From Candidatus Anammoximicrobium sp. (GTDB lineage Bacteria > Planctomycetota > Planctomycetia > Pirellulales > Pirellulaceae), in assembly GCA_012515235.1 (NCBI GenBank), contig JAAYYU010000191.1, forward strand, positions 30,397-94,396: DNA of 64,000 nucleotides, given 5' to 3'. The translations under genes and the position numbers were made by a program. Positions 1 through 64,000 of the stretch are shown piece after piece. Under the pieces are notes generated by a model. It had not been told where the DNA came from, did no database searches, and was given only the letters and a program-made list of their open reading frames with translations. Position 1 is the first letter of the stretch; every line of letters starts with the position of its first letter.

Positions 1-3000
1 GCGGAGCGAACTGATCGAGCGGGCCACCACCTGGCCGTCGCTGTCCAGCAGTTCGATGATCGGATCGAAGGCCATCGTGGTCCGGTCCAGGTCGATCCAG
101 ACCTCGGTGTTGGGGATCGCCTTGAAACTGTAGACGTCCAGGTCCTCGCTGTCGGTCAGGAACCCCTTGACGGTGAAGCCCAGCCGCAGATTCTCGTCGC
201 TGGCGTGCTCCCGCGGTCCCAGGATGCCCAGCAGTTGGGCTTCGTCCGGCGACCCGTTCGGGCCGGGCGAATTGACGTCGCGGGCTTCCGACTCGTACAG
301 CGTCTCCACGTTGCGGTCGTGGCTATAGCGATCCAGCCGGATGCTGGTCCAGTCGCCGGCCTGAGCGGTGCTGAACGAGCCGTCGTTGTTGGTGTCCCCC
401 TGCGGATTCCCGTCCGGCCGCGTGCCGGCGGCGTAGCGGTCGTCGCGGAACGAGGTCAGCACGACCGGCGAGCCGGGCTGGCCCAGGATCTGAATGATGC
501 CGCCGATGCGGTCCTCCGTCTCATGGGGAACGCCCGTCGCCACGAAGCCCGCGTTGCCCAACAGCTTGACCACCAGGCTCTCGGTCGGACTGCTGGCCAG
601 CATCAGGCCGCCGTAGCTGTGGAAGTCCGACACGTACACCGTGCTGAACAACACGTGGACGATGTCGGTGTCGTCCCAGACGCTTTGCGTGGTCAACGTC
701 TGGCCGCGGACCACCATGCCGTTGATTTCGTTGTCGTCCAGTTGGTTGTGGAGGATCAGCGGGCCTTGGTTGTCGCGGTAGCCGTCGAGGCGATCGAGCA
801 GGCCCGTCGAACGCCCGGTGTCGCGTTTGTAGACGTAATTCAGCGCGTTCACGTTGATGTTGATCGCCGGCGTGGCCAAGGCGGTATTGGGCTGACGCGT
901 GTTCGGATTGTCGTCCGGGTTGTTGCGGAAGACATTGCTGTGGATGACCGGCTGCGCTTGCCGGACGAAAATCACGCCCGGCGAGTTGAACCCGCGTCCG
1001 AAGCGGTCGGTTTCGCCCTGTCCGCCCTGCCCGCGGCTGTTGAACTCGAACACCGAGTTGGCGATGCGGGCTTCGGCTTCGTCGTGGATTTCCACCACGT
1101 TGAACGCCGTAAAGGTGCCTTCCACGCGAGTCACGCCTCCGCCGTAGGCCAGGACCGCGTGGTCGATGCTCAAATTGGCCAGTTGCGCTGCGTAAATGCC
1201 GCCCCAATCGCCGGCCACGGGATCGTTCGACGAGCCGGAGATGACCGCCCCGTCGTTGCCCGTGTCGAATGTGCCGCCGGCGCCGTAGCGGTCGTCGGCG
1301 ATCGAGGTAAAGATGATCTCCCGGCCGTCGTCGCCCTCGGCGATCAGCTGCGCGCCCATTTCCACTTCGAAACGCGCCCCGTCCAGTTTGACCACGATCG
1401 ACGGATCGATGGACAGCCGGCCCTCCGGCCGGCCCAGCATGATCGAGGCCTCGAGCACGGCGTTCGGATCCGTTGTGCCGTCGTCCACGAACTGCGTCGA
1501 ACTGGCATCGATCTGGGCCACCAGCCGATAGGGACCCGTCCCCGTGTCTGTGCTGCGGTAAATGCGGCGGCCGACATAGTTCTCCGAAGCCTGGGGCACG
1601 GGCAGCCTTTCCAGCAACACCGATCCGTGTCCGGGCAGCGCAAATTCGGTCGGATTGCCGTCCAACACGACGCTCGCCGACACGTCCGAGGCCCGCGATT
1701 CCTTGCCCACCGCGTCGACATACGTGATGCGATAGTTGTACGTTCCCGGCTCCAGGGTGCCGTCCAACTGAGGCGACAGCGCGACGCCCCCAATCGGCGG
1801 CTCGTGCAGGAGCATCCCGTCCCGCTTCGCGCCGCTGTCCACGAACACGGTGTCCTGCCGGTTCAGTTGGGCGACGAACACGAAGGGCCCGTCGTTCTCG
1901 CTGCGGTACAGGCGGCGAGCCACGTAGGAATCCGCCGCGGAAGGCAGCTGGGCAAGCCGCACCGACCGCTGCTGGGCGACGAAATTCGCCGACGTGATCG
2001 TCGTGGTGACTCCCGGCGAGGCCGGACTTTCGTAGCCGAACCGGTCGACATACGTCAGCTTGTAGGTGTACTTGACGTCCGTTCCGACGCTGCCGAGCGA
2101 GCCTCCGGTGGCGCTCGGGTCCTTGTGCGCCGCGGCCATGACCAAGACCACCGGCGGCGCCGTCAGACGTTCCATCGACCCGCCAGGCTGGGCGGCAATG
2201 GCCAGGTTTTCGCTCATCACGTGGACGATGTCCGTGTCGTCCCAGCGGCCGGACACGTTCAGCTTTTGGACCGTGCTGCCCGCCTCCGTGCCGACCCGCA
2301 CGAACAGGCCGTTGACCGAATTGTCGATCAGGCGGTTGTGGTGGACCTCCGGACCGATCCGCGAGTAGTCGGAAGTAAAGGCAATCCGCTGGTCGCGGGG
2401 GGCGTGGAAATTGGACTCTTCAAAGCTGTCCGGGCTGGCGGACATCGACGCATCGGCGCTCTGCGAGATCGTGTTGTAGGTCACCGTCGGCCGGGCGTCG
2501 GTCATGTGAATCGGGTTGAACACACGGGGGACGGAGTTGATCAGCACGCTGCCGCCGCCGTAGCGGATGTCGGCGTGATTGACGTAGTCCAGAAAGATGC
2601 CCTCGTTGGACCACTGGAAATAGCCCTGCGTGCGGTCCACGTCGCGGCGGAATTCGATGCCGCCCCAGTCGCCGTCCTGCGGCGAAGTGACGTAGGGATT
2701 GGTATCCAAGCCGATTTGCTGGTCGTTGTAAGACGTGAAGTACACGCTGCCAGGAGCCCACGCGCCGCTGGCGTCCTCCACGGCCTCGTCGTCGATGTCC
2801 AGGCCGCCGCTCCCGTTGCTGTCCGTCAGCAGGATCGGCGCGCCCAACACCTGCAACGACCCGCCGCTGCGCTCGATGCCCGCCGCACTGCTGCCCACGC
2901 CGATGCGGGCCCGCCGCATCTGGAACACGGCGCCCGCGTCCACCATGACGGTGACGCCCTTGGGGATCTCCATCGTCGAGCCGTCGGGCAACGGGCTTCC

Positions 3001-5934
3001 CAGACTGTTGAAACCGATCTGGTAGGCGGGATTGTCGCCCAGCGTCTCGATCTGGCCGTCCAGGCCCAGCGTGCCTTGAATTCGCACGATCTGGCCGGGC
3101 TTCGCCGCCGCCAACGCGGTTTGCAAATTGTTGTGCGGGGCCGTGATCGCTCCCGTCCCGCCGTTGGGAGCCGACTTGTCGACGAACAGCGTGTGCTCCG
3201 GCGTCTGGGTCCGGAACCAGAAATTGTAGACGCCTCCGGGAACCCCGTCCCCGTCGCCATCGATAAAGGTGGGCGTGTTGTTGGGATTGTCCTGATCGAA
3301 GATCGCCTCGTCGGCGTTCGGCCGGTAATTCAATCGCAATTCGTACTCGCCCTGCGTCGTGCCCCCAAATCCGGTATCCTCGATGATCGGATCGTACTCG
3401 TCGTTGCCGCTGGCACTGACTCCCACGTAGTACACGCCGGCGCCCAGTTCCAGTTCCAGATACGAGTCGCGCGCGAAGTAATTGTCGTTCCGGGCAATCA
3501 GCTCGCGCGACCCGTCCGCGTTCTCCCGCCACAGCGTGACGACGGTATCGAGGGAACTGGCCTGCAGTTGCCGTTCGGCCATCGTCTCGACCGTCAAACG
3601 GCCCAGCGCGTCCGGCCGGCCGGCAATCGTGGGGATCTCGAACCGGAACACGTCGATGTCCTTGCTCTCCGGGAAATACATGTGCCGCAGATGCAAGACG
3701 TCGTGGTCGCTGAGCACCGTGGGTTCGAGCCGGTTGTCGAAGTCCAGATCGTCGTCGCTGCCGCGGACTTCGTACCCTGGCGTGGCCCGATTCGCGTCGA
3801 TGTCGCCGACCGCCAGCCCCGGCAGGTCCAGGGCGCTGCCCAGGCCCAGATAGCCCGTGACGCCGCTCAAGGCCGAACGGAACCAGCCGCCGTTGAAACG
3901 GTCGTCCAGGTTGATGTCAAACACCAGCAGTGGCTGATTCGGGTTGAACGCCGCGCTGTCGCCGGAGGCGATGATCACGCCGTCGCGTTCCGTCTCCACC
4001 CACTCGATGCCGGTCAGGTCGTTCAGCACCTGCAGCACTTCCCGCGCCCGGCGCTTCTGAGTTTCCGTGATCAGGTTGAACGCCGACTGAGGATTCCCCT
4101 GCGAGTCGCGGATGAAGCCCATGTCCTGCCGGAAGTTGTACTCCATCCGCGTGATGCCGGAGTTTTTGTCGGCGCTGCCGTCCGGCAAGTGCGACGAGAC
4201 GGGCGATTCGCGATGTCCCAGATCGTCGTTGCCGCCGACCAGCACCATGCGATACACCTGGGGCTCGATGACCCCCTTGACAATCTGGTTCTGCTCGGTC
4301 AGCGTCCCCAGGTTCGTCGCCGTGTCATAGCTGGACCCCAGGCCCAACAGCGTGACCGGCATGTGCGGCACGCCGGTAATGACCGTCGCTCCCGCTCCCG
4401 GAACGCTTGTCGCCAGGCTGGCCCGCACCAGTTGGCCGGCCGCAAAGTGACTGTTGATCGCGTCCACCAGTTGCTGGGCCGTGCTGGGACTGTAGACGTT
4501 GCCGGCCGCGGCGTTGGTGTTCAAGTTGACCGTGATGACGTTGTCCAACACGCTCACCTTCGGCAATTCGTCCACCCCGTGGTCGCTTTCCAGCACCTCG
4601 ATCCGGACTGCCTGGCCCCACATCTCGCCCAGTCCCAAGAAGTCGACCGGAACGCCGCTGTACGCGCCTTGCCCCGTCGTCTGCGGCGTAACCAGGATGG
4701 GAACCGCAGGCGTGGGAGTCGGTGTTCCGACCGTCGCGGAGATTTCGTCGGTTCCAATCCGCAGACGAAACGTGCCGGCCGCGCCCAGCGGATTGACCAG
4801 CGTCGCCAGATCCGACGCAAAGGTCAGAATGGCCATGTCCTTGTCCGCACTGTACTGCACGTTGACCGGGTTGAAGACCCAGTCGTCCGTATTCTCCAGC
4901 GTGTCACTGGTGTAGATCAGCTGGTAGAATCTTGGATCCTCGGCGCTGGCCAAGTTCAAGTCGTCATTGTTGAAGTAGACCGCAATCTTGTCCCGCTCCT
5001 GAACCAGACTGCCGTCGGCCAACCGCACGACAGGCTGCGGAACGACGGAGACGATCTGAGGAGCCAAGTCCAATTCGAAAACGAGACTGGAATTCTGGCC
5101 GTCCTGGTAGACCTCGCCGTTGACGTTCTTCAACGGCGTCGCCCCCGTGCCGAAAATGTCAATCCGGTACACGTCGTCTTCCGGCTGACCCGCAAACCGG
5201 AAGATCACCTCGTTCAATGCCGGCTCGGCACTTACTCCGATGTAGCCGGGCAGGACGACCTTGTCGTTGGCCCCGGAAAGCACCAGCGTGCTGTTGGCCG
5301 TCGCCGTCGCGGCGATATTCACTGACCCCAATCCGCGCACGATCCGCGCGGAAATCAGATTGCTGGCCTCGGCGCTGTTCTGCAACGCATTGACCAGATC
5401 AAGCGCCGTCGTCTGGTTGTTCCTGTTCACGTTCAGGCTGACATTGATCGTCCGCCCGATGACGCTGATCCCCGGAAGGCCCGGCCCCCCAAAATCGCTC
5501 TTGGTGATCGACAGCGTAATGCCGTTTTGATCGTCGCCCAAGCGAACGGCCGAGAACTCGATCAGCACGCCTTCCAGACCCGTGCCAAAGTCGCTGGAGA
5601 CCTTCGCGGGCGCGAAGACACCGTCCAGATTGCTGCGCGTAATCTGGATGCCGCCCACAGCCGTGCCGCTGCCTAGCGACGTCGCGTCGATCACCTGAGT
5701 CTGATCGAATCGGAACGTCAGGTCGGACGGCGCAACATTGCGAATATCGCCCGTCTGCAGTAACGCGCCGTCATTGGGTTGGATGCCGATCAATTTGGCA
5801 CCCGCCAAGAGCTGACGCTCTTCCAGACGCTCTATCTGCATGTCGCGATGTGACTTGCGCTGCAAGGACGAGAGCAGTTCTCGCCGGTTCTTCCGTTTCT
5901 TGGACAGCAAACTACGCGATCGACGGATGGCCAT
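1..5934 (-). CDS. Giant exported/surface protein (N-terminal part; C-terminus beyond left edge), planctomycete-type LEERQLLAG N-terminal motif, pre-peptidase-C-like segment near left edge
   Basis: Reverse-strand translation from ATG at 5934: MAIRRSRSLLSKKRKNRRELLSSLQRKSHRDMQIERLEERQLLAGAKLIGIQPNDG...; continues without a stop in the portions translated, to ...DSEDLDVYSFKAIPNTEVWIDLDRTTMAFDPIIELLDSDGQVVARS at the left edge. Absent from the ORF track because no stop lies inside the window. Confidence 0.88.
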   Translation of the reverse strand, partial: MAIRRSRSLLSKKRKNRRELLSSLQRKSHRDMQIERLEERQLLAGAKLIGIQPNDGALLQTGDIRNVAPSDLTFRFDQTQVIDATSLGSGTAVGGIQITRSNLDGVFAPAKVSSDFGTGLEGVLIEFSAVRLGDDQNGITLSITKSDFGGPGLPGISVIGRTINVSLNVNRNNQTTALDLVNALQNSAEASNLISARIVRGLGSVNIAATATANSTLVLSGANDKVVLPGYIGVSAEPALNEVIFRFAGQPEDDVYRIDIFGTGATPLKNVNGEVYQDGQNSSLVFELDLAPQIVSVVPQPVVRLADGSLVQERDKIAVYFNNDDLNLASAEDPRFYQLIYTSDTLENTDDWVFNPVNVQYSADKDMAILTFASDLATLVNPLGAAGTFRLRIGTDEISATVGTPTPTPAVPILVTPQTTGQGAYSGVPVDFLGLGEMWGQAVRIEVLESDHGVDELPKVSVLDNVITVNLNTNAAAGNVYSPSTAQQLVDAINSHFAAGQLVRASLATSVPGAGATVITGVPHMPVTLLGLGSSYDTATNLGTLTEQNQIVKGVIEPQVYRMVLVGGNDDLGHRESPVSSHLPDGSADKNSGITRMEYNFRQDMGFIRDSQGNPQSAFNLITETQKRRAREVLQVLNDLTGIEWVETERDGVIIASGDSAAFNPNQPLLVFDINLDDRFNGGWFRSALSGVTGYLGLGSALDLPGLAVGDIDANRATPGYEVRGSDDDLDFDNRLEPTVLSDHDVLHLRHMYFPESKDIDVFRFEIPTIAGRPDALGRLTVETMAERQLQASSLDTVVTLWRENADGSRELIARNDNYFARDSYLELELGAGVYYVGVSASGNDEYDPIIEDTGFGGTTQGEYELRLNYRPNADEAIFDQDNPNNTPTFIDGDGDGVPGGVYNFWFRTQTPEHTLFVDKSAPNGGTGAITAPHNNLQTALAAAKPGQIVRIQGTLGLDGQIETLGDNPAYQIGFNSLGSPLPDGSTMEIPKGVTVMVDAGAVFQMRRARIGVGSSAAGIERSGGSLQVLGAPILLTDSNGSGGLDIDDEAVEDASGAWAPGSVYFTSYNDQQIGLDTNPYVTSPQDGDWGGIEFRRDVDRTQGYFQWSNEGIFLDYVNHADIRYGGGSVLINSVPRVFNPIHMTDARPTVTYNTISQSADASMSASPDSFEESNFHAPRDQRIAFTSDYSRIGPEVHHNRLIDNSVNGLFVRVGTEAGSTVQKLNVSGRWDDTDIVHVMSENLAIAAQPGGSMERLTAPPVVLVMAAAHKDPSATGGSLGSVGTDVKYTYKLTYVDRFGYESPASPGVTTTITSANFVAQQRSVRLAQLPSAADSYVARRLYRSENDGPFVFVAQLNRQDTVFVDSGAKRDGMLLHEPPIGGVALSPQLDGTLEPGTYNYRITYVDAVGKESRASDVSASVVLDGNPTEFALPGHGSVLLERLPVPQASENYVGRRIYRSTDTGTGPYRLVAQIDASSTQFVDDGTTDPNAVLEASIMLGRPEGRLSIDPSIVVKLDGARFEVEMGAQLIAEGDDGREIIFTSIADDRYGAGGTFDTGNDGAVISGSSNDPVAGDWGGIYAAQLANLSIDHAVLAYGGGVTRVEGTFTAFNVVEIHDEAEARIANSVFEFNSRGQGGQGETDRFGRGFNSPGVIFVRQAQPVIHSNVFRNNPDDNPNTRQPNTALATPAININVNALNYVYKRDTGRSTGLLDRLDGYRDNQGPLILHNQLDDNEINGMVVRGQTLTTQSVWDDTDIVHVLFSTVYVSDFHSYGGLMLASSPTESLVVKLLGNAGFVATGVPHETEDRIGGIIQILGQPGSPVVLTSFRDDRYAAGTRPDGNPQGDTNNDGSFSTAQAGDWTSIRLDRYSHDRNVETLYESEARDVNSPGPNGSPDEAQLLGILGPREHASDENLRLGFTVKGFLTDSEDLDVYSFKAIPNTEVWIDLDRTTMAFDPIIELLDSDGQVVARSISSLR

Positions 5935-6601
5935 GAACCAACCCCTTGTGTGACCCGCTTGTTGAGGATCAAGTGTATTGCAACTGCTACCGACCGACGT
6001 ACTGACAGCGCAGTATGACGGCCCATAACAGCAGCATCGGCAGCTAGCGTTAAGTAAATATAGGCAATATAGAAAGACTGAATCGAGTCATTCGGCACGC
6101 ACGGCGCAATAAGCGGATTATAATTCCCGACTATTCCGGTTCAATTAACACGTAGCCTACTCCAGAGATAGCATTTTCTCGTTTCTGCCGTGTTTTCCGG
6201 GGTTAACGGTCGTGACGAGCTGCGGCACACCGCCAAACGCCCCGGCGAACCCCCGCGCAACTCACCCGCCTTTGACGCAAACCATGCCAAGTCGGTTCCC
6301 ATTCGCTCGGCTGGCACAGGACACTCGTAGCCGCTAGTCAAAAGAACGACTGGAACCGAAGCCCCCCCAGCCTTTTGTTGAGAGCCTCGATCGTAAGACT
6401 CCGAAATATTAGTTGCCGACCCGAATGCCCTGATTATCTAACAGCCTATCGAAAAACGGGGCTGGATACGAACTGCGCTGGAGAAACGCCTGTCCCGGAC
6501 AGAACCGCCTGTCTTGGCACGGCTCGGCCATCCGAGGATTGCTGATCACTCACGGAGGTCCACCCCCTGTGTCCTATCGTTGACCTTGGACCGCTCACTG
6601 A

Positions 6602-8860
6602 TCACTGCCCCTCCCCCGTCGGAAGGCTATCCGCCAGGTATCGCGTGAGCAGTTCGCGGAGATGGCGGGCCGTCTTGGGCCCTTCGCTGATCGAATGCGA
6701 GCGATTGGGGTAGGCCATCATGGTGAAGGGTTTGTTGAGACGGACGAGTTCGTTGATGAGCGATTCGGTGCCTTGATAGTGGCAATTGTCGTCGCCCGTG
6801 CCGTGAACGAGCAGCAGGTTGCCCTGCAGTTGATGCGCAAAGTTAATGGCGGAGCCTTGCAGGTAGGCGTCTGGATCGTCGCTCGGCAAGCCCATGTAAC
6901 GTTCTTCGTAAATCGTGTCGTAGAACCTTCGATTGGGGACCGGCGCAACGGCCACTGCGGTCTTGTACAGTTGCGGGTACTTGAAGATCGCGTGCAGGCT
7001 GGCCGATCCGCCGCCGCTCCAGCCCCAGATGCCCACGCGTTGCGGGTCGAGGTAGGGACGCGATGCCAGGGTCTTTTGCAGCGCAGCAGACTGATCCGCG
7101 GGCCCCAAAACGCCCAGTTTTCGGTGTACGGCTTTGCGCCACGCCCGGCCGCGCGGAGCCGGCGTACCGCGGTTGTCGAAGCTCATCACCACGTAACCTC
7201 GTTGAGCCAACATCAAATGCCACAACTGGTTACGTCCACCCCAACGATCGACCACGGTTTGTCCGGCAGGCCCGCCGTACACGTACACCAGCAGCGGATA
7301 CTGCTTGGCCGGATCAAAATCAGGCGGTTTCAAGCACCAGCCGTCCAGCCGTATGCCGTCGCCGATATCGACACGAAAGAACTCGGTAGCCGCTCTTTTC
7401 AACTCGCCGAATCGCTTGCGCAACGGACCGTTATCAGCCAGCACACGTTTGGTGGCATGCTGCGGCAGTTCGACCAATTCGACGACCGGCGGCGAATCGG
7501 CCGCGGAGCCCGTATGGATGGCGTAACGCCCGCTGGGTGAAATCTGGTAATCGTGCCAGCCCTTCTGCGCGGCGGGCGTGATCCGTTCGAGGTTGCTGCC
7601 GTCCAGACCGATTCGATACAGGTAACATTGCGTGGGATGATCCGGCGAGGCGAGAAAGTACAAGCCGTTTCGTGGTTCCTCGACGTGCAGCAACCGGATC
7701 ACGTCGAACTGGCCCGGTGTAGCGAGCTTCAGGTCCTGACCGTCACGAAAAGCAAGATAGAGGTGCCGCCAACCGTCGCGTTCGCTGATCCACGTGAAAC
7801 GCCGCCCCTCCGCGAGCCAATTCCATTCGTCGTTGACGTCAACCCACGCATCGTCCCGTTCGGTCAGAACCGTCGAGACTTGCCCCGTGCCCGGATCGGC
7901 CATCAGGACGAGATTGGCATTCTGGCGACGGTTCAACTGCTGCAAGACGAGGTGTTTCGAGTCGGGCGTCCAGCAGAGCCGAGCGAGGTAGTGTTCGCGC
8001 GGATCGCCGGGCGCGTTGATCCAGCGCGTTTCTCCACCGCCTGGGGCGACCACGCCTACGCGGCAAGCCGGGTTCTGCTGGCCGACCTTCGGATAAGCGA
8101 ATGCCGTCAGCCGTGGATATAGCCCGTCGGTGTTGTTGACCAGCGTGAATTCCGGCACGCCGCTGGTGTCGATCTGCCAATAGGCGATCTTTGTTCCATC
8201 CGGACTCCAGGCAAATCCATCCCGCAGCCCCAATTCCTCTTCGTACACCCAATCGAACGTGCCGTTGATGACGTGTTTGTTGCCGGTCGTCGTGAGGGCC
8301 GTGATTCGGCGGCTCACAAGGTCTTCGACGTACAGGTTGTTTTCGCGCACATAGGCCACATGGCGGGCGGTGGGCGACAGCTTGGCGAACATCAGCGTCG
8401 CCGGCTTGGCATCCCCGCCCAGCTTCCGCAATTCGTGGCTGGCCCGGTCCAGCAGCCAGTAATCGCCGCGCGTGTTTTTTCGCCAGACGCGTTTCGAGTT
8501 GGTGAAGATCAGGACCAGACTATCGTCCGCCGAAAACGCGTAGTCCTCGATCGCCAGCGGCCCCGGCTCGCCCGGCGGCACGAACCGCGCGGCCGGCACC
8601 AGCACTTTGGCCTGGCCCGACTGCACGTCGTGCAGCACGACATCTCGCCCGCTCGAAACTCCGCTGGACGGTTCTAAGGTCAGATATCCGGAACCGTCCT
8701 TCGCCCATCGGGCCGAGAAGGGCACGCCGGCGAACTCCCCCGAATCAAAAATCCGTTCGACCGTCAGCAGTGAACGGTCCTGAGCCTGGCCGGCCGGGAC
8801 ATGGCTGGCTAAAACCGTCACGACGAAAACAAAGAAACAGCGTGGTGCGACTCGACGCAT
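6602..8860 (-). CDS. S9 family prolyl oligopeptidase / dipeptidyl peptidase IV-like, secreted
   Basis: WD-like N-terminal propeller, catalytic Ser motif GIWGWSGGGSAS, C-terminal HGTGDDNCHYQ; signal peptide MRRVAPRCFFVFVVTVLASHVPAGQA supports the start at 8860 rather than 8962. Confidence 0.9.
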   Translation of the reverse strand: MRRVAPRCFFVFVVTVLASHVPAGQAQDRSLLTVERIFDSGEFAGVPFSARWAKDGSGYLTLEPSSGVSSGRDVVLHDVQSGQAKVLVPAARFVPPGEPGPLAIEDYAFSADDSLVLIFTNSKRVWRKNTRGDYWLLDRASHELRKLGGDAKPATLMFAKLSPTARHVAYVRENNLYVEDLVSRRITALTTTGNKHVINGTFDWVYEEELGLRDGFAWSPDGTKIAYWQIDTSGVPEFTLVNNTDGLYPRLTAFAYPKVGQQNPACRVGVVAPGGGETRWINAPGDPREHYLARLCWTPDSKHLVLQQLNRRQNANLVLMADPGTGQVSTVLTERDDAWVDVNDEWNWLAEGRRFTWISERDGWRHLYLAFRDGQDLKLATPGQFDVIRLLHVEEPRNGLYFLASPDHPTQCYLYRIGLDGSNLERITPAAQKGWHDYQISPSGRYAIHTGSAADSPPVVELVELPQHATKRVLADNGPLRKRFGELKRAATEFFRVDIGDGIRLDGWCLKPPDFDPAKQYPLLVYVYGGPAGQTVVDRWGGRNQLWHLMLAQRGYVVMSFDNRGTPAPRGRAWRKAVHRKLGVLGPADQSAALQKTLASRPYLDPQRVGIWGWSGGGSASLHAIFKYPQLYKTAVAVAPVPNRRFYDTIYEERYMGLPSDDPDAYLQGSAINFAHQLQGNLLLVHGTGDDNCHYQGTESLINELVRLNKPFTMMAYPNRSHSISEGPKTARHLRELLTRYLADSLPTGEGQ

Positions 8861-9109
8861 GGATGCCTCGGCACAATACTGGACAGCGTCCGGCCCCAGA
8901 GGAATTCTCAAGACGGATCGCTTTGGCCGGCATCCATCATAATCGCTGGCAGCCGGTGTCACCCCGGAAATCCGCTTGGTCCGTCGTGATTCGCGACAAC
9001 GGCTCGACGCTATCGTAGCGAGCAGCGCATGGCCCTCGTTGCGGGCGAAGAATGGGAAAACGTCTGCCGACCACCTGCCGCTGTTTCAGAGAAATTCGGC
9101 AACCTAAAC

Positions 9110-9141
9110 TTGCGTATCTTCTTAATTTCTTTATGATGCAA
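9110..9141 (+). promoter_or_regulatory. Candidate sigma70-like promoter (TTGCGT-16 nt-TATGAT) with overlapping imperfect dyad TTGCgtATC...GATGCAA
   Basis: -35-like TTGCGT at 9110-9115, -10-like TATGAT at 9132-9137; AT-rich against a GC-rich background; ends ~35 nt before the ArsR start codon. Confidence 0.45.
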
Positions 9142-9175
9142 TAATGTTCGACTCCGAAGGAGAAGGTGACGGGGA

Positions 9176-9526
9176 ATGGCAGTACAGCTGAATACCGGGG
9201 AATGCCGCTTGCTTGCCGACTTTTTTACTCTGTTCGGCAATGGGACCCGTCTCCGGATTTTCTGTGCCCTGCAGGGTGGCCGGAAAACGGTGTCGGAGTT
9301 GGCTGAAGACGTCGGTGTCAGCCTGCAGAATGTGTCGCAGCATTTGCGGTTGATGCGTGAAAAAGGCGCGGTCGCCACGGAGAAAGAAGGCCAACACGTG
9401 TACTACTGGGTCGTCGACCAGCGGTTGATGCAAGGCACATGTCTGATTCGCGACGCGTTGTGGGATGCCACGCGGCGGCGATCCAGCGAGGTCCTGCGCG
9501 ACGCTGAGGCGGAACCGCGGCGATAG
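9176..9526 (+). CDS. ArsR/SmtB family winged-helix transcriptional regulator
   Basis: FGNGTRLRIFCALQGG...SELAEDVGVSLQNVSQHLRLMREKGAVATEKEGQHVYYWV, typical ArsR HTH; SD AAGGAGAAGG upstream. Confidence 0.88.
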   Translation: MAVQLNTGECRLLADFFTLFGNGTRLRIFCALQGGRKTVSELAEDVGVSLQNVSQHLRLMREKGAVATEKEGQHVYYWVVDQRLMQGTCLIRDALWDATRRRSSEVLRDAEAEPRR

Positions 9527-9589
9527 TCTTTCCAGTTGCGCGTAGCCGAGTTCGTGCGAATTTGGGGATTAAGAGGAAAAGGTGCAGCG

Positions 9590-11056
9590 ATGTTCCGACT
9601 CCGGCGTCTTGTTCTGGTCGGACTGCTGACGGCGGCCGCGGCGGCCGCGGCGGGGGCGGTGTTGGCGGCGGTGTTGCGCGACGTGCGGCCCAAAGAGTCG
9701 CCGCGGGATCGGATGCCCATACCGCCAGTCCATGTCGATCACGCGGCGTTCTTTCCGGATGCGTTGAAGACTGGACCGGAAGTGACCCGTGGTTGCCTTC
9801 GCTGCCATCCTCAGGCCGCGAAAGACATGATGAAGACGTCGCACTGGACGTGGGCGGGCCAGAAGGTGAAGTTGCCCGGACGCGAGGAAGTGATGCGGGT
9901 GGGCAAACTGAACCTGATCAACAACTTCTGCATTCACGCGGGCCCGAACATCAAGATCTGTTCGTCCTGCCACGCCGGCTACGGCTGGGAGGACAACCGC
10001 TTCGACTTCACCCAAGAAGATCATGTGGATTGCCTGGTGTGCCACGAGCAGACCGGTACGTACCAGAAAGGGAACGCGGGGAATCCGAAGCCCGATGTGG
10101 ATCTGGCGGTCGTGGCCCGCAGCGTCGGGCGTCCGACTCGCGTGAACTGTGGCGAGTGCCACTTCAAAGGCGGCGGCGCCGATGCGGTCAAGCACGGCGA
10201 CATGGACGGGACGCTGTACTTCCCCAGCGAGCGGATCGACGTCCACATGGGCCAACACAATCTGCAATGCGTGGACTGCCACCGCACGGTCAAGCACCAG
10301 ATCCCGGGTTGTGCGATGTCCGTGTGCATCGAGCGGCGGATGCGGGTCAACTGTACGGATTGCCACAACGAGCGTCCGCACCGCCACGATCGCCTGGATG
10401 CCCACACGCAGACGGTCGCCTGCCAGACGTGCCACATCCCGCGGATGGCGATCGACGCGCCGACCAAGATGTCTTGGGATTGGTCGGCGGCTGGACAAGA
10501 CGGCCGGACAGAAGATCCACACGTGTATCTGAAGGCCAAGGGCAGCTTCCAGTACGCCCAGAACGTCCGGCCCGAGTACTACTGGTACAACGGCCGCGCC
10601 TACCGGTACCTGACCGGCGACAAGATCGATCCGGCGCACGTGGTGCAGATCAATCGTCCGCTGGGCGGACCGGAAGATCCCGAAGCCAAGATTTGGCCCT
10701 TCAAGGTGCATCGCGGCAAGCAGGTCTACGACAAAAAGTTGCTGCACCTGTTGGCGCCGCAGACGGCTGGTCCGGGCGGCTACTGGACCGAGTTTGACTG
10801 GGACAAGGCTTGCCGGCTGGGTTCGCAGGCGACGGGATTGCCGTACAGCGGGGAGTACGACTTTGTCGCGACGGAGATGTACTGGCCCCTCTCGCACATG
10901 GTGCAACCGGCACAGAAAGCCTTGCAGTGCAGCGATTGCCACGGCGAGCAGGGCGTGCTGAACTGGCAGGCTTTGGGCTACGAAGGCGACCCGGCGTTCC
11001 GCGGCGATCGCTGGCGTCTGGAACTGGTCCGCGGAACGAAGGGAGAGAGCCGATGA
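9590..11056 (+). CDS. Octaheme c-type cytochrome, tetrathionate reductase (OTR)-like family
   Basis: Eight CxxCH motifs (CLRCH, CSSCH, CLVCH, CGECH, CVDCH, CTDCH, CQTCH, CSDCH); N-terminal membrane anchor/signal MFRLRRLVLVGLLTAAAAAAAGAVLAAVL; overall layout resembles the OTR family. Confidence 0.82.
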   Translation: MFRLRRLVLVGLLTAAAAAAAGAVLAAVLRDVRPKESPRDRMPIPPVHVDHAAFFPDALKTGPEVTRGCLRCHPQAAKDMMKTSHWTWAGQKVKLPGREEVMRVGKLNLINNFCIHAGPNIKICSSCHAGYGWEDNRFDFTQEDHVDCLVCHEQTGTYQKGNAGNPKPDVDLAVVARSVGRPTRVNCGECHFKGGGADAVKHGDMDGTLYFPSERIDVHMGQHNLQCVDCHRTVKHQIPGCAMSVCIERRMRVNCTDCHNERPHRHDRLDAHTQTVACQTCHIPRMAIDAPTKMSWDWSAAGQDGRTEDPHVYLKAKGSFQYAQNVRPEYYWYNGRAYRYLTGDKIDPAHVVQINRPLGGPEDPEAKIWPFKVHRGKQVYDKKLLHLLAPQTAGPGGYWTEFDWDKACRLGSQATGLPYSGEYDFVATEMYWPLSHMVQPAQKALQCSDCHGEQGVLNWQALGYEGDPAFRGDRWRLELVRGTKGESR

Positions 11057-13122
11057 AGGGTGGATTGGGCTTCATGACGCTGACTCTGGCCCTCACTGCC
11101 TCGGCGGCGCCGGCGGCGGACTTGGCTTCCCCGCTGCATCCCGCCGTCGTGCTGGTCGACGGTGAAGGCACGTCGGTGCTCCAATCGGGACGCCCCGTGT
11201 CGACGATGCAGACTTGCGGCAGATGCCACGACACGCCGTACATCGCGGCGCACAGCTACCACGTTTCGCTGGGCAGCGACGAGCGCTCGGCGGTGGGAGC
11301 CGTGGGTGAGCGGCGTGCCTGGGATTACAGCCCCGGCAGCTTTGGCCGCTGGAACCCGTTGACCTATCGCTATCTGACTCCGCCCGGCGACCTCCGCTTG
11401 GATTTGGGCGTAGCGGAATGGGTCCAACGGCAGGGCTGGCGGCACGTGGGCGGAGGCCCGGCGGTGTACGGGCACCGCAGCGTTCAGCAACTGGCTCCGC
11501 CCAATTCAGCGAAGCTGGCGGCAGACGTGGATCCCGATCGCCAAGTGCTCGATCCGGCGACGGGCCAACCGCGCGATTGGGACTGGCAGCAATCGGGCGT
11601 CGCCGAGATGAACTGTTTCCTGTGCCACGCCGCACAAGCTGACAATGCGGCGCGCATCGTGGAATTGGAAGCGGGCCGGTTCCAGTGGGCTGCCACGGCG
11701 ACACTGGCCAGCACCGGTTTGGTGCGAAAAGCGGAGGCCGGTTGGCAATACGTCGCCAACGATTTCAACAGCGACGGCAGCGTGGCTGCCGAGCGGTTGG
11801 GAATCCGCGAGCCAACCAGCTTGCACTGCGGTCAATGTCATGGATTGGCTCATCGCGGAACGGAACCGGTGCGGTTGGAGCTGTCGTTCCGGCAGTGGTC
11901 GACGGCGACGAAGGGGCAGGTGTTTTCCGGCCAGCGGATGTTCGAGTCGGCCGTCAATCTGGACGAGAAGTTGACGCGGACCCGGCCTTGGGACGTCCAT
12001 GCCGAGGCGATGTTGGAGTGTTCCAGCTGCCACTTTCCGCTGAACCATCCGAGCTTCTTTGAATCCAGTCCCCGCAACCGTCCGGCGCATCTGGCGTACG
12101 AACCGCGGCGATTGTCGCTGCGCGAGTATGTTCTGCGGCCGAGCCATCAGTTTGCCAAGGGCCAGACCGCACAGGGGACGGTGGCTCACCACCTGGCCGG
12201 CACGATGCGGCGGTGCGAGGACTGCCACCTCGCGGAGCAAACGCACGATTGGCTGCCTTACCGCGCCGTGCATTTCGAGCGTCTGAGTTGTGAGGCCTGC
12301 CACGTGCCCGCGGCCGGCGCTCCGGCCATTCAGCAAGTCGACTGGACGCTGGTCGACTTGTCGGGCGAGCCGCAGGTGTCGTGGCGGGGGATTCAGGGCG
12401 AAGTGACCGATCCGGCGGCCGTGGTCACCGGCTTCGAGCCGGTCTTGCTGCCGCGTCACGAGTTGGACGGCCGCAGCCGCCTGACGCCGCACAATCTGAT
12501 TACCGCCTGGTATTGGGTCGAGGGGGGCGCGACCCCGCGGCCGGTGCGGCAAGTCGATTTGCAGCGTGCGTTCCTGCAGGGTGGTGCGTATCATTCGGAA
12601 CTGCTGGCGGCCTTGGACCTGGATCGTGATGGGAAGCTGAGCCGCGGCGAACGGGTGTTGGACACGCCGGAAAAAGCGGACGTAGCACGCCGGCGGTTGC
12701 AGTCCGTGGGCGTGACCGAGCCGCGGATCGCGGGCGAGATTCAACCCTACGCGACGCATCACGGCGTCGGACCCGCCAGGTGGGCTACGCGAGATTGCCG
12801 GACGTGCCATCGCGAGGATTCCCGTCTGGCTCGGCCGCTCGCGTTGGCCTCTCACGTGCCGGGGAGCGTGTTCCCGGAACTGGTCGGCGACAGCGGCCTG
12901 GAATGGCACGGCGACATTGCGAGACAAGAGGATGGGACGCTGGTCTTTCGGCCCTCGACGGCGGGTGCCGGATTGTACGTCCTGGGGCATGACCGCTGGA
13001 ACTGGGTCAATTGGCTTGGCGGCCTGATGGTGTTGGGCGTAATCTGCGGGGCGGCGACGCACGCGGGGCTGCGGTTGCTGGCCAGCCGCAGACGTAGGTC
13101 GGAGGATTCCGGAGATGCGTGA
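11053..13122 (+). CDS. Heptaheme c-type cytochrome with EF-hand-like loop and C-terminal TM helix
   Basis: Seven CxxCH motifs (CGRCH, CFLCH, CGQCH, CSSCH, CEDCH, CEACH, CRTCH); DLDRDGKLSRGE; TM WVNWLGGLMVLGVICGAATHAGL; ATGA overlap with the upstream stop supports start at 11053. Confidence 0.82.
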   Translation: MKGGLGFMTLTLALTASAAPAADLASPLHPAVVLVDGEGTSVLQSGRPVSTMQTCGRCHDTPYIAAHSYHVSLGSDERSAVGAVGERRAWDYSPGSFGRWNPLTYRYLTPPGDLRLDLGVAEWVQRQGWRHVGGGPAVYGHRSVQQLAPPNSAKLAADVDPDRQVLDPATGQPRDWDWQQSGVAEMNCFLCHAAQADNAARIVELEAGRFQWAATATLASTGLVRKAEAGWQYVANDFNSDGSVAAERLGIREPTSLHCGQCHGLAHRGTEPVRLELSFRQWSTATKGQVFSGQRMFESAVNLDEKLTRTRPWDVHAEAMLECSSCHFPLNHPSFFESSPRNRPAHLAYEPRRLSLREYVLRPSHQFAKGQTAQGTVAHHLAGTMRRCEDCHLAEQTHDWLPYRAVHFERLSCEACHVPAAGAPAIQQVDWTLVDLSGEPQVSWRGIQGEVTDPAAVVTGFEPVLLPRHELDGRSRLTPHNLITAWYWVEGGATPRPVRQVDLQRAFLQGGAYHSELLAALDLDRDGKLSRGERVLDTPEKADVARRRLQSVGVTEPRIAGEIQPYATHHGVGPARWATRDCRTCHREDSRLARPLALASHVPGSVFPELVGDSGLEWHGDIARQEDGTLVFRPSTAGAGLYVLGHDRWNWVNWLGGLMVLGVICGAATHAGLRLLASRRRRSEDSGDA

Positions 13123-13789
13123 GCAATTGTATTCCCTCTACGAACGCATTTGGCACTGGCTGCAGGCCGCAACCGTGTTGCTGCTGATGCTGACCGGAGC
13201 CAGCATTCACGCTCCCGATACCCTGGGCGTGATCCCCTTTGCGCCGGCCGTGCGTCTGCACAACATGCTGGGATTTCTGCTGCTGGCCAACGCCTTTCTC
13301 GGTGTCTTTTACTATGTGACGACGGGCATTATCCGGCACTACATTCCGGAACCGCGCGAGTTCATGTCGTTGGCGTTCCGCCAAGTCGCCCACTACGTGA
13401 GCGGCATCTTTCGCGGGGCGCCGCATCCGCTGGAAAAGACGCCGCAACGGCGGCTCAACCCGCTGCAGCAGGTCACCTACCTGATCATCCTGAACGTACT
13501 CTTGCCCCTGCAAATCGTCACCGGATCGCTGATGTGGGGCGGGCAGTACTGGCCTCAGTCCGTGCAATTCGTCGGTGGCTTGCCCGTGCTGGGCATGGTC
13601 CACACGCTCGGCGCCTGGCTGTTCGCCGCGTTTGTCACAATGCACGTCTACCTGACGACCACCGGCCGCACGCCGCTGTCGAACATCAAGGCGATGATCA
13701 CGGGCTACGAGGACTTGCCGGCCGGCGAGGGACGTCCCGGCGGATTGACGCCCAGCCAGCAAGGCGAACTGAAAGGAGCCCAGTCATGA
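13115..13789 (+). CDS. Cytochrome b subunit (thiosulfate reductase / formate dehydrogenase gamma-type, b561-like)
   Basis: Multi-TM protein with spaced histidines: LYERIWHWLQAATVLLLMLTGASIH, RLHNMLGFLLLANAF, GMVHTLGAWLFAAFVTMHVYLTTTG; overlaps the upstream gene end. Confidence 0.82.
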   Translation: MREQLYSLYERIWHWLQAATVLLLMLTGASIHAPDTLGVIPFAPAVRLHNMLGFLLLANAFLGVFYYVTTGIIRHYIPEPREFMSLAFRQVAHYVSGIFRGAPHPLEKTPQRRLNPLQQVTYLIILNVLLPLQIVTGSLMWGGQYWPQSVQFVGGLPVLGMVHTLGAWLFAAFVTMHVYLTTTGRTPLSNIKAMITGYEDLPAGEGRPGGLTPSQQGELKGAQS

Positions 13790-14310
13790 ACCAGGAACGC
13801 GCCACCTCCCCGCTCTGGAACCCCTACGCCGGAGGCGTCGCTTTGGGGATCGTGCTGTTTCTTTCGTATTACCTGTCCGGCGCGGGCCTGGGCGGGTCCG
13901 GAGGCGTGGCGCGGGTCGCCACGTTCGCTGTGGATCAAGTCGCCTCGCAGCAAGTCGACCGGAATCCGTACTTGGCCAAGATAGCCGGCGGCGACGCCAA
14001 CCCGCTCAATCACCGTATGGTCTGGATGTTGCTGGGCGTGATCGCCGGCGGGTTCGTGTCCGGCTCTCTGGCCGGGCGCGTCAAGGCGGAGACGATCAAA
14101 GGCCCGGCGGTCAGCACGCGGCTGCGCTGGGCCTTGGCCTTTCTGGGCGGCGGCTTCATGGGCTACGGCGCGGGAATCGCCCGCGGCTGCACTTCGGGCC
14201 AGGCGTTGTCCGGCGGCGCCGTGCTCGCCGTCGGCAGCTGGGCCTTCATGATGATGGTGTTTGCGGGCGCTTACTTACTGGCCTACCCCCTGCGGCGATT
14301 GTGGAACTGA
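13786..14310 (+). CDS. YeeE/YedE family membrane protein (half-size)
   Basis: GGGFMGYGAGIARGCTSGQALSGGAVLAVGSWAFMMMVFAGAY, the characteristic GxxxGCTSG motif; ATGA overlap with the upstream gene. Confidence 0.85.
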   Translation: MNQERATSPLWNPYAGGVALGIVLFLSYYLSGAGLGGSGGVARVATFAVDQVASQQVDRNPYLAKIAGGDANPLNHRMVWMLLGVIAGGFVSGSLAGRVKAETIKGPAVSTRLRWALAFLGGGFMGYGAGIARGCTSGQALSGGAVLAVGSWAFMMMVFAGAYLLAYPLRRLWN

Positions 14311-14347
14311 CCACTCGCGACACTTCGCACTCGACGGAGACGGCACG

Positions 14348-15577
14348 ATGGCTCCCCTTCATTTCGCAGGCCTTCCGTTCATCCTGGTGACGCTGGCCAC
14401 TGGGTTCGCTTTCGGCTTTGTGCTGGAACGATCCGGGTTCGGCAACGCGCGGAACCTGGCGGCGCAGTTCTATCTGCACGACATGCGGGTGCTGAAAGTG
14501 ATGTTCACGGCCATCGTCACGGCGATGTTGTTGATCTTCGCGGCGGCGGCGATCGGCGTGTTGGACTTCGGGGCCTTGGAAGTCCCCGCGACCTACCTGG
14601 GGCCGGCGATTGTGGGCGGGTTGCTGTTGGGAGTCGGATTCATCCTCGGCGGCTACTGCCCCGGCACGTCGCTGGTCTCGATGTCCACACTGAAGATCGA
14701 TGGGGCCATCTTCGTCTTGGGCGTCACGTTCGGGCTTTTTCTTTTTGGGCAGACGGTGCCCGGGTTCTGGAACTTCTGGAACTTCTCCGGCGCACACGGC
14801 CGTTGGACGTTGAACGAGGCGGCGGGGGTCGATGCGGGCTGGGCGGTCTTGGGAGTTGTCGCGATGGCGGTCGGTGCGTTTTGGTTTGTCGAGCGCGTGG
14901 AGGGATTCTTCCGCCGCGGCAAGCCACAGCCGCCCTTGTCTCTTCGAGCAACTTGGCTGCGGCGGTCGGCCGTGGCGGGGGCCTTGGGAATCGCCCTCGT
15001 CACCTTGGCGATCGGCCAGCCCACGACCGAGCGCAAGATCGCCTGGCAGGCCCAGGCCTTGGACGCACGGCTGGAGAGCCGAGAGATTCACTTGGATCCC
15101 GCCGAAGTGCTGAGCATGATGCGCAACAATCAAATCGATCTGGTCTTGGCCGATGTCCGTAACGAGGCGGAGTACAACTTGTTTCACCTGGTCGATGCGC
15201 GGCGGGTGACGCTCGCTGAATTGGCCCACGGCTGGCCGCAACGGCTCTCGGAAGACGCTGTCGTGGTCGTCATCTCGAACGACGAGCAGGCCGCGGAAGA
15301 GGGCTGGAAGCGGCTGGCCGTGCAGCGCGTCAATGCTTACGTGCTGGCGGGCGGCATCAACCGCTGGCTGGACCTGTATCGCGCCCAGACGGCCAACGTT
15401 CCCGGCCCCGATCACCCGGCCGCTGGCGACGACGTGCTGCGGCATCGCTTCGAAATCGCTTTGGGCGACCGGGTAGCGGAAGCCAGACCGGACCCCAAGC
15501 AAGTGCCGCCGCGTAAGTTCCAACCCAAACTCAAGCTGCGCAAAGCGGTCCGTCCGGTAGGCGGCGGCTGCGGGTAG
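14348..15577 (+). CDS. YeeE/YedE family membrane protein fused to C-terminal rhodanese-like domain
   Basis: FGFVLERSGFGNARNLAAQFYLHDMRVLKVMFTAIVTAM and GFILGGYCPGTSLVS; C-terminal VLADVRNEAEYNLFHLVDARRV...VNAYVLAGGINRWLDLY (rhodanese-like). Confidence 0.82.
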   Translation: MAPLHFAGLPFILVTLATGFAFGFVLERSGFGNARNLAAQFYLHDMRVLKVMFTAIVTAMLLIFAAAAIGVLDFGALEVPATYLGPAIVGGLLLGVGFILGGYCPGTSLVSMSTLKIDGAIFVLGVTFGLFLFGQTVPGFWNFWNFSGAHGRWTLNEAAGVDAGWAVLGVVAMAVGAFWFVERVEGFFRRGKPQPPLSLRATWLRRSAVAGALGIALVTLAIGQPTTERKIAWQAQALDARLESREIHLDPAEVLSMMRNNQIDLVLADVRNEAEYNLFHLVDARRVTLAELAHGWPQRLSEDAVVVVISNDEQAAEEGWKRLAVQRVNAYVLAGGINRWLDLYRAQTANVPGPDHPAAGDDVLRHRFEIALGDRVAEARPDPKQVPPRKFQPKLKLRKAVRPVGGGCG

Positions 15578-15681
15578 GGCAACTTGACTTCCGGCCGCCG
15601 ATCGGGAACGATAACGGACGCTGCGCCCCGCGCTGGGGCCAAGCGGAATCCGGAAAAACCCCGTTCGAAGAAAGACTCGCC

Positions 15682-17094
15682 ATGAGTACGCGCAAGCCGT
15701 CTGGAATGCCCCGCCGTGATTTCCTCAAGAGAACCGGCCAAGTCACCGCGCTGTCCGCCTTGGCTGGCTTGGACCTGCCGCACGTCCACGCCGGAGAGGA
15801 CAACACCATTCGCCTGGCCTTGGTCGGCTGCGGCGGACGCGGTAGCGGCGCGGTGGCCAACGCGATGGCGGCGGGCGGACTGGTGCTCGGAAACGCCGGC
15901 GACGCTCGGCAATCGCGGGCCTCCGGGGCCAGCGGGCCGGTCAAGCTGTTTGCGATGGCCGACCTTCGTCAGGACCGGCTCGATGGCTCGCACAAGGCGC
16001 TCAGCAACCTATTAGGCGACCGGATCGACTCGCCTCCGGAACGGCGCTTCCTGGGTTTCCATGCCTACCGCAAGGCGATCGACTGCCTGCGGCCGGGCGA
16101 CGTGGCCATGTTGACCACGCACGCCGGCTTCCGTGCGCCGCATCTGGAATACGCGGTGGAAAAAGGCGTCAACGTGTTCATGGAAAAGGATTTCGCGGCC
16201 GATCCGGGCGGCATCAAGCGGATTATCCGCGCCGGGGAAGCGGCGGAGAAGAAGAACCTCAAAATCGCCGCCGGACTGATGTGCCGCCACTCCTCCGCTC
16301 GCCAAGCGTTGATCCAGCGGATCCGCGACGGCGCGATGGGCGACATCCAACTGATTCGCGCGTACCGCATGGACCCCGGCTACGGCATGGGACCGTTTCC
16401 CAAAGGCCAGAACGAACTGCTGTGGCAGCTCAGCCCCGGTCATCCGTACCAGTTCCTGTGGTCCTCCGGCGGCATCTTCATCGAACTGATGATCCATCAG
16501 ATCGACGAGTGTTTCTGGATCAAGGACTCGTGGCCGGTCGCCGCCCACGGCGTCGGCGGGCGGTACGCCGGCAGCCAGGATTGCAGTCAGAACCTGGACA
16601 GCTACTCGATCGAGTACACGTTTGCCGACGGTACCAAAGCGATGGTCACCGGCCGCTACATCCGAAATTGCTACAACGATTTCGCCACCTTTGTCCACGG
16701 GACGAAGTGCGGCGCGAAGTTCTCCGGCGACATCCACGCGCCGACGTGCTTCATCTGCAAGGACCAGAACATCACACCGGAGAACATCGTCTGGCAGCCG
16801 GAAAAGGAGGCGGTGAATCCTTGGCAGGCCGAATGGGACGTCCTGCTGGGCGCGATCCGCAACGACCGGCCGCACAACGAAGCCCGGCGTGCGGCGCTCT
16901 CGAACCTGGGAGCCATCATGGGCCGGGCGGCTGTCCACACGGGCAAGGTCGTAACCTGGGACGAAGCGATGGCCTCGGATTTCACGTTCTGCAAGAACGT
17001 CGACAGTCTGACCGCCGACTCGCCGGCCCCCGTCCAGGCCGACGCCGAAGGCCGCTACCCGGCGCCAATCCCCGGCGCCTGGACGGAGATCTGA
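15682..17094 (+). CDS. Gfo/Idh/MocA family oxidoreductase with Tat-type signal
   Basis: MPRRDFLKRTGQVTALSALAGLDLP Tat-like; IRLALVGCGGRGSGAVANAM Rossmann; GVNVFMEKDFA (EKP-like motif). Confidence 0.85.
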   Translation: MSTRKPSGMPRRDFLKRTGQVTALSALAGLDLPHVHAGEDNTIRLALVGCGGRGSGAVANAMAAGGLVLGNAGDARQSRASGASGPVKLFAMADLRQDRLDGSHKALSNLLGDRIDSPPERRFLGFHAYRKAIDCLRPGDVAMLTTHAGFRAPHLEYAVEKGVNVFMEKDFAADPGGIKRIIRAGEAAEKKNLKIAAGLMCRHSSARQALIQRIRDGAMGDIQLIRAYRMDPGYGMGPFPKGQNELLWQLSPGHPYQFLWSSGGIFIELMIHQIDECFWIKDSWPVAAHGVGGRYAGSQDCSQNLDSYSIEYTFADGTKAMVTGRYIRNCYNDFATFVHGTKCGAKFSGDIHAPTCFICKDQNITPENIVWQPEKEAVNPWQAEWDVLLGAIRNDRPHNEARRAALSNLGAIMGRAAVHTGKVVTWDEAMASDFTFCKNVDSLTADSPAPVQADAEGRYPAPIPGAWTEI

Positions 17095-17215
17095 CGGCGG
17101 TGATCAACGAGCGTCCGAGACCGGCTGTGCGATCTTGCGTCTGAATGGCAGGCCGCGTCTTGCCACCGCGGTACCGCGGCGGGATTGTTTTTGGCTTGGC
17201 TGCGACGGTGTCACG

Positions 17216-17689
17216 ATGAGCGAAAAATGGTGCGAGTGGAAGGAAATCGATCAACCCACGGTTTACTGCAGCCATGCAGTGTACCAGCTGCGCTACGTGG
17301 ATGCGTCGGCGTCGCCATGTTCCATCGCTCGGTTCCTTGGCGCTGATCCGGCAGGTATCCTCTACATCGGCGAACGGGCGAGCATGGAGCAGGCTCGTAT
17401 CGACATCAAGGCGGGGATCGATTCCTGGAACAAGCACATGGCGGGGATTATGATCCATATTCTCCGCCGGTACTCGGAGGCGTTTCGACAGCGGCACACC
17501 CAGTCTCGGCTGCAGTATCGTTTCGAAGAGCATGCCTCGAAGGAGTCCCGCAAACGGCGAGAGGAACGATTGATCAAAGAGTACGTCCTCCGTTTCGGCG
17601 AGGTACCGCCGCTGAACAGCGCGATTCCGAACCGGCACGCCGCTTGGGAGACCGAAACATGTGACGTGCCTGACTCCGTCGCCACTTAG
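17216..17689 (+). CDS. GIY-YIG-like small protein
   Basis: AVYQLRYV...GILYIGERASMEQARIDIKAGI...RREERLIKEYVLRFGEVPPLNS, resembles GIY-YIG domain ends; internal ATG at 17216 preferred over 17135. Confidence 0.55.
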   Translation: MSEKWCEWKEIDQPTVYCSHAVYQLRYVDASASPCSIARFLGADPAGILYIGERASMEQARIDIKAGIDSWNKHMAGIMIHILRRYSEAFRQRHTQSRLQYRFEEHASKESRKRREERLIKEYVLRFGEVPPLNSAIPNRHAAWETETCDVPDSVAT

Positions 17690-17873
17690 CTCCATCCCGG
17701 TGAAGCATCGGCGGCAAATCGTCGGCGATGCCAAACAGACGGAATGGAGGCGTCGAGCCGGTGGTCCGTCGCCGAGTCGGGACCGACGGTGGAAAGCATC
17801 CGTGGTCCTGCTGTGCCGTCCGCGGGATTATTCCGAAGACCCTGCGCCCAGAAGAACTAAGGAGGATCTTGCG

Positions 17874-20800
17874 ATGAACTCCTTCGGCCTGCCCCATCTC
17901 GTGTTGGCTCTCGTCTGTTTCGTGACGGCTGCCATGTCAGCCGACGATGGCGGCGGCGCGGAGATTCCGGTACGCGACTTGCAACAGATCTGTACCGGGC
18001 CTGAGCCGAACGACGCCGAACGGTCGATGGCCGACGTGCTGCGGACGAGCTTGCGGGACCTGTACGGCGCGGAACTGTCGGTCGTCGCGGCGTGGCCGGA
18101 GGCCGGTCAGCCGGCGATCGTCCTGGGACGCTCGGCAGCGATTGCCGCCCGCGCGATCCGCAGCGAAGAGCTGGAACGCGTCAAGCACGACGGGTATGTG
18201 ATCCGCGGCGAAGGCCGGCGCATCGCCTTGGCGGGTTACGCGCCGCAGGGGACGATCTATGCCACGTACGCTTTTCTGCGGCTGGCCGGGCTCAAGCTCT
18301 ACCCCTGGCGCAATTCTGAAGCGGTCGAAGTCCGCCAGTCGCTGTCCGGCGGGATGCTGCCGCCGCTGGCGATCGCCAGCCGGCCGTTTTTCGAGCGGCG
18401 AGATCTGCTGGGTTATCTGGATCGCGGACGCTGGGGCGCGTCGCTGACCGAATATAGCCTGGGCGAGTTTCGTGCCCTGCAGAATCACGAGTACTTCCAA
18501 GGCAAAGGCTGGCTGGGCGGCGATCACACTGCGCCCTACCTGGTGCCGATGGCCAAGTACTACGACGAGCATCCGGAATACTACGCCATGCAGGACAGCA
18601 AGCGGCTGCCCAAGAACACGGAGAACTGCCGCGTCGCCCTCTGCCTCAGCAATCCAGCGGTCCATCGGATTGCCGCCGAGCGGGCGCTGGAGTGGATGGC
18701 CGACCAGAACCAGCGCCGGTTCTTCCACATCACCGACGGCGATACGCGCGAGTGCCGGTGCCCCGCGTGTACGGCGATGGATCTCGATCCCGGCTCGTGT
18801 ACCGACCGCTATCTGAAATGGGTGAACTCGGTGGCCGGCGCCGTCGGCGAAAAGCACCCGGAAAACGTGGTCATGGCGCTGGCTTACGGCAACACGACCC
18901 GCCCGCCGCTGGAGACCAAGCCCGCCGCGAACGTCGTCGTGCTGTATTGCCCCTGGTACTGGACCTCGCGCACGACCTCGGCGACCGGCTGGGCCAACCC
19001 GCTGAACGTCACGGCAATGAAGGAATTCACAGCCTGGGCGATGAAGTTCCCGGACCAGGTGGGACTGTACGACTACCCGGACAATTGGTTCGGTGGGCTG
19101 GCCGAGCGGCTCAAGTTCCTGGCCAAGCGTGGAGTCCGAGTGTTCTATGCCTGCGGCGGCCACGGCGACTTGTACCAATGGGTCAACGCCCGCCTGCTGT
19201 GGGACCCGTGCCTGAACACGGAGGATCTGGTCGAGGAGTTCGTCCACGCCTACTACGGCCCCGCCGCCGATCCGATGCGGAATTATCTGCGGCTGAAACA
19301 ACAAACCATCGAGCGACGCCTGATCCATACCCGTGAACCTTTCCGAGACGCCGAGTTTCTACAGCGGACCGCCGAGTTGATGCAGCGTGCCGAAGCGGCA
19401 GCCCAGGCGGCGGACGACCGAACCAAACTCCGTATCCTCGACAGCGTCGGCGAGGCACGCGCGGTCGTCCTCCAGTACCGGCACCCCCAAAGCGGCCCGC
19501 GCGAATTGCGTGTGGAACCATCCCCATACCGGCGCGACCTGGAGCAGTTCCTTACGCAGGCGTTGCTGGTCGAGGAGCTGTGTCAGCGGCTCGGCAACCG
19601 CTACGCCGCCAAGACGCAGCGTGGCCAACTCCAAGAGCGGTTGCAGATGCTCGGACTGTGGAGCCAATCACCCGACGCCCCAGCGGATCAGGCCGAGCCG
19701 GGCGACAAGCTTCGGGAGCGCGTACTGGCGTCGTTCGACGAGCAGCTGCGGACTCGATCAACGACGCCGGGGGACGTCACGCCGAAAACGGTTTGCTGCT
19801 CGTTCGCCGAACCGGAGCAATTCGCCAAGTGGATCTCCGACGGCTCTCGCAAGGAGTTGATCTCGCCGCCGGAGAAACACACGCGTCAACAGCCGTCTGG
19901 CCAACCTCTTAGCGGCGTGCGCATCCGTGCCCCGTTGTCCGCACTGCCCGTGATTCCGCACGGCAAGCGGCAGATCCACGCCGGTCGGTTCTACGCCGAG
20001 ACGACCTTCGATCCGCCGCTGGACGCCACCGGCTGCCAGTTCGTGAGTTTCCACGTCCACGCTTCTGCCGACGTGCCGGCCACGATCTACATCAACGACG
20101 TCCACAGCGACGTCGACCTGCACGCGGGCGAGCAGATCGTACGGATCGACATGCGCCAATTCGACGTGAAAGGCCGGTTCTCGTACGCCGACTGGGACCA
20201 TCAACTCCACCGCATCAGTCTGGACATCTGGCCGCAGGACAACGACTACCCCTATCCGCCGGCCAAAGACACGGATGTCACGCTGTTCAGCATGACCGCC
20301 AGCAATCACGATCCGCAGATTGAAAAGCTCCCGCACCGCGGGCAGGCAATCTGGCTGTGCCAATTCCGGCCCAACCTGGCACGCGGCGTGGCCGTACCGC
20401 GCACCCTGTACGACCAATACCTGCAACGGCAGCGTTACAAACACGTGGGGCTGGACTACGGCTCCCGCTGGATCAGCGAGCGCTTCCGCACCTTTACCGA
20501 GCATCGGGCCGTCACTCCCATCTTCGCGATCGTCGTAAGCGACCCCGCGACGCCGGCGCAGCGGCACACGGCGGAACACCTGCAAACCTGCCTGGAGAAG
20601 ACGTTCGGCGTGCGGCTCCCCGTGCGATCCGCCGAAGCCGCAGCCGGCGACTGGGCGGACAACGCGATCCTGCTCGACCGCCAGGCGTGCGTCGCATCGG
20701 GACGAATCAGCGACGACGAACTTCGTTATGTCGGTCCCGGCGGCTTTCTGATCAACGCCCACCAAGGCCGGATCGCCATCGCCGGCCCCAACGACGCGGG

Positions 20801-21257
20801 CACGATGGCTGGCGTGCTGCGCTACCTGGAGGACCACGGCGCGCGATTCTTCGAACCGCAGCGGACCGTGTTGCCCGACCACCGCAGCGAATTTCTTCAC
20901 GAACTGTATCTGCCCGACTGGCCGCATTTCCGGGCCGAGTCAGCGGAACTTGCGCTCTGGCAGGACCGGCCAGCGGCCACGGCGCCGGCCGCCGCTCTTC
21001 CGCCGATCCAGGCTCCAACTCCCCCCGACGTCGCCGCTGCCGAGAAGCTCGCAGCAGCCATCAAGGACGTCGCCCGGTCAGCCGGCAACGCACTGCCGCC
21101 GTCTCTGCTACAGGACGCCCGTCGTTCGCCCCTTTCCCGCTATGTCGCCCGCCGCCTCGTCTGGGCCCCCACGGCGGACGCGACCAGGCTGATCCGTGAG
21201 TTCCGGAGCGAGGCGTCTCGGTCGTCGGACGCGATTCCCGCAGGTCCCGGCCGCTAA
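17874..21257 (+). CDS. DUF4838 domain-containing secreted protein (glycoside-hydrolase-associated)
   Basis: Signal peptide MNSFGLPHLVLALVCFVTAAMSA after SD AAGGAGGA; alpha-glucuronidase-N-like segment AIVLGRSAAI...YATYAFLRLAGLKLYPW; ITDGDTRECRCPACTAMD. Confidence 0.75.
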   Translation: MNSFGLPHLVLALVCFVTAAMSADDGGGAEIPVRDLQQICTGPEPNDAERSMADVLRTSLRDLYGAELSVVAAWPEAGQPAIVLGRSAAIAARAIRSEELERVKHDGYVIRGEGRRIALAGYAPQGTIYATYAFLRLAGLKLYPWRNSEAVEVRQSLSGGMLPPLAIASRPFFERRDLLGYLDRGRWGASLTEYSLGEFRALQNHEYFQGKGWLGGDHTAPYLVPMAKYYDEHPEYYAMQDSKRLPKNTENCRVALCLSNPAVHRIAAERALEWMADQNQRRFFHITDGDTRECRCPACTAMDLDPGSCTDRYLKWVNSVAGAVGEKHPENVVMALAYGNTTRPPLETKPAANVVVLYCPWYWTSRTTSATGWANPLNVTAMKEFTAWAMKFPDQVGLYDYPDNWFGGLAERLKFLAKRGVRVFYACGGHGDLYQWVNARLLWDPCLNTEDLVEEFVHAYYGPAADPMRNYLRLKQQTIERRLIHTREPFRDAEFLQRTAELMQRAEAAAQAADDRTKLRILDSVGEARAVVLQYRHPQSGPRELRVEPSPYRRDLEQFLTQALLVEELCQRLGNRYAAKTQRGQLQERLQMLGLWSQSPDAPADQAEPGDKLRERVLASFDEQLRTRSTTPGDVTPKTVCCSFAEPEQFAKWISDGSRKELISPPEKHTRQQPSGQPLSGVRIRAPLSALPVIPHGKRQIHAGRFYAETTFDPPLDATGCQFVSFHVHASADVPATIYINDVHSDVDLHAGEQIVRIDMRQFDVKGRFSYADWDHQLHRISLDIWPQDNDYPYPPAKDTDVTLFSMTASNHDPQIEKLPHRGQAIWLCQFRPNLARGVAVPRTLYDQYLQRQRYKHVGLDYGSRWISERFRTFTEHRAVTPIFAIVVSDPATPAQRHTAEHLQTCLEKTFGVRLPVRSAEAAAGDWADNAILLDRQACVASGRISDDELRYVGPGGFLINAHQGRIAIAGPNDAGTMAGVLRYLEDHGARFFEPQRTVLPDHRSEFLHELYLPDWPHFRAESAELALWQDRPAATAPAAALPPIQAPTPPDVAAAEKLAAAIKDVARSAGNALPPSLLQDARRSPLSRYVARRLVWAPTADATRLIREFRSEASRSSDAIPAGPGR

Positions 21258-21473
21258 GCACCAAACGGGGAACTGCCACGGAACGTCGCCGTCGATTACG
21301 GCACGGTGATCGAAATGGGGTCAGGCTTACAGAATTCAATTTTGGCCGAGCAGGGTCGTGCCATATGGCTGGCGCCAAGATCGGCCAAAATTGAATTCTG
21401 TAAGCCTGACCCCGACACCAAAACCGTGACTTCATGAACGACGCGGAAAAGTGCCGAGATTCCGTTTGGCATC
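21254..21473. repeat. Dispersed palindromic element, copy 1 (MITE/REP-like)
   Basis: Ends gcaccaaacgggg / ttccgtttggc; central inverted repeat GGGGTCAGGCTTACAGAATTCAATTTTGGCCGA (21317-21349) with its exact reverse complement at 21381-21413. Confidence 0.85.
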
Positions 21474-21486
21474 GTTCGAGAACTAA

Positions 21487-21557
21487 GTGAGCGGAATGGC
21501 GCTAGCCACCGGTCTCCGGTTGGCCGCATTACCGGCGGCTAGCGCCGTACCGCTCAC
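21487..21557. repeat. Second, unrelated inverted repeat (27-nt arms, 17-nt spacer)
   Basis: GTGAGCGGAATGGCGCTAGCCACCGGT vs reverse complement of ACCGGCGGCTAGCGCCGTACCGCTCAC; 3 mismatches. Confidence 0.75.
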
Positions 21558-21689
21558 GTGACATCGGACAGTTATTTCTCGAACGATGCTAAATGAACTG
21601 CCAGCCGGAATCTTCCAGGGGTTTCATCGCGAGGATGCGAGCCGACGGTGATCGCCATCGTTCGGGGTCCGCCTCGAACGGACGGCGGT

Positions 21690-22223
21690 CTCGCTGGTCA
21701 TCGTTCTTTCCCCGTCTCGCCTACGGATGTTTCCGCTTGACCAGGCGATTCGGCAACCGCGATACTCGTGGGTGCGGCGCCGCGGCCAGGGCAGCGGGCC
21801 GCTCGACTTAAACGTCCGCGAGTCGATCACCTCGGCGATGCGCCCGGTCCGTTTCCCACCCTGCAGGCCGACCCCGCAGCCGCGGATGAGATTGTCGTGG
21901 ACAAGGAGATTGCGGGCCGGTTCCGTGAGGACCATGCCCTTGACCAGAGGATCGACCTCGCCGCGGACATAAACCTGGTTGTCGCTCACGATGGTATCGT
22001 CCGCCGACACGCCGATGCCCACCCGGGTTCGGGAATCGTCCCGCACACAGGTCAGATCGATCACGTTCCCGCTGATGATCGTGTTGGCCGAGGGCAGATG
22101 ACGGGCGTCGCCGGACCCGTTGGCTTAGATCGCCGACGTGCTGAAGTTGACGAAGATGTTGTCCTTGATGATGACAGGCGTGGAGCCGTGGCACGTGCGG
22201 ATGGCGCAGCCGCCGTAGACCAT
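21690..22223 (-). pseudogene. Remnant of a right-handed beta-helix-like protein with internal stop
   Basis: Minus-strand reading: MVYGGCAIRTCHGSTPVIIKDNIFVNFSTSAI*ANGSGDARHLPSANTIISGNVIDLTCVRDDSRTRVGIGVSADDTIVSDNQVYVRG...LLVHDNLIRGCGVGLQGG; TAA at 22127-22125 in an otherwise coherent frame. Confidence 0.65.
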
Positions 22224-22339
22224 CTCCTGCTCGAATCCTTTCAATGCCTCATTGATTCCGTTGATAACGTACTCAACAAGGTCGGATCGTATTTCAAGAT
22301 GACCTTTTCACCGGACAGTATCTTTGCAGGAAAGAATTT

Positions 22340-22588
22340 TTGATCGCGCGCTTACTCGCTCCCGATGTGCCCGAACCCGTGGCGTTCAGTTGTCGCGAGG
22401 AGGGCTCTGTTTACCTCCGCACATCGCTGATCCGCCCGCGACCCGCGGATGACATTGCCGCCGGGACGGATCCGAAGTTCACGTTTTCGGCCTTCTGCAA
22501 AGAGGCCCTTGCGCTCCCAGGGCTGTTCGACCGCGTCGATCGAGAACTCGCCGAGGCTTACAAGCGTAGTCATGATGACGAAGAATGA
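22340..22588 (+). CDS. Short hypothetical ORF (possibly a gene remnant)
   Basis: 82 aa; C-terminal half (DPKFTFSAFCKEALALPGLFDRVDRELAEAYKRSHDDEE) looks protein-like. Confidence 0.3.
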   Translation: MIARLLAPDVPEPVAFSCREEGSVYLRTSLIRPRPADDIAAGTDPKFTFSAFCKEALALPGLFDRVDRELAEAYKRSHDDEE

Positions 22589-22738
22589 TCGCTTGGCCAA
22601 CGGTCTGGAACTTGTGCCAATGTGGGCGGAACTCCGACCCCGCCCGATCGGACGATCTTTGAGGCGCAACAGGTGAAAACGCGGCCTGGCGCGGTCTGCC
22701 GGGCGGGCGGATCGCGGGCAAGGCGTGTGCCCCGGCGA

Positions 22739-23227
22739 TCAGATTTCCGGCTCCCCACTCCGCAGATGGTCCAGCTTCGACGTCAGTGTCCGAAGTTGCT
22801 CTTCGAGTGACGCCAGACGTTCGAGAAGTCCCGCCTGCGTGTCGCGGGCAGCTTCGAGCAGACGGCGTTCCCGGCGGTACGCAATGAGTTGCGGACGATT
22901 CAGGTGCAAGCGTGCGATGTGGAAAGCCCCGGTCTCGGTGAGCGCCCGCAGGCTGCCGTCGTCCTGTTCGGCCACGTGCAAGTCCATCGCGTCGCGAAGC
23001 GGGTGAAGGACACGCTGGGACGAGTCAGGCTGCCAACAGTCGCCTTTGAATTCGTTACAGGGATGGCAGCAGTAAACCCAGTTGTCCGGCTCGTGCAGGC
23101 CTCCTCGGGAGCGAGGCTGGAAGTGGTCCACCGTGAGTTCCGCTCCCACGTCACGCTCCGCAACCCCACAGTAGCCGCAACGGAACCCGAATCGGTGCCG
23201 CAACGCCTCTCGCTGCTCTTGGCGCAT
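22739..23227 (-). CDS. HNH endonuclease family protein
   Basis: FRCGYCGVAERDVGAELTVDHFQPRSRGGLHEPDNWVYCCHPCNEFKGD, canonical CxxC-DH-N-CxxCN-K HNH core. Confidence 0.88.
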   Translation of the reverse strand: MRQEQREALRHRFGFRCGYCGVAERDVGAELTVDHFQPRSRGGLHEPDNWVYCCHPCNEFKGDCWQPDSSQRVLHPLRDAMDLHVAEQDDGSLRALTETGAFHIARLHLNRPQLIAYRRERRLLEAARDTQAGLLERLASLEEQLRTLTSKLDHLRSGEPEI

Positions 23228-23230
23228 GGG

Positions 23231-23584
23231 CTACGTGTCCCGTCGCGAACCAGGCCCCCCCACCAACAAGGCGGCCAGTTCACCCTGAATGGCCCGCCGT
23301 TCGACCTGGGCTTCCGCCAACACGTCGTGAAGATGGTGGGCCAACGTTGCTCGGCGGCGAGCCAGGGCCTCCAGGGCACGGTTCTGGGTGTCGAGTTCTT
23401 GTCGCTCCTCCCGCAGACGCTCCGTGGCCGGGGCAAGGTAGGTCGCTTCGGCGGACTGAAGTTCCTCAACCAAGGACTCGAGTTCGTTACGCTCGGTGTC
23501 TGCGATCGCGCCCGCGCTTTCACGCTGACGTAGCAGTTCAAAACGTCGCCGTGTCTGCTCGTCCCACATTGGGAATTGCCTCAC
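23231..23584 (-). CDS. Small coiled-coil protein, coupled upstream of the HNH gene
   Basis: 117 aa, heptad-rich (LESLVEELQSAEATYLAPATERLREERQELDTQNRALEALARRRATLAHHL); ends 4 nt before the HNH start. Confidence 0.7.
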   Translation of the reverse strand: MRQFPMWDEQTRRRFELLRQRESAGAIADTERNELESLVEELQSAEATYLAPATERLREERQELDTQNRALEALARRRATLAHHLHDVLAEAQVERRAIQGELAALLVGGPGSRRDT

Positions 23585-23764
23585 GCTGTCTGAATAACAC
23601 TGGCCCCCGTCACAAACCGACCCGGCTCGGCCACGATGGTCTCCAAGGATGTCCTTGGGGCTTCCAATGTAGTTTACTCTTGCGAGCAGTTGGCGGGAAG
23701 ACCTGACGCAGGATACTTCAGGGCTCGGGCCGTGTCTTGACGCGACCAGCGCGCAGCGCTGCCG

Positions 23765-25309
23765 CTACGGAGAAGCAAGTGCCACCGGCTTGCCCGATGG
23801 ATCGTTGCGTTCGTCGCTGGGATCGCGCAGACGCACGAAGTCGGCGTCGCAGCGATCGAGTTCTTGCCGCAGCAGCTGGTGCAACCGGTCGCGCACGGCA
23901 CGGTGTTCGGGGCGGGCGGCGAGGTTAGTGAGTTCTTCGGGATCGGTTTGGATGTCGTACAACTCGTCGGGCTCCTTGGCGCCCAGATAGCGCACGTACT
24001 TGTACCTCCCGTGCCGCAGGGCGACGTAGTAGGGGACGCCGGAATGGATCGCCTCCTTGCCGCGGGACAGGGCCTTGGTCACGTCGGAACCGTAGTCCTG
24101 GCCGGTGTGCTCGTACAGCGTGGGGTGGTCCCACTCGGCGTTCTGCGGGTCCAGCAGCAGCGGCGTGATGTCGCGGCCGTGCATCTTCCAGGGCGGTTCG
24201 ATGCCGGCCTGCGAGAAGAACGTGACGACCAGATCGGGCGCGTTGACGGGGTGCGGGCAGTATTGTCCTGCGGGGATCGTGCCCGGCATGCTCACGATCA
24301 GCGGCGAGCGGTAGGTGGCTTCGTACGGCGCCACCTTTTGCCGCATGCCGTGTTCGCCGTTGGCAAACCCCTGGTCCGAACTGTAGACGACCAGCGTGTT
24401 GCTCAGTTGGCCGGACGCCTTCAGCGCTTCGATCAGCCGTCCTACGCCTTCATCCACGGCGGCCATGCATTCGTTCACCTGCTGCAGCCACTGGCTGTAG
24501 GTCTTGTTGCCGTTGCGGAAAACGGGTTCGCCGTTGTCGCCCGGCTTCCAGGCTTGGGTCCGCTCCAGATAGCTCGGCTTGCCCTCCCGGGGCCCGAAGA
24601 TGCCCGCCGGCGGTTCGGCCTTCTGACCCGCATACGCGCCCTTGTGCCGCGGCGCGGGAGTAGTAGGGCCGTGGATCGCGCCGTAGCACAGCCACAGGTA
24701 CCACGGTCTGTCCGGATCGCGGTTTTCGCCGCGGATGTAGCGGACGGCCCAGTCGGTGTAATTGTCGGTCGAGTAGCCCTCGACCATCCGCTCCCGGCCG
24801 TTGAAGTCCGTCACTTGGCGGCCGTAGTAACTGCCCGCGTTCTCCGGATGCTTGGGCCGGTTCCAGACGATCTGAAAGTCCCAGTCGCGGCCCCAGCCGG
24901 CATCGGTTCCGGTGTGCCATTTGCCGATCTGAGCGGTCTGGTATCCGCGCCGGCGGAACTCGGCGGGCCAGAACCGGCACTGCTCCGGATCGTACTCGCT
25001 GCCCGGATACTGGCCCGCCATGCGCATGGACTGGATGGCGTGCGGATGATGCCCGGTCAGCAGCGAGGCCCGCGATGGCATGCACCACGAGCCGAGATAG
25101 GCGCCCTGAAAGCGGACGCCCGCCTTGGCCAGCGCGTCGATGTGCGGCGTGCGGGCCAGCGGGTAGGCGCCCTCGTAACAACTGACGGTCTTCGGCGAGT
25201 GATCGTCGGCGTAAACGAACAAGATGTTGGGCCGCCGTGGCGCCGGCGTGGCGGCACTGCAGACGATGGTCGCGTTCAAACACAGCAGGGCGACAAACAA
25301 ACGTTGCAT
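23765..25309 (-). CDS. Sulfatase (arylsulfatase A-like, secreted, Cys-type)
   Basis: RRPNILFVYADDHSPKTVSCY; formylglycine motif CMPSRASLLTG; signal peptide MQRLFVALLCLNATIVCSAA. Confidence 0.92.
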   Translation of the reverse strand: MQRLFVALLCLNATIVCSAATPAPRRPNILFVYADDHSPKTVSCYEGAYPLARTPHIDALAKAGVRFQGAYLGSWCMPSRASLLTGHHPHAIQSMRMAGQYPGSEYDPEQCRFWPAEFRRRGYQTAQIGKWHTGTDAGWGRDWDFQIVWNRPKHPENAGSYYGRQVTDFNGRERMVEGYSTDNYTDWAVRYIRGENRDPDRPWYLWLCYGAIHGPTTPAPRHKGAYAGQKAEPPAGIFGPREGKPSYLERTQAWKPGDNGEPVFRNGNKTYSQWLQQVNECMAAVDEGVGRLIEALKASGQLSNTLVVYSSDQGFANGEHGMRQKVAPYEATYRSPLIVSMPGTIPAGQYCPHPVNAPDLVVTFFSQAGIEPPWKMHGRDITPLLLDPQNAEWDHPTLYEHTGQDYGSDVTKALSRGKEAIHSGVPYYVALRHGRYKYVRYLGAKEPDELYDIQTDPEELTNLAARPEHRAVRDRLHQLLRQELDRCDADFVRLRDPSDERNDPSGKPVALASP

Positions 25310-25385
25310 GGATTCAGCTCCCTCGCGACTCGTTCGTAGGGCGGAATTCATTCTGCCCGAGCGGACTGGAGTCCGCCCCACTTAG

Positions 25386-28241
25386 TTAGTCTTGATTCCG
25401 GGCGTTGGCCAGCGGTTCTCCGCGGACACACAGCGTGACTTCGGCGCGGGCCGACGCGGCGTCGCCGGGCGTGCTGGCAAACCGCACCCGGTTTTCGCCC
25501 GCAGCAATCCGCAGCGTTCCTTGCGGAGCGACTTGCCCCAGCACGTCGCCGTTGGGGTCGAAGTGGCGCACGCCGCCGGACCAGTCGCTCTCCAGGTACT
25601 CGTCGGGTTGCAGCGACACCGGGAACACCTGCTTCTGGCCACCCGCCTCCAGGGTTGGGGAAACCAGCGGCAGAGCCCGTTCCTCTAGCGCCTCGATCCG
25701 GCCGATCCAGCAAGCGGCCTTGGCGCCCGGCGGCAGGCCGTTGAAGTACACATGGCACTGCTTGACACTGTTGTACACGTTCCTGCACGTGTACATCAGG
25801 TCGGTGAACCGGTAGGGCCACTTGTAGTCGAAAAAGCGATCGTCTTCGGGCGGGTCGAGCACGATGTAAGTCCAACCGCGATTTTCCAGTGGGATGTAGT
25901 GGTCGCGTCTGCAATCGGTGCCAGCCAGTTGCACATTGAGAACGCCGCCCTGTCCCTCGGTGCGAATCCACAGACCCAAGCGACGGTGCTTGGTCAGGTT
26001 CAGCGGCTGGGGAAACGCCAGCGTGGCTTGGCACCAAGCGGACCGCGACGTGCCGCGGTTTTCGACCCGATAGCAGAACGCGCCGCCGCCGTCGGGCGAC
26101 TTCTCGGCCGCAGGCTCGACGCTTTGCACAAGCTCGGCTGCGGCGGATCCGGCCGGCTGGAACGGGAGCCCGGCGGCCGGGTCGGCCAGCACCAGATTGC
26201 CTTTCGATCCGAACGGCGCCAGGGCCGTCCGGGCGCGGATGCGGACCCACGGCGATTGCTCCCCGTGCGGGTTCACATACGTCCATTCGCTCCGTTCGGG
26301 CCGAGCGGCGTCGACCACGCGCGGCGGGCCGAACTGCAACGGCCGCAGGTCCCAGCCGCCATCGGCCGCACGCTCCAAGACGTGCTCCGCCATCGGCCGG
26401 CGGAGTTCCGCGCAGGCCGCCTCGGTGAAGTAGTTGCGGCGTTTCAGTTCGTCGCACGTGCGGATGATCTCCCGCATCTCCGGCATCCGCTTGTTGGCCG
26501 ACAGGTTGTTGGCGTGGACGCTGAACGAGATGGGAGCCTTGCCGCCCAGGGCCTTCAAGCACAGCAGTTCGACCTCGTCGGGCGTCACGGCGTCGGTCGC
26601 CACGGAGTGCGTGTGGGGCGCGAACCAGCCCACGTCGCCGGTCAACAGGTTCCGCGCCCAGCCGGCCGGGTTCTGGCCTTTGAACCGCAGCGTGTACGCG
26701 CGGCGGCCGAAATAGATCGGGTCGTAGCTGGGGCTGCCCCGCGAGATTACGTGCCACGACAGGTGCGTGTAAAGGGCGTTGCCCTCCAGGATCACGGGCT
26801 TGCGGAGCCGCGACTGGACGCCCAGCGCGATCCGGCCCTGGTTGCGCCAGTGCGGCGGCTGGACCGCGACCTCCTCGCCGCCGTCGAAGTACGACATATC
26901 GGCCCCCACTTCGTTGAACACGTGCGCGATGCGGTCGCAGATTTCGTCGATCATCGTGCTGTTGACATCCGGACAGTACACGGTGTGGCCCCAAATGGGA
27001 AAGCAGTTCAGCAGGTGGCCGACACGGGTCCCTTCCGCGTGCGCGACGACCGTGGTCTTGTGCAACCCGCGTTGGCACTGGGCGAAGCCGTTGGGCGTGA
27101 GCTTCTCGTAGCGGACGATTTCGCCCTCGATGTACAGATCCCCCTTCTCCGGCCAGCCGCCGGCCGACTCCCGCACGCGGATTTCGGTGCTGGTTGTATC
27201 CAGCGGAGCCGCCAGCGTCGCGTGGCGGTTCTGCAGCAAGCGCGGATCGGCCTTGGGCGTAATGTAGGGATCGTTTTTGGAGCCCCAGCCGACCATGCCC
27301 TGCATCACGTGCATGCCGAGTTGCATCCCGGCGGCGTGAACCTTGTCGGCCACGGCCTTGAGGCCCGCCAGCCCGTCGGGGAACTGGGCCGGGTTGGGCT
27401 CGTACGACGGCGTGCTCCGCTCCCAGAAGATCTCGATACAGCCGAACCCGCCCCGCGCGAACTCGATCACCTGGTCGATGTTCTGCTGGTTCACGCCGCC
27501 GCACATCAGGTAGGAGGCGAACCGCTCCGGCGCCCGCTTGATCCACACCCCGTTGATCGTCGGGTGTGGCAGTCCTTGCTCCAACTCGACGGTTTCGATC
27601 GCGTCCAACAGCTTGCTGGCCGGTTCCGGTCCGCCGGTCGGCACGCCGATGATCGCCACCTTGGCCCCCACGATGCCGTACTCGCGGTACGCCCGCGCCG
27701 TGGGCACGCCGTGCGAGCCGCCGTCGGTACGGTCGTTGCAGGCCAGCACGCAGGCCGCAAAGCGTTCATCCCACGCCGCGTTGACCAGCGCCCCAACGTT
27801 CTCGTTCATCTTCACGCGCAGGTTGCACAACTGGAGCCAATCCAATTCCCCGCCCGACACGCCGGTCACGGCCAGCGTGAAATACCGCCGCCGGATCTCG
27901 ACCTTGGCCGTGACTTGGCTCGGACAGTCAGCAAAAGAGACGCTCAGCACGTCGCCGTTCAATTCGACCTTCGACGCAGCGAACGTCTTCTGCCCTTGCC
28001 CCGCCACCATGAACGGCGCGCCCGCTTGGGCATAGTCCTGCTTGTCAGCCAAGTTGACCAACGCCCGGTTCTTCCCGTCCGTGCCGATCTCGTACCGGCA
28101 GACCTCATTCTCCAGCGTCACCGCCTGTCCCGCAAGGCGCGGCGCCGCCGCAGGCTCGGCAGGCTCGGCGCGTCTCGCAGCCAGCAAAAATGCGACGCAA
28201 CCGAGCGTTACAACCGCAATCCGAACACATCGCTTCGACAT
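25386..28241 (-). CDS. Large secreted protein with TIM-barrel-like (glycosidase-like) core, unknown function
   Basis: Signal-like MSKRCVRIAVVTLGCVAFLLAARRAEPA; GGFGCIEIFWERSTPSYEPNPAQFPDGLAGLKAVADKVHAAGMQLGMHV resembles a clan GH-D-like barrel. Confidence 0.6.
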   Translation of the reverse strand: MSKRCVRIAVVTLGCVAFLLAARRAEPAEPAAAPRLAGQAVTLENEVCRYEIGTDGKNRALVNLADKQDYAQAGAPFMVAGQGQKTFAASKVELNGDVLSVSFADCPSQVTAKVEIRRRYFTLAVTGVSGGELDWLQLCNLRVKMNENVGALVNAAWDERFAACVLACNDRTDGGSHGVPTARAYREYGIVGAKVAIIGVPTGGPEPASKLLDAIETVELEQGLPHPTINGVWIKRAPERFASYLMCGGVNQQNIDQVIEFARGGFGCIEIFWERSTPSYEPNPAQFPDGLAGLKAVADKVHAAGMQLGMHVMQGMVGWGSKNDPYITPKADPRLLQNRHATLAAPLDTTSTEIRVRESAGGWPEKGDLYIEGEIVRYEKLTPNGFAQCQRGLHKTTVVAHAEGTRVGHLLNCFPIWGHTVYCPDVNSTMIDEICDRIAHVFNEVGADMSYFDGGEEVAVQPPHWRNQGRIALGVQSRLRKPVILEGNALYTHLSWHVISRGSPSYDPIYFGRRAYTLRFKGQNPAGWARNLLTGDVGWFAPHTHSVATDAVTPDEVELLCLKALGGKAPISFSVHANNLSANKRMPEMREIIRTCDELKRRNYFTEAACAELRRPMAEHVLERAADGGWDLRPLQFGPPRVVDAARPERSEWTYVNPHGEQSPWVRIRARTALAPFGSKGNLVLADPAAGLPFQPAGSAAAELVQSVEPAAEKSPDGGGAFCYRVENRGTSRSAWCQATLAFPQPLNLTKHRRLGLWIRTEGQGGVLNVQLAGTDCRRDHYIPLENRGWTYIVLDPPEDDRFFDYKWPYRFTDLMYTCRNVYNSVKQCHVYFNGLPPGAKAACWIGRIEALEERALPLVSPTLEAGGQKQVFPVSLQPDEYLESDWSGGVRHFDPNGDVLGQVAPQGTLRIAAGENRVRFASTPGDAASARAEVTLCVRGEPLANARNQD

Positions 28242-28348
28242 GACAGTTTCTCCTCTTTTGACGTCCATTGATAGCAAGGGCAGGCCGCCCTGTCCAGCGC
28301 GAACAGGTCCGCGCGCCTCAGGCATCCCGCGGAAAACAGTCTATCCAT

Positions 28349-28442
28349 GCTGACAAGCAGCGTGGGGGCCGAACGCGTCGCGGGGAGGGACGACGTCTGG
28401 TCTTGAACATGGCTCCACGCTGACAAGCAGCGTGGGGGCCGA
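28349..28442. repeat. Two direct copies of gctgacaagcagcgtgggggccga, 70 nt apart
   Basis: Copies at 28349-28372 and 28419-28442; the second sits in ccacgctgacaagcagcgtgg, a 7-bp-stem hairpin. Confidence 0.75.
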
Positions 28443-28594
28443 AATCCGGGAGGTGGTTTTGGCTACCGTCGCAAGGATCGCGGACTGCGGAAGTCGCCAC
28501 TTTTGCCGGTGCCCCGATTGCGTTTCTCTGACGCCCGGCTATGCTGGCCTGCAATCCCAAGAGTTACTACGTTCTTAACCATAAGGAACTCGAC

Positions 28595-29527
28595 ATGCCA
28601 CGGAAACTTTCTGTCATCTCGCCGGACTGGTGGGACTATACGACGTTGGACCAGGAGATCATCGAGGACGCCGCGCGGCTCACGCCGGAGAAGATGCTGA
28701 AGCTTTCGCGGCCGGGCTTCAAAGTGATCCTGTACGATACGCTTGAGGACTTCTATCTCGCCGAGGCCTTGGAGTACATCCACGCTTGGAAGCAATCCAC
28801 GGAGGACAATCCGGTCGGCATCTGCGGTCCCATTGGGCCGACGGAACAGTTGCCGCTGGTCGTGCGGCTGGTCAACGAGTTGGGTTTAATTATCCGCTCC
28901 GGGCATTTCTGGGGCATGGACGAGTGGATCTTGGACGGGAAGGAGATGCCGGTTTCACATCCGTTGTCCTTCGAGCGTTGCGACCGCGCCATGTGCCTCA
29001 GCCGAATCGACAAGAAGCTCCGCATGCCGGAAGCAAATCTGCATTTCCCCAAGGCCGACACGCGGGAGTATCGCGCCAGTTGGGAAACGGGCGTGCGTTG
29101 TGCGGTGATGCAGGGCGGCCAAGGCGATGTGAAGCATTGGGCCTTCAACGATCCGCCGCGGCGCAAGGGCAAGTGGAAGGACAATCCGCCGCCGCCGGAG
29201 GAGTACCGCAAGCTGGCGACGCGCATCGTCGATCTGCATCCGCTGACCGTAGCGCAGAACGCGCGCACCAGCGGCGGCGGCAACATCTCGCTGGTGCCCA
29301 CCCAAGCCATCAGCGTCGGCCCCCAGGAAACTTGGAAGGCCGAGAAGGTGTCGATCTGGCACGCCGGCACGCACGACAACGCCTTCGGCCAGCGATTGAC
29401 GTGCCTGATGATCTCCCAGGGCCTTCCCGATTCGGCGGTGCCGATGTCGCTGCTGGCCGACCATCCCAACGTGCAGTTCAACTACTACCGCGGCGGGATC
29501 GGTTCGTGTACGATCGAGATGCATTGA
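28595..29527 (+). CDS. Glucosamine-6-phosphate isomerase/deaminase-like protein
   Basis: [57 protein letters not shown]; NagB/6PGL-like layout. Confidence 0.6.
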
Positions 29528-29563
29528 GAGGCGGGCGGGCTTCCAGGCCGGCGCTCACCGCGC

Positions 29564-30742
29564 TCAGTCCGCGGGGCGCCGGCGAGCGATCTTGGGCAGC
29601 GTGATGGCAAAGGTCGTGCCCGCTGCCGTCTCGCTGCGGAATTCGACCTTGCCGCCCAGGTAGCGTTCTCCCAGCAATTTCATGCTGTGCGCGCCGATGC
29701 CCCGGCCGGATTTGGCCTTCGTGCTGAAGGACCGTTGAAAGACCTGAGCCTGGACATCAGGCGGCATCAGGCCCGGATTGTGGACGCTGAATACGACGTC
29801 TTCTCCGCGTTCCACACAGCGGACGGTGACCGTCTGGCCTTGGGGGATCGCCTCCAGGCCGTTTTTGATCATGTTGCCCAGCACGCGTCCCAGCAAGCGC
29901 GCATCGGTCACGATCTGTCCCGGCCAGATTTCGGCCAGCGCGATCGCACGGGTGCGGGCCACCGGGTGCCGGGCGTACGTCTTCTGCAAATGCTGCAACA
30001 GATCGCGCGCCGCGACCGGCTGAAAATCGGGCTCTAATTCGCCGGATTCGGCGTACGTCAAGTCGCGTTGGGCGCGGATCTCTTCGACCAACTCCTCGGA
30101 CAGCTGAGCCAGTTCGGCCAACTCCTCGTCCTCGGGTGAATCCCGCGGCACGCGATCGCGCAGCAGTTCCGTGTAGCCTTGAATGCTGCCGGCCGTGTTC
30201 ATCACGTCGTGGAAGAACAGGCGAGCCAGGACCGCCAGCCGCTTCTGATCGCTGATGTCCTTCGCCACGCAGATCGTAAACCGTTCGCCGTCCGCCCTTA
30301 CCGCCGTCGCGCTGACTTTCAAGTCCAGGGCCGCCCCGCTCGGCTCGGCCAGCGAAATACGGCATTCGCGGGTCACGAAGCTGTCGTTGCGCTGGCTCTC
30401 CAAAACCGCCTGCACGGCACCGCACAGCGAGCAGTCGGGGGCCGTGCCGCAGCCGTCCGGACCCTGCGGCACGTTTTGGCAGCCCATCAGTTCTCCCAGC
30501 CGTTTGCCGAGCACGGACGGCAGTTTGCAGTCCAGCGTCTCCAGCAGCGCCCGATTGGCCGCGACAATCTGGCGGTGCTCATTCAAGATGACAACCAGGT
30601 CCGACATCGCGTCGATCGTCCGCTGCAGCAGCGGAATCGAGGCGACCAGCGTTTGTTTACGTTCGAATTCCTGCGGCTCATCCCGCCCCGCCGGGGCGAA
30701 ATACGTCGTCACCGGCAACTCAGACCCGTCAGAGTCGCTCAT
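29564..30742 (-). CDS. PAS-domain sensor histidine kinase
   Basis: PAS-like N-terminus; H-box LARLFFHDVMNTAGSIQGYTELL; HATPase NMIKNGLEAI and GRGIGAHSMKLLGERYLGGKVEFRSETAAGTTFAITLP. Confidence 0.88.
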   Translation of the reverse strand: MSDSDGSELPVTTYFAPAGRDEPQEFERKQTLVASIPLLQRTIDAMSDLVVILNEHRQIVAANRALLETLDCKLPSVLGKRLGELMGCQNVPQGPDGCGTAPDCSLCGAVQAVLESQRNDSFVTRECRISLAEPSGAALDLKVSATAVRADGERFTICVAKDISDQKRLAVLARLFFHDVMNTAGSIQGYTELLRDRVPRDSPEDEELAELAQLSEELVEEIRAQRDLTYAESGELEPDFQPVAARDLLQHLQKTYARHPVARTRAIALAEIWPGQIVTDARLLGRVLGNMIKNGLEAIPQGQTVTVRCVERGEDVVFSVHNPGLMPPDVQAQVFQRSFSTKAKSGRGIGAHSMKLLGERYLGGKVEFRSETAAGTTFAITLPKIARRRPAD

Positions 30743-31144
30743 TACCTTGTCCTCTCGAAATCTGGATCACCGAGGCTTGCTTGCCCAGCCAACGTGCTTT
30801 TCCCCGACTTACCGGCAGTGCCTATTATGACACGCAAGCCGCTCGAAGTCATCGGCAGATGATCACGCCCGGACGACGCCGCGATTGCCGTAAAACCGGG
30901 GAGAGATCCGGACTGGCGTTTCGCAGGCAGCCGGGCAGCCGAAAAACTGATCTTGCCCGGATTGGCTCGATGTTTCAAAATGCGGCCCTGCAAGTCGCAA
31001 GGAAATGATCTCCACTGCTCGTCTCGTCGCGGACCAGCCGGCATGATGCCGGGCGATTGCTCGCGTGGCAAGGTACGCTCGTTCCTCACCTGCTAGGGAC
31101 TTGGCGGCGCCTGGCCTCGGCAAAAATCATAAGGAGATCCGTCC

Positions 31145-31918
31145 ATGCTCGTGCTCACTCGCAAAGAAGCTGAAAAGATCCTCTTACCCACGCTGGGCGT
31201 CACCGTCGAAGTTCTGCGCATCCGCGGCAACAAGGCGCGGATCGGCATTGATGCGCCGGCCGAGATTCCGGTGGTGCGGCAAGAGTTGTCGGGGTTGAAA
31301 TCGATTGAATTCACGGCGGACGTGCCGGCGTCCGTGCAACTCAGCCGGTTGCTCCGCGCCGTCCGGCAGCGAATGGACCGGGCCGCGCTATCGCTGAATT
31401 TGTTGCACCGCCGTTTGGAGGAGTGCGGCGACAGCGAGGCTTTGCAGCTCGTGTTGGACGTCTTTCGCGAACTGGAGTCGCTGGACCGCGACGCCGGGGA
31501 AGCTGTCGAGTCTTCGTCGTCGCCGGTGCCTCGCGCTTTGTTGATCGAAGACGACGAGAACCAGCGTGAAATGTTGGGCGGATTCCTTCGCCTGAACGGT
31601 TTCGACGTCGCGTCGTCCTGCGATGGCCAGGACGCGTTGGACTACCTCTCGCTGCACGCTCCACCCGACGTCGTGCTGTTGGACATGGTGATGCCGCGCC
31701 GCGACGGACCGTCGTTTGTCAGGCAGGTCCGCGCCACGGAGGGGCTGTCGCATCTGAAGTTATTCGCCGTCAGCGGCACGGATCCGGCTTCGCTGGGCGT
31801 GACCACAGGCGTCGGGGGCATCGACGGCTGGTTTCCCAAACCGCTTGACGTGGAACATCTGGTCCAGGTCATGACGGAGGAAGTGGGACCTGGGGCGGCC
31901 TTGAGCGTAGCGACTTGA
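31145..31918 (+). CDS. CsrA-domain / response regulator receiver fusion protein
   Basis: N-terminus MLVLTRKEAEKILLPTLGVTVEVLRIRGNKARIGIDAPAEIPVVRQEL aligns to CsrA; C-terminus RALLIEDDENQREMLGGFLRLNGFDV...VVLLDMVMPRRDG...FAVSG...FPKPLD is a canonical REC domain. SD AAGGAG upstream. Confidence 0.9.
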   Translation: MLVLTRKEAEKILLPTLGVTVEVLRIRGNKARIGIDAPAEIPVVRQELSGLKSIEFTADVPASVQLSRLLRAVRQRMDRAALSLNLLHRRLEECGDSEALQLVLDVFRELESLDRDAGEAVESSSSPVPRALLIEDDENQREMLGGFLRLNGFDVASSCDGQDALDYLSLHAPPDVVLLDMVMPRRDGPSFVRQVRATEGLSHLKLFAVSGTDPASLGVTTGVGGIDGWFPKPLDVEHLVQVMTEEVGPGAALSVAT

Positions 31919-32050
31919 TCCAGGGCATACTCCAGGGATACTTGCCGCCAAGTCGAATTGGAGAGGCGTGGCGCAAAGGCCGGACGGGGACAAGCGCTGC
32001 GCGAAAGGGGCCGCGTTGCACCGCCGCCGCGGACTTGGGACCGGCCAAGC

Positions 32051-32932
32051 TCAGAACTCGCCGACCGGCTCGCCGTCGTTCCTCGCCGCCAGCCGTTCCA
32101 AGGTCGTCCCGTCGATGGTCTGGGAGATCAACCGCACCGAGCCATCTGCCAGAACGAACTGTGCGCCGCCCGGATGCTGGCTGGAAAACGCTTGCTCGCC
32201 CGCCCCGTTGATACACCAATCGGGTTCGGCGTTCAAAAACCACGCGCTGTCGCTCAGCCACAGCGTGTTTTCCGTCGGGCCGCGCATCCCGGCCCAGATG
32301 GCGCCTCGTTTGCCGGTCGGGCCGGGATCGAGCCGGCATTCGCCGGCCGCCAGTGTCTGTGAGGAGCCGTCCGTGATGTGTTCGACTGAGACGTGGCTGT
32401 TCACAAAGAAGGCGCCATTCTGGCGGATCAGGAGCGCGTGCGAAGTGACGAGTTGGGTTTCGTTGCCCAGCACGCCGCGGTAGCTGGACTTGGCGTGGCC
32501 GCTCTTGTGGTGATTCAGGTTGGGGCCGGTGTCGGCCGGACAGACGAAAACCGGCAGCACCTTCTGCGTCTGGTCATTGGGCGTCGTGGCAAACGGCGCT
32601 CCGCCCCCAAACTCGGCCGACATCACTTGAAGGTCGTCGTACAGTCCGTTTTGCTCCAAGTGGGGCAGCAGATACGTCGTCCACGACCAACTGGGCAACC
32701 AGCCGGTGGCTTCGCCGAGGAACGCGGGGGGAAACCCGCTGTGGACTTCGTGATAGTGGTGCAGGGCGATCCCGATTTGCCGCAGATTGCTTTTGCACTG
32801 GGCCGCGCGAGCCGTGCCGCGAGCGGCCTGGACCGCGGGCAGCAGCAACGACACCAAGATCCCGATGATCGCGATGACAACGAGCAGTTCGACCAACGTA
32901 AAAGCCGCAGGTCGCGAACGTCGTCCGTTCAT
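32051..32932 (-). CDS. DUF1559 domain-containing prepilin-type N-terminal cleavage/methylation protein
   Basis: AFTLVELLVVIAIIGILVSLLLPAVQAARGTARAAQCKSNLRQIGIALHHYHEVH, planctomycete DUF1559 signature. Confidence 0.95.
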   Translation of the reverse strand: MNGRRSRPAAFTLVELLVVIAIIGILVSLLLPAVQAARGTARAAQCKSNLRQIGIALHHYHEVHSGFPPAFLGEATGWLPSWSWTTYLLPHLEQNGLYDDLQVMSAEFGGGAPFATTPNDQTQKVLPVFVCPADTGPNLNHHKSGHAKSSYRGVLGNETQLVTSHALLIRQNGAFFVNSHVSVEHITDGSSQTLAAGECRLDPGPTGKRGAIWAGMRGPTENTLWLSDSAWFLNAEPDWCINGAGEQAFSSQHPGGAQFVLADGSVRLISQTIDGTTLERLAARNDGEPVGEF

Positions 32933-33056
32933 CCCAGCGTCCCCCCTGCGAAAGCTGGAGACGAAAAAAGGCCTGAACTACCGGAGGCCCAGCGCCAAGC
33001 GTGCTTGAGCCGCATCACTGACCTGTCAACATATCCCAAACCGCAGACAAAGTCCA

Positions 33057-33246
33057 CTAGCAGCCGACGGGAAACTGACACGGAAAGTCGCTGTCTACGA
33101 TGGCACGGTCGCGCGAAATGGGGTCAGGCTTACAGAATTCAATTTTGGCCGAGCAGCGTCGTGGGACATGGCTGGCACCAAACTCGGCCAAAATTGAATT
33201 CTGTAAGCCTGACCCCAGCGCCGAAACCGTGACTTCCTAAACGACG
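33057..33246. repeat. Dispersed palindromic element, copy 2 (right end apparently truncated)
   Basis: Arms 33120-33152 / 33184-33216 identical to copy 1; left flank gaaactgacacggaaagtcgctgtctacg related to copies 1 and 3. Confidence 0.85.
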
Positions 33247-33274
33247 CCGCCCGCACTCCGGCCAGCGGTGGGCG

Positions 33275-33754
33275 TCAGCCCGGGGGTGTCCGCGCAATCG
33301 CGCCCAACGTCGCGCCGGTCGCCGCCACGTAGTCCTGGGGCGCCAGGAGGATTTGCGTGCCGCGGATGCCGGCCGAGACGGCGATCGTCGCATACAGAAT
33401 GGCGGATTCGTCGAGGTACACCGGATAGTGCTTCTTGCACGCCAGCGCCGTGACGCCTCCGCGGATGTATCCGGTCAGCGATGGCAACTGACTGACCGCC
33501 GCCAACTCCATGCTGCGATTGCCGGACAATCGCGCCAGGGCCTTCAGATCCAGTTCCTGATCCCCCGGCACCACAGCCAGGACGACGCCGTGCTTGTCGC
33601 CCTTGACCGCCAGCGTCTTGAACACCTGCTCGGCCGGCAGCCCGATTTGGTGGGCGACTTTGACTGCCCGCAGGTCGTCGGGATCGACCTCGTACTCGCG
33701 CAGTTCGTAGGCGATCCCCGCCTTGTCCAGCTGACGTGTGGCGTTGGTTTTCAT
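33275..33754 (-). CDS. ybaK: Cys-tRNA(Pro)/Cys-tRNA(Cys) deacylase YbaK-like
   Basis: MKTNATRQLDKAGIAYELREYEVDPDDLRAVKVAHQIGLPAEQVFKTLAVKGDKHG...GYIRGGVTALACKKHYPVYLDESA. Confidence 0.85.
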   Translation of the reverse strand: MKTNATRQLDKAGIAYELREYEVDPDDLRAVKVAHQIGLPAEQVFKTLAVKGDKHGVVLAVVPGDQELDLKALARLSGNRSMELAAVSQLPSLTGYIRGGVTALACKKHYPVYLDESAILYATIAVSAGIRGTQILLAPQDYVAATGATLGAIARTPPG

Positions 33755-34088
33755 GAGCCGGTTGCCAAGTTGGCCGCTTCTGACTGGCTCGGAGTTGGAG
33801 GTTGGTCTCCGTTTTCGCCTTTCTCCGACAGGCTTCGCCTGAACGGCGATCTTATCGATTCGGACGTCGGGCGACAACGGGACGCGGGGCTTTGCGCGCC
33901 CGCCTGGCGAGTCTTCGTCGTGGAACGGAGTTCATTTCCTGTCGCACGGGTTGAGCGCCGTGCTACCCGTTTTCGTGTCTTGATTTCCGGCTCGCTTGGT
34001 TTGGCAAGCCAAACTTTCGTCCGTCTGCGATCGGACTGACGTCCGCCCTACTCGGGTTGCGGCCGAAGGCCGGGTTGGGCTAAGTTAG

Positions 34089-34883
34089 TTGGCGTTGAAC
34101 ACGATGCGCGTCTCCCTCGCTCCAGTGAAAGGGCCTGCCGTGTTGAAAGACGTTTTGCCCGCCAAAAGCATGGTCATCTCGGTCCTTATGTGCTGTGTCG
34201 TGCAACTCGGTGCGGACGTGATTGGCGAAGTGCGCGCCGGCGATCCGGACGTCGTGTTTTACCGGATCAAAGCGAACAAGATCCTGTTTTTGGGCAACAG
34301 CATCACTCGGCACGGTCCCGCGCCTGCGATCGGCTGGCTGGGCAATTGGGGCATGGCGGCCAGCACGCAAGACAACGACTACGCGCATCGGGTCTTGAAG
34401 GCGATCGCGCAGGCCGCGGGAAGGGAACCGCAAGCGATCATCGCCAACATCGCAAGTTTCGAGCGGCAGTACACGACCTACGACGCCGATTCCGCGTTGG
34501 AAAAAGAACTGGCGTTCAAGCCCGACCTCGTCATCGTCGCGATGGGCGAGAACGTGCCCGCCTTGACCACCGAGCCCGCGCGCACCGCGTTCCAGGCGAG
34601 CACGAACAGGCTCTTGAGAAGATTGCGGGAGAACAGCAATCCGGTCCTCGTCGTGCGGAGCTGTTTCTGGCCGGACCCGGCCAAGGACGCCATCCTGAAG
34701 CAAGCCTGCGAGGAAGTCGGCGGGGTTTTTGTTGAAGCCGGCGCGCGTGCCAAGGACGAGTCGTATTTCGCCCGTTCGGAACGTCAGTTTTCCCATGCCG
34801 GCGTCGCCGCCCACCCCGGCGACCGCGGCATGAAGGCCATCGCCGACGCGATTCTGGAGGCGCTGAGGACAAAGCAACCGTGA
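34089..34883 (+). CDS. SGNH/GDSL hydrolase family protein
   Basis: KILFLGNSITRHGPAPAIGWLGNWGM; C-terminal GVAAHPGDRGMKAIADAI (DxxH-like block). Exact start uncertain. Confidence 0.75.
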   Translation: MALNTMRVSLAPVKGPAVLKDVLPAKSMVISVLMCCVVQLGADVIGEVRAGDPDVVFYRIKANKILFLGNSITRHGPAPAIGWLGNWGMAASTQDNDYAHRVLKAIAQAAGREPQAIIANIASFERQYTTYDADSALEKELAFKPDLVIVAMGENVPALTTEPARTAFQASTNRLLRRLRENSNPVLVVRSCFWPDPAKDAILKQACEEVGGVFVEAGARAKDESYFARSERQFSHAGVAAHPGDRGMKAIADAILEALRTKQP

Positions 34884-34908
34884 GCAGTCAGTACGCGGGC
34901 CAGGGTCT

Positions 34909-37227
34909 TCACAACCGTTTCCAGCGGGTTCCCGCCGGGGTGTCGGTCAGTTGGACGCCCAGTGCCTGCAATTGTTCTCGCAGCGCGTCGGCCTGCGCAA
35001 AATCCTTGGCTTGCCGGGCCGCGTTGCGGGCCTCGACCAACTGCTCCACGTGTTCGTCGCGCTGCTCTGCCGGCTCGAAGTCGATGACTGCCAGGATCTG
35101 ATTGACCTGACGCACGAAGCCGAGGACTTGCTGTACCTGCTCGCCGTCCAATTCGTTGGCAGTCAGCAGCCGGTTGACCAGGCGGACCAGCCCGAACAGT
35201 TTTCCCAGGGCCGTGGAGATGCTCAGGTCGTGGTCCATGGCCTCCTGCCAGCCGCTGTGGGCTTCGTACAGGGCCTGATCCAGATCGCCGCTGCGCCGGC
35301 CCGACTGGAAATGCTGCAGGCGAGCCACGAATTGGTTCAGCCGGGACACGCAGTGCCGGGCTTGCTCCAATTCGCTCGGCGCATAGTTGAGCACGGTGCG
35401 GTAATGAGTGGCCAGCAACCAGTAACGCACGGTCGGCCCATCGAAGCCGAGGGCCAGCACATCCTCCAACCGCAAATCGTTGTCGGCGGCGCGGCTCACC
35501 TTCTTGCCGTCCGCCATCACCACTTCCGAGTGCAGCCACAGCCGGGCGAACGGTTTGTTGTTCAGTCCCGCGGCGATCGCGATCTCGTTGTCGCCGTGGG
35601 GAAACGTCAGGTCCGTGCTGGCCGTGTGGATGTCGAAGGGCTGGCCCAGGTAGCGGACGGCCATGCACGAGCACTCGATATGCCAGCCCGGCCGGGCCTT
35701 GCCCCAGGGCGTCTGCCAGAAGATGCCGGCCTTGAGTTCGGCCAGCGTCGGGCGTTTGAAGAGGGCGAAATCGCCGGGGTGGTCCTTTTCGTAGTAATCG
35801 TACGTCGTCGACGCCGTGCTGCGCACCTGCTGCAGTTCCACGTGAGACAGTTTGCCGTACTCGGGAAAGCTGCCGATGCGGAAGTAGACCGACCGCAGTT
35901 TTTCGTAGGCCAGGCCCTTGTCCAGCAGGCCGCGGGTCTGTTCCACCATGTCGTTCACGTGGTCGCTGGAACGCGGGTAATGCTGCGCCCGCTTGATCCG
36001 TAACGTGTCCAGCGTCTGGAAGAAGGCCGCTTCCCAACGGGCCGTGAAGTCCCGCAACTGGCCGCCGGCCTGCAAGCATTCGCTGACGGTCCGGTCGTCG
36101 ATGTCGCCCAGGTTCACCGCGTGCTTGACCTCGTACCCGCGGTATTCCAGATAACGGCGGAGCACGTCGGCGAAAACGAGGCGGCGGCACAGTCCCAAAT
36201 CGGGCGGCCCGTCCAGGCTGGGACCGCACGAGTAGATCGTGACCGTGCCCGGCTTGACCGGCTCCAGCAGTTCCACCTTGCCCGTCAGCGTGTTGTGGAA
36301 CCGCAGCGGCTGCGGAACGGTTTCGGACGCGAACAGCGACGTGGACAGATACCGCTCGCCGCCGTCCGGCAGCAGGGCCACGACGGTGCCTTGCCCCAGC
36401 GTCCGAGCCTCGTCCAGGGCCACTTTCATCGCCGCTCCGGCGCTCATGCCCACAAAGATCCCTTCCTCTTTAGCCAGGCGCCGGGCCATCTCGTAGGCCG
36501 AATCATCGTCCACGTTGACGATAGCGTGCGGCTCTTCCGGCTTGAAGATCCCCGGAGGGTAGCTCTCCTTCATGTTCTTCAGGCCCTGGATTTTGTGCTT
36601 TTTGAAGGGCTCGACGCCCACGACCCGGACCGCCGGATTCCGTTCCTTCAGGGCCCGCGTCACGCCCATCAGCGTCCCGGTCGTCCCCATCGTCACCACG
36701 ACCACGTCGACCTTGCCGCCGGTGGCGTCCCAGATTTCTCTGCCCGTACCTTCGTAGTGGGCTAGCCAGTTGGCGTCGTTGTTGTACTGGTCGACCAGGA
36801 AATACTTGGCGGGCTCCTCGCGGGCCAACCGATAGGCTTCCTCGATCGCCCCGTCGGTGCCTTGGTAGCCCGGCGTCAGGAGAATCTGGGCTCCGTAGGC
36901 TTTCAAGATCCGCTTCCGCTCCTCGCTGGCGGACTCGCTCATCGTGACCAGGAGTTGGTACCCCTTGACCGCGCAGGCCATGGCCAGGCCGATGGCCGTA
37001 TTGCCGCTGCTGGCCTCCAACACGATCTTGCCCGGCGTCAATTGGCCCGACGCCTCGCCCTGCTCGATCATCTTCAGGCCGATCCGGTCTTTTACCGAGC
37101 CGCCGGGGTTCAGCGATTCCAGCTTCACCAGCAGTTCAACGCCCGGCAGCGGGTTCATCCGCTGGATGCGGATCAGCGGGGTGTTTCCGATCAGTTCCAG
37201 AATGCTGTTGACTTTGAGCGATGGCAT
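34909..37227 (-). CDS. Fusion of PLP-dependent cysteine synthase (N-terminal) and cysteinyl-tRNA synthetase-like protein (C-terminal)
   Basis: N-term: NSILELIGNTPLIRI, NPGGSVKDRIGLKMIE, EASSGNTAIGLAMA. C-term: TIYSCGPSLDGPPDLGLCRRLVFADVLRRYLEYRGYEVKHAVNLGDIDDRTV, GWHIECSCMA, DLTFPHGDNEIAIA, terminal DTPAGTRWKRL. Confidence 0.9.
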   Translation of the reverse strand: MPSLKVNSILELIGNTPLIRIQRMNPLPGVELLVKLESLNPGGSVKDRIGLKMIEQGEASGQLTPGKIVLEASSGNTAIGLAMACAVKGYQLLVTMSESASEERKRILKAYGAQILLTPGYQGTDGAIEEAYRLAREEPAKYFLVDQYNNDANWLAHYEGTGREIWDATGGKVDVVVVTMGTTGTLMGVTRALKERNPAVRVVGVEPFKKHKIQGLKNMKESYPPGIFKPEEPHAIVNVDDDSAYEMARRLAKEEGIFVGMSAGAAMKVALDEARTLGQGTVVALLPDGGERYLSTSLFASETVPQPLRFHNTLTGKVELLEPVKPGTVTIYSCGPSLDGPPDLGLCRRLVFADVLRRYLEYRGYEVKHAVNLGDIDDRTVSECLQAGGQLRDFTARWEAAFFQTLDTLRIKRAQHYPRSSDHVNDMVEQTRGLLDKGLAYEKLRSVYFRIGSFPEYGKLSHVELQQVRSTASTTYDYYEKDHPGDFALFKRPTLAELKAGIFWQTPWGKARPGWHIECSCMAVRYLGQPFDIHTASTDLTFPHGDNEIAIAAGLNNKPFARLWLHSEVVMADGKKVSRAADNDLRLEDVLALGFDGPTVRYWLLATHYRTVLNYAPSELEQARHCVSRLNQFVARLQHFQSGRRSGDLDQALYEAHSGWQEAMDHDLSISTALGKLFGLVRLVNRLLTANELDGEQVQQVLGFVRQVNQILAVIDFEPAEQRDEHVEQLVEARNAARQAKDFAQADALREQLQALGVQLTDTPAGTRWKRL

Positions 37228-37263
37228 GACGAAGCTCTTGTCCGGACAATTCCCGGTGGGTGC

Positions 37264-38838
37264 TTACTTTCTGACCGCTTCCAGTCGTGGTTCGGCGAGG
37301 TCCAGGCGGTACATCACCTGGTTGTAATCGTAGCGCGGCGTGGCGACGGGATTGCCGGAAAACGTCTGCGTATAAGTGCCCTCAAAATAGATCCGCCGCC
37401 CGCCGTCTTGATCGAAGAACGGGTGGTGTGCCGGATTGTAGAAACTGTAGCGATCGTGGGTGACGATCTTCTGGGCGTGCCGCCACGGGCCGGTGGGCTC
37501 GGCAGCCTCGGCGTACCAGATTTCGCCGAGCATCGACGTGCCGCCCAGTTGCCCGGCGATCATAATCCAGCGTTGGCGATGCGCGTTGTATCGCACGGTG
37601 CCGCGGTGCATCAACACGGGCTTGCCCGTGTCGGCGTCGGCGGGCAGGAACCGCGCCTGTTCGGCGGGCAGCCGGCCGGCGGCGATCAGTTTCTGTTCCG
37701 TGGCGGCGTCGATCGGCCTGGCATTCCGCCGCCAATCGTAACGCACCCGGCCCTCGGAATCTCGCCGCAGCACGGGTTCGCTCGGCGCGGCTTTTTCGTC
37801 CAGGCAGGTAAAGGCTTCATAGGCCGCCGGGTCCACGTAATGCTCCCAATCGGCCTGTACGCGCACGGTCGGAAACACTTCACCGAAGTAAATGTAATCG
37901 ACCTCGCCGTCCCGGTGCCGAATCGGATGCCCCTGGCCGGGGAACAGCCGGCTGTCGTTCAAGTCCAGCGTCTTTAGCCGCTCGAACTCCGCCTTTTCAT
38001 CGTTGAACACGGCCAGACCGTGGCCGAGCATCTTCGACAGCGATTCCATGTGGGCGTAGTGACACGCCAGCCGCTCGCGGCCGGTCGCGTCGGGCAGGAC
38101 AACGAAGCCATCGGCCCAGATCATGCCCTTTTCCACTCCCAGACGCGCCACCGGCCGGCTGAATCCATCTTTGTCGGTGAAGTACCGCAGGTTCACCCCC
38201 AGTCCGGGATCCAGACCGCCTTGGCCCGGCAGTTGGGACGTCGCCGCCGCCATCCAGAAGTGTCCCAGCGGGTAGCTCATCCGCGAGGTATCGCCCCAAA
38301 ACCAGAAGATCTTTCCCTGGTACAATTCGGCAAACGTCGAATCCTGCCCCGCCACCATGCCGCTGCCCAGCGGTTCGGCCAGCGGCGCCGACTCGCCCAG
38401 CAACACGCTGTCGCGGTAAATGCCTTCGCCCGTCACCCGATAGAGACGCTCGGCAACGTTCAACCGCTTGATCTTGACCGTGGCACGTTGGCCGGCGACC
38501 AGTTGGAGACGAACGCCGTCAAACCCAAAACCGTCTTTGGGGAACTCGTAGCCGTGACTGCGGACAAAGAAAAACACGGTCTGGCCCATCAGCCCCGGCT
38601 CGTCGATCGCTGCCCATCCGCCGCTGTCGGTCATCCAGCGGAGATGATTCACCGTCTCCAACTCGACCAACGGCACACCGCGGCCCGTTCGATCGTCGAC
38701 GACGCGGATGCCAAAGTAACTGCCCGGATCGCTGGCGCGGGTTGCGCTGACGAACAGCATGCACAGGCCCAGCGCGAAAACCGGCACCCGCAAGACGAAA
38801 CGTCGCCCCGGTGTGAACGGGTCGTGCGCGTGGTTCAT
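37264..38838 (-). CDS. Secreted protein, beta-propeller/DUF4185-like
   Basis: Signal MNHAHDPFTPGRRFVLRVPVFALGLCMLFVSATRA; FAELYQGKIFWFWGDTSR...GHFWMAAATSQLP; SD AGGAGAAAG. Confidence 0.55.
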   Translation of the reverse strand: MNHAHDPFTPGRRFVLRVPVFALGLCMLFVSATRASDPGSYFGIRVVDDRTGRGVPLVELETVNHLRWMTDSGGWAAIDEPGLMGQTVFFFVRSHGYEFPKDGFGFDGVRLQLVAGQRATVKIKRLNVAERLYRVTGEGIYRDSVLLGESAPLAEPLGSGMVAGQDSTFAELYQGKIFWFWGDTSRMSYPLGHFWMAAATSQLPGQGGLDPGLGVNLRYFTDKDGFSRPVARLGVEKGMIWADGFVVLPDATGRERLACHYAHMESLSKMLGHGLAVFNDEKAEFERLKTLDLNDSRLFPGQGHPIRHRDGEVDYIYFGEVFPTVRVQADWEHYVDPAAYEAFTCLDEKAAPSEPVLRRDSEGRVRYDWRRNARPIDAATEQKLIAAGRLPAEQARFLPADADTGKPVLMHRGTVRYNAHRQRWIMIAGQLGGTSMLGEIWYAEAAEPTGPWRHAQKIVTHDRYSFYNPAHHPFFDQDGGRRIYFEGTYTQTFSGNPVATPRYDYNQVMYRLDLAEPRLEAVRK

Positions 38839-38989
38839 CGTCTTTCTCCTTGGGCCCTGGGCGGCGTGTTTTCGAAAAACTGCATTCTGACCAGCAGCGG
38901 CCCCGCGGACGCTGCTGTCTTGCGCGGCTTCCTGTTGATGGCGACTTCGGCCCGACCGGGGCGAGACGCAGTCGCCGTCCAGGCGCCTA

Positions 38990-39460
38990 TCAGAGGTTCT
39001 CCAGCGCCTGGAGCACTTGCTCGTCATGGCCGGCCACCTTGACGTTGGGCCAGACTTGGGCCACTCTGCCGCTGGCGTCGATCAGATACGTCGAACGCTG
39101 GATGCCCATGAACTTTTTGCCGTACATGCTTTTCTCGCGCCAAGCGCCGTACTTTTCGGCTACGGCGTGGTCTGGGTCGGCCAGCAGCGGGAAGTTCAGG
39201 TTGTACTTGTCGCGGAACTTGGCGTGTTTCTCGACCGTATCCGGGCTGACGCCCAAGACTTTGGCGCCCAGCTTTTCCATTTCCGCCTTGCGGTCCCGGA
39301 AGGCGCACGCCTCTTTCGTGCATCCGGGCGTGTCGTCCTTGGGGTAGAAGTACAGGACGACCGGGCTGCCCTGCAACTCGGACAGTTTGACTTTCTTGCC
39401 ATCGTCCGAGGTCAACGTGAAGGCCGGCGCCTTCTTACCAACTTCGATCCAGTTTGCCAT
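38990..39460 (-). CDS. bcp: Thioredoxin-dependent thiol peroxidase (Bcp/PrxQ-like)
   Basis: VVLYFYPKDDTPGCTKEACAFRD; GVSPDTVEKHAKFRDKYNLNFPLLADPD. Confidence 0.95.
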   Translation of the reverse strand: MANWIEVGKKAPAFTLTSDDGKKVKLSELQGSPVVLYFYPKDDTPGCTKEACAFRDRKAEMEKLGAKVLGVSPDTVEKHAKFRDKYNLNFPLLADPDHAVAEKYGAWREKSMYGKKFMGIQRSTYLIDASGRVAQVWPNVKVAGHDEQVLQALENL

Positions 39461-39542
39461 AATTGCGCACTCCCAACCATTGCTGACGTGTTCCGACAAC
39501 CGCGGCATTATACTTGAACGGCAGCCGAAGCCGATGGGGCCT

Positions 39543-40511
39543 ATGAAGACGCTGGTCATCCTTTTGGTTTTCCTGGGTTGGACGCTCAACAGTTGGTCGG
39601 CCGAGCCGGAACGACTTGGTCCTGGAGACCATCATCGGGCACTGCAGGTCGCCGGTCAGTCCCGCAGCTATTTGGCCCACGTACCGCCAGAATACGACGC
39701 GGCGAAACCGACGCCCGTGGTGCTGATCTTTCATGGAGCCGGCATGAACGCCACACGGATGCGGGACTTTTCGAGCCTGAACGGCAAGGCCGACGAGGCG
39801 GGTTTTGTGGCCGTCTACCCGAACGGTACCGGCACCGGCCCTTTCTTGACGTTCAATTCCGGCGGCGTCGAATGGGGACTGATCAAACAGCAGCCTGACG
39901 ACGTGGCGTTTGTAGCCAAGCTGTTGGACGATCTGGCGACGGTCGTCAATGTGGACGCCAATCGCGTCTATGCCACAGGCATGTCCAATGGCGGCATGAT
40001 GTGTTACCGGCTGGCCGCCGAGCTTTCCGACCGCATCGCCGCCGTCGCTCCCGTCGCGGGGACGATGGCCGAGACGGAGGCCAAACCCAAACGGCCGGTA
40101 TCGGTGCTGCACTTTCACGGCACCGACGACCGACTGGTGCCGTACGGCGGGCTGGATCGGCGAGTTCCCAAGCTGCTGACCTTCAAGAGCGTCGAGGATT
40201 CGGTGGCCACGTGGGTCAAGTGGAACGGTTGCCGGACCGAGCCGCTGGTCGAAGAACTCCCGGACACCGTGGACGACGGCACCAAGGTCACGCGGAAAAC
40301 CTACCGCAGCGAGGCCGGCGTCGAGGTCGTGTTGGTCATCGTCACCGGCGGCGGTCACACTTGGCCGGGCCGGCAACCGCCGCTGGGCCTGATCGGCCGC
40401 TCGACGCGCGATATCTGCGCCGCTGACATGATTTGGGACTTTTTCCTCCGCCATCCGCTGAAAAATAAGGGTAATTGCGGAGAATCCCCATATTACCCGC
40501 CGCGATGGTGA
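39543..40511 (+). CDS. Polyhydroxybutyrate depolymerase / feruloyl esterase-like alpha/beta hydrolase (LpqC-type)
   Basis: TPVVLIFHGAGMNATRMRDFSSLN, VYATGMSNGGMMCYRLAAELSDRIAAVAPVAGTM, GGGHTWPG. Confidence 0.88.
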   Translation: MKTLVILLVFLGWTLNSWSAEPERLGPGDHHRALQVAGQSRSYLAHVPPEYDAAKPTPVVLIFHGAGMNATRMRDFSSLNGKADEAGFVAVYPNGTGTGPFLTFNSGGVEWGLIKQQPDDVAFVAKLLDDLATVVNVDANRVYATGMSNGGMMCYRLAAELSDRIAAVAPVAGTMAETEAKPKRPVSVLHFHGTDDRLVPYGGLDRRVPKLLTFKSVEDSVATWVKWNGCRTEPLVEELPDTVDDGTKVTRKTYRSEAGVEVVLVIVTGGGHTWPGRQPPLGLIGRSTRDICAADMIWDFFLRHPLKNKGNCGESPYYPPRW

Positions 40512-40515
40512 AAGC

Positions 40516-41058
40516 ATGACCAAAACACTGTGTCGATTTCTCGTAAGTCTAGCCACTGTGGGCCTGATCTTGCCCTACGGTCTCCCTGCCTCCGCCGCCA
40601 GTCTTCACGAGGGCGGTGCTGGCATATCCGCGCCCGTCGATGTCGTCTTGACGGATGGAATGCTCCGCGGGCAGCTTCTGGACAAGCAGGGATCGCCGGC
40701 GTCGAATGCGTCCGTAGCGGCGGTCTCCGGCGAGCGCGTGGTTCAGCGAACGGCAACCGACGCGGAAGGCAAGTTTGCGTTGCGGCTCGACCGGGGCGGC
40801 GTTTACTTGCTGGCTGCCAATGACAGCAGCAGCATCGTCCGAGCCTGGACGAAGGCGGCGGCCCCGCCCTCGGCCAAGGCGGCGGTTCTCCTCGTGGCCG
40901 GCCAGAACGTCGAGCGCGGAAGGTTGGGGGACCGGTTGCGTTGCGGCAGAGGTTGCTTGGACTGGAACAATTCGTGCCTCCGCACGGGCATCGCCGTAGC
41001 GGCCATCGCCGGAATCGCGACAGCGATTGTTTTGGCGGTGGACGACGACGCCAGCTGA
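40516..41058 (+). CDS. Exported hypothetical protein with carboxypeptidase-regulatory-like (Ig-fold) segment and C-terminal hydrophobic helix
   Basis: Signal MTKTLCRFLVSLATVGLILPYGLPASAA; GMLRGQLLDKQGSPASNASVAAVSGERVVQRTATDAEGKFALRLDRGGVYLLAA. Confidence 0.6.
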   Translation: MTKTLCRFLVSLATVGLILPYGLPASAASLHEGGAGISAPVDVVLTDGMLRGQLLDKQGSPASNASVAAVSGERVVQRTATDAEGKFALRLDRGGVYLLAANDSSSIVRAWTKAAAPPSAKAAVLLVAGQNVERGRLGDRLRCGRGCLDWNNSCLRTGIAVAAIAGIATAIVLAVDDDAS

Positions 41059-41420
41059 GCGTTTCGTACGCACTCGCGCAATCCTTGCTAGCATTTCGTC
41101 GCCGGTCGCGTGCAATTCGGAGGGGGCGTCTCCGGATCTGCACTCGACCGGCGATTCGCGTTTCGAAGCTCCCACCCGCCCAGATTCCCGCACTGCGGCA
41201 AACTCATCTTGTCCGAGTTTGGGCAAACCTGTACTCTCCGCCTCTCATATCCCGCAGTTGACTTGACGCAAGCCGGGCGTTGGGAATTCCTTGGCTTGGC
41301 ACGGCGTCGCGGGTCAGCCGGTCAGGGAAATCCGATGATTCTGCTTCAAGGAGGAGGCATCGCGTGTTGCGGGAGGCCAAGCCTTTCAAGAGAAAGCACG
41401 GGCATCGCGAGTCTCAGGAA

Positions 41421-44087
41421 GTGACTCCATGCGGCAAACCTGAAGCGAGCCGTCTTTGGTTGCGGCTTGTCGACGCTGGCTTGATCGGCGTGATTTTCGT
41501 CGCCCCGCTGCTGATGGGCGGGCGCGGAGAAGTCGGCCGGCTGGTGTACGTCGCCTTCGTGTGCTGGACGTCCGTCTGCTGGTTGGTGCGGCAGTGTCTG
41601 CTGCGGGATGCCCGTTGGCGCTGGTCGGGCTTGGAGGGCATCCTGTTAGCGGGCGTGCTGCTGGTCATGTTCCAGTTGGCGCCGCTGTCCCCGGCCGTAC
41701 GGAACGCCTTGTCTCCGCAGGTGAGCGAGTTATTGCCTCTGTGGACAACGCAAGCCGCTGCGGAGACGCACTTGGGCGAGTGGAGTCACCTGACGCTGGC
41801 TCCCCAAGCGACGCGTGGCGGCCTGGTCACGCTGGTCGCTCATGCGCTGTTGTTCCTGGTGCTGGTCCAGCGGATTCGGGACCGGCACGACGTCCGGCGT
41901 CTGGTGCGTTGGCTGGCCCTAGCGGCCGTCGGCATGGCCGTGTTGGGTTTGGCGCAAATGCTGTTTGGCAACGGCAAATTCTTGTGGGTCTACGAGCATC
42001 CGTCTCGCGACACGTATCGGGTGGTGAAGGGGACGTTTCAGAACCAGAATCACTTTGCGCACTTCCTGGCCCTCGGGATTGGGCCTTTGTTGTGGTGGCT
42101 GCACGGCTTGTGGACCGCTGCGCCGAAGCCTTCCTTCGGATCCGGCGGCCGGTCTCTGGACCGGCACGAGATGACCAAGCACGCCCTCACGATCGGGCTG
42201 GGCCTGGTGGCTTTTGCCGGCCTGCTGACGTTTTCCCGCGGCGGCGTCATCGCCATGTTTACCGCGACGGTCATCGGTCTGGGGCTGTTTCTTCGGCAGG
42301 GGCTCTTGGGCAGAAAATCGCTGCTGGCCATCGCCGGGCTGAGCGTGGTCACGTCTGCCGCCTTGTTGATTTACGGCTACGAACCGCTGGCCGCCCGGCT
42401 CAGCACCTTTCGGGAAGCGCATTCGCTGGAGGAGCTTTCCCGTGGCCGCAGCGCGCTCTGGGCGGCCCACCTCAAGGCGATCCCCCAGTTCGCCTGGACG
42501 GGCGCGGGAGTGGGCAGTCATCCGTACATCTACCCCACGTTCATGGAAGAGGACCTCGACGTCGCCTTCACGCACGGCGAGAACGGCTACCTGCATTTGC
42601 TGATCGAGACCGGCATCCCCGGCTTGCTGTTGATGCTGGCCGCAGCAGCGACGATTGGTTTCTGGTGCTTCCGGGTTTTAAGGACGCCGGGCAAGACCGG
42701 GCAGGCGGCTTTGGGGGCGGCGCTGGTGCCGGGCTTGGCGGCCAGTCTGCTGCATTCGCTGGGCGATTTCGTATGGTACATTCCCGCCTGTTTCTCGTTG
42801 ACCGTTGTCCTGGCCGCGTGCGTTTGCCGCTTGTGCCAGCTGACGCCGGCGGTCGAGCCGCTAGGCGGTTTGGCGGCAGTCCGTGAGTCCGCGTGGCGCC
42901 GGCTGGCCAGCCGGCTTGCGGCGGGCGGCGAGACCACGCTGCCGCGTTTGGGCTGGATTGCCGCCAGCGCCGGACTGATCGGGCTGGCCGCAGCCCTGGT
43001 CGCCGGCCGCGTGCCGCAGGCGCTGGCAGCGCCGCACTGGGAAGCGTATTTCAAGCTGGCCCGCGTCGTCCGGCAGGCGGAACGAAGTGAGGAACCGAAC
43101 GTGTCGGCGGAGCAAGTTGCGGCGATGGCGGCCCACCTGGGCGAGACCCTGCGGCGGGATCCGTACCACGCTCGAGCCAATCTGCGGATGGCGTCGGTCT
43201 GGTTACAGCAATTCGATGCGCAACAGCAGACCAGCGAGAACCCCATGCCCTTGAGCCAGATCCGGGACGCGGCGCTGGCCTCCCAGTTTCCGACGCGCGC
43301 CGCGCAAGATCAATGGCTGGCGGCCGTCATGGGTGACAACCGCCGGTTGCTGGACGCTGCCTTGCTGCACGCGCAGCGAGCCGTGCGTCTTTGTCCGTTG
43401 CAGGGTGAGGGCTATGTGTATCTGGCCGAGTTGGCGTTCTTGAACGGCACGTCCGCGCAACTGAAACACGCCTTCGTGAATCAGGCTCTGCGGGTGCGGC
43501 CCTACAGCGGCGTGGTCCTGTTGGCCGCCGGCGGGGAAGCGGCCTTGACGGCCGACAACGAACGCGCGTTGTCCCTGTGGAAACAGGCTTTTCACCTGGA
43601 CCCCCAGCAGCAAACTCAGATCATCGGCCTGTTGGCGGCCAACATGCCGGCCGACGCCTTCCTGGACTACTTCCGCCCGGATCGGGTGGCGCTGCAAAAG
43701 CTGTACGCCTTTTACCGGGACCGGGCCATGCTGGAGCCCGCCCAGTTCGTAGGCGTTCGCTACGCGGGAGAACTGGAACGCGAAGCGCAGCGACAAGACG
43801 GCTCGGCGGCTGCGGCGTTGTGGAGCCAGGCCAGCGGGGTCCACGCCTACCTGAAAGATGCGCAGAAAGCGGCCGCTTGCGCCCGCCGTGCCGTCGATCA
43901 ATTGCCGGACGATTTCCAGTCGCATCGGCGGCTGGCGGCGGCCCTATTGAGCAACCAGGAGTACGATGAGGCCGTCACTCAGTTGCAGTGGTGTCTCAGC
44001 CGGCAACCTGAGGACGCGAGCCTCCGGCAGCAATTGGAACAGGCGAATCGGCACAGGCTGACTTCGTCTGGAGTCGTCGTTCGTTGA
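41421..44087 (+). CDS. O-antigen ligase/polymerase family protein (Wzy_C-like) with C-terminal TPR-like region
   Basis: Multi-TM with VKGTFQNQNHFAHFLALGIGPLLWW, GAGVGSHPYIYPTFMEEDLDVAFTHGENGYLHLLIETGIPGLLLML; TPR-like repeats after ~aa 600. Start uncertain (GTG 41421 proposed). Confidence 0.8.
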   Translation: MTPCGKPEASRLWLRLVDAGLIGVIFVAPLLMGGRGEVGRLVYVAFVCWTSVCWLVRQCLLRDARWRWSGLEGILLAGVLLVMFQLAPLSPAVRNALSPQVSELLPLWTTQAAAETHLGEWSHLTLAPQATRGGLVTLVAHALLFLVLVQRIRDRHDVRRLVRWLALAAVGMAVLGLAQMLFGNGKFLWVYEHPSRDTYRVVKGTFQNQNHFAHFLALGIGPLLWWLHGLWTAAPKPSFGSGGRSLDRHEMTKHALTIGLGLVAFAGLLTFSRGGVIAMFTATVIGLGLFLRQGLLGRKSLLAIAGLSVVTSAALLIYGYEPLAARLSTFREAHSLEELSRGRSALWAAHLKAIPQFAWTGAGVGSHPYIYPTFMEEDLDVAFTHGENGYLHLLIETGIPGLLLMLAAAATIGFWCFRVLRTPGKTGQAALGAALVPGLAASLLHSLGDFVWYIPACFSLTVVLAACVCRLCQLTPAVEPLGGLAAVRESAWRRLASRLAAGGETTLPRLGWIAASAGLIGLAAALVAGRVPQALAAPHWEAYFKLARVVRQAERSEEPNVSAEQVAAMAAHLGETLRRDPYHARANLRMASVWLQQFDAQQQTSENPMPLSQIRDAALASQFPTRAAQDQWLAAVMGDNRRLLDAALLHAQRAVRLCPLQGEGYVYLAELAFLNGTSAQLKHAFVNQALRVRPYSGVVLLAAGGEAALTADNERALSLWKQAFHLDPQQQTQIIGLLAANMPADAFLDYFRPDRVALQKLYAFYRDRAMLEPAQFVGVRYAGELEREAQRQDGSAAAALWSQASGVHAYLKDAQKAAACARRAVDQLPDDFQSHRRLAAALLSNQEYDEAVTQLQWCLSRQPEDASLRQQLEQANRHRLTSSGVVVR

Positions 44088-44099
44088 GAAGAGGCAACC

Positions 44100-46094
44100 A
44101 TGTGGAAGTTTTTGGCAAAGGCAGGGATCACCAGACAGGTGGCGCCGCGGGTGGCCGCCTCCTGGCCGATGTTTGCCTTGATCTATTTCAGTTCCTACTG
44201 GCTACGATTCGAAGGGGACTTGGACAGCCCCGAGTTGCGCATCTTTCTGTCCACCTTTGTCTGGGTAGCCTGCTTGAAGGTCGCAGCATTCGCCTATTTC
44301 CGGGTGTACCAAGGCTGGGGACGGTATGTGACGTTCCACGACCTGACGTTGCTGTTGAAGGCCGCCACCGCCAGTTCGTTTGCCATCCTCCTGGTCGATT
44401 TTCTGCTCTTTCCGGCCGCTTCGACTCCGCGGAGCGTGTTCCTGATGGACTGGGGGCTGACGATCGTCGCCATCGGCGGGTTGCGGTCGCTGGCTCGATT
44501 GTTGGAGGAACGCGACCGTTCGCCGTTGTTTTCCAGCGGCGTGACGCCAGCCTTGATTGCGGGCGCCAACGATTCGGGCGAAGCCCTGCTCCGCGCGATC
44601 CGGCGAAACCCGCGGCTGGCGTATCGCGTCGTGGGCTTCATTGCGGAGGATCCCCAAGCCGTGGATTCGCAGATTGGCGGCGTTCCCGTGATCGGCAGTC
44701 TGGGCGACACCTGCCAACTGGCCACGCAGTACAACATCTCCGACGTCTTCATCACTGCCGGCGAGTTGGCTGGTCAGCAAGTCCGCCAGTTGGTGGATGA
44801 AGCCCGTCAAGCCAAAATCAACGTTCGCGTGTTGCCCAGTTACGAGCAGTTGTTGAGTGGGACGGTCTCCCTGCGTCCGCGCGACGTCTCGATCGAGGAC
44901 TTGCTCCGCCGCGCGCCGGTCCGCCTGAACCTGGCGGAATTGCACCGCTGGATCGATGAGCGCACGCTGTTGGTCACCGGCAGCGCCGGCAGCATCGGCT
45001 CGGAAATCTGCCGGCAACTGTTGCAGTTTTCGCCGCAGCGGCTGGTGCTGGTCGATCGCTCGGAAAACGGCCAGTTTTTTTTGGAGCGGGAACTCAGGTG
45101 CCTGGCTCCGGACTTGGACATTCGCATCTGCATCGGGGACGTCACCGACGCCGCGCGCATGCAGGCTTTGTTTCAGACGCACCGTCCCGATGTCGTCTTT
45201 CATGCGGCCGCCTACAAGCACGTGCCGCTGATGGAAGCCCATCCGGGTGAAGCGGTCAAGAATATTGTGCTCGCCACCAAGCTGTTGGCGGACACTGCCG
45301 AGGCGTGTGACGTCTCGTCGTTCGTCATGATCTCGACCGACAAGGCGGTCAATCCGACCAGCGTGATGGGGGCCAGCAAGCGGGTCGCGGAGTTGTACGT
45401 GCAAGCCAAGGCGATGGAGGCCCGCTGCCAATTCGTCACGGTGCGGTTCGGCAACGTGCTGGACTCGGCGGGCAGCGTCGTGCCCCTGTTCCGCCAGCAG
45501 ATTGCCGCGGGAGGGCCGCTGACGGTGACGCATCCCGAGATGGTCCGCTATTTCATGACGATCCCCGAAGCCTCGCAGTTGGTGATCCAGGCCGGCGCCA
45601 TGGGCCGCGGCGGCGAGATCTTCGTGCTGGACATGGGCGAGCCCGTCAAGATCGTGGATCTGGCGCGGGACATGATCCGGTTGTCCGGGCTGGAGCTCGG
45701 CCAGGACATCGAAATTCAATTCGTGGGCAAGCGTCCCGGCGAGAAGCTGTTTGAGGAGTTGAATTGCGACGGCGAGCGGCATCGGCCCACGTCGCACCCC
45801 AAGATTCTGGTGGCGGAATCCGCTCAGGCCGACTTGGCGGTCCTGCAGCGCGAGTTGGAACAGATTCGGCGACTGGCCAATGGCCCCGAATCGCTGATCC
45901 TCGCCGCACTGCAAAGCATCGTTCCGCAGTACGCGGCGGCCAAAGCGGCTCGCCCATCCCGCGACGGCGCCGGAAGCTTGCGGGCCGCCGTGGGCTCCGC
46001 GCCCAAGATCTTGTCGCCGGCCGACGAGTCGCCTGACATCATTTCCATCCGAGACGGCGTCCGACAGCCCCCCAAATGGCGAAAGGCGGCTTGA
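44100..46094 (+). CDS. Polysaccharide biosynthesis nucleoside-diphosphate-sugar epimerase/dehydratase (CapD/FlaA1/WbpM-like)
   Basis: N-terminal TMs; LVTGSAGSIGSEICRQLLQFSPQRLVLVDRSENGQFFLEREL; FHAAAYKHVPLMEAHPGEAVKNIVLATKLLADTA; ISTDKAVNPTSVMGASKRVAE. Confidence 0.94.
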   Translation: MWKFLAKAGITRQVAPRVAASWPMFALIYFSSYWLRFEGDLDSPELRIFLSTFVWVACLKVAAFAYFRVYQGWGRYVTFHDLTLLLKAATASSFAILLVDFLLFPAASTPRSVFLMDWGLTIVAIGGLRSLARLLEERDRSPLFSSGVTPALIAGANDSGEALLRAIRRNPRLAYRVVGFIAEDPQAVDSQIGGVPVIGSLGDTCQLATQYNISDVFITAGELAGQQVRQLVDEARQAKINVRVLPSYEQLLSGTVSLRPRDVSIEDLLRRAPVRLNLAELHRWIDERTLLVTGSAGSIGSEICRQLLQFSPQRLVLVDRSENGQFFLERELRCLAPDLDIRICIGDVTDAARMQALFQTHRPDVVFHAAAYKHVPLMEAHPGEAVKNIVLATKLLADTAEACDVSSFVMISTDKAVNPTSVMGASKRVAELYVQAKAMEARCQFVTVRFGNVLDSAGSVVPLFRQQIAAGGPLTVTHPEMVRYFMTIPEASQLVIQAGAMGRGGEIFVLDMGEPVKIVDLARDMIRLSGLELGQDIEIQFVGKRPGEKLFEELNCDGERHRPTSHPKILVAESAQADLAVLQRELEQIRRLANGPESLILAALQSIVPQYAAAKAARPSRDGAGSLRAAVGSAPKILSPADESPDIISIRDGVRQPPKWRKAA

Positions 46095-46177
46095 TTCATG
46101 CGGCCGTCACTTGACCGCCGCGGCAACCGGCGGGCATCCGCGATACTCGAAACGCTCAATCTCAGGAGAATGCTTCC

Positions 46178-47158
46178 ATGAACTTCGCTTTGATCGGTGC
46201 TGCCGGCTTCATTGCTCCCCGTCACATGCAGGCGATTCACGACACCGGACATGACCTGATTGCCGCGATCGATCCGCACGATTGCGTGGGCAGGCTGGAC
46301 AGTTTCTTTCCGGAGGCCCGTTTCTTTACGGAGATCGAACGTTTCGACCGATTCCTCGAAAAACGCCGCCGCGGCCCCGAAGACCAACGGGTGCAATACG
46401 TCAGCATCTGTACACCCAACTACCTGCACGACGCGCACGTCCGGCTGGCCCTGCGGCTCAAAGCCCACGCCATCTGCGAGAAACCGCTGGTGATCAGCCC
46501 TTGGAATCTGGACGCCTTGCAGGAATTGGAGGCCGAATATGGCTGCCGCGTCTACAACGTCCTGCAACTCCGCCTGATCCCCGCCTTGCAGGAACTGAAG
46601 CGCACGGTGGACGCAGACAGCGGACGGCAGCGCGCCGACATCTGTCTGACTTACATCACCCGCCGCGGCAAGTGGTACGACGTGTCCTGGAAAGGCGACC
46701 CGGAAAAATCCGGCGGCGTGTCGATGAACATCGGCGTCCATTTCTTCGACCTGCTGGGCTGGTTGTTCGGCGAGCCGGAGCATTGGGAAGTACATCTGCG
46801 CACGCCGCGCAAGATGTCGGGACTGCTGGAGCTGGAACGTGCGCGGGTCCGCTGGTTTTTGTCCGTGGATGAAGAGGATTTGCCTCAATCCGTGCGGCAA
46901 GCCGGCAAATACGCCTACCGTTCGATGACGCTGGACGGCCAGGAGATCGAGTTTTCCGACGGCTTTACGGACCTGCACACGCGCGTCTACCGTGAGATCC
47001 TGGCCGGCCGCGGCGCGGGCCTGTGCGACGCGCGTCCGGCGATCGAACTGGTGTTCGCGCTGAACCACTGTGACGTCGTGCAGCAGTCCCGTTGCTGTCA
47101 TCCGTTCCTGAAGGACATCCGGCCCAAGGAACTGCTGCGGTATCGAAAAGCGGCTTGA
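46178..47158 (+). CDS. Gfo/Idh/MocA oxidoreductase, WlbA/WbpB-like (UDP-sugar 3-dehydrogenase)
   Basis: [91 protein letters not shown]. Confidence 0.85.
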
Positions 47159-47343
47159 GCAACGCCGTGCCTCCGGCACAGACGCCTCTCGCCCCTTCGC
47201 GAAAGGCGGTGGAGAAACAAGTTTGGTCGTTGACCGCGACGTCGTCCGTCAGCGCCGGGCAAGGCGATCGACCTTGCCGCGAAGTCGGGCCCGCCGTATC
47301 CTATCGCGGCCTGAAAACAGGGCTTATTGGGAGTAAGAATCAC

Positions 47344-47961
47344 GTGTCAGCTAGCACCTCCAACTACTTCGTGCATGAGTCGTCCTATGTGGATGAAGGC
47401 GTGGAAATCGGCGAACAGACGGCGATTTGGCACTTCTGCCACATCCTGAAGGGAACGCGGATCGGACAACGCTGCCGGATCGGTCAGAACGTGGTGATCG
47501 GGCCCCGCGCGAGCGTGGGCAACAACGTCAAGATCCAGAACAACGTCTCGGTCTATGAAGGCGTCACCCTGGAGGACGACGTGTTTTGCGGTCCCTCGAT
47601 GGTGTTCACCAACGTCCTGACGCCGCGGTGTGCGTTTCCCCGGAACACGGCCGAAGATTTCGCGCCCACGGTCGTGAAGCGGGGCGCCAGCATCGGGGCC
47701 AACGCGACCATCGTCTGCGGCCATACGATCGGCCAGCACGCCTTGATCGGCGCCGGCGCCGTGGTGACACGGGACGTCCCCGCCTATGCCGTGGTGTTCG
47801 GCAATCCGGCGCGCCAGCACGGCTGGGCCTGCGAGTGCGGCGTGGTCCTGACGTTTGCCGACGCGCACGCGGAATGTCCCGAGTGCGGCCGGCAGTACCG
47901 AAAATGGAACGACAGGACGGTCGAGCCCTGGACTGCGGCCCAAACCAGACGGGCCGCGTAG
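47344..47961 (+). CDS. Left-handed beta-helix N-acetyltransferase, WlbB/WbpD-like
   Basis: [87 protein letters not shown] start at 47344 proposed. Confidence 0.88.
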
Positions 47962-48049
47962 GTTCCCGGTCTGAGCGGCAGAGTCGATCCGTCCGCGGCG
48001 TCTGAACTTCCTCACGAAGCGCCTGTTTTTTGGGCCAGGAGGCCGACCA

Positions 48050-49228
48050 GTGATCCCGCTTTGCGACCTTCGCGAACAGTACCGTTCGCTGAAAGCCGAG
48101 ATTGACGAGGCCATGCAGCGCGTAGCCGCCGAGGCTCATTACATCCTGGGGCCCAACGTCAAGGCGTTGGAGCAGGAGATCGCCGCGTTCTGCGGGTGCC
48201 GGTTTGCCGTCGGCGTGGCCAACGGGACCGATGCGCTACACCTGGCGCTGCGGGCCATGAACATCGGCCCCGGCGACGAGGTCATCACCACGCCGTTCAC
48301 GTTCATCGCCACGACCGAAGCGATCGGTCTGGTCGGGGCCACGCCGGTTTTCGTGGACATTGATCCGCGGACCTACAATCTCGACGCGGAGCAGATCGAA
48401 GCGGCGATCACGCCGCGCACCAAGGCGATTTTGCCCGTCCATCTCTACGGCCAGCCCTGCGATATGGAGCGGATTACGGCCCTCGCCGCAAAGCACGGTG
48501 TGGCCGTGGTCGAGGACTGTGCCCAGGCGCTGGGGGCCAGCTATCGAGGCCAAAAAGTCGGCTCGTTCGGGGCCGCCGGCTGCATCAGCTTTTTTCCCAG
48601 CAAGAACCTGGGCTGCTTCGGCGACGGCGGCATGGTGGTCACTAACGACGGCGAACTGTACGAGCGCGTGGAGATGCTGCGGCGGCACGGCGGGAAAGTT
48701 AAGTACTATCACGACGAACTAGGCTTGAACAGCCGGCTTGACGAACTGCAGGCCGCCATCTTGCGCGTGAAGTTGCCGCATTTGGCGCGTGCAAATCAAC
48801 TCCGCCGCGAACGTGCGTACCGCTACAACGAACTGTTCGCAGGGGCTGCCGAAATTGAATTGCCCCATGAACTCGGCGCATCCGGCGCGTTCCTTCCCCA
48901 ACCCAAAGCGTCTGCGCCTTCGGGGGAACTCGTGGCAGCCGTCTACCACCAATACACGGTTTGCGTGCCGAACCGGGACGCCGTCAGCCGTTCGCTGACC
49001 GCGGGGGGTGTGGGCAATGCCGTGTACTATCCCGTCCCCCTGCACCTCCAGCGCGTCCACGCCTCGCGGGGCTACGCGCCGGGGTCGTTTCCCTGTGCGG
49101 AGCGTGCCGCGCGGCGCTGTTTGAGTTTGCCCATGTTTCCCGAACTGAGTGACGATCAGCAGCAGGCCGTGGTCCGGGCCCTCGGTGCAAGCCTTTCCGC
49201 CACGGCCGCTCCGGCCGCCGGCGTGTGA
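48050..49228 (+). CDS. DegT/DnrJ/EryC1/StrS aminotransferase, WbpE-like
   Basis: MIPLCDLREQYRSLKAEIDEAMQRV; GTDALHLALRAMNIGPGDEVITTPFTFIATTEAI; SFFPSKNLGCFGDGGMVVTND (PLP Lys). Confidence 0.93.
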   Translation: MIPLCDLREQYRSLKAEIDEAMQRVAAEAHYILGPNVKALEQEIAAFCGCRFAVGVANGTDALHLALRAMNIGPGDEVITTPFTFIATTEAIGLVGATPVFVDIDPRTYNLDAEQIEAAITPRTKAILPVHLYGQPCDMERITALAAKHGVAVVEDCAQALGASYRGQKVGSFGAAGCISFFPSKNLGCFGDGGMVVTNDGELYERVEMLRRHGGKVKYYHDELGLNSRLDELQAAILRVKLPHLARANQLRRERAYRYNELFAGAAEIELPHELGASGAFLPQPKASAPSGELVAAVYHQYTVCVPNRDAVSRSLTAGGVGNAVYYPVPLHLQRVHASRGYAPGSFPCAERAARRCLSLPMFPELSDDQQQAVVRALGASLSATAAPAAGV

Positions 49229-49289
49229 GGACGGCAAGGCTCCAGCTGGCCCGGCCCCGCGGCTGGGCGGATCGCCGGAAGCGTCCCAG

Positions 49290-49511
49290 CTAGCACCAAA
49301 CGGGATCTCGACACTTTTCCGCGTCGCTGATGAAGTCACGGTTTCGGTCCTGGGGTCAGGCCTACAGAATTCAATTTTGGCCGAGCAGAGTCGTACGACG
49401 TGGCTGGCACCAAACTCGGCCAAAATTGAATTCTGTAGGCCTGACCCCATTTCGCGCGACTGTGCCCTCGTAGACCGCGACTTTCCGTGGCAGTGTCCCG
49501 TTTGGTGCTAG
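49290..49511. repeat. Dispersed palindromic element, copy 3 (complete; flanks in opposite orientation to copies 1-2)
   Basis: Ends ctagcaccaaacggga...tcccg-tttggtgctag; arms GGGGTCAGGCCTACAGAATTCAATTTTGGCCGA at 49352-49384 with reverse complement 49416-49448. Confidence 0.88.
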
Positions 49512-49772
49512 CAGCCCGGCAGGCAGCCTTCCTGCACGACGCCGGGAGCCTGGGCGGCCAGGGACGCTGGCACCCGCCGGCGCGGGGACGATCCGCGGGA
49601 AAACGCCGTTGCCGGACGGGGGCCAGACGGTCGTCCGCGCGCATATTCTGCCGTTGTCTGGCTCCGGAAATTCTGATAACTTTCCGCCTTTCCGATGCGG
49701 TTCTTCCCGCGCGGCGCGATCCTCCGGTCCGGATTGCGGTGAGTCGATTGCGCGGGACAAAGGAGTCTACTG

Positions 49773-50063
49773 ATGAGGGATCATTGCCATACGCCGGTCG
49801 CCACGCCGACGGACAGCCTGGGGGGCCTGGAGCTACAGGGTTTCTTGCGGGTCATGGAACAGGCCCTGGAGGCGCCTGAGTGTACGTTCAGCGGATGTCT
49901 CCGCCTGACGGATCTCCCGGGCTGGGACTCGTTGAGCGCCCTGGCGACGATCGCCACGATCGACCATCGCTACGGGGTCACCCTGGACAACACCGACTTG
50001 AGAACCTGCGACACGCTCGCCGACCTGGCGGCCATCGTGGATCGCGGTTTGGCCGTCCACTGA
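49773..50063 (+). CDS. Acyl carrier protein-like (phosphopantetheine-binding)
   Basis: LTDLPGWDSLSALATIATIDHRYGVTLDNTDLRTCDTLADLAAIV, with the DSL Ser attachment motif. Confidence 0.8.
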   Translation: MRDHCHTPVATPTDSLGGLELQGFLRVMEQALEAPECTFSGCLRLTDLPGWDSLSALATIATIDHRYGVTLDNTDLRTCDTLADLAAIVDRGLAVH

Positions 50064-50068
50064 GACTC

Positions 50069-50170
50069 GTGTGGCACGCCCTACTGTGGTGGCCGTGTCC
50101 CACTGTGTCGGCACGTCCTGTGGTGGCCGTGTCCTACTGTGGTGGCACGCCCTACTAGGTTGGCCGTGTC
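50069..50170. repeat. Imperfect short tandem repeats (~19-nt units)
   Basis: gtggcacgccctactgtg / gtggccgtgtcccactgtg / tcggcacgtcctgtg / gtggccgtgtcctactgtg / gtggcacgccctactag. Confidence 0.7.
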
Positions 50171-50294
50171 TGGCCATTGAGGATTACGGTTTGGCCGTCC
50201 GTTGACAGGTTACGACTGGCCGGGCACGCGCCGGTTCTCAGTCCAGCGTCCCCATCGAGTTCCCACCGAGGAAGCCACCAAGGAGCCCCGCAAC

Positions 50295-51338
50295 TTGTAT
50301 GCAGCGATTCGGGCCATTGAATACCATTTGCCCTCGCGCGAACTGTCGAACGAGGAACTGGTCAAGGAATTCCCGAGCTGGGATCCGGCGAAGGTCCTAG
50401 CCAAGACCGGCATCCAGCGGCGGTGGTTGGCGGCGGACGGCGAGTGCGCGTCCGATCTGGCTGTGGCGGCGGCCCAGCGGCTTTTCGACTCCGGGGTCTG
50501 TCGGCCGGACGAGGTGGATTTCCTGATCTTGTGCACGCAGTCGCCGGATTACGCGCTGCCCACGACGGCCTGCCTGGCTCAAGACCGGCTGGGCGTGCCC
50601 CGGACCGCCGGTGCGTTGGACATCAGCCTGGGGTGTTCCGGCTACGTGTACGGACTGTCTTTGGCCAAGGGGCTGATCGAGACCGGCCAAGCGCAGAACG
50701 TGCTCTTGCTCACGGGCGAGACCTACAGCAAGTACATGTCGCCCGACGACTTCAACGTCCGCGTCCTTTTCGGCGACGGAGCCTCGGCCACACTGATTCA
50801 GGGTCACGAGGCCAGCGGGCACGGCTCCGGCGACTGGATCGGCCCGTTTGTGTTCGGGACTGACGGCCGCGGTTGGTCGCGACTGGTGGTCCGCGGGAGC
50901 GGCACCCGCCAGGACGGCGGTCCGGCGTCTTCGGCCGCCGATCCGCAAGACGGGCGGACGCAACGGTCCGGGCACCTGTACATGGACGGCCCGGAGATCT
51001 TCTCCTTCACCCTGAAGGCGGTGCCGGAGGCGGTGTTCAGTCTGCTCAAAAAAGCGAATCTCGATTTGGCCGACATCGATTGGTTTGGGTTTCACCAGGC
51101 AAACGAGTTCATGCTGGAACATCTGCGGGAGAAGATTCGCATTCCCCGCGACCGGTTTCTGTACGCCTTGCGGGATTGCGGAAATACGACCTCGTCGAGC
51201 ATTCCGATCACGTTGAAGCAGGCCACGGCGGCGGGACAGATCGAGCCCGGGCAGACGCTGCTGCTGGTCGGCTTTGGCGTGGGCTATTCCTGGGCGGCCG
51301 CCTTGGTGCGATGGCGATCGCCAGAAGCACGGGCGTGA
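50295..51338 (+). CDS. 3-oxoacyl-ACP synthase III (KASIII/FabH-like)
   Basis: Catalytic Cys DISLGCSGYVYGLSLA, His FGFHQANEFMLEHL, Asn DCGNTTSSSIPITL; TTG start 50295 with AAGGAG upstream proposed (ORF open from 50202). Confidence 0.88.
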   Translation: MYAAIRAIEYHLPSRELSNEELVKEFPSWDPAKVLAKTGIQRRWLAADGECASDLAVAAAQRLFDSGVCRPDEVDFLILCTQSPDYALPTTACLAQDRLGVPRTAGALDISLGCSGYVYGLSLAKGLIETGQAQNVLLLTGETYSKYMSPDDFNVRVLFGDGASATLIQGHEASGHGSGDWIGPFVFGTDGRGWSRLVVRGSGTRQDGGPASSAADPQDGRTQRSGHLYMDGPEIFSFTLKAVPEAVFSLLKKANLDLADIDWFGFHQANEFMLEHLREKIRIPRDRFLYALRDCGNTTSSSIPITLKQATAAGQIEPGQTLLLVGFGVGYSWAAALVRWRSPEARA

Positions 51339-51378
51339 GGGGACGTGGCGGCGGGACGGTGGATGCGAAGTGCGGCTT

Positions 51379-52905
51379 ATGATCACCTGGCTTTCGACAA
51401 TGGTGCGGGCCGGCTGGGGGCGATTCCCGCCACTCGGTCCCTTCGGGCGCAACGTGATGACGTTGGCCGGCGGGACCGTCGTCGCTCAAGCGGTCATGGC
51501 GGTCTTTCTGCCGGTCCTCGCCCGGCTCTACTCGGCAGAGGAATTCGGCATCTGCGCGGTGTTTACGTCGGTGGGAACCATCGCGGCGGTGATCGCCAGC
51601 GGCCGTTATGACCTGAGCATCCCGATTCCCGCCAGCGATTCGGAAGCGTGGGCGCTGTTCCGCTTGGCGACCTGGCTGGCCGCCGGATTCGCTCTTGGAT
51701 CGGGCCTGCTGTTGTGGCTGTGGATTCCCGCTCTGTTGGCGCCCCTTGGCAGCCTGGCCCATCTGTTGCCGCTGTACATCGCATGCACAGCTTACTCCAC
51801 CGCCGCTGGGTACTGGCTGGGCCGCGAAGGTGATTTCAGTTGGGTATCGCTTTCGCGGATCATTCAAGCCGTCGCGATTCTGGGCCTGCAGGTGGTCTGG
51901 AGTTGTCTGGGCTACTCCGGGGGCCTGGTGATCGGACTTGTGTCGGGCGCCGCGTTGCTGAGCCTTCTGAACCTGGCCAGGATCCGGTGGGGGCGGTCGG
52001 GAGTCCATTCCCGGTTTTCGCTCACGCAGGCAGCGCGCGGGCACTATCGGTCCCCGTGCTTTCTCTTGCCGGCGCACGCCGTCAATACCCTGGGAGCGCA
52101 GCTCCCGGTGGTGTTCATGAACTCGTTCTTCGGCGCGGCCATGGCGGGCTTCTTTGGCTTGGCTTTGCGGCTGGTCGGCCTGCCGCTGCAAGTCATTTCC
52201 CAGTCGGTCAACCAGGTCTTCTTCCCCCACGCGTCGCGGGAATATGCCGCCCGAGGCGAATGCGCGGCGTTGTTCACGCGGTTGGTCAAGCGGCTGTTCT
52301 GCATCGGGGCCGTGGGCCTGGGCTTGGCCCTGCTTTGCGGTCCCTTGCTGGTCGAGGTCGTGATGGGCGAGCAATGGCGGACCGCCGGCCGGATCATTCA
52401 GATCCTGGCGCCCTTCCTGCTCATCCGGTTTGTCTCCTCTGCGGTCGGCAGCATGTCGATGATCGCCGGCCGGCAGGACGTCGATTTGAAATGGCAAGTG
52501 TTCATGTTGGTCTTGGTGCTGGCGGGGTTATCGGTGGGGGCCGTGTTCGACGACTGGAGGCTGTCGGTTGTGGGATACGGAATTGGGTCGGCGGTGGCGT
52601 TCTCCGCGGCCTTGGTGATTTGTTATCGTTTTGCCCGGTACGGATCGGGCAGGAGTTGTGCGGACGAACGGCCGGCGGCCGCCCGCCCGGCGGAACAGGA
52701 GAATGGAGATGTGGTCGCTAGTGAAGCGAATCGCAAAGCGGGTGCTTCCGGAACAGACGCTGCGGGGAATGCGAAGTGTCCTGCACCGGCAGTGGTACCG
52801 TTTCCACCGCCCCCACATGTTGCAGTTGTGGATCGACGGCCGGCGGCTGTGCCTGAGCGACACCGCCGACATCACGGATTGGGAACGCCTGAAGCTCGGC
52901 CGTGA
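51379..52905 (+). CDS. Polysaccharide flippase (Wzx-like, MATE/MVF superfamily)
   Basis: Multi-TM; NVMTLAGGTVVAQAVMAVFLPVLARLYSAEEFGICAVFTSVGTIAAVIASGRYDLSIPIP. Confidence 0.85.
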   Translation: MITWLSTMVRAGWGRFPPLGPFGRNVMTLAGGTVVAQAVMAVFLPVLARLYSAEEFGICAVFTSVGTIAAVIASGRYDLSIPIPASDSEAWALFRLATWLAAGFALGSGLLLWLWIPALLAPLGSLAHLLPLYIACTAYSTAAGYWLGREGDFSWVSLSRIIQAVAILGLQVVWSCLGYSGGLVIGLVSGAALLSLLNLARIRWGRSGVHSRFSLTQAARGHYRSPCFLLPAHAVNTLGAQLPVVFMNSFFGAAMAGFFGLALRLVGLPLQVISQSVNQVFFPHASREYAARGECAALFTRLVKRLFCIGAVGLGLALLCGPLLVEVVMGEQWRTAGRIIQILAPFLLIRFVSSAVGSMSMIAGRQDVDLKWQVFMLVLVLAGLSVGAVFDDWRLSVVGYGIGSAVAFSAALVICYRFARYGSGRSCADERPAAARPAEQENGDVVASEANRKAGASGTDAAGNAKCPAPAVVPFPPPPHVAVVDRRPAAVPERHRRHHGLGTPEARP

Positions 52906-53386
52906 CATCTTCATCTGGCATTATTCGATCCTCGACAGCGGGAACGGCATCGAGTTGGGGGACGGCTGTCAGATCGGGACGCGGGTGGGAGTGTTCACGC
53001 ACAGCGCCCATCTTTCCTTGCGTCTCTATCGCGACCGCTACTTCCAAACGGATTGTCATCACCACGTCGGGCGGGTCATGGGAAGTGTGGTCCTGGGCGA
53101 ATACACGTTTGTGGGCCCGAATTCCATTATCATGCCGGACACGCGGATCGGCCGGGGCTCGCTGGTCACGGCGTTTTCCCTGGTGCATGGCGATTTTCCC
53201 GAGTTTTCCGTGATCTCCGGCAACCCGGCGAAGGTTGTCGGAGACACGCGGCGCCTGGATTGGATCTATCTGAAGGAACATCCGGAGCTGCGCGAGTCGT
53301 ACCAGCGGTGGACAGGCCAGGACCTGAACGCTTGCTGGCCCGCGATGCGCGGCGCCCCGCTCCGGGACGGCAAGCACGCGGCCTGA
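52703..53386 (+). CDS. Left-handed beta-helix acyltransferase (hexapeptide repeat)
   Basis: DWERLKLGRDIFIWHYSILDSGNGIELGDGCQIGTRVGVFTHSAH; FVGPNSIIMPDTRIGRGSLVTAFSLVHGDFPEFSVISGNPAKVVGDTR. Confidence 0.85.
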   Translation: MEMWSLVKRIAKRVLPEQTLRGMRSVLHRQWYRFHRPHMLQLWIDGRRLCLSDTADITDWERLKLGRDIFIWHYSILDSGNGIELGDGCQIGTRVGVFTHSAHLSLRLYRDRYFQTDCHHHVGRVMGSVVLGEYTFVGPNSIIMPDTRIGRGSLVTAFSLVHGDFPEFSVISGNPAKVVGDTRRLDWIYLKEHPELRESYQRWTGQDLNACWPAMRGAPLRDGKHAA

Positions 53387-53440
53387 CACGACAGCGATTC
53401 GACGCAGCAGAAGGGGTCCTACCGGATCAAGGGAGCAGCG

Positions 53441-54466
53441 ATGTCACGAAAGCAACGCGATCTGGAACGCGAAGTTCCTGACCTACACTTGGCCGAGATG
53501 GCCTCGGCCTCGGACGACGCCGACCGGCCGGAGGGAAAAGAGGAAGCGATGACAACCCACTCGTTGTTTGAGGAAGACTGGTGGCTGGAGAGCGTGGCGC
53601 CGGGGCGTTGGGGCGCGGCCGAGGTGCGGCGGGGGGAGGAGTTGGTGGCCCGGCTGCCCTACGTCACCAAGACGCGGTCGTGGCTGCCCATCATCACGTC
53701 GCCCCCGCTGACGCCCACGCTCGGCCCCTGGATCAAGGAGTCCCAGTCCAAGTACGCCAACCGGCTTGGTGAAGAGAAGGACCTGATCGAGGCCCTGCTC
53801 GCCCAGTTGCCGCCGCATGTCTACTGTTCCATCCCGTGTCATCCGCGGATGACGAATCTGATGCCGTTCCATTGGGCCGGCTTTGAGCTGCAACTCCGCT
53901 ACACCTACCGCCTGAATGACCTGACGGATCTGGATCGCGTGCAGTCCGGCTTTTTGTCCAACGTCCGGGGTTACATCCGCAAAGCGGAAAAGACGCTGGC
54001 GGTGCGCGACGATTTGGGTCTGGAGACGTTCCTGGACGTGAACGAACTGACCTTCCGCCGCCAGGGACGCTCGTTTCCCTATTCCCGGGAACTGGTGCGC
54101 CGGCTGGATCAGGCGTTGGCGGAGCGTGGACAACGGCGCATGCTGTTCGCGGTCGACAGCCAGGAGCGGATCCACTGGGTCACCTACCTGGTCTGGGATC
54201 GGCGCGCGGCGTACTACCTGATGAGCGGCGGCGACACGGAACTCCGCACCAGCGGCGCCAATTCGCTGCTGCTTTGGCGCGCCATCCAGCACGCCGCGAC
54301 GGTCTCCCAGGTCTTTGACTTTGAGGGTTCGATGATCGAGCCGGTGGAGCGCTTCGTGCGCGCCTTCGGCGCCCAGCAAACGCCTTACTATCGGGCCGTG
54401 TGGACCCATCCGCTGCTGAACGGTCTGCTGGCCGCGAGGCAAGTTCTGCACCGGAGGGCCGCATGA
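53441..54466 (+). CDS. FemAB/GNAT-like acyltransferase
   Basis: FELQLRYTYRLNDLTDLDRVQSGFLSNVRGYIRKAEKTLAV; YLMSGGDTELRTSGANSLLLWRAIQHAATVSQVFDFEGSMIEPVERFVRAFGA. Confidence 0.8.
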   Translation: MSRKQRDLEREVPDLHLAEMASASDDADRPEGKEEAMTTHSLFEEDWWLESVAPGRWGAAEVRRGEELVARLPYVTKTRSWLPIITSPPLTPTLGPWIKESQSKYANRLGEEKDLIEALLAQLPPHVYCSIPCHPRMTNLMPFHWAGFELQLRYTYRLNDLTDLDRVQSGFLSNVRGYIRKAEKTLAVRDDLGLETFLDVNELTFRRQGRSFPYSRELVRRLDQALAERGQRRMLFAVDSQERIHWVTYLVWDRRAAYYLMSGGDTELRTSGANSLLLWRAIQHAATVSQVFDFEGSMIEPVERFVRAFGAQQTPYYRAVWTHPLLNGLLAARQVLHRRAA

Positions 54467-55761
54467 CTCAGTTGTCCGCTGGCGGATCGATCGTCCGCGA
54501 CGAGTTCACGGTGCCGTGGGGCGACGTGCCGGAACTGACGCCTCCGCGGCGGCGGTACGTCCAGTCGCATTTTGCCCAGCGGGGGCTCGACGCTTCGCGG
54601 CTGGACGACGCTTCGCTGCGGCGTGTGTTTTCGCGTCTGGCCCGCGTCGAGGAGTACGCCTCGCACCTGTTTCACAACGGGCACAACTGGGAGCTGGACT
54701 ATGCCTGCCTCGAACGCCGCCGCGAAGGCGTCGAGCCGGTGATCGACCTTTGGGCGGCGGATTGGGCGGCCCGCGGGCTGCTGCCGGACCTGCCCGGGGC
54801 CGGACCGCGGTGGCCCCACGGCAAGCGTTTCGCGCTGTGCCTGACCCACGACATGGATACGCTGCGGGGCGACGTGTTGTGGAATCGGCTGCGGTCTTTG
54901 CGGCACTATCGCGCGGCCCCGCTGCACCAGCAGGCCATCGCTGCGGCGAGCACGGCGCGGGCCTTGGCGCGCCGGCTGATTCCCGGTCGCTGTCCGCGCG
55001 ACCCGCTGCTGTCGGAGTGGCTTGCCGCCGAAGACCAACACGGTTTCCGATCGAGTTTTTTCTTCCTCGCCCAACCGCTGCCCGAGCCGGATTGGGAGGA
55101 TTCGTTCGACGCCTACGGCGACCGGGTCCTCTTTGAGGGCCGGAAGACGACGATCCGCGAGGCGATGCGGCAGATCGCCGCCGCCGGCTGGGACGTGGGG
55201 CTGCACGGCTCGTCGCGGTCCCACGCCTCCGCCCGGCTCTTGGCGGAAGAACGCCGGATCGTTTCGGAAGCCTGCGGCGAACCGGTGCTGACGATCAGGC
55301 AGCATCACCTGTTCTTCAACGCCCGGTTCACGCCCGCGTACCAGGAGCAGGCGGGGCTGCGGGCAGATTCCAGCGTCGGCTCCAATCTCCGTTCCGGCTT
55401 TCGCTGCGGCACCGGCCTGCCTTTCTTCTGGTACGACCTCGTCGAAGACCGGGAACTCGAGATCCTGCAAGCGCCGCTGATCATTCAGGACGTGGCCTTG
55501 TTTCGAACTTTGCGAATGGACGCGGACACAGCCCTGCGCCACTGCACGGAAATCCTCCGGCAAGCGGCCGGGCTGGGAGCGGCGGTCACGATCCTCTGGC
55601 ACAACAACTGGTACGCGGTAGACGACGCGTTCGTCGTGTATCGCACGCTGCTCGAAGAGGCGTCGAGTCTGGGCGCGTGGGGATGTTCCCTGCGTGAATT
55701 GTCTGACTGGTGGCGGCAACGGCGAGCCCGGCTCGCGGGGCCAAAGGAGGTGGCTGAATGA
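54463..55761 (+). CDS. Polysaccharide deacetylase-like protein
   Basis: FALCLTHDMDTLRGD, WDVGLHGSSRSHASARLLAEERRIV, IRQHHLFFN; ATGA overlap with the upstream stop. Confidence 0.72.
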   Translation: MTQLSAGGSIVRDEFTVPWGDVPELTPPRRRYVQSHFAQRGLDASRLDDASLRRVFSRLARVEEYASHLFHNGHNWELDYACLERRREGVEPVIDLWAADWAARGLLPDLPGAGPRWPHGKRFALCLTHDMDTLRGDVLWNRLRSLRHYRAAPLHQQAIAAASTARALARRLIPGRCPRDPLLSEWLAAEDQHGFRSSFFFLAQPLPEPDWEDSFDAYGDRVLFEGRKTTIREAMRQIAAAGWDVGLHGSSRSHASARLLAEERRIVSEACGEPVLTIRQHHLFFNARFTPAYQEQAGLRADSSVGSNLRSGFRCGTGLPFFWYDLVEDRELEILQAPLIIQDVALFRTLRMDADTALRHCTEILRQAAGLGAAVTILWHNNWYAVDDAFVVYRTLLEEASSLGAWGCSLRELSDWWRQRRARLAGPKEVAE

Positions 55762-57083
55762 ACCTGCAGTTGGACCACAGTGATCTGCTGAAGACTTGGG
55801 AACTCATGCACGCCCGCAACGCGGCGCTGGGGCCGGCGCGTTTCGACTTTGGCGACATCGCCAGTCATCCCCTGTTTCTCCGCGCTTCGCGAGGCCGCTG
55901 GAGCCGTCTGGCAGTCAAGGCGATGCGCAGTCCCGAACTGCTGTTCCCGATCACGTATCGGCAGTTGCTGGGGCTCTCGAAACAGGTGGTGCCGAGCCTG
56001 TTCTACCATCTGGGCCTGACCTGTTGCGACCGCGAGCGTCTTCCGGCTGCAAGCCCCGACGCCGTGGCGCAGACCGAAGCCGCCGCGCTTGCTGCGCTCG
56101 ACCTTCGCGCCGAGGCCGAGCACGTCTGTTGGAAGCATCCCTACGACCATCATGCGGCGGCGTGGCGCACGGCGTCGCCCGACGACAGGCCGCCCTCGTG
56201 CGCCCATCACACGGGCCGCGTGGGCTTGATGCTCCTGCGGGTCGGCCGGGCCCATCGCCGCGCCGACTTCGTGGCAGCGGGCGGCAGTGCCGCCAAGGCG
56301 CTGCTGGAATACCATAACTGGCACGCCTACGACGACGGCACGTACACCGTGAGCTACTATCCCAGCTCCCAGGACGAAGTGATCAACACCGGCGCGGATG
56401 CCGCGGTGCTGCTGGCGGCGTTGGAGGCCGATCAGCGGGAACCGTGGATGCAGGACCGCTTGGAGGGCCTGGTAAGAATGCTCGTCGCCGAACAGCACGC
56501 CGACGGGTCGTGGGATTACTGCACGCGGCGTCATTACCAGACATTTGGCGGGCAGCGGGCAATCGACAACCACCACTCCGCCATGAACCTGGCGGCGCTG
56601 GCCCGCATTTTGGCCTGGGACGTCCTGGAACCGGAGTTGGGCGGCGAGGTTGGCGAGTGCCTGGAAAAAGGCCTGCGATTCTATCTCGACGCCTTTTTCA
56701 CCGCGGATGGTTCCGGATCGTATTTTCCAGGCGGCGGACGGCCCGCGTGCGTCGTGGGGTACTGCGAGGGAGTCTCGGCGCTGTGCGCGGCCCTGTCTGA
56801 TCCGCGTCGGCTGTCCGCGGGACTGGCAGACCAAGCCGACCGCCTCCTGCCCCGGATTCTGGCTCGAACGATCGACGAATTCTTCGATCCCGCAACCGGA
56901 GACGTGGCCTGCGAGCGGTGGTTCGGACGCCGTTACCGGATCCAGTCCGCACGCTGGGGATCGGCCCCGCTGATGCAGGCGATTACCGATTATCTCACGC
57001 TGACGACGGGCCGGCGCGGCGAGGTCCCCGTTTGTGCGCCGCACGCTGGCGAGTGTGTCTTGAGCCCGGCGGGCCGGAGGTAG
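55758..57083 (+). CDS. (alpha/alpha)-toroid-like protein of unknown function in glycan locus
   Basis: MLVAEQHADGSWDYCTRRHYQTFGGQRAIDNHHSAMNLAALARIL; YPSSQDEVINTGADAAVLLAALE; helical-pair pattern of terpenoid cyclase/glycosidase toroids; overlaps the upstream gene by ATGA. Confidence 0.55.
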   Translation: MNLQLDHSDLLKTWELMHARNAALGPARFDFGDIASHPLFLRASRGRWSRLAVKAMRSPELLFPITYRQLLGLSKQVVPSLFYHLGLTCCDRERLPAASPDAVAQTEAAALAALDLRAEAEHVCWKHPYDHHAAAWRTASPDDRPPSCAHHTGRVGLMLLRVGRAHRRADFVAAGGSAAKALLEYHNWHAYDDGTYTVSYYPSSQDEVINTGADAAVLLAALEADQREPWMQDRLEGLVRMLVAEQHADGSWDYCTRRHYQTFGGQRAIDNHHSAMNLAALARILAWDVLEPELGGEVGECLEKGLRFYLDAFFTADGSGSYFPGGGRPACVVGYCEGVSALCAALSDPRRLSAGLADQADRLLPRILARTIDEFFDPATGDVACERWFGRRYRIQSARWGSAPLMQAITDYLTLTTGRRGEVPVCAPHAGECVLSPAGRR

Positions 57084-57091
57084 GTGAACTC

Positions 57092-58435
57092 ATGCTGGCG
57101 ATCGTCTACCTGCTGGTTTTGCTGCTGTTCGTCCGCGAGATCCGGCTCCATCCCTGCGTCTTGCTCCGGCCCAGCATGTGGTGCAGCGCCGCGATGCTGC
57201 TGCTGATCAACGGCGCCGCCGCGTTTGCCGAGATCGAGGAAGACCGGTATCTGGAATCGCCCGAGCTGGTTCGCCTGCTGGCGATTCTGTTCCCGCTGGG
57301 AGTCTTGGGCTGGTCGTGGCTGACGCCCGCCTCGACCGCGTTGGCCCAATCCTTGTTCGAACGATGTCGGGCCGCGGACATCCGCTCGTGGAAGCCGAGC
57401 GGGGCGGAGTTGAGCTACGCCTGTGGGGTGGGCCTGGTGTCGATTCTGATCCTGGTCCTGTACACAGGTTTCGTCCCGCCGGCCCAATGGGGACTCCGGG
57501 CCGTGCTGGCCGGCGACTCCCAGTCTGCCCTGGCGCGGGAAGAGAGTCTGAAACTGATCACGAATCCGATCGTGCGGTACACTTACCCCGCTCACATGCT
57601 GGTGCTGGGGCCGTTTCTCGCCATCACGGCGTTTCTCTGGCGGCCGCGTCAGCCCTTGCTGCGCGGGCTGCGGATTCCGCTGATCGTCCTGATCGCCCTC
57701 AGCGTGATGCTGACGGGAGCCCGTTCTCCGGGCGGGGCCTTGGTGGTCGGGCTGGCAGTGGCCCACCTCTTGCGGAGAGGCCTGTACGCCGGGGCTGCCG
57801 CGATCGGCCTGTCCGTGCTGTTCGGGCTTTCCCTGGCGGGCACCCTCTCGATCGCTCGGGAGGGAATGATGGGGACGATGGATTTGACCGCGGCGGTGGA
57901 CACGTACGGCCGGGGCATGACGGACCGGGCTTTCGTGACGCCCTTCAAGACCGGCGTCTGGACCAATCTGTACGCCGAAGAGCACGGCCTGTTGGGCATC
58001 CGGAACATTCGCCCGCTGGCCTTGTTGTTCGACGAAGACTACTGCTATTTGCCCAACGCGGTGGCCAAGGAGTTCATGCCCCACGTGATGGACTCGGCCA
58101 ACGCCAATACCTGCTTCCTGTTCGACTTCCAGGCGTCGTTCGGGCTGGCGGTCGGCTGGGTCGTTGCCCTGGTGCTCCTGTGCGCGCTGGATTCCGTGCT
58201 GATCTGCTTTCGGCCCCTCTCCCCCGGCATGTTGATCGCCTGCCTGTCGACGTTCCTGCTGTGTACGTTCTCCCTGCTCTCGGCGGCCTTTTCCGTGTGT
58301 CTGATAAGTCACGGGATCGCCGCCTCGGCGGGCTTGGCGGTGGTCTTTAACGCCTGGCACGGCAACCCACGGGCCCGCGGCGATCAGACGGCGCGCCGAC
58401 CTTGCCGCCGCGCACTCCAAAACAGCTGGCGATAG
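57092..58435 (+). CDS. Multi-TM oligosaccharide polymerase (Wzy-like)
   Basis: MLAIVYLLVLLLFVREIRLHPCVLLRPSMWCSAAMLLLINGAAAF and ~10 further hydrophobic segments; large polar loop; position inside the glycan locus. Confidence 0.68.
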   Translation: MLAIVYLLVLLLFVREIRLHPCVLLRPSMWCSAAMLLLINGAAAFAEIEEDRYLESPELVRLLAILFPLGVLGWSWLTPASTALAQSLFERCRAADIRSWKPSGAELSYACGVGLVSILILVLYTGFVPPAQWGLRAVLAGDSQSALAREESLKLITNPIVRYTYPAHMLVLGPFLAITAFLWRPRQPLLRGLRIPLIVLIALSVMLTGARSPGGALVVGLAVAHLLRRGLYAGAAAIGLSVLFGLSLAGTLSIAREGMMGTMDLTAAVDTYGRGMTDRAFVTPFKTGVWTNLYAEEHGLLGIRNIRPLALLFDEDYCYLPNAVAKEFMPHVMDSANANTCFLFDFQASFGLAVGWVVALVLLCALDSVLICFRPLSPGMLIACLSTFLLCTFSLLSAAFSVCLISHGIAASAGLAVVFNAWHGNPRARGDQTARRPCRRALQNSWR

Positions 58436-58454
58436 CCGAAAACGAGGTGCTACG

Positions 58455-59630
58455 TTGCGAATCGTGCATGTGACTTCCGTCCATCCCTGGGATGATTCTC
58501 GCATCTTTTTCAAGATGTGCCGATCCTTGGCCGAGGCGGGATTCGAGGTCCATCTGGTCGTGCCGCGCAGCCAGGCTCCGGCAACTGAACGGCGCGAGGG
58601 CGTGGTGATTCACGCGGTCCCGGTTCCGCGCACCCGCCGCCAGCGCATCCTGCGCACGGTGCCGCAGGTCCGCCGGACGGCGGCCGCCCTGGACGGCGAC
58701 ATCTATCATTGTCACGATCCGGAATTGGCGCCGGTCCTGCTGAGCCTGAAAGGCCCCGGCAGGAGCGTGGTCTACGACGTGCATGAGGACGTCCCCAAGG
58801 ATATCCTCCTGAAGCAGTGGATTCCCCGCTGGCTGCGTCCTGTCGCCAGCCGGCTGGCCGCGTTGGTCCTGAGGCAGGTGGGCCGGCGACTGGACGCCGT
58901 CGTCGCCGCGACGCCGACGATTGCCGGCAGGTTTCCCAACTGCCGGACTGCCGTCATCCGAAACTATCCCTTGCTCGGAGAACTTTGTGACGGGGACGCC
59001 AGGCCCTGGAGCGAGCGGCCGAATCTGGTCGCGTACATCGGCGGCCTGACGCGCGCCCGGGGCATTCCCCAAGCGGCCGCGGCCATGCAGCAGTTGCCGG
59101 GTTCGCTGGCAGCGCGGCTGGCCTTGGCAGGCGAGTTCGAGGACGCCGCCCTGCAGGCTCAGATCCTGAGCGGCGCCGCGGCGGGCGGCGTCGACTTTCA
59201 CGGCTGGCTGGATCGTCAAGGCGTGAAAACGCTGCTGGCTCGAGCGCGCGTCGGTCTGGTAGCCCTCTTGCCCACGCCGACCTACGTGGACAGTCTGCCG
59301 ATCAAGCTGTTCGAGTACATGGCCGCGGGAATTCCCGTGGTGGCTTCGGATTTTCCGCTGTGGAGGCAGATCGTCAGCGACGCCGGCTGCGGATTGTTGG
59401 TGGATCCTTGCGAGCCCCGCGAGATCGCCCGCGCCGTGCAGTGGCTGCTGGAACACCCCGACGAAGCAGAGCGGCTGGGACGCCAGGGCAGGAACGCCGT
59501 CCAGCGTTCTCTGAATTGGGACGGCGAACTGAAAAACCTGATCGATCTCTACCAGGCGATCCGAAAGGACCGGGCGGCCGGCCAACCCGCCGCCCCCGCC
59601 CCGGCGGCGGGCCAGCGCCAGGCCGCGTAA
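58455..59630 (+). CDS. Glycosyltransferase (GT-B, GT4-like)
   Basis: MRIVHVTSVHPWDDSRIFFKMCRSLAEAGFEVHLVVP; LPIKLFEYMAAGIPVVASDFPLWRQIVSDAGCGLLVDPCEPREIARAVQWLLEHPDEAERLGRQGR. Confidence 0.93.
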   Translation: MRIVHVTSVHPWDDSRIFFKMCRSLAEAGFEVHLVVPRSQAPATERREGVVIHAVPVPRTRRQRILRTVPQVRRTAAALDGDIYHCHDPELAPVLLSLKGPGRSVVYDVHEDVPKDILLKQWIPRWLRPVASRLAALVLRQVGRRLDAVVAATPTIAGRFPNCRTAVIRNYPLLGELCDGDARPWSERPNLVAYIGGLTRARGIPQAAAAMQQLPGSLAARLALAGEFEDAALQAQILSGAAAGGVDFHGWLDRQGVKTLLARARVGLVALLPTPTYVDSLPIKLFEYMAAGIPVVASDFPLWRQIVSDAGCGLLVDPCEPREIARAVQWLLEHPDEAERLGRQGRNAVQRSLNWDGELKNLIDLYQAIRKDRAAGQPAAPAPAAGQRQAA

Positions 59631-59734
59631 CGGAGTTCACCTCGCGGCGAGGAGGGCGGACAAGCGAGGAGGGCGGACAAAAGTGTGAAAGAAGTGCAGT
59701 TCGGAGACGTTTTTCATCTTCACGGCGTCCTGTC

Positions 59735-60961
59735 ATGAATATCTTGTTGTGCAATCATTACGCCGGTTCGCACCGGCATGGCATGGAATACCGGCCCTAC
59801 TATCTGGCGCGCGAGTGGGTACGCCGCGGACACCACGTGACGATCGTAGCCGCCTCGCGTTCCCATCTGCGGCAGCAGAATCCGTCGTGCGCAGAACGAG
59901 CGGCTGTCGAATGGATCGATGGCATCCGCTACGTCTGGCTGCGGACGCCGCCTTATGCGGGCAACGGCATCCGGCGCGTGGCGAATATGTTCTCCTTCGT
60001 GGGTCAACTGCTGCGGCGCGGCGGCGACGTCGTGGGGGACTGGCGGCCGGATGCCGTCATCGCCTCGTCCACCTATCCCCTGGACATCCTTCCCACGCAT
60101 CGCCTGGCGCGGCGTTACCACGCCAAGCTGTTGTTCGAGGTGCATGACTTGTGGCCCTTGACGCCGATGGAGTTGGGGGGCATGTCCCGCTGGCACCCCT
60201 TCATCATGTCGTTGCAGTGGGCCGAGGATTTCGCCTATCGCCGGGCAGACCGCGTGGTCTCCCTGTTGCCCAAGGCCGACAGTTACATGCGTCAGCGCGG
60301 GATGGCGGCGGACAAGTTCCAGCACATTCCCAACGGCGTGGACCTGGGAGAGTGGGAACGCTGCGATCAAAAACTGCCCGAAAGCCACGAGCGGATCATC
60401 CGCGACGAACGGCAGGCCGGCCGCTTTCTGGTGGGCTACGCCGGCGGGCACGGGTTGTCCAATGCCTTGGAGTTCTTGCTCGCGGCGGCGGAACAGCTGA
60501 GGGATCAGCCGGTGACATTCCTGCTGGTGGGCCAAGGGCCGGAAAAGCCGACGTTGGAACAAATCGCCCAGGTCCGCGGCCTGACGAATGTGCGGTTCCT
60601 GGCACCGCTGCCCAAAGCGGCCGTGCCCTCGTTTCTCACGGACATGGACGCTTTGTATCTGGGGTGGCGCCGGCAACCGCTGTACCGGTTCGGGATCAGC
60701 GCCAACAAGCTGTTCGACTACATGATGGCGGCCCGCCCGGTGATCCATTCCATCGAGACGGCCGCCGACCCCGTGGCCGAAAGCGGCTGCGGCGTGTGCT
60801 GCGCCCCGGAGGATCCGGCGGCCATCGCGCGGGCCACCCGAGAACTGCTGGAGCGGCACCCCGACGAACGCCAGCGAATGGGCCGGCTCGGCCGGGAGTA
60901 CGTCCTTCGGCATCACACCTACGCAACCTTGGCGGATCGCTTTCTGGAGGTCCTGACATGA
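59735..60961 (+). CDS. Glycosyltransferase (GT-B, GT4-like)
   Basis: MNILLCNHYAGSHRHGMEYRPYYLAREWVRRGHHVTIVAA; FEVHDLWPLTPMELGG; ISANKLFDYMMAARPVIHSIETAADPVAESGCGVCCAPEDP. Confidence 0.93.
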   Translation: MNILLCNHYAGSHRHGMEYRPYYLAREWVRRGHHVTIVAASRSHLRQQNPSCAERAAVEWIDGIRYVWLRTPPYAGNGIRRVANMFSFVGQLLRRGGDVVGDWRPDAVIASSTYPLDILPTHRLARRYHAKLLFEVHDLWPLTPMELGGMSRWHPFIMSLQWAEDFAYRRADRVVSLLPKADSYMRQRGMAADKFQHIPNGVDLGEWERCDQKLPESHERIIRDERQAGRFLVGYAGGHGLSNALEFLLAAAEQLRDQPVTFLLVGQGPEKPTLEQIAQVRGLTNVRFLAPLPKAAVPSFLTDMDALYLGWRRQPLYRFGISANKLFDYMMAARPVIHSIETAADPVAESGCGVCCAPEDPAAIARATRELLERHPDERQRMGRLGREYVLRHHTYATLADRFLEVLT

Positions 60962-61716
60962 TTCCGACTGCCTCTCCATCGCCATCCCTGCGGGCTGTGT
61001 CCCACGGTGCCGGCGGCGTCCAGACGGAGGAAGAAGCGCGGGTGGTGGCCGCCTACGCGCGCCGCAAAGACACGGTTCCGCCCGACCGTTACTCGTTCTT
61101 CAACCCTGGCAATCTGTTCATGGTGCAGACGCGCGAATGGGAGGTGCTGCGGCTCCTGCGCCGGCTTGACGGCACGCCCTTGGCCTCGAAAAAGATCCTG
61201 GAAATCGGCTGCGGGACGGGGCACTGGCTGCGCGAATTTATTCGTTGGGGAGCCCGCCCCGAAAATCTGACGGGCGTGGATCTGTTGCCGGAACGGATCG
61301 CGGAAGCCCGGCGACTGTGCCCGGAAGGCGTGCGTTTGACCTGCGGCGGCGCGAACGACGTGCAGGCGCCGGACGCAAGCTTCGACCTGATCCTGCAAGC
61401 CACCGTCTTTACGTCGGTTCTGGAGCCCCGCGTCAAACAACAGATCGCCGGCGAAATGCTGCGACTGGTCCGGCCCGAGGGCACGATCCTCTGGTACGAC
61501 TTCCGCATCGACAACCCGAAGAATCCCGATGTCCGCGGGGTGGGACGGGCGGAGATCCGGCGCCTGTTTCCGGACTGCCGCATCGAACTCCGGCCGATCA
61601 CGCTGGCTCCGCCCCTGGCCCGCCGGCTGGCAGGGTATTCACGCTGGCTTTGCGAACTGCTGCAGGCGTGCCCGTTGCTGTGTACCCACTATCTGGGAGC
61701 GATCCGGAGGCTGTGA
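60958..61716 (+). CDS. Class I SAM-dependent methyltransferase
   Basis: ILEIGCGTGHWLREFIRWGARPENLTGVDLLPERIAEARRLCPEGVRLTCGGANDVQAPDASFDLILQATVFTSV; ATGA overlap with the upstream gene. Confidence 0.9.
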   Translation: MIPTASPSPSLRAVSHGAGGVQTEEEARVVAAYARRKDTVPPDRYSFFNPGNLFMVQTREWEVLRLLRRLDGTPLASKKILEIGCGTGHWLREFIRWGARPENLTGVDLLPERIAEARRLCPEGVRLTCGGANDVQAPDASFDLILQATVFTSVLEPRVKQQIAGEMLRLVRPEGTILWYDFRIDNPKNPDVRGVGRAEIRRLFPDCRIELRPITLAPPLARRLAGYSRWLCELLQACPLLCTHYLGAIRRL

Positions 61717-61804
61717 AACAAGGGCTCGGATCGGACCCGGGAGCCGCCGTCGCGAACGGACGGATGACGGCAGCGTGATTCACCTGGTGAAAAGGACTGG
61801 CCGC

Positions 61805-62419
61805 ATGACCAAGCGTTGTTTTGACATCACCGTGGCCTGGCTCGGATTGCTCTTCCTGTCGCCCCTGCTGTTCGTCGTCTTCCTCGCCATCTATGCGACC
61901 GAAGGACGGCCGGTGTTCTTCCGTCAGCGCAGAATCGGCTGGAAAGGCCGCCCGTTCACCATGTACAAGTTCCGCACGATGCGAATCGCGCGGAACACCG
62001 AGTCGGGTTCGTTCGACGCGGGAGATGGCTCGCGCGTCACAAGGCTGGGCCAGGTGCTGCGGAAGACCAAGCTGGATGAGTTGCCGCAACTGTGGAACGT
62101 CCTGCGTGGCGACATGTCCCTGGTGGGGCCGCGGCCGGAGGTGGAACAGTGGGTCGGCCTGTATCCGCACCGCTGGGCAAAGGTGCTGCAAGTCCGACCC
62201 GGCGTGACGGACCCGGCGTCCATCGTGTACCGCGACGAGGAGCGGTTGCTCGGACAGGCCGCTGATCCCCTCCAGACCTACCGGCAACACGTCCTGCCCC
62301 ACAAACTGACGCTGTACGAAGAGTATGTCGCAACTCGGACCTTCTGGCGTGATCTAAGGATTATCGCCCAAACCTTGTTGGCGGTCGTCTGGCCGCGTGC
62401 GGGGAAGGAGCCCCTATGA
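61805..62419 (+). CDS. Bacterial sugar transferase (undecaprenyl-phosphate sugar-1-phosphate transferase family)
   Basis: MTKRCFDITVAWLGLLFLSPLLFVVFLAIYATEGRPVFFRQRRIGWKGRPFTMYKFRTM; LRKTKLDELPQLWNVLRGDMSLVGPRPEVEQWV. Confidence 0.94.
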   Translation: MTKRCFDITVAWLGLLFLSPLLFVVFLAIYATEGRPVFFRQRRIGWKGRPFTMYKFRTMRIARNTESGSFDAGDGSRVTRLGQVLRKTKLDELPQLWNVLRGDMSLVGPRPEVEQWVGLYPHRWAKVLQVRPGVTDPASIVYRDEERLLGQAADPLQTYRQHVLPHKLTLYEEYVATRTFWRDLRIIAQTLLAVVWPRAGKEPL

Positions 62420-63615
62420 AGAAAGTGCCTTTCTGCCAAGTCGTCTGTGACGGTCGAGAAGAGCAATATGTGATCGACGTGCTGCGCAGCGGCTGGTTGA
62501 CCACGGCCGGCAAAACACTGGAATTCGAACAGCGTTTCACCCAGGCGGTGGGAGCCAACTTCGCCTGTGCGGTCAATTCGTGCACGGCGGCGCTGCACCT
62601 GGCGCTGGAGGCGCTGGGCGTCCGGCCCGGCGACCGGGTGTTCGTCCCTACGATGACCTTTACGGCTACGGCCGAAGTCGTCCGTTACCTGGGCGCAGAC
62701 CCCGTGTTTCTGGATGTCGAATACGGCACGTCGCTGTTGACCCCCGCCATCGTCGAACAGGCCCTCCGCCAACACCCCGAGGTCAAGGTGCTGATCCCCG
62801 TGCACTTCGGCGGGCAGGCGGCGGAAATGACCCGCTCCGACGACGCCGGCATCCTGGACCTCTGCCGCCAAGCCGGGGTGCGCGTCGTCGAGGATGCGGC
62901 ACACGCTTTTCCGGCCCGGCGGGACGGCCGTATGGTCGGCAGCTTCGGCGAGATCACGTGCTTCAGCTTCTACGCCAACAAAACGATCACCACGGGCGAA
63001 GGCGGCATGTTGGTGACGGACGACGAGGAACTGTACCGGCGAGTCAAGATCATGCGGCTGCACGGAATCGACCGCGATGTGTGGAACCGGTTCACAGCCG
63101 CCAAGCCGTCCTGGGAATACGATGTCGTCGCCCCCGGCTTCAAGTACAATTTGCCCGATCTGGCGGCGGCCATCGGACTGGCCCAACTCGAACGTGCCGA
63201 GGCGTTGCGGCGGGAACGCGAACGCTGTGCCCGCTTCTATCTGCGCGAACTGGCGAGCGTGCCGGGACTCGACCTGCCCGTCTCTCGCGTGCCCGAAGCC
63301 GATCACGCCTGGCACCTGTTCCCCGTGGTCTTGAACAAACACGCCCCGGTCTCACGGAATGAATTCATTACCCTGCTGGCAGAGCACGGCGTCGGCACGT
63401 CGGTACACTACAAACCGCTGCATCGCATGACCTACTATCGGGAACGGTACCAACTCCGCGCCGAAGACTTCCCCAACGCCGAACGCATCTGGCAGGGCTG
63501 CGTCTCGCTGCCGGTTTATCCGACTCTGGGCGACGAAGATCTGGCCTACGTCTGCGACACGATCAAGCAGGCGCTGGATGTGAGCCGCCAGACGAATTGG
63601 AGACGCGCCGCCTGA
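62416..63615 (+). CDS. DegT/DnrJ/EryC1/StrS aminotransferase
   Basis: NSCTAALHLALEALGVRPGDRVFVPTMTFTATAEV; FSFYANKTITTGEGGMLVTDDEELYRRVKIMRLHGI; ATGA overlap with the upstream gene. Confidence 0.95.
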   Translation: MKKVPFCQVVCDGREEQYVIDVLRSGWLTTAGKTLEFEQRFTQAVGANFACAVNSCTAALHLALEALGVRPGDRVFVPTMTFTATAEVVRYLGADPVFLDVEYGTSLLTPAIVEQALRQHPEVKVLIPVHFGGQAAEMTRSDDAGILDLCRQAGVRVVEDAAHAFPARRDGRMVGSFGEITCFSFYANKTITTGEGGMLVTDDEELYRRVKIMRLHGIDRDVWNRFTAAKPSWEYDVVAPGFKYNLPDLAAAIGLAQLERAEALRRERERCARFYLRELASVPGLDLPVSRVPEADHAWHLFPVVLNKHAPVSRNEFITLLAEHGVGTSVHYKPLHRMTYYRERYQLRAEDFPNAERIWQGCVSLPVYPTLGDEDLAYVCDTIKQALDVSRQTNWRRAA

Positions 63616-63644
63616 CGCCTGCTCCCGGCGGACTCCGCACACGC

Positions 63645-64000
63645 CTACAACCAGTCGCCGTAATGCTCGAACAGGTAGTCCACGTCCAGGACGTCGAGCG
63701 TGTTGGCTCCGCCGTTCAGGGCGTGTGCTTCCACCAGGTCGAAGCCCTCGCCGAAACTGGACACTCCGGGCATCTGGAACGTGAACGCATTGCCTCGCCC
63801 GTACAGGTTGTCGTCGCCGACGGAATCGAACAGCCGAGCCGTATCGGCCCCGCCCAGCCGGGCATACGCCGACACGCTGTGGAAGCCCTGCCCGGAGACG
63901 AAAAACCCCGTCCCGCTCAGATAGGCGGACTCCGGACGACTGACAAACAGGTCGTCCCCGGCCGAATCGAACAGCATCGCCGTGTCTACTCCGCCCGCCG
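63645..64000 (-). CDS. C-terminal part of a repeat-containing surface protein (N-terminus beyond right edge)
   Basis: Frame is open to the edge: AGGVDTAMLFDSAGDDLFVSRPESAYLSGTGFFVSGQGFHSVSAYARLGGADTARLFDSVGDDNLYGRGNAFTFQMPGVSSFGEGFDLVEAHALNGGANTLDVLDVDYLFEHYGDWL*; repeat core GG[AV]DTA.LFDS.GDD. Confidence 0.8.
   Translation of the reverse strand, partial: AGGVDTAMLFDSAGDDLFVSRPESAYLSGTGFFVSGQGFHSVSAYARLGGADTARLFDSVGDDNLYGRGNAFTFQMPGVSSFGEGFDLVEAHALNGGANTLDVLDVDYLFEHYGDWL

Follow-up and report, generated by a model that had tools for sequence, protein, structure and literature searches.

CsrA is usually encountered as a stand-alone protein of about 60–70 amino acids that is under the control of small RNAs or FliW, and in Escherichia coli it is a constitutive dimer. 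Spo0B and ChpT are phosphotransferases, through which phosphate is passed between receivers. The E. coli CsrA dimer has two RNA surfaces and binds to GGA sites (PMC5694010). In a table of a 2025 review (PMC12471899), E. coli CsrA is entered among the orphan response regulators, with its RNA-binding domain given as C-terminal; this entry appears to be an error.

Receiver (REC) domains coupled to an RNA-binding output are found in the ANTAR regulators, including EutV, AmiR and PdtaR, where the ANTAR output works as a dimer; for EutV (REC-ANTAR), phosphorylation drives dimerisation, which leads to RNA binding (PMC3369931). CsrA has itself already been named as a response regulator output, under the entry ‘ANTAR and CsrA’ in a 2007 paper that cites Galperin 2006 (PMC2222644). 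Apart from Galperin 2006 itself, the papers examined gave no account of the function, middle domain, kinase linkage or taxonomic range of these listed CsrA response regulators, and no experimental work on a CsrA-REC protein came up in literature searches.

The gene described here lies in a 64,000-nucleotide stretch of DNA from Candidatus Anammoximicrobium sp., referred to as the window, and encodes a CsrA domain followed by two long helices and a receiver. Its features are as follows.

31145–31918, forward strand: gene for the CsrA–DHp-like hairpin–REC fusion, 257 amino acids (intact open reading frame, Pfam matches, 79 homologues).
31131–31136, forward strand: Shine-Dalgarno-like AAGGAG, 8 nt before the ATG of the fusion gene (direct sequence reading).
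31145–31288, forward strand: CsrA domain, residues 1–48 (Pfam PF02599, E 3.5e-15).
31328–31510, forward strand: two-helix HisKA/DHp-like hairpin, helices 62–94 and 97–122 (AlphaFold2, profile-profile match).
31355–31357, forward strand: codon of R71, at the H-box His position (column counts in 79 sequences).
31532–31885, forward strand: REC domain, residues ~130–247 (Pfam PF00072, E 2.2e-16; Foldseek TMt ~0.87).
31682–31684, forward strand: codon of D180, the REC phospho-acceptor Asp (conserved in 79/79).

The open reading frame is confirmed as a single real gene, with CsrA, two long helices and a complete REC. GC3 is even across its three parts (0.76, 0.81 and 0.78), and the AlphaFold2 model, built from a 59-row alignment, has a mean pLDDT of 86.5 and shows the CsrA strands, the two helices and the REC fold. 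An assembly join or a frameshift that fused a csrA gene with a receiver gene, the artefact against which the sequence-only reading had warned, has nothing in its favour except a genome bin that is 7.6% contaminated; the same layout recurs in 79 distinct homologues from many independent assemblies, including complete chromosomes, which rules this origin out and leaves it a vanishing probability. The ribosome-binding sequence includes a GGA, like most such sites, and Rfam returned only one sub-threshold, implausible miRNA match around the gene.

The N-terminus had been proposed to adopt a CsrA fold with its RNA-binding residues retained, and both points hold. Pfam CsrA scores 56.1 bits against a curated cut-off of 27, the first 57 residues find CsrA, RsmA and RsmE as their nearest solved chains (phmmer, best E 1e-7), and a model of the CsrA and hairpin parts of a homologue matches CsrA/RsmA/RsmE structures in Foldseek with a probability of 1.00. 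Strands β1 and β5 are unpaired in the single-chain models, as expected for a swapped dimer. L4, R6 and R45 are present in the window protein, R45 aligning with CsrA R44 owing to one additional residue in the β1–β2 loop. Among the homologues, R6, G34, A37, P38 and R45 are found in 79/79, E47 in 75/79 and L4 in 74/79, with roles on the RNA-side surface that are taken from established CsrA work. The fusion therefore has in common with CsrA, RsmA and RsmE both the fold and the conserved RNA-side residues, but differs from stand-alone CsrA in the attached hairpin and REC and in a changed loop, which in most homologues reads FPxLGI (F14 in 73/79, P15 in 78/79) in place of the usual IGDxI; where E. 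coli CsrA has H43, most homologues carry Leu or Val. The NCBIfam CsrA equivalogs NF002469 and TIGR00202 scored 44.4 against 73 and 41.1 against 70.1 bits and so missed their cut-offs, indicating that a CsrA domain is present but that the fusion protein is not a standard CsrA.

The receiver is complete, as had been read from its acidic pocket, Asp, Ser and Lys: E135/D136/D137, D180, S210 and K232 are all in place, Pfam Response_reg covers residues 132–242 at 60.4 bits (cut-off 30.2), and the full fusion model matches many receiver structures in Foldseek. D180 is invariant in the 79 homologues, whilst Ser/Thr210 and K232 are each present in 77. With the key residues of CsrA and REC kept almost everywhere, both ends are under selection for their usual chemistry. 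Pfam found no ANTAR domain in the fusion protein, and the comparison with EutV, AmiR and PdtaR is one of plan: the two RNA-binding folds are unrelated, and ANTAR lies C-terminal to REC and acts on transcription antitermination, whereas the CsrA of the fusion is N-terminal and would be expected at GGA sites.

The segment between the two domains had been described as a helical linker. Two helices are indeed predicted by AlphaFold2, but profile comparisons point to a HisKA/DHp-like hairpin rather than a plain linker. Its consensus is L-x-H-x-x-R-N-R-L-N (His in 70/79, R in 61/79, N in 62/79, L in 75/79). A hairpin profile of 27 sequences matched the HisKA of neighbouring kinases at 90.7%, and a profile of all 79 matched HisKA with the H-boxes aligned at 95.6% and a score of 41.5, whereas none of 60 column shuffles exceeded 13.2 and the reversed profile gave 12.1. 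Against a 1412-column kinase alignment, the sole good match was again HisKA with aligned H-boxes (44.1 versus 11.3). Masking the ten H-box columns abolished the signal (10.7), and masking the His alone lowered it to 22.5, which places most of the similarity in the H-box. Pfam HisKA gave weak matches in 10 of 61 fusion members, the best single score being 24.5 bits where 26.9 are needed, and SPOB_a gave weak matches in two of the 61; the window protein had no Pfam HisKA match, and its relatives do not reach the cut-off either. The hairpin profile found no HisKA match among PDB sequences, and histidine kinases were absent from the top Foldseek matches of the homologue model, presumably because a two-helix hairpin is too generic. 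Taken together, the profiles suggest that the hairpin is probably a kinase DHp-like module without the ATPase domain. It shares with Spo0B, ChpT and the HisKA (DHp) domain a two-helix build, an H-box-like motif and the lack of a detectable ATPase domain, but the similarity is weak outside the H-box. The His is absent from the window copy: R71 stands where 70 of the 79 sequences have His, and the closest relative of the window protein (58%) still has it.

A search for CsrA+Response_reg architectures and their range, as the sequence-only reading had suggested, yielded the 79 distinct full-length CsrA-hairpin-REC sequences and placed them in the class Planctomycetia. Their hosts are Planctomycetota where named and otherwise titled only ‘bacterium’, and the named hosts span four orders of that class. 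At least one full-length fusion was present in 20 of the 60 closest genomes (27 genes altogether). A draw of 392 genomes across the phylum gave full-length fusions, clearly separate from ordinary CsrA, in 15, all of which belong to the window's class, as members of its family, its order or the class at large; among the matches listed, there was none from other classes. A scan of 84,980 species, each represented by a single genome, recovered full-length fusions only in records titled as planctomycetes or ‘bacterium’ (among them Rhodopirellula, Rubripirellula, Stieleria, Bythopirellula, Planctomicrobium, Gemmata, Isosphaera and Thermoguttaceae), with other phyla matching the REC part or little more, although the patterns used came from one fusion subgroup and distant fusions elsewhere could escape them. 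Two different CsrA-REC fusions occur together in several genomes (for example G032, G007, G009, G019, G034 and G042), and at locus L042 (genome G039) the genes for a CheB-CheR protein and a kinase-REC protein are flanked by two fusions at a distance of ~6 kb from each other.

Other CsrA genes are numerous in these bacteria. The window genome has 11 CsrA-domain genes, and in the phylum draw the CsrA matches per genome ranged from ~4 to at least 11 in Planctomycetia, compared with 1–3 in other classes. A FliW gene directly precedes a canonical csrA in the window genome (G000:C90:31279-31989), so the usual FliW–CsrA pair coexists with the fusion. Divergent CsrA-domain open reading frames occur at L009 4217–4930 (reverse strand) and L010 4110–4814 (forward strand), of which one has its CsrA domain interrupted by an insertion and the other carries a C-terminal tail; no REC was noticed in them. 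Elsewhere in the window, the open reading frame at 34909–37227 (reverse strand, 772 amino acids) apparently joins a cysteine synthase/cystathionine beta-synthase-like N-terminus to a cysteinyl-tRNA synthetase-like C-terminus, as judged from its translation by eye.

The gene beside the fusion encodes a histidine kinase.

29564–30742, reverse strand: divergent histidine kinase, 392 amino acids, with PAS, a degenerate HisKA, HATPase and no REC (Pfam HATPase_c 2.7e-15).

It lies 402 nt upstream of the fusion, gene start to gene start, and had been named as the adjacent kinase to use for in vitro phosphorylation. In two genomes with a close fusion of their own, G009 and G007, the orthologue of this kinase (62% and 48% identity, respectively) and the fusion lie on different contigs. 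A conserved partnership is thus unsupported; the kinase is a candidate partner, and its adjacency is probably incidental.

Kinase linkage in the wider family takes another form. In 35 of the 68 fusion loci with usable flanks, a histidine kinase is encoded no more than 600 nt from the fusion, and in 24 of the 68 a kinase of CheB-CheR-PAS-HisKA-HATPase organisation is within that distance. The CheB-CheR kinases beside fusions mostly end in REC, and no Hpt domain was seen in them. They are placed convergently, upstream, downstream or divergently with respect to the fusion, indicating that the linkage has persisted, or been re-established, in the course of rearrangements. Among the 27 fusions of the closest genomes, nine adjoin a CheB-CheR kinase compared with ~0.015 expected by chance, an estimate that rests on a hand count of ~39 long CheB frames in the 60 relatives.

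The fusion, with its observed and conserved architecture, its H-box-like hairpin and its gene linkage to hybrid kinases, is read here as an RNA-binding response regulator of the class Planctomycetia, with a probability of roughly 60%. From its conserved residues and fold, the CsrA part would form an intertwined dimer and bind to GGA-type sites in mRNA leaders, and the hairpin, derived from or resembling DHp, could provide a second dimer contact and couple the two ends. A histidine kinase would phosphorylate D180, and the phosphorylated REC would change the dimer, alter RNA binding and thereby affect how target mRNAs are translated or how stable they are. Since E. coli CsrA is constitutively dimeric, the EutV mechanism cannot be transferred unchanged. 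By analogy with the E. coli protein, which is already a dimer (PMC5694010), phosphorylation would more likely reshape or block a standing dimer than create one. Counted against this RNA-binding response regulator reading are the constitutive E. coli dimer, the sub-cut-off NCBIfam scores and the absence of a nearby kinase from about half of the 68 loci.

The rewritten β1–β2 loop and the Leu or Val at the H43 position would also fit a CsrA part that no longer acts on RNA and serves instead as a dimerisation or docking module in a signalling scaffold, for example with FliW- or CesT-like partners; the titles of the Foldseek matches include solved structures in which CsrA docks CesT and a flagellar assembly factor. 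Such a role is improbable when five residues, R6, G34, A37, P38 and R45, are invariant and E47 and L4 nearly so, since a pure dimer module would have no need of this surface.

The hairpin raises a different question. In most relatives, the H-box His could accept phosphate from a hybrid kinase's receiver and pass it to the receiver of its own protein, a relay that is conceivable because the neighbouring kinases mostly end in REC and show no Hpt; it is not possible for the window protein, with R71 at the His position. That the fusion is the end of a phosphorelay, with phosphate handed from receiver to receiver as through Spo0B or ChpT, and that the window lineage has lost the relay step is a possible, if doubtful, account. 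The frequency of the His, the R-N at the next conserved positions, the terminal receivers of the neighbouring kinases and the weak HisKA and SPOB_a matches all speak for it, as does, for the loss, the absence of any CheB match in the window genome. Its weakness is that the HisKA likeness lies mostly in the H-box and vanishes on masking, that the Pfam cut-off is never reached, and that His loss shows no link with kinase loss: a kinase is nearby in 31/59 loci with the His and in 4/9 without, and two His-less members still adjoin a CheB-CheR kinase. The most specific form of this idea, in which most members are one-chain relay ends, running from CheB-CheR kinase to His module to a REC that gates CsrA, and the window protein is relay-free and driven by an ordinary kinase, is a speculative and rather unlikely proposal; if true, it would be a phosphorelay with the control of mRNA, not DNA, as its final output.

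Returning to the RNA-binding response regulator, the core of the original proposal, a response regulator with a CsrA output, is borne out by sequence, structure prediction and conservation, whilst the middle part is more than a plain linker and the adjacent kinase is not supported as a conserved partner. It had also been stated that no characterised example was known, which agrees with the outcome of the literature searches; CsrA is already listed as an output in PMC2222644. The fusion shares its two named domains with the regulators listed there, and is a conserved, real and uncharacterised variant of such regulators, to which the DHp-like module, the Planctomycetia range and the CheB-CheR kinase link are likely additions.

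CsrA control is normally indirect, through decoy RNAs or FliW; a CsrA-receiver fusion would wire signal input directly into mRNA control, and for that input CheB-CheR hybrid kinases are a candidate, since many fusion genes have one as a neighbour. Cultured members, Rhodopirellula europaea, Stieleria tagensis, Bythopirellula polymerisocia and Rubripirellula obstinata, make the idea testable.
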